From a bacterium (lineage in GTDB: Bacteria; Cyanobacteriota; Vampirovibrionia; Gastranaerophilales; Gastranaerophilaceae): a stretch of DNA of 13,569 nt. The notes under the pieces were generated by a model. The model searched no databases and had not been told where the DNA came from. It worked only from the letters and a program-made list of their open reading frames with translations. The DNA lies in contig JAKSUP010000015.1 of the NCBI GenBank assembly GCA_024408905.1, positions 1 to 13,569 of the forward strand. Direction: 5' to 3'. Below, one piece after another: positions 1-13,569 of this stretch (the first letter of the stretch is position 1; the number at the start of each line of letters is the position of its first letter). A program made the translations under genes and the position numbers.

Positions 1-248
1 CAACAATTCCACACTATTTATCACATCCTGCATATTATCAAAATTATTTTAGAGCAACACTTATAAAAGCACAGATTTATAATTATCTAAAAGAAAATTT
101 GGGAAATATTACAGAAAATAAAAAAACATCAAAATTTTTAAAAGATAATTTGTTTAAATACGGAACATCTTTCGAAGAAAATGAACTAATAGAAAAATTT
201 ACAGGAAAAAAATTATCTTCTGATGATTTTTTAAGCAATTTAAAATAA
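1..248 (+). CDS. Zinc metallopeptidase (M2/M3-like), C-terminal fragment
   Basis: An open frame enters from the left edge (first full codon at 3) and ends with TAA at 246-248, giving about 81 residues. The fragment begins with TIPHYLSHPAYYQNYFRA, which resembles the helix after the active site of gluzincin peptidases (M3 oligopeptidases and bacterial M2 relatives), where a similar aromatic-rich stretch lines the substrate channel. It ends with LFKYGTSF...ELIEKFTGKKLSSDDFL, like the final helices of these families. The catalytic HExxH would lie upstream of the window, so activity cannot be judged. The family is inferred from C-terminal resemblance only; M2 versus M3 is unresolved. The stop codon lies 3 bp from the convergent fliI stop, and no terminator is visible between them. 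Confidence 0.55.
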   Translation, partial: TIPHYLSHPAYYQNYFRATLIKAQIYNYLKENLGNITENKKTSKFLKDNLFKYGTSFEENELIEKFTGKKLSSDDFLSNLK

Positions 249-251
249 AAA

Positions 252-1568
252 TTACATTTGACTAAGTGCAATAAGTGAATTTATAGTATCTTCGTATTCA
301 ATTTTTTCTTTTGTTGTCTGGGTTAAAAATTCATTAATTTTATTCATTAATGAAATAGCTTTATCGCATTGTGGATTTGAACCTGAAACATAAGCACCAA
401 TATTAATCAAATCTTCGTTTTTAGCATAAACTGCCAATAAATTTCTCAAAACACCGGCTGCGTCTTTATGTTCTTTAGTTACAACATCTCCCATAACCCT
501 GCTTAATGATTGTAAAACGTCAATTGCTGGATAATGGTTTTTGTGAGCCAATTCTCTTGAAAGCATAATGTGACCGTCTAAGATACTTCTTGATGTATCG
601 GAAATTGGTTCATTAAAATCGTCACCTTCAACCAAAACTGTATAAAGACCGGTAATTGTACCAAGTTCATTAGTACCGGTTCTTTCCATAAGTTTCGGCA
701 TAAGAGCAAAAACAGAAGGTGTATAACCTCTTGTTGCAGGAGGTTCACCAATCGCAAGACCAACTTCTCTCTGTGCCATAGCAATACGTGTTACAGAATC
801 AAGCATAAAAAGAACATCCATTCCTTTATCTCTAAAGTATTCTGCTATTGTCGTTGCAACAAAAGCTGCTTTTATTTTAACTAAAGATGGTTGTTCAGAA
901 GTTGCTGCAACAACTATAGAACGCTTCATTCCTTCGTGACCAAGAATTTCTTCAATAAATTCTTTAACCTCACGACCACGTTCACCAATTAAGGCAATTA
1001 CATTTAAATCTGCAGAAGTATTTTTTGCCATCATACCCAAAGTTGTACTTTTACCTACACCTGAACCTGCAAAAATACCCATCCTTTGACCTTTTCCTAC
1101 AGTTGCAAATCCGTCAACAGATTTTATACCCAACGCCAAAGGTTCAGAAATACGCTTTCTTTTTAATGGGTTTATGGCATCAGCCATTGTTGGACGATAT
1201 TCTGAAAATCTTATATCTCCTAAAGTATCTATAGGTCGCCCTAAACCATCCAATACTCTACCTATAAGTTGTTTTCCGACACCAATTTTCATAGCACCAC
1301 CGGAATTTACAACCATAGCACCGGGTTGTATACCGTCAGGCGCACCAAGAGGCATAAGTAAAATTTTATCTTTTTTAAAACCTACAACTTCTGCATAAAT
1401 AGGTTTATCATTAAATTTGTTATATATGTAACACAAATCACCAATAGAAGATTTTGGGCCGTCAGATTCTATTGTTAAACCAATAATTTCGGTTATTTTT
1501 CCGACCTCTTTTATTGATTTTGTTTTATTTATAATATCTAAATACTTATCCTTGTTCCAACTCATCAT
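252..1568 (-). CDS. fliI: Flagellar export ATPase FliI
   Basis: FliI is the cytoplasmic hexameric ATPase of the flagellar type III export apparatus, related to F1-ATPase beta. It helps deliver rod, hook and filament subunits to the export gate. The 438-residue length is normal. Visible motifs are Walker A GSGVGKST at residues 168-175, a Walker B-like strand DVLFMLDSVTR, and the type III ATPase signature region PSVFALMPKLMERTG. The C-terminal GAYVSGSNPQCDKAI matches the family's last helical domain. Translation may start at either of two adjacent ATGs (1568 or 1565); the GGAG just upstream is better spaced for 1565. The start overlaps the end of fliH by about 20 bp, so translation is probably coupled. 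It is the last gene of the fliF-G-H-I operon. No fliJ follows, because the next gene is convergent. Confidence 0.97.
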   Translation of the reverse strand: MMSWNKDKYLDIINKTKSIKEVGKITEIIGLTIESDGPKSSIGDLCYIYNKFNDKPIYAEVVGFKKDKILLMPLGAPDGIQPGAMVVNSGGAMKIGVGKQLIGRVLDGLGRPIDTLGDIRFSEYRPTMADAINPLKRKRISEPLALGIKSVDGFATVGKGQRMGIFAGSGVGKSTTLGMMAKNTSADLNVIALIGERGREVKEFIEEILGHEGMKRSIVVAATSEQPSLVKIKAAFVATTIAEYFRDKGMDVLFMLDSVTRIAMAQREVGLAIGEPPATRGYTPSVFALMPKLMERTGTNELGTITGLYTVLVEGDDFNEPISDTSRSILDGHIMLSRELAHKNHYPAIDVLQSLSRVMGDVVTKEHKDAAGVLRNLLAVYAKNEDLINIGAYVSGSNPQCDKAISLMNKINEFLTQTTKEKIEYEDTINSLIALSQM

Positions 1569-2301
1569 TAGCTCCTGTAAGCATTTGTTGTGCTATTTCT
1601 TGAATTTGAGCTGAAACTCGTGAATCTAATCTTGAGGTCATTGTTTCTACAATAACACCGTCAGGGGAAACAGAATTATCTTCTATTATACGAATAGACT
1701 GCATTTTTGGAATTTCTTCTTTAAAATTTTCTGCTAAATTGTTTATATTATCTAATAATTCAGGATTAACAATTATTGTTACATTTTCTTTATCATTTAA
1801 TTCTTTTATTGCATCAAGAGTTATTTTTTTAAGAACTTTGTCATCAAATTTTATATGACAAACCTTGTCTGCAATAATAGAAACAAGTTCAACAATATCC
1901 AATGTAGCAGAATCTATTATATTTTTTTTAATATCAAAAGCACTTGTTGCAAAAGTATCAAGAGCTTATATAGCCTTATAAGCGTCATTTTGAAATTTTG
2001 TAAGACCGTCAGTTTCTCCTTTTTCAAAACCGTCTTGATAACCTTTATCTTTTATACTTTCGTATTCTTGTTCACCTTTTTTTCTTGATTCTTGAATAAT
2101 CCTATCAGCTTCAGTATTGGCAGTTTGAACGATAATTTGTGATTTATTTTCTGCACCATCTAATATTTGTTGAGCTTTAGCATCAGTTTCTTCTATAATT
2201 TTTTTTACTTTTGCTTGTTGCACAGTAACTTTAGACTGCTCAATCGGCAGAACATAGTTGTTACCTATTTGAATTTCTTGACTTTTAATTCTATTACTCA
2301 A
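1546..2301 (-). pseudogene. fliH: Flagellar assembly protein FliH, interrupted by an in-frame TAA
   Basis: FliH is the elongated dimer that binds FliI and tethers it to the motor C-ring. Read through, the frame is 251 codons, a normal FliH length. The N-terminal part (residues 1-111) is charged and coiled-coil-like and ends in GYQDGFEKGETDG, the GxxxG repeat typical of FliH/YscL. The C-terminal part holds VSPDGVIVETMTSRLDSRV, the usual FliH beta-hairpin region. Codon 112 is TAA (plus positions 1966-1968), and both halves are in the same frame, so this is a point nonsense rather than a frameshift. The start is TTG at 2301, overlapping the fliG stop by 8 bp, with GAGGA upstream. Restart at TTG 1902 is possible but no ribosome-binding site is seen there. 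Sequencing error, strain polymorphism, readthrough or true loss all remain possible. Confidence 0.85.
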
Positions 2302-3343
2302 TTAACTCATCCTCAACACTAGCACGTGTAATAGTAATTTCGCCTGTTGCTTCAAGAGTTCTGATAGTGTTAACAATACCTGTTTGAGCTTCTTGTACTT
2401 CTTTTGCACGAACAGGGCCAAGATATTCCATATCATCAGCAAGCATTTGTCTTGCTCTTTCTGACATATTTTTAAATATTTTTTCTTTGATTTCTTCTTT
2501 TGTACCTTTAAGTGCAAGAGCAAGAGTTTTTGTTTCAACATCACGCAATAGTCTTTGAATACCTCTATCATCAAGAATAATAATATCTTCAAATACGAAC
2601 ATAAGATCTCTGACTTCTTGTGCCATTTGTTGATTTTCAATATCAAGCCATTCCATAATATTTTTTTCTGTACTTCTGTCGCAACAGTTCAAAATGTTTG
2701 CAAGAGATTCAACACCACCGGCATTTGAAAAATCTTGTACTAACAAAGCTGAGAATTTCTTTTGAACAATATCTTCAATTGTAGTTAAAATTTCAGGGTT
2801 TGTTGGTGTCATATCTGCAATCTTAAGTGATACTACAGCCTGAATATCCGGAGGTAAGAAAGCCAAAACCTGAGCTGCAAGAGCAGGTCTTAAATATGCA
2901 AGAATTAACGCTAAAAGCTGAGGGTTTTCTGAAGAAAAAGTGTTTGCAAGTTGTGACGGATCTGCTTCGTTTAGGAAATAAAACGGGTTAGTGTTAACCA
3001 TAGAGTTAACTTTATCTAACAAACTGGCAGCTTCAGTTTCACCATACGCTTGTGCCAATAATTGTTTAGCATAAGCAACACCACCTTGAGTAATATAATT
3101 TTTTGCTTGAAAAACAGTTCTGAATTCACTCAAGATACTTGTTAAATCTTCATCAGAAACTTTTCCTAAGTTTGCAATATCAAGAGTAATTTGTTCCAAT
3201 AAATCTTCGTCTTTTATGTTTTTAAGTATTTCAGAAGAAGTAGCAGGTCCAAGAGCAATTAAAAGCGCAGCAACTTTTTGAGTAGGTCGTTTAAAGACCT
3301 TCTTATCTTCTTCTTTTGCTTTTTTTACTTCTTCTATACCCAT
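2294..3343 (-). CDS. fliG: Flagellar motor switch protein FliG
   Basis: FliG is the C-ring protein that binds the MS-ring (FliF) with its N-terminal domain and meets the stator with its C-terminal domain, producing torque. The 349-residue length is slightly above the usual 330-340. Residues 20-110 are the N-terminal armadillo-like domain. The EHPQ motif of the middle domain appears as ENPQ at 139-142, a conservative change. The C-terminal torque domain is clear: FVFEDIIILDDRGIQRLL at 249-266, then ALALKG and SERARQMLADDMEYLGPVR, aligning well with the known FliG_C core including the charged LDDR helix. It starts 12 bp after the fliF stop and its end overlaps the fliH start, consistent with one operon. 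Confidence 0.97.
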   Translation of the reverse strand: MGIEEVKKAKEEDKKVFKRPTQKVAALLIALGPATSSEILKNIKDEDLLEQITLDIANLGKVSDEDLTSILSEFRTVFQAKNYITQGGVAYAKQLLAQAYGETEAASLLDKVNSMVNTNPFYFLNEADPSQLANTFSSENPQLLALILAYLRPALAAQVLAFLPPDIQAVVSLKIADMTPTNPEILTTIEDIVQKKFSALLVQDFSNAGGVESLANILNCCDRSTEKNIMEWLDIENQQMAQEVRDLMFVFEDIIILDDRGIQRLLRDVETKTLALALKGTKEEIKEKIFKNMSERARQMLADDMEYLGPVRAKEVQEAQTGIVNTIRTLEATGEITITRASVEDELIE

Positions 3344-3355
3344 TGTCTATATCTC

Positions 3356-4897
3356 TTATTCTCTGATAAATGATGTTATAAGTTTTGCTGCTTCTTCAGG
3401 AGCGCCCATAATAGCTTCGTTTAATTCAGTTATAGTTTGCTCTTTTTGTGACTGAATTTCTTTTTTGTTTAATTCAATTTTAGGTAAAGCAGCTTCGATT
3501 TCTTCTTCTTCAGAAGCTCTTGATGTATCTTCAACAACCTTCTTTTCAATCATTCTAGGAGCAGGCATTTTTGTAATAAAGTTTTTCAAAACAATTAATG
3601 CAAATAAACCAAGAACAAAAACTACAACCAAAGGAATGACGGATGAAGTAATTGTATAAATAAGCTGTTCTTTTTGATATTGTTTAGCAATATTTGCTTT
3701 AGCTTCTTTATCAATTTTTGCACCTTCAAATTGTAAGCCGGAAACAGAGATAGAATCACCTCTTGAGAAATCAACACCTGAAGCAGAAACAATTAAGTTT
3801 TTAAGTTCTTCTTTCTCAGAATCTGTTAAGATTTTATTAACAGCAACAGCAATAGACATTCTTTTTATAGTTCCCGGAGCATAAACAACTTGTTTAACTT
3901 CTTTTGAAACACTATAATTTATTGCACTTTTTTGTTTAGAATAGTTCAAGTTTCTTTGATTAACAACTGTAGAATTTGGAACATGATTAGGGTTTTCATA
4001 AGATTCAATTTCAGATTGAGAACTTGTAACAACACCTTCTCCCTTTTCATTAATAGGCATATAGCTTTCAATAGTTGATTTTGCAGAATTAAAATCAATA
4101 TCGGCATTAACCTGAACGGAAACATTTCCGTTTCCTACGATTTTTTCTAAAACATCGCTTACTTTTTTTGCAGTTTGTTTTTCCAAGTTTGTTTTAAAAC
4201 TTTCCATATCTGTTGAATTTTTAGAAGTTTCATCAGATAAAACATTTCCGTCTTGGTCTGTGATAAATACTTGGTCAGGAGTCATTCTCGGAACAGAATA
4301 AGCAACAAGGTTTTTAATAGCTTTTACTTGAGAACTTTTGATTTTATAACCCGGATTTAAAACAAGAATAACGGATGCGCTTGGTTTTTCGTCATTATCT
4401 TCAAAAATAGAACGCTCAGGCTCTGCTAACTGTACTTTTGCATATTTTATACCATTAATTTTTTCAATTGAACGTGTAATTTCGCCTTGAAAAATTCTTT
4501 GTTTTGTTAATTTGTTTTTAAAATCAGTTGAACCCAATTGCATATCATCTAATAATTCAAAGCCACCGTCACCGTCTTTGATTAAATCATTTTCGGCAAC
4601 GAAAACTCTCATATCATCTCTGATATTAGATGGAACCAAAATAGATTTTTTATCTTCTGAAACCTTATATTGATAACCATTCTTTTTCATGTTTTCAACA
4701 ATACTTAAAGTATTTACTTCGTTTAAGTCTGAATATAAAACGACCCAGTCAGGTTCCATTGCTTTTGAAAGGAAAAATGTAGCTGCAACAATCGTAACAA
4801 CAATTAAGGCAACTAACCCGAGTTTTTGGGCTTCATCTAAACCGTTCCAAAGCTTTTTTATATCATTTCCGAATAATGCAAAATAGTTATTTTCCAT
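3356..4897 (-). CDS. fliF: Flagellar MS-ring protein FliF
   Basis: FliF forms the membrane MS-ring on which the C-ring and export gate assemble. The protein is 513 residues. A transmembrane helix lies at about residues 26-46 (LVALIVVTIVAATFFL). The periplasmic ring-building domains follow, with VQLAEPERSIF and ASVILVLNPG, typical of the YscJ/FliF domain. A second transmembrane helix (IPLVVVFVLGLFALIVL) is near residue 430. The acidic cytoplasmic tail ends in EEAAKLITSFIRE, the segment that binds FliG. It is the first gene of the operon, with a ribosome-binding site (GGGGA) a few bases before ATG 4897 and a promoter about 30 bp upstream. fliE, often adjacent, is not here. Confidence 0.97.
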   Translation of the reverse strand: MENNYFALFGNDIKKLWNGLDEAQKLGLVALIVVTIVAATFFLSKAMEPDWVVLYSDLNEVNTLSIVENMKKNGYQYKVSEDKKSILVPSNIRDDMRVFVAENDLIKDGDGGFELLDDMQLGSTDFKNKLTKQRIFQGEITRSIEKINGIKYAKVQLAEPERSIFEDNDEKPSASVILVLNPGYKIKSSQVKAIKNLVAYSVPRMTPDQVFITDQDGNVLSDETSKNSTDMESFKTNLEKQTAKKVSDVLEKIVGNGNVSVQVNADIDFNSAKSTIESYMPINEKGEGVVTSSQSEIESYENPNHVPNSTVVNQRNLNYSKQKSAINYSVSKEVKQVVYAPGTIKRMSIAVAVNKILTDSEKEELKNLIVSASGVDFSRGDSISVSGLQFEGAKIDKEAKANIAKQYQKEQLIYTITSSVIPLVVVFVLGLFALIVLKNFITKMPAPRMIEKKVVEDTSRASEEEEIEAALPKIELNKKEIQSQKEQTITELNEAIMGAPEEAAKLITSFIRE

Positions 4898-4928
4898 CTT
4901 TTCCCCAAGGTATAATTGTTCACTATAA

Positions 4929-4957
4929 ATAATAACCTATATTAAATAAAGTTTCAA
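4929..4957 (-). promoter_or_regulatory. Sigma-70-type promoter for fliFGHI
   Basis: Reading the minus strand, -35 TTGAAA (4957-4952) is followed by a 17-bp spacer and -10 TATTAT (4934-4929). This predicts a start near 4922 and a leader of about 25 nt before the fliF ATG at 4897. The resemblance is to housekeeping promoters, not to sigma-28 or sigma-54 flagellar promoters. Prediction only. Confidence 0.6.
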
Positions 4958-4988
4958 ATTGTTAACTTTCTTTACATTCCAAGTGTTT

Positions 4989-5648
4989 TCAGTCTATTTT
5001 TCTGCCAACTTCCATAATAACGGGAACTTTGCCATTGTTTCTTATTTGACGTTCAAAATTTGTAATATCGACAGAGATTGCATCAAAAGTATTATAATGC
5101 ATTGGTATAACATAACTTGCGCCAATCCATTCTGCAGCATTTACTGCTTGCTCGATATCCATTGTATAATATCCTCCGACAGGAAGTATTGCTATTTCCG
5201 GAGAATAAAGCTCCCTTATGGTTTTCATTTCTTGATTTAAACAAGTATCTCCGGCATGATAAATGGATTTGCCTCTTATTGCAAAAACAAAACCACACGG
5301 ACAACCTGCATAATTTCCATCAGGAGTTGAGCTTGAATGGTATGCCGGAACAGCAATTACCCTTCCCCAAGGATATTGCATCCAACTACCAAGCCCGACT
5401 CCGTTTGCGTTAGCACCTTTTTTTGAACAATAATTAGCAAGTTCAAATATTGCAGTAATTTTTGCGCCTGTTTTTTTAGAAATTTCTATGGCACTTCCGA
5501 GGTGATCACCATGACCATGTGTAACAAAAATATCAGTAACACCATTTGGGTCATAATCAGGTGAAGCAACTAAAAAAGGATCTATTAAAATTTTACCTTT
5601 TTCTGTTTCTATTTCGAAACAACTGTGTCCCAAAAACTTAATAGTCAT
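4989..5648 (-). CDS. UPF0173 metal-dependent hydrolase (metallo-beta-lactamase fold)
   Basis: This 219-residue protein belongs to the UPF0173 family of small metallo-beta-lactamase-fold hydrolases, cytoplasmic enzymes related to UlaG. Their substrate is generally not known, so a specific reaction cannot be given. Metal ligands are visible: THGHGDH at about residues 43-49, the central AVPAYHS histidine, GDT near residue 133, and HYNTF near the C-terminus. The N-terminal GHSCFEIETEKGKILIDPFL is a family hallmark. The start ATG lies 2 bp after the HxlR-gene stop, with AAAGG upstream, so the two genes are probably co-transcribed. The regulator may therefore control this hydrolase; that link is inference. 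Confidence 0.92.
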   Translation of the reverse strand: MTIKFLGHSCFEIETEKGKILIDPFLVASPDYDPNGVTDIFVTHGHGDHLGSAIEISKKTGAKITAIFELANYCSKKGANANGVGLGSWMQYPWGRVIAVPAYHSSSTPDGNYAGCPCGFVFAIRGKSIYHAGDTCLNQEMKTIRELYSPEIAILPVGGYYTMDIEQAVNAAEWIGASYVIPMHYNTFDAISVDITNFERQIRNNGKVPVIMEVGRKID

Positions 5649-5650
5649 AA

Positions 5651-5989
5651 TTAACCGTACCTTTCCATTAATTTTCTTAAACGCTTATATTCTTTGCCCC
5701 ATTTTTGCATAGAATCAACAACAGGACGTAAAGTATAACCAATATCACTTAAATAATATTCAACCTTAGGAGGAAGAATATCATATTCTTCTCTTACTAT
5801 TAATCCGTCATCTTCCATTTCTTTTAGGCAAGCTGTTAATACCTTTGCCGTACACCCAAGATTGTTTTTGAGTTCTACAAAACGCATTTCTTTTTTTAGC
5901 AATTCTTTAACTATAAGAATTTTCCATTTTGCACCAACAAGTTGCAAAACAACAGAAACCGGATTTGTAGCTAAATCTTTGTATTTCAT
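5651..5989 (-). CDS. HxlR-family winged-helix transcriptional regulator
   Basis: A MarR-like HxlR-family DNA-binding regulator, typically a dimer responding to aldehydes, redox or other stress. The core LVGAKWKILIVKELL, RFVELKNNLGCTAKVL (recognition helix region), LKEMEDDGLIVREEY and PPKVEYYLSDIG wing follow the family pattern, with usual length. I chose ATG 5989 (112 residues) over ATG 6019 (122 residues). ATG 5989 has GAGGA at 5998-5994 with good spacing, whereas the best promoter would begin transcription near 6014, inside the longer version. The longer start would add MVSKRYCEDC, with two cysteines that could matter for redox sensing, so it is not excluded. The gene sits 2 bp upstream of the UPF0173 hydrolase in the same operon. 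The signal it senses is unknown. Confidence 0.9.
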   Translation of the reverse strand: MKYKDLATNPVSVVLQLVGAKWKILIVKELLKKEMRFVELKNNLGCTAKVLTACLKEMEDDGLIVREEYDILPPKVEYYLSDIGYTLRPVVDSMQKWGKEYKRLRKLMERYG

Positions 5990-6020
5990 GCAATCCTCAC
6001 AGTATCTTTTTGATACCATA

Positions 6021-6048
6021 ATAATATCAAAATTTTAATCTTTTGCAA
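6021..6048 (-). promoter_or_regulatory. Promoter for the HxlR-UPF0173 operon
   Basis: On the minus strand, -35 TTGCAA (6048-6043), a 16-bp spacer ending in TGA, then -10 TATTAT (6026-6021): an extended -10 layout. Transcription would start near 6014, giving a leader of about 25 nt to the ATG at 5989. Prediction only. Confidence 0.5.
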
Positions 6049-6069
6049 TACAGTTTATGGTTGAGAAAA

Positions 6070-6402
6070 TTATTTTTTAACTTCTGTATTTTTTGTTGTA
6101 TCTGAAGATGACCAAAGTTCTTGCAATTTATCTTTAATTCCCATTCTGCCGAACCATTTTAAAACAAGACGTTCTTCGTATCCAAGTCCACCATTTAATT
6201 TACTAAAATCACCTAATACAAAAACAGCTTCAGAAATGGAAATTCTTATAAAACAATGTGGCTGTACAAATTTTTTCGGATCCATCCAAATTTTAATATT
6301 ATTATATTTTGCAACGCTGACGCTTCTGGCGTTATGGGCGTCTGATTGTTCTTGAATAATAAAACTTTTTAAATTGTCCTCTAAATCTTTAAATGTAGCC
6401 AT
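6070..6402 (-). CDS. Hypothetical protein, 110 residues
   Basis: I do not recognise this family. The protein is soluble-looking, with no signal peptide or membrane helix, and has a short central hydrophobic block (FIRISISEAVFVLGDF, about residues 51-66), a glycine-containing turn (KLNGGLGYEERLVLKWFGR) and a polar Thr/Lys-rich tail. The pattern suggests a small alpha/beta domain. It starts 12 bp after the UPF0210 stop, with AAAGGA before the ATG, so it is probably the second gene of that operon. A job linked to the UPF0210 protein is only a guess from position. Coding reality is supported by the ribosome-binding site, operon spacing and codon use like that of its neighbours. Confidence 0.8.
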   Translation of the reverse strand: MATFKDLEDNLKSFIIQEQSDAHNARSVSVAKYNNIKIWMDPKKFVQPHCFIRISISEAVFVLGDFSKLNGGLGYEERLVLKWFGRMGIKDKLQELWSSSDTTKNTEVKK

Positions 6403-6414
6403 CTCAATTTCCTT

Positions 6415-7782
6415 TTAATTATTTAAACTGTGAATTGGAGCCGGAATATGCCCGCCACGATTTACAAAATTTGCTGATGATAAATTTCCGACTTCCATAA
6501 TAGGTGCTTCTCCGAGTAAACCACCATAAACCACGTTATCTCCTACTTTTTTGTTTGGTACAGGAATAATTCTTGTGGCTGTTGTTTTTTTGTTAATCAT
6601 GCCAATGGCCATTTCATCGGCTATCATACCGGCGATTGTTGTAGAAGGTGTATCACCAGGTATTGCAATCATATCAAGCCCAACAGAACAAACACAAGTC
6701 ATTGCTTCAAGCTTATCAAAAGTCAAATGACCGTTTGAAACAGCTTCAATCATTCCTGCATCTTCAGAAACAGGAATAAACGCTCCTGAAAGCCCACCAA
6801 TATAACTTGTTGCCATAATCCCGCCTTTTTTAACAGAATCATTAAGCATTGCAAGTGCTGCAGTTGTCCCGTGTGCGCCTGCGTGTTCCAAACCCATAGC
6901 TTGGAATATTTCAGCAACACTATCTCCTACAGCAGGAGTTGGAGCCAGAGATAAATCTATAACACCAAACGGTATATTCAATTTTTCTGCAAGTTTTCTT
7001 CCGACTAATTCGCCTGTGCCTGTTATTTTATATGCAGTTTGTTTAATTTTATTTGCTAAAGTTCCCATATCTGCATCTTTGTGTAAATCAGATATTGCAG
7101 CTTTAACAACTCCCGGCCCTGATACACCTATATTTAATGCACAATCAGGTTCTCCGTAACCACAATATGCTCCTGCCATAAATGGATTATCTCCGACAGA
7201 ATTGCAAAAACAAACAAGTTTAGCTGCGCCGATGCCATCTTTATCTGCTGTCATTTCAGCTGATTGTTTAATAATTTCTGACATTTTTAAAATAGCATCC
7301 ATATTAATTCCGGCTTTTGATGTTGCAACATTGACTGATGAACATAACCTTTCTGTTGTTGCAAGAGCTTCCGGAATAGATTCAATCAGTCCTAAATCAC
7401 CAACGGTGAATCCTTTTTCTACAAGGGCAGAAAAACCTCCAATAAAGTCAATGCCAAGATTTTTGGCAGATTTATCAAGAACCTGTGCTATTTTTACATA
7501 ATCTTTTTGAGAGCAGCTTTCTCCAACAATAGAAATCGGAGTAACTGCAATTCTTTTATTAACAATCGGAATTGAATAATCGTTTTCAATTTCGTTTGCA
7601 TATTTTACAAGATTTTTTGCGTATTTATCAAGTTTAAATTGGATTTTGTCGCAAACAGTATTAATATTTTCGGAAAAACAATCTCTCAAACTAATTGCCA
7701 TAGTTACTGTACGAATATCAAAATTATACAGCTTTATCATATTAATTGTTTCAATAATTAAATTTTCGTCAAATACTGTCAT
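6415..7782 (-). CDS. UPF0210 (DUF711, PFL-like) family protein
   Basis: A 455-residue member of the UPF0210 family, a conserved cytoplasmic protein with a fold related to the glycyl-radical/PFL superfamily but no established reaction. Family hallmarks visible are the N-terminal [20 protein letters not shown], the middle [13 protein letters not shown], the glycine-rich [30 protein letters not shown] and MSYIGG-like [20 protein letters not shown], ending with [10 protein letters not shown]. In many genomes the gene sits beside a short ACT-domain UPF0237 gene. None is found here; instead a DAHP synthase with an N-terminal ACT-like domain is divergent. No Shine-Dalgarno sequence precedes the ATG, and the best promoter places the start of transcription only about 3 nt upstream. 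Confidence 0.95.
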
Positions 7783-7791
7783 AGTGATTTT

Positions 7792-7820
7792 AGTATACCA
7801 TATATTAAGATAAATGCGAA
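7792..7820 (-). promoter_or_regulatory. Promoter for the UPF0210 operon, nearly leaderless
   Basis: On the minus strand, -35 TTCGCA (7820-7815), a 17-bp spacer ending in TGG, then -10 TATACT (7797-7792), an extended -10 form. The predicted start is near 7785, only about 3 nt before the ATG at 7782, and no ribosome-binding site is present. Confidence 0.5.
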
Positions 7821-7833
7821 GATTTAAACTTTT

Positions 7834-7842
7834 GTGTATAAT
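7834..7842 (+). promoter_or_regulatory. -10 region for aroF
   Basis: GTG followed directly by TATAAT (7837-7842). No good -35 is visible. The predicted start near 7849 leaves a short leader before the GGAGGT ribosome-binding site. The same 11-nt string GTGTATAATAA recurs at 10404-10414. Confidence 0.5.
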
Positions 7843-7854
7843 AAAACTAACCTT

Positions 7855-7860
7855 GGAGGT
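7855..7860 (+). promoter_or_regulatory. Ribosome-binding site fixing the aroF start
   Basis: GGAGGT lies 6 nt before ATG 7867. It rules out the longer in-frame GTG start at 7834, which overlaps the -10 box. Confidence 0.85.
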
Positions 7861-7866
7861 ATTCAG

Positions 7867-8883
7867 ATGTTAGTAGTAATGAGTAATAGTGCAACCGAAA
7901 AAGATATACAACGCGTTGCAATGTTTCTTGAGGCAAAAGGTTTTGAAGCTCGGATTTCACATGGTGAAGTAAGAGTTGTAGTCCATGCAATCGGGGTTAA
8001 AGAAGAAGTTGACCAACGTGACTTTGAATTATTACCTGGAGTTTTAGAGGTAATAAAAGTTACTACAAGCTATAAACTTGCAGCTCGTGTATCTCAAGGT
8101 CAGGATACAATTGTTGAAGTTAATGGGGTTAAGTTTGGAGATAAATATACAGGCTTAATTGCCGGCCCTTGTACAATCGAATCTTATGATCAAATGGATA
8201 AAACGGCTCAAGAGCTTTCTGAATCTAATGTAAAAATTCTTAGAGGTGGCGCATTTAAGCCAAGAACGAGTCCTTATACGTTCCAAGGTTTAGGCGAAGA
8301 AGGTTTAAAAGTTATTAGAAGTGTTGCTGATAACCATAACATGGCTGTTACATCAGAAATTATGGATATTTCACAAATTGAAATGTTTATGCGTTATGTT
8401 GATATTCTTCAAATTGGTGCAAGAAATATGCAAAATTTCAATTTGTTAAAAGAACTCGGAAAAATCCATAAGCCTGTTATCTTGAAACGTGGACTTTCTG
8501 CTACTTATGAAGAATGGCTTATGTCAGCAGAATATATTATGTCCGGTGGAAATAATCAGGTAATACTTTGCGAACGAGGGATAAGAACATTTGAAAAATA
8601 TACGAGAAATACGCTTGATTTATCGGCAATTCCTGTGATTAAGAAATTAAGCCATTTGCCGATTATTGTTGATCCGTCTCACGCAACGGGACTTCGTGAC
8701 AAGGTTGAACCGATGTCCAGAGCAGCTGTTGCTGCAGGATGTGACGGCTTGATAATTGAAGTTCATCATAACCCTGAAGTTGCCGTATGTGACGGTGCAC
8801 AATCACTTTATCCTTGGCAATATGATTTACTTTATAAACAAATCAAGCAAATTGCTCCGATTGTCGGAAAAGAAATTGTTTAA
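7867..8883 (+). CDS. aroF: 3-deoxy-7-phosphoheptulonate (DAHP) synthase
   Basis: Condenses phosphoenolpyruvate with erythrose 4-phosphate, the first step of the shikimate pathway to aromatic amino acids. With the start at 7867 the protein is 338 residues, matching the Thermotoga maritima-type enzyme. Residues 1 to about 80 form a ferredoxin/ACT-like regulatory domain ([17 protein letters not shown]). The TIM barrel follows, with IAGPCTIES (metal-binding Cys), [12 protein letters not shown] (substrate phosphate), [37 protein letters not shown] (metal His), IIEVHHNPE (metal Glu) and CDGAQS (metal Asp). All the expected ligands are present, so it should be active. The N-terminal domain in this class binds tyrosine or phenylalanine for feedback inhibition; that is known for the family, not shown here. 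A glycosyltransferase gene follows after 24 bp in the same direction. Confidence 0.96.
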
Positions 8884-8907
8884 AATTTTGACGGAAGAAA
8901 GAGAAAT

Positions 8908-10404
8908 ATGAAATCATTAAACGAAAAAATCCTATACATATACTTGTTTGTGTATGCAATTTTGTGGACAATAATTGGCTCATTCAAAAATAGTGGTGGA
9001 GTTGATGCTCTTGAAGCTATTTCTTGGGGCGACTTGGTTAGTTTTGGTACAAATAAACACCCACCATTTTCAGGTTGGTTAATGGGTGGTTTTTATCATT
9101 TGTTGGGCGATAACGATATTGCTATCTATATTCTGGGACAGATTTGTTTACTTATAGGTTTTGTGTTTATCTATAAATTAGCTAAAAACTTTTTAACGGA
9201 AGAAAAAGCAATTGGCGCAACAGTTATTATAAGTATAACATTCTATTATGCTTACCAAACTTTTATAGACAATTTTAATTGTAACATTATTTCAATATGC
9301 TTGTGGCCAATATTAGTTTATTATTTCTATAAATCAATAAAAGAAAATAAGATTAAAGATTGGTTACTTCTTGGTCTTGCAGCAGGGATTTCTTTTTTAG
9401 CGAAATATCAGGTAGTATTTTTGTTTGCACCAATGTTTTTGTATCTTGTTTTGTTTGACAGAAAACAATTTGCGAAAATTGGTCTTTATATAGCAGGGAT
9501 TGTTGCAACACTTGTTGTGTTACCACATTTTATTTGGTTGTATCAAAACGACTTTTTCTCAATGAATTATATAATGGGAAGAACAAACGTAGACATACAC
9601 AATACCCCTGTCTCTCTTGTCAAATACGGAAGAATTGTATTCCCTATAAAATTCTACGGTGATCAGATTTTAGCTATGATGCCATGTTTTGTGGTGTATT
9701 TAATTGCAGCATTGAAGGTCACAGAAATAAAATTCGATAATACAAAAGAAAAGTTTTCTGACAAAATGTTTTTGATTTTTGTTGGACTTATGCCGATGAT
9801 TATCTTAGGTGGCATGGGAATTGTTACGGGAAATCGTGTAGTCGGAAATTGGGGTTCTACAATGATAGGTTTTTGTGGAATACTTCTGTTCTATTTCTTT
9901 CCTATAAAATTTGATAAAGAAATTTTTAAATATTATATGAAATGGATTGTTGCAGTTGTTTGTTTATGGGCAATCGGGGTTTCAACATTCTTATTATTCC
10001 AAACAAAAATGGTAGTTGGTTATCCTCATCAAACAATTACAAGAGATTTTGACCAAATTTGGGCAGAAGAAACAAACAACGCCCCTTTGAAATATGTACT
10101 CGGTCACACTTTCTATATTTTCCAATTTAATGTGTATGACAAACAAAAACCGACGATTGTTTTGGATACGCACGGGCATGCCAATCCTTGGATAAGTGAA
10201 GACGAAGTTATGAAAAACGGAGTACTTATTATAATGGGTGGTGACAAAACTTTTGAACAAGATGTCAGACAATATTTACCAAATTTGCCAAAAAATTATA
10301 ATCTGAAACCGAAAAAGTACGTGTTTAAAATAACAAACAAGTTTAATAAAACAGAAGAATATGATATTTATTATAAAGTAATACCACCAGCAAAAGCATT
10401 TTAG
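8908..10404 (+). CDS. GT39/ArnT-like membrane glycosyltransferase
   Basis: A 498-residue polytopic membrane protein of the PMT_2/ArnT-like superfamily. These enzymes move a sugar from a polyprenyl-phosphate donor onto a lipid, protein or glycan at the outer face of the membrane. The first helix (ILYIYLFVYAILWTIIG, about 8-24) is followed by an external loop with GGVDALEAISWGD and KHPPFSGW, the acidic residue and HPP pattern typical of the family. About nine to ten further hydrophobic helices run to around residue 370. The C-terminal 120 residues are soluble, with GHTFYIFQFNVYD and LDTHGHANPWIS. Acceptor and sugar cannot be told from sequence. The start is ATG 8908 with a weak purine-rich site upstream. 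It is probably co-transcribed with aroF, without an evident metabolic link. Confidence 0.88.
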   Translation: MKSLNEKILYIYLFVYAILWTIIGSFKNSGGVDALEAISWGDLVSFGTNKHPPFSGWLMGGFYHLLGDNDIAIYILGQICLLIGFVFIYKLAKNFLTEEKAIGATVIISITFYYAYQTFIDNFNCNIISICLWPILVYYFYKSIKENKIKDWLLLGLAAGISFLAKYQVVFLFAPMFLYLVLFDRKQFAKIGLYIAGIVATLVVLPHFIWLYQNDFFSMNYIMGRTNVDIHNTPVSLVKYGRIVFPIKFYGDQILAMMPCFVVYLIAALKVTEIKFDNTKEKFSDKMFLIFVGLMPMIILGGMGIVTGNRVVGNWGSTMIGFCGILLFYFFPIKFDKEIFKYYMKWIVAVVCLWAIGVSTFLLFQTKMVVGYPHQTITRDFDQIWAEETNNAPLKYVLGHTFYIFQFNVYDKQKPTIVLDTHGHANPWISEDEVMKNGVLIIMGGDKTFEQDVRQYLPNLPKNYNLKPKKYVFKITNKFNKTEEYDIYYKVIPPAKAF

Positions 10405-10406
10405 TG

Positions 10407-10412
10407 TATAAT
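10407..10412 (+). promoter_or_regulatory. Possible -10 box for the structured RNA
   Basis: TATAAT starts 3 nt after the glycosyltransferase stop, in the same GTGTATAATAA context as the aroF promoter. It would start RNA near 10419, just where the folded segment begins. No convincing -35 is seen. Confidence 0.4.
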
Positions 10413-10420
10413 AAGATTAA

Positions 10421-10511
10421 TGTCGGAGTGGCACTCTGCCGCAGGAAAAGTTGACTAAATGTCAAGTTTTCCGAGAGGGTTGTGCTTGACACAACTTTCG
10501 CCACGTAGACA
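10421..10511 (+). ncRNA. Putative three-way-junction structured RNA of unknown class
   Basis: The 91-nt segment folds neatly. P1 pairs TGTC (10421-10424) with GACA (10508-10511) and GTGGC (10428-10432) with GCCAC (10500-10504), separated by a GGA/GTA internal loop that could form non-canonical G-A pairs. P2 pairs CTCT (10434-10437) with AGAG (10474-10477), then GGAAAA with TTTTCC and TTGAC (10451-10455) with GTCAA (10461-10465) around loop TAAAT, with one G/G mismatch and a 6-nt bulge GCCGCA. P3 pairs GTTGTG (10479-10484) with CACAAC (10490-10495). Its first 11 nt after the T (10422-10432) equal the first 11 nt of the downstream tRNA-Leu. It matches no riboswitch or ribozyme motif I can recall. 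Its 3' end overlaps the tRNA -35 box and no terminator follows, so it may be a leader of the tRNA transcript. Confidence 0.5.
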
Positions 10512-10534
10512 AACATTATTCGTAGATTTATAAT
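10506..10534 (+). promoter_or_regulatory. Promoter for tRNA-Leu
   Basis: -35 TAGACA (10506-10511), exact 17-bp spacer, -10 TATAAT (10529-10534); predicted start about 10541, four bases before the mature tRNA. This is the best promoter in the window. Confidence 0.75.
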
Positions 10535-10544
10535 TTAATAGTAC

Positions 10545-10629
10545 GTCGGAGTGGCGAAATTGGTAGACGCGCATGATTCAGGTTCATGTGGGTAACTCCT
10601 TGAGGGTTCGAGTCCCTTCTCCGACACCA
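10545..10629 (+). tRNA. tRNA-Leu, anticodon CAG
   Basis: A complete class II tRNA with encoded CCA. The acceptor stem pairs GTCGGAG (10545-10551) with CTCCGAC (10619-10625). The D stem is GCG/CGC with GG in the loop. The anticodon stem is CATGA/TCATG with loop TTCAGGT (anticodon CAG at 10579-10581). A long variable arm and T arm GAGGG-TTCGAGT-CCCTT follow, then A-CCA. It decodes CUG. It has its own promoter. Pieces of both its ends are repeated nearby: the 5' 11 nt at 10422 and the 3' region at 10689 and 10902. Confidence 0.97.
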
Positions 10630-10901
10630 TATCTCGTAAGAGATATAGGCAGTGGGATTGGACGAGAACCACCGAACAAAGTTCGGTCAGGGTTCGAGCG
10701 AATTTGCGGACGAACGAAGTGAAACGAGTTCGGGTAGCGAACAAATTGAGTCAACTAAAACCAAAGGTTTTATAGACGAAACTTTGTGAGCGTGAAGCAA
10801 ATTCAAGACAACGGGAGCGAGCTGAGTGCGAAGCCTTGACTGTGAAAGATGAAATCTTGAAACAGGCAAGCGTAGACACGTTAAAAGCGAGCGACCAAGA
10901 C
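10630..10901 (+). other. Hairpin-rich non-coding cassette after tRNA-Leu
   Basis: No gene is seen here. The sequence is more GC-rich than its surroundings and is a chain of short hairpins. These are ATATCTC/GAGATAT with loop GTAA right after the tRNA; CCGAAC/GTTCGG with loop AAA nested in GAACC/GGTTC; AAAACC/GGTTTT with loop AAA enclosed by GTC/GAC; and a long imperfect stem in which CTTG, CTGT and AAGAT pair with ATCTT, ACAG and CAAG around loop GAA. GAATTTGC near 10699 can also pair with GCAAATTC near 10798. None ends in a T-run, so they are not simple terminators. The recurring loop AAA and nested layout suggest a structured RNA or a REP-like repeat. Whether it is transcribed with the tRNA is unknown. 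Confidence 0.5.
10689..10698 (+). repeat. Partial copy of the tRNA-Leu T arm
   Basis: AGGGTTCGAG is identical to 10603-10612 in the tRNA. Together with the copy at 10902-10917 it looks like a second tRNA 3' end split by about 200 bp. Confidence 0.5.
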
Positions 10902-10917
10902 AGTCCCTTCTCCGACA
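10902..10917 (+). repeat. Copy of the tRNA-Leu 3' end (attachment-site-like)
   Basis: AGTCCCTTCTCCGACA is an exact 16-nt match to 10611-10626, the 3' end of the tRNA without its CCA. A direct repeat of a tRNA 3' end in the same orientation is what an integrative element leaves as attL/attR. The intervening 275 bp carry no integrase, so this would be a remnant or a very small element. Nearly all of the segment is explained instead if the hairpin cassette itself duplicated the tRNA end. Confidence 0.5.
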
Positions 10918-10943
10918 GTTTCTTTTTCTGTAGAAAAAGAAAC
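10918..10943. repeat. Perfect inverted repeat
   Basis: GTTTCTTTTTCT (10918-10929) and AGAAAAAGAAAC (10932-10943) are perfect complements separated by two bases. It sits immediately after the tRNA 3'-end copy and its right arm belongs to the direct repeat starting at 10931. It has no GC-rich core, so it is not a typical terminator. Confidence 0.7.
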
Positions 10944-11000
10944 CAAAAAGACTTATCATACAGGGCTTGAATAAAAACTACCAGCTTGAAGTTTGAAAGA
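10931..11000 (+). repeat. Direct repeat, copy A
   Basis: The first 33 nt (10931-10963) are identical to 11069-11101, and similarity continues at about 80 percent to near 11000. It contains one unit of a degenerate motif like ctACAAGaTTtAAGTtTgGAAAG (10979 onward). Confidence 0.8.
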
Positions 11001-11022
11001 AAAAAGTAGGCAAAAAAGAAAA
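11000..11022 (+). repeat. GTAGGC dispersed repeat, copy 1
   Basis: An A-rich repeat with core AAAAAAGTAGGCAAAAAAG followed by AAAA. It recurs at 11549-11571 and 11997-12014. It lies between the tRNA-linked repeats and the zinc-ribbon gene. Confidence 0.65.
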
Positions 11023-11068
11023 GAATAAAGGGTTTGGTTAGGTGTTACAAGATTTAAGTTTAGAAGTA

Positions 11069-11138
11069 TAGAAAAAGAAACCAAAAAGACTTATCATACA
11101 GAGCCTGAATAAGAACTACAAGATTAAAGTCTGGAAAG
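11069..11138 (+). repeat. Direct repeat, copy B
   Basis: Second copy of the 10931 repeat, 138 bp downstream. It ends about 25 bp before the zinc-ribbon gene. A third copy of its inner motif, TTACAAGATTTAAGTTTAGA, lies between A and B at 11045-11064. Confidence 0.8.
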
Positions 11139-11162
11139 AAAAATGTTGAGGATAAAAAACAA

Positions 11163-11558
11163 ATGATATGTCCTAAATGTAAACAGGAATTAGATAATAT
11201 TGAATCTTCTCCATTTTGCCCATTTTGTGGTTATGAGTTTGTTAAAGGATACTTTGACGAAGACGAGAGTGCAAAAACAGATATAAAGTCAGACGCTCCA
11301 CGGAAGAAAAAATATTATTGGCGAAAAAAGGAATTAAATGATCCAAAAGCAATAAAAAAGGAGCTGTTTATATGCATAGGAGAGATGTTGTGTTTAATAG
11401 GAGTGTTATCTTTTATGATATACACCGGAACCTTTGAACTCCTTAAAATTCACCAAATATGGGGTATTATTTTATTTTTTCCTGTAATAATATTGATATA
11501 TTTGAGCGAAATAATTAGTTGGATAAAATTATTAAAGAAGCTAAAAATAAAAAAGTAG
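11163..11558 (+). CDS. Small zinc-ribbon membrane protein
   Basis: A 131-residue protein with an N-terminal zinc ribbon (Cys3, Cys6, Cys19, Cys22: CPKC...CPFC), an acidic then basic linker to about residue 57, and two predicted membrane helices (about 68-88 and 98-117), ending in a Lys-rich tail. The layout is that of the many small zinc-ribbon membrane proteins of unknown role; no specific function can be given. The start is ATG 11163 with GAGG about 11 nt upstream, a long spacing. The last codons and stop (AAA AAG TAG) lie inside copy 2 of the GTAGGC repeat, so the C-terminal lysines may be repeat-derived. It stands alone between repeats, which hints at an accessory gene. No clear promoter is seen. 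Confidence 0.75.
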   Translation: MICPKCKQELDNIESSPFCPFCGYEFVKGYFDEDESAKTDIKSDAPRKKKYYWRKKELNDPKAIKKELFICIGEMLCLIGVLSFMIYTGTFELLKIHQIWGIILFFPVIILIYLSEIISWIKLLKKLKIKK

Positions 11559-11571
11559 GCAAAAAAGAAAA
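11544..11571 (+). repeat. GTAGGC dispersed repeat, copy 2
   Basis: Overlaps the end of the zinc-ribbon gene and supplies its stop codon. It shares with copy 3 a 23-nt exact match (11544-11566 against 11992-12014), and with copy 1 the GTAGGC core plus the following A-rich tail. Confidence 0.65.
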
Positions 11572-11609
11572 AAATACAAAGTACAATTTTGCACCAAAAA
11601 TTCATACCG

Positions 11610-11637
11610 TTGCAACAATTAAAAAACATGTTATAAT
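11610..11637 (+). promoter_or_regulatory. Promoter for the antisense RNA
   Basis: -35 TTGCAA (11610-11615), 16-bp spacer, and extended -10 TGT-TATAAT (TATAAT at 11632-11637). The predicted start is about 11644, exactly where the 5' stem of the antisense RNA begins. Confidence 0.7.
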
Positions 11638-11672
11638 AAAAGAGTAGAGAGGGTGTTCCCTCAAGAACACCC
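11638..11672 (-). terminator. Terminator of the toxin mRNA
   Basis: On the minus strand, GGGTGTTC and GAACACCC pair around a 6-nt loop (arms at 11672-11665 and 11658-11651), followed by TCTCTACTCTTTT. The stem is strong, the U tract moderate. The same hairpin opens the antisense RNA on the other strand. Confidence 0.6.
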
Positions 11673-11682
11673 AGCTTCAGTT
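11667..11682. repeat. Direct repeat a of the toxin-antitoxin locus
   Basis: ACACCCAGCTTCAGTT. It matches 11792-11807 at 15 of 16 positions. This copy is at the 3' end of the toxin message and within the antisense RNA. Confidence 0.75.
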
Positions 11683-11684
11683 CT

Positions 11685-11774
11685 CTACATTAATTTTGAG
11701 ATAAAAATTAGAAATTGTCCTATTACCAGTAGGGCAATTTTTATTATCTCGTGCCATTTATTGTTACTATTCAT
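11685..11774 (-). CDS. 29-residue hydrophobic peptide, probable type I toxin
   Basis: A short frame from ATG (11774-11772) to TAG (11687-11685). A polar N-terminus, MNSNNKWHE, precedes one membrane helix (IIKIALLVIGQFLIFI, residues 10-25) and the end SKLM. Small size, a single helix with Lys near each end and a Trp at the interface are typical of membrane-acting type I toxins such as Fst, TisB, TxpA and AapA; I cannot assign it to one of these by sequence. AAAGGAGG lies 5 nt before the ATG, the strongest ribosome-binding site in the window, which argues that the frame is translated. Its upstream CCTTCTTT (minus strand 11833-11826) could mask that site. A terminator follows directly, and an antisense RNA with its own promoter and terminator opposes it. 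It is flanked by GTAGGC repeats. Confidence 0.72.
   Translation of the reverse strand: MNSNNKWHEIIKIALLVIGQFLIFISKLM
11712..11745 (+). terminator. Terminator of the antisense RNA
   Basis: AAATTGTCCTA (11712-11722) pairs with TAGGGCAATTT (11730-11740), one G-T pair, loop TTACCAG, then TTATT. It lies opposite the toxin coding region and must also be compatible with the encoded helix. Confidence 0.75.
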
Positions 11775-11791
11775 GGTTCCCTCCTTTCTCT

Positions 11792-11807
11792 ACACCTAGC
11801 TTCAGTT
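11792..11807. repeat. Direct repeat b of the toxin-antitoxin locus
   Basis: ACACCTAGCTTCAGTT, second copy of the 11667 repeat, in the toxin 5' untranslated region immediately upstream of its ribosome-binding site. Confidence 0.75.
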
Positions 11808-11836
11808 GGATAGTGTCGTGTATGTAAAGAAGGTTC

Positions 11837-11842
11837 ATTATA
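11837..11842 (-). promoter_or_regulatory. Possible -10 box of the toxin mRNA
   Basis: TATAAT on the minus strand, predicting a start near 11830 and a message of about 190 nt ending at the terminator near 11640. The -35 region (GATAGT at 17 bp) is poor. Confidence 0.45.
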
Positions 11843-11991
11843 TAGCAAACTGCTCTACAACTATCATTGTACCATATAGCCAATTATATTAGAAGGTTTT
11901 AAGCTCAGTTTTGGATATTATAATACATATGTGTAGCTTGTTTTAAGGTTTCAATAAGCACGTTGTCTAAATACTACTTGCTATAAGGCTG
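11843..11991. other. Non-coding stretch upstream of the toxin gene
   Basis: No convincing gene. A TATAAT at 11919-11924 on the plus strand has only a weak -35 and no following frame or hairpin. With the toxin-antitoxin locus this completes the gene-poor region between the zinc-ribbon gene and the glycosyltransferase. Confidence 0.4.
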
Positions 11992-12014
11992 AAAATAAAA
12001 AAGTAGGCAAAAAA
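11992..12014 (+). repeat. GTAGGC dispersed repeat, copy 3
   Basis: Exact match to 11544-11566. It forms the right border of the segment holding the toxin-antitoxin locus and overlaps an A/T inverted repeat after the glycosyltransferase stop. Confidence 0.65.
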
Positions 12015-12021
12015 CTTTTTT
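11997..12021 (-). terminator. Weak A/T-rich terminator-like hairpin after the glycosyltransferase
   Basis: AAAAAAGT (11997-12004) and ACTTTTTT (12014-12021) are perfect complements. On the minus strand the hairpin is followed by a T-rich stretch. There is almost no GC, so its strength is doubtful. Confidence 0.3.
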
Positions 12022-12035
12022 ATAATTAACCCGTT

Positions 12036-13569
12036 TTATGTCAGTATATTATAAATTATCGGATATTTTTCAAAAATTTTATTAAAAGCATATTCAACAT
12101 CCATACCAACTCCATTTTTCTTATTAATTTTGCATAATCCGTTATTCAATGTTTCTTCAATTTGATACATATTTATATCATCATCTTTTACCAAAGTTAT
12201 CGGAGTACCGTTTAAAACGGCCATTCCCCAAAAATAAATATCATCATGAGTTGGTATTAAAGTTTTTATTTGTTCAATATTATAAATATCCTTATGCAAT
12301 GAATGTGGTGGGTACAAGACTCCACCTCCACCCATCAAAAAGTTATTAAAACTACTCATATAATTAATATTTGAGTAGTGTGGTTCTACTCGCAAAACAC
12401 GTCTTCTTTTTTTTATCTTAATGTTATTTGCCCGTCTTGCATGAATGTTATCGGGGTTCTTTTTATATGAATTATAAAGGATTTCAAGAAAATCTTCTTT
12501 GTAATATAAGTCATCATCAACCGTTACAATAATATCATCAGGAAATTCCTGTATTGCAGGAATAAGTTTTTTGTAAGACTTTAAGTCCTCGCACCACTTA
12601 ATTTCTAATCCAAGAGTTTTTAGTTGTAACAATTCTTGTGGCAAGTCATCTTCTTTGTTTGGAAATTGGCTGTCGGCAAGCCAAAGGATTAGCTTATTTG
12701 GTTTTAAAGTTTGCCTTAGTAAAGTATTTATTGTTAGGTGAACGGTTCCGATTCTTGCAGGATAGCTTGTCAAAGAAACGATAAGTTTTGGGTTTGTTTC
12801 AGCATTGTTTAAACCATATTCAGTAGCTTTTTTGTAATCAAAAACCAATTTATGTTTTATTTTTAGAGCAGCGAATTTGAATAATTCAATGGTGAAACGA
12901 CCGTCAATATCTTTATAAAAAAACATTCTTTTTGGTTTTTTAATAACGACCTTTTGCACCGGATTTATTATTGCAAGTGATTCCAAACCGTTTTCTATTA
13001 AAAAGTTTAAAATATACTTATACGCATTAAAACGATCTGTATTATTATGATTTTTGGTTATTGAATTTCTATTGGAACAAAAATAGTAATAGCTGCTATT
13101 TGTAACTGTCACAATACTTTTAGCTTTTTTAATTATTTCAGGTATCCATAACATGTCTTCATAAGTAGCACTTTTTTTGAAAGGTGCTTTTTTAATTAAT
13201 TCAGCTTTGTATAACTTATTCCAAACAAAGCAATAATTTGGAATTCCACAACGCCTAAATTTTTCTTCTAAAGAATTATAGATTTCTTCTTTTGTATAGT
13301 GTATGAGATATTTTTTGGGATGAAGGATTTTTCTCTTAGTAATATTTGCACAAGCTATGTCACAATTATTTTTTACTATAGTGTTGTATAAATTCTCATA
13401 AAAATTCAAGTCTATCCAATCATCAGAATCTACAAAACCTATGTACTCTCCCGTTGCAGATTCTATGCCGGTATTTCTTGCAGCAGAAAGTCCTTGATTT
13501 TTTTGACTAATAATTTTTATTCTGTTATCTTTCTCGGCATATTCTTTTAAAATTTCCAAAGAATTATCA
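12036..13569 (-). CDS. Two-domain GT2-type glycosyltransferase, N-terminus cut by window end
   Basis: The frame runs off the right edge. The codons before TTG 13559 continue in frame as Asp-Asn-Ser, the end of the usual GT2 DDGSTDNS motif, so the true start is outside and TTG is not the start. Domain 1 (about residues 1-180 from TTG) is a GT2 GT-A fold with NQGLSAARNTGI and the metal-binding DSDD at 44-47. Domain 2 (about 255-460) is a second GT-A-like domain: LIVSLTSYPARI, LILWLADSQFP, DLKSYKKLIPA, VTVDDDLYY (345-353), HARRAN, GGGGVLYPP and THDDIYFW. Such proteins build surface polysaccharides (capsule, O-antigen) from nucleotide sugars in the cytoplasm. Two active sites in one chain suggest two consecutive sugar additions. 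Sugar specificity is unknown. It is probably part of a polysaccharide cluster to the right. Confidence 0.88.
   Translation of the reverse strand, partial: DNSLEILKEYAEKDNRIKIISQKNQGLSAARNTGIESATGEYIGFVDSDDWIDLNFYENLYNTIVKNNCDIACANITKRKILHPKKYLIHYTKEEIYNSLEEKFRRCGIPNYCFVWNKLYKAELIKKAPFKKSATYEDMLWIPEIIKKAKSIVTVTNSSYYYFCSNRNSITKNHNNTDRFNAYKYILNFLIENGLESLAIINPVQKVVIKKPKRMFFYKDIDGRFTIELFKFAALKIKHKLVFDYKKATEYGLNNAETNPKLIVSLTSYPARIGTVHLTINTLLRQTLKPNKLILWLADSQFPNKEDDLPQELLQLKTLGLEIKWCEDLKSYKKLIPAIQEFPDDIIVTVDDDLYYKEDFLEILYNSYKKNPDNIHARRANNIKIKKRRRVLRVEPHYSNINYMSSFNNFLMGGGGVLYPPHSLHKDIYNIEQIKTLIPTHDDIYFWGMAVLNGTPITLVKDDDINMYQIEETLNNGLCKINKKNGVGMDVEYAFNKIFEKYPIIYNILT

What the first reader, a model, noticed from the sequence alone, without database searches (positions are those of the whole stretch)
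11638..11842. Unannotated type I toxin-antitoxin locus of Fst/par-like architecture
A 29-residue membrane peptide with a very strong ribosome-binding site is transcribed convergently with an approximately 100-nt antisense RNA that has its own extended -10 promoter (11610-11637) and an intrinsic terminator (11712-11745). The two RNAs overlap across the peptide's 3' coding part and terminator. All of this is visible in the sequence; the toxin role is inferred from the known organisation of type I systems. The peptide is too short for ordinary gene calling and does not clearly match Fst, TxpA, Ldr, Ibs, TisB or AapA, so it may be a new family.
Basis: partly seen in the sequence, partly recalled or inferred. 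Interest (0 to 1): 0.88.

Follow-up and report, generated by a model that had tools for sequence, protein, structure and literature searches.

The report
New gut-bacterial type I toxin-antitoxin family
A 29-residue membrane peptide gene and a small antisense RNA that appears to silence it belong to an apparently undescribed family, found in many relatives of this gut bacterium, whose RNA pairing sites have changed together during evolution.

Summary
A 29-codon ORF (11774-11688, minus strand) has a strong Shine-Dalgarno (SD). An antisense promoter (11610-11637) lies downstream, and an antisense hairpin (11712-11740) lies inside the ORF. Pfam, NCBIfam and PADLOC gave no match; Rfam, PDB and PHROGs none credible. 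A profile found relatives in 67 of 286 genomes of the order, all in the window's own family. One named relative is a Candidatus Gastranaerophilales genome.

In 50 non-redundant loci:
- 43 have an exact antisense TATAAT against about 6 in shuffles;
- the hairpin covaries, with 54 G.U cells in the antisense sense and 1 in the mRNA sense;
- 41 share a cognate-specific repeat of 6 nt or more between 5' and 3' UTR;
- the mRNA 5' leader pairs with the sequence after the stop codon, cognate-specifically.

Best reading: a new type I toxin-antitoxin family joining Fst/par-like convergent genes and direct repeats with a hok/AapA-like 5'-3' closed mRNA; the antitoxin terminator sits in the toxin ORF. It is not an Fst member: shared terminator and peptide signature are absent. 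Transcription and toxicity are inferred, not shown.

The parts
11866..11871 (-). Predicted -10 (TACAAT, preceded by TGG) of the toxin mRNA; start expected near 11858-11859
   Evidence: Sequence. Weakly supported: a -10 of 5/6 or better lies 65-150 nt upstream of the start codon in 42 of 50 reps, but shuffles give about 37; exact TATAAT is 30 versus about 8
11847..11858 (-). 5' leader of the toxin mRNA, predicted to pair with 3' UTR 11683-11678 and 11649-11644 (5'-3' closure)
   Evidence: MFE and centroid; cognate-specific in 50 reps, 0 of 5000 permutations reach it; pairing probability 0.41 vs 0.04 in controls for the 40 of 50 reps with a recognised leader
11826..11833 (-). Anti-SD CCUUCUUU, pairs with AAAGGAGG 11787-11780
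   Evidence: fold; anti-SD helix above its shuffle mean in 37 of 50 reps, mean score 18.0 vs 15.2
11792..11807 (-). 5' UTR copy of the direct repeat (proposed target of the antitoxin in trans), inside the SD/anti-SD stem-loop
   Evidence: 15 of 16 nt identical to the other copy; concerted change of both copies
11780..11787 (-). Shine-Dalgarno region AAAGGAGG
11685..11774 (-). Proposed toxin ORF, 29 codons plus TAG, one hydrophobic segment
   Evidence: homologs; codon-position test
11667..11682 (-). 3' UTR copy of the direct repeat; part of its complement (11673-11681) is bulged out in the predicted antitoxin fold
   Evidence: antitoxin fold
11644..11688 (-). 3' UTR hairpin, likely toxin mRNA terminator (GGGUGUUC/GAACACCC, then CUCUAC and UCUUUUAUU)
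11610..11637 (+). Antitoxin promoter TTGCAA-16-TGTTATAAT
   Evidence: exact TATAAT in 43 of 50 reps, shuffles about 6
11644..11745 (+). Antitoxin RNA, about 102 nt: 5' hairpin with bulged recognition segment, then terminator
   Evidence: z -6.97 (ends are predicted)
11712..11740 (+). Antitoxin terminator hairpin, embedded in the toxin codons IALLVIGQF
   Evidence: compensatory changes and G.U strand asymmetry

Best explanation
This is a type I toxin-antitoxin module of a new family. The minus strand gives an mRNA of about 215 nt encoding a 29-residue hydrophobic peptide. The finished mRNA folds shut: its 5' leader pairs with the sequence just after the stop codon and with the 3' end, and an anti-SD in the leader covers the SD. 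The plus strand gives an antitoxin RNA of about 102 nt, which ends at a terminator inside the toxin ORF. It is a perfect antisense of the 3' half of the mRNA. Through a bulged segment it also recognises the second repeat copy next to the SD. If the mRNA opens, for example by 3' trimming, a free antitoxin would bind it at both places and block translation; without antitoxin the peptide would be made and would insert in the membrane. Shown here by sequence and comparison: the parts, their conservation, coupled changes and predicted folds. Inferred: transcription, 3' trimming, toxicity and neutralisation.
For: Relatives: same-genus loci at 79% and 74% DNA identity; 67 of 286 genomes of the order at E<=0.01. 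Hairpin inside the ORF: 516 Watson-Crick, 54 antisense-G.U, 1 mRNA-G.U and 29 other cells of 600; pairs (4,26) 49/50 vs permuted mean 32.6, max 39, and (3,27) 48/50 vs 22.1, max 35. Antisense promoter. Direct repeat 6.80 vs 4.54 nt permuted, 0/5000, with three displaced controls negative; trans duplex -23.4 vs -20.4 permuted, sd 0.43, best of 2000 permutations -21.7. Closure helix 0/5000, while leader versus 5' UTR repeat and leader versus ORF end are not significant. Native mRNA against mRNA with shuffled 5' UTR, 40 of 50 reps: leader to 3' UTR 0.41 vs 0.04, SD paired 0.89 vs 0.69. Coding signal in codon positions. Decay: of 95 loci, 86 have both parts, 7 a broken toxin with an antitoxin promoter, 1 the reverse, 1 neither.
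Against: No transcript and no growth data. Only 4 of 50 antitoxins rank their own 5' UTR first by duplex energy, and between paralogs of one genome the cognate is stronger in only 30 of 48 comparisons. Nine of 50 reps lack a repeat of 6 nt or more. Three of the five hairpin pairs put to the permutation test are not significant. In several reps the best leader helix is not at the expected place, e.g. L055, L077, L111. pN/pS of 0.59 is only moderately below 1; window against L083 alone has 14 nonsynonymous and 3 synonymous changes. N-terminal codons show no codon-position signal, 38/49/50 of 222. The toxin promoter is weakly supported. The plus-strand ORF 11653-11799 is also open, but it would run past the antitoxin terminator. 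The 7-to-1 decay asymmetry is small: L074 and L098 look like copies of one remnant, L072 has lost part of its 3' UTR, and the rule passed L107, which looks broken.
Confidence: 0.82

Rival explanations
1. The peptide is a small non-toxic membrane protein (regulator or signalling peptide) whose synthesis is controlled by a cis antisense RNA with the same RNA logic.
For: Toxicity was not testable; the locus stands among very varied neighbours, which suits several roles.
Against: Three layers of predicted control (closed mRNA, buried SD, antisense RNA), copies at many sites, patchy presence and mostly one-sided decay (7 to 1 of 95) are what type I modules show. The decay signal is modest.
Confidence: 0.13
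2. The conserved object is an RNA element only, and the ORF is a by-product of the hairpins.
For: Part of the peptide conservation (K-x-A-L, G-H) lies in the terminator stem, and pN/pS is only 0.59.
Against: The C-terminal tail lies outside the stem and shows the codon-position signature 62/16/55 of 217. An SD next to a start codon is kept in 65 of the 73 distinct loci screened.
Confidence: 0.04
3. Chance: a promoter-like match and a hydrophobic ORF in AT-rich intergenic DNA.
For: Promoter-like sites are as common as in shuffles here.
Against: Conservation and coupled changes across 50 reps.
Confidence: 0.01

Closest known systems
Fst/par (par of pAD1) and the Fst/Ldr family, PMC7472228 (passages read); S. 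mutans fst-Sm/srSm, PMC3543317 (passages read)
   Same: Convergent promoters, direct repeats that give complementarity near the translation start, an intramolecular stem that buries the SD, a short membrane peptide, repeat sequences that vary between loci.
   Different: No shared bidirectional terminator: the antitoxin terminates inside the toxin ORF. No P/D/S/T-xxx-G motif and no Trp after the membrane glycine (0 of 50). The 5' repeat lies just upstream of the SD rather than over the start codon. The mRNA 5' end pairs with the 3' UTR.
aapA/IsoA of Helicobacter pylori and hok/sok, PMC6733600 (passages read)
   Same: Closed full-length mRNA by a 5'-3' long-distance interaction, SD occlusion, about 30-residue peptide, several chromosomal copies, antisense RNA overlapping the ORF.
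   Different: In the aapA3 model the stable anti-SD comes with the 3' end; here the predicted anti-SD is in the leader. Here the antitoxin has a second target through direct repeats. No peptide family model tested matched.
msoT1/msoA1 of Microcystis aeruginosa, PMC12390103 (abstract and passages read)
   Same: Candidate type I module of the wider Cyanobacteriota/Melainabacteria group; its antitoxin is predicted to bind the 3' end of the ORF and the 3' UTR.
   Different: The toxin has 63 residues and two predicted membrane helices and was tested in E. coli. The term 'direct repeat' occurs there only in the reference list.

Membership tests
Type I toxin-antitoxin (general) | Short hydrophobic peptide with its own SD | tested here: met
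   (best 15-residue hydropathy mean 2.51 in the window, 2.29 over 50 reps)
Type I toxin-antitoxin (general) | Antisense RNA gene with promoter and terminator overlapping the toxin mRNA | tested here: met
   As sequence and predicted structure only:
Type I toxin-antitoxin (general) | Peptide is toxic and the RNA prevents its synthesis | not testable with these tools
   Needs expression experiments; decay pattern 7 to 1 of 95 is weak indirect support
Fst/par | Convergent toxin and antitoxin promoters | tested here: met
   antitoxin promoter clear, toxin promoter less certain
Fst/par | Direct repeats transcribed in opposite directions, at the translation initiation region | tested here: met
   the 5' copy lies just upstream of the SD, not over the start codon
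Fst/par | Intramolecular stem that buries the SD | tested here: met
   Prediction: for the window; 37 of 50 above shuffle mean; SD pairing 0.89 vs 0.69 in 40 of 50 reps
Fst/par | Shared bidirectional terminator | tested here: not met
   The hairpin in the ORF is paired as antisense RNA: 54 antisense-G.U vs 1 mRNA-G.U cells of 600; the mRNA hairpin lies elsewhere, after the stop codon
Fst/par | P/D/S/T-xxx-G in the membrane segment, Trp and charged C-terminus | tested here: not met
   0 of 50 have P/D/S/T four before the invariant Gly, 0 of 50 have Trp after it; the last seven residues hold 0, 1 or 2 charges in 40, 9 and 1 of 50
hok/sok and aapA/IsoA | 5'-3' long-distance interaction closing the full-length mRNA | tested here: met
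   Prediction plus cognate specificity:
hok/sok and aapA/IsoA | 3' trimming activates translation | not testable with these tools
   Needs end mapping
hok/sok and aapA/IsoA | Peptide belongs to the Hok or AapA family | tested here: inconclusive
   No Pfam or NCBIfam model for 6 peptides and no PADLOC model for 4 was listed up to E=10; HMMER filters drop most weak matches, the libraries need not hold AapA, and no direct comparison was run
msoT1/msoA1 | 63-residue toxin with two predicted membrane helices | tested here: not met
   The family here has 24-29 residues with one hydrophobic segment

The most novel reading that the evidence does not exclude
A distinct type I architecture: the toxin mRNA leader carries the same short sequence as the antitoxin and competes with it for the same site after the stop codon, a repeat next to the SD gives the antitoxin a second site, and the antitoxin terminator lies inside the toxin ORF. 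The terminator stem forces coupled amino-acid changes: in 50 loci all three with Ala13 and the one with Ile13 have Gln20, while Tyr13, Asp13 and Ser13 (19 loci) always and Cys13 (13 of 14) and Asn13 (9 of 10) nearly always have His20. The repeat acts as an evolving address that keeps modules apart.
Probability: 0.5. Interest if true: 0.8.

Novelty: new variant of a known kind. Interest (0 to 1): 0.74.

Why it matters
If true, type I modules are common in uncultured non-photosynthetic relatives of cyanobacteria, outside the phyla where they were known until 2025 (PMC12390103). The 86 loci with both parts are a ready covariation data set for testing how a closed mRNA, an SD stem and an antisense RNA are combined. 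The coding sequence doubles as the antitoxin terminator, a clean case of two selective constraints on the same bases.

Tried and rejected
Chance match: rejected by conservation. Phage or plasmid origin: tblastn of the window peptide in 50,697 phage and 72,556 plasmid records gave no match, and a viral-contig scan with the five-peptide profile gave none; such short queries are weak in these searches. Known RNA family: Rfam gave only a tRNA at gathering level; the best sub-threshold match was RefA9, E 0.086, 25 bits against a cut-off of 49, not taken as real. Solved structures: nothing credible (best E 1.3). PHROGs: one match at E 0.085 to a family of unknown function for one of six peptides, not taken as real. 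A shared genomic neighbour: 91 neighbour ORFs matched varied families; in the 25 families shown per library none matched more than 3 of 91. Weak DNA matches in G012, G007, G031, G047, G027, G053, G030, G026 and G001 were read and rejected as unrelated; the other weak matches were not inspected. Weak protein matches in G040, G008, G025 and G032:C129 were rejected likewise. Paralog specificity by duplex energy was not clear (30 of 48). A first decay count used too narrow a start-codon range and too strict a promoter rule and was replaced. Structure prediction of the peptide was not run (29 residues, the tool's minimum is 30).

Rows dropped before counts: of 77 hits 73 were distinct; 8 were set aside for lack of an SD-start pair or as unrelated (L066, L072, L074, L098, L106, L107, L117, L123), leaving 65; 50 non-redundant reps were kept. 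The peptide of L065 was left out of the 49-row profile A2. In one search, 10 of 50 reps had no recognised leader motif and were left out. In one search, L117, L123, weak hits and identical loci were left out. Its one toxin-intact, antitoxin-missing locus, L167, has only a 4/6 hexamer at the usual distance and lies about 150 nt from a contig end.

Full report
What is there. The minus strand of 11774-11688 encodes MNSNNKWHEIIKIALLVIGQFLIFISKLM, preceded by AAAGGAGG. The plus strand has TTGCAA-16-TGTTATAAT at 11610-11637 and, inside the ORF, the hairpin AAATTGTCCTA-TTACCAG-TAGGGCAATTT at 11712-11740, followed by T-rich DNA. The antisense RNA folds at -37.5 kcal/mol (z -6.97), the mRNA at -60.3 (z -4.21). 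A 16-nt direct repeat at 11667-11682 and 11792-11807 (15 of 16 identical) and TTCTCTACA at 11681 and 11786 are not mentioned in the finding. They mean that the antisense RNA is complementary not only to the 3' half of the mRNA but also to its 5' UTR.

Relatives. A DNA search of 57 genomes found loci of 79% and 74% identity in the same genus (G014, G032) and weaker true ones in G021 and G011. A profile of five peptides matched 154 of 288 genomes of the family at the loose limit E<=1, many of those by chance. The 49-peptide profile matched 67 of 286 genomes of the order and 51 of 386 of the phylum draw at E<=0.01; every genome with a match is in the window's own family, in 16 of 142 genera of the phylum draw. 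Named records include a Candidatus Gastranaerophilales genome from rumen and a horse-faeces genome with the identical peptide. NCBI places that order in the Cyanobacteriota/Melainabacteria group. No family model in Pfam, NCBIfam or PADLOC was listed up to E=10; PHROGs gave one match at E 0.085. In the window's own genome, 78% complete, the locus is single.

Evidence that the antisense RNA is real. Of 73 distinct loci, 65 with an SD and start were kept and 50 non-redundant ones used. All 50 have an antisense -10 of 5/6 or better (shuffles about 33); 43 are exact TATAAT (shuffles about 6), and 49 of 50 lie 37-60 nt from the stop codon. The hairpin in the ORF holds 516 Watson-Crick cells of 600; of the others 54 are pairs only as antisense RNA (G.U), 1 only as mRNA, 29 neither. 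Two pairs covary strongly: 49 of 50 paired against a permuted mean of 32.6 (max 39), and 48 of 50 against 22.1 (max 35), 0 of 2000 permutations reaching either. Three other pairs tested there are not significant (753, 164 and 2000 of 2000 reach the observed count) because their columns vary little or only within allowed pairs. The loci were found by peptide, not by structure.

Coupled coding. The two covarying pairs tie codon 13 to codons 20 and 21. In 50 loci the three with Ala13 and the one with Ile13 have Gln20; 9 Tyr13, 7 Asp13 and 3 Ser13 loci all have His20, as do 13 of 14 Cys13 (L114 has Tyr20) and 9 of 10 Asn13; the tenth, L118, has Gln20 and breaks a pair. Of three Gly13 loci two have His and one Asn.

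Pairing with the 5' UTR. The longest common stretch between the 17 nt after the stop and the 5' UTR (-50 to -12) is 6.80 nt for cognate and 4.54 for permuted partners, 0 of 5000 reaching it; three displaced controls show nothing. 41 of 50 have 6 nt or more, against 15.3% of non-cognate pairs. Whole-arm duplex energy is -23.4 against -20.4 (sd 0.43) permuted, but only 4 of 50 antitoxins rank their own target first. Within 11 genomes with paralogs the cognate is stronger in 30 of 48 comparisons, with mean repeat 6.8 against 4.8 nt. So repeats evolve in concert, while full orthogonality is not shown. A tandem pair in G246 has the same repeat in both copies.

Closed mRNA. The leader pairs with the 16 nt starting at the stop codon better than permuted leaders do (helix score 15.2 vs 13.2, 0 of 5000), and with the hairpin region (3 of 5000), but not with the 5' UTR repeat (3873 of 5000) or the end of the ORF (1973 of 5000). 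In 40 of 50 reps with a recognised leader, mean pairing probability leader to 3' UTR is 0.41 against 0.04 with a shuffled 5' UTR (38 of 40 higher), and SD pairing is 0.89 against 0.69 (33 of 40 higher). An anti-SD helix exceeds its shuffle mean in 37 of 50. In the six mRNA folds printed the 5' end pairs with the 3' UTR, in L080 only through a short outer stem.

Is the peptide coded? In the C-terminal tail, outside the hairpin, codon positions 1, 2, 3 differ at 62, 16, 55 of 217 in 31 independent pairs: the second position, which sets hydrophobicity, is held. The N-terminal part shows no such signal, 38, 49, 50 of 222. pN/pS is 0.59 over 28 independent pairs; synonymous sites are themselves constrained by the RNA, which blunts this test.

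Decay. Of 95 distinct loci, 86 have both parts, 7 have a broken toxin with an antitoxin promoter, 1 has an intact toxin without a recognised antitoxin promoter (L167), 1 has neither. This fits a toxin but is a small count: L074 and L098 look like one remnant in two genomes, L072 has lost part of its 3' UTR, and L107, which looks broken, was passed as intact.

Comparison with known systems. The review PMC7472228 (passages) lists convergent promoters, a shared bidirectional terminator, repeats DRa/DRb at the initiation site, an SD-burying stem, and a peptide signature. Here the first, third and fourth are met and the shared terminator and the signature are not. PMC6733600 (passages) describes the 5'-3' long-distance interaction of aapA and hok, which this family resembles. 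PMC12390103 (abstract and passages) states that type I systems were known only in Proteobacteria, Firmicutes and Tenericutes and reports msoT1/msoA1 as the first of Cyanobacteria. In the held library no paper joins 'Gastranaerophilales' with 'type I toxin-antitoxin', 'Gastranaerophil' with 'antisense RNA', 'Melainabacteria' with 'type I toxin' or 'Vampirovibrion' with 'toxin-antitoxin'; two papers join 'Gastranaerophil' and 'toxin-antitoxin' (listing only), a Fusobacterium phage and a coral microbiome by their titles. Most subscription journals and preprints are not in that library.

Verdict. A real, conserved, probably new type I toxin-antitoxin family with a mixed RNA architecture. What is missing is any experiment.

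Noticed in passing
window 10988-11027, 11537-11576, 11988-12014: Three copies of a short repeat containing AAAAGTAGGCAAAAAA lie around the locus (88% and 96% identical pieces).
   Followed up: no
window 10627-10930: After the tRNA gene (10545-10626) an unusual stretch ends in CAGTCCCTTCTCCGACA, much like the tRNA 3' end, as if a degenerate duplication (read, not tested).
   Followed up: no
window 11163-11558 (+): 131-residue ORF with a weak zinc-ribbon-like N-terminus (best Pfam E 0.00043, below cut-off) and a hydrophobic C-terminal half.
   Followed up: partly
L095 (G246:C132): Two modules in tandem with the same direct repeat but different peptides, as if recombined.
   Followed up: partly
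L066, L074, L107, L153: Copies that look to have lost the 5' half of the toxin gene but keep an antisense RNA gene.
   Followed up: partly
Neighbour ORFs of the 50 reps: Two of 91 neighbour ORFs match Cas1, others a type III methyltransferase and phage-like repressors; no enrichment test was made.
   Followed up: no
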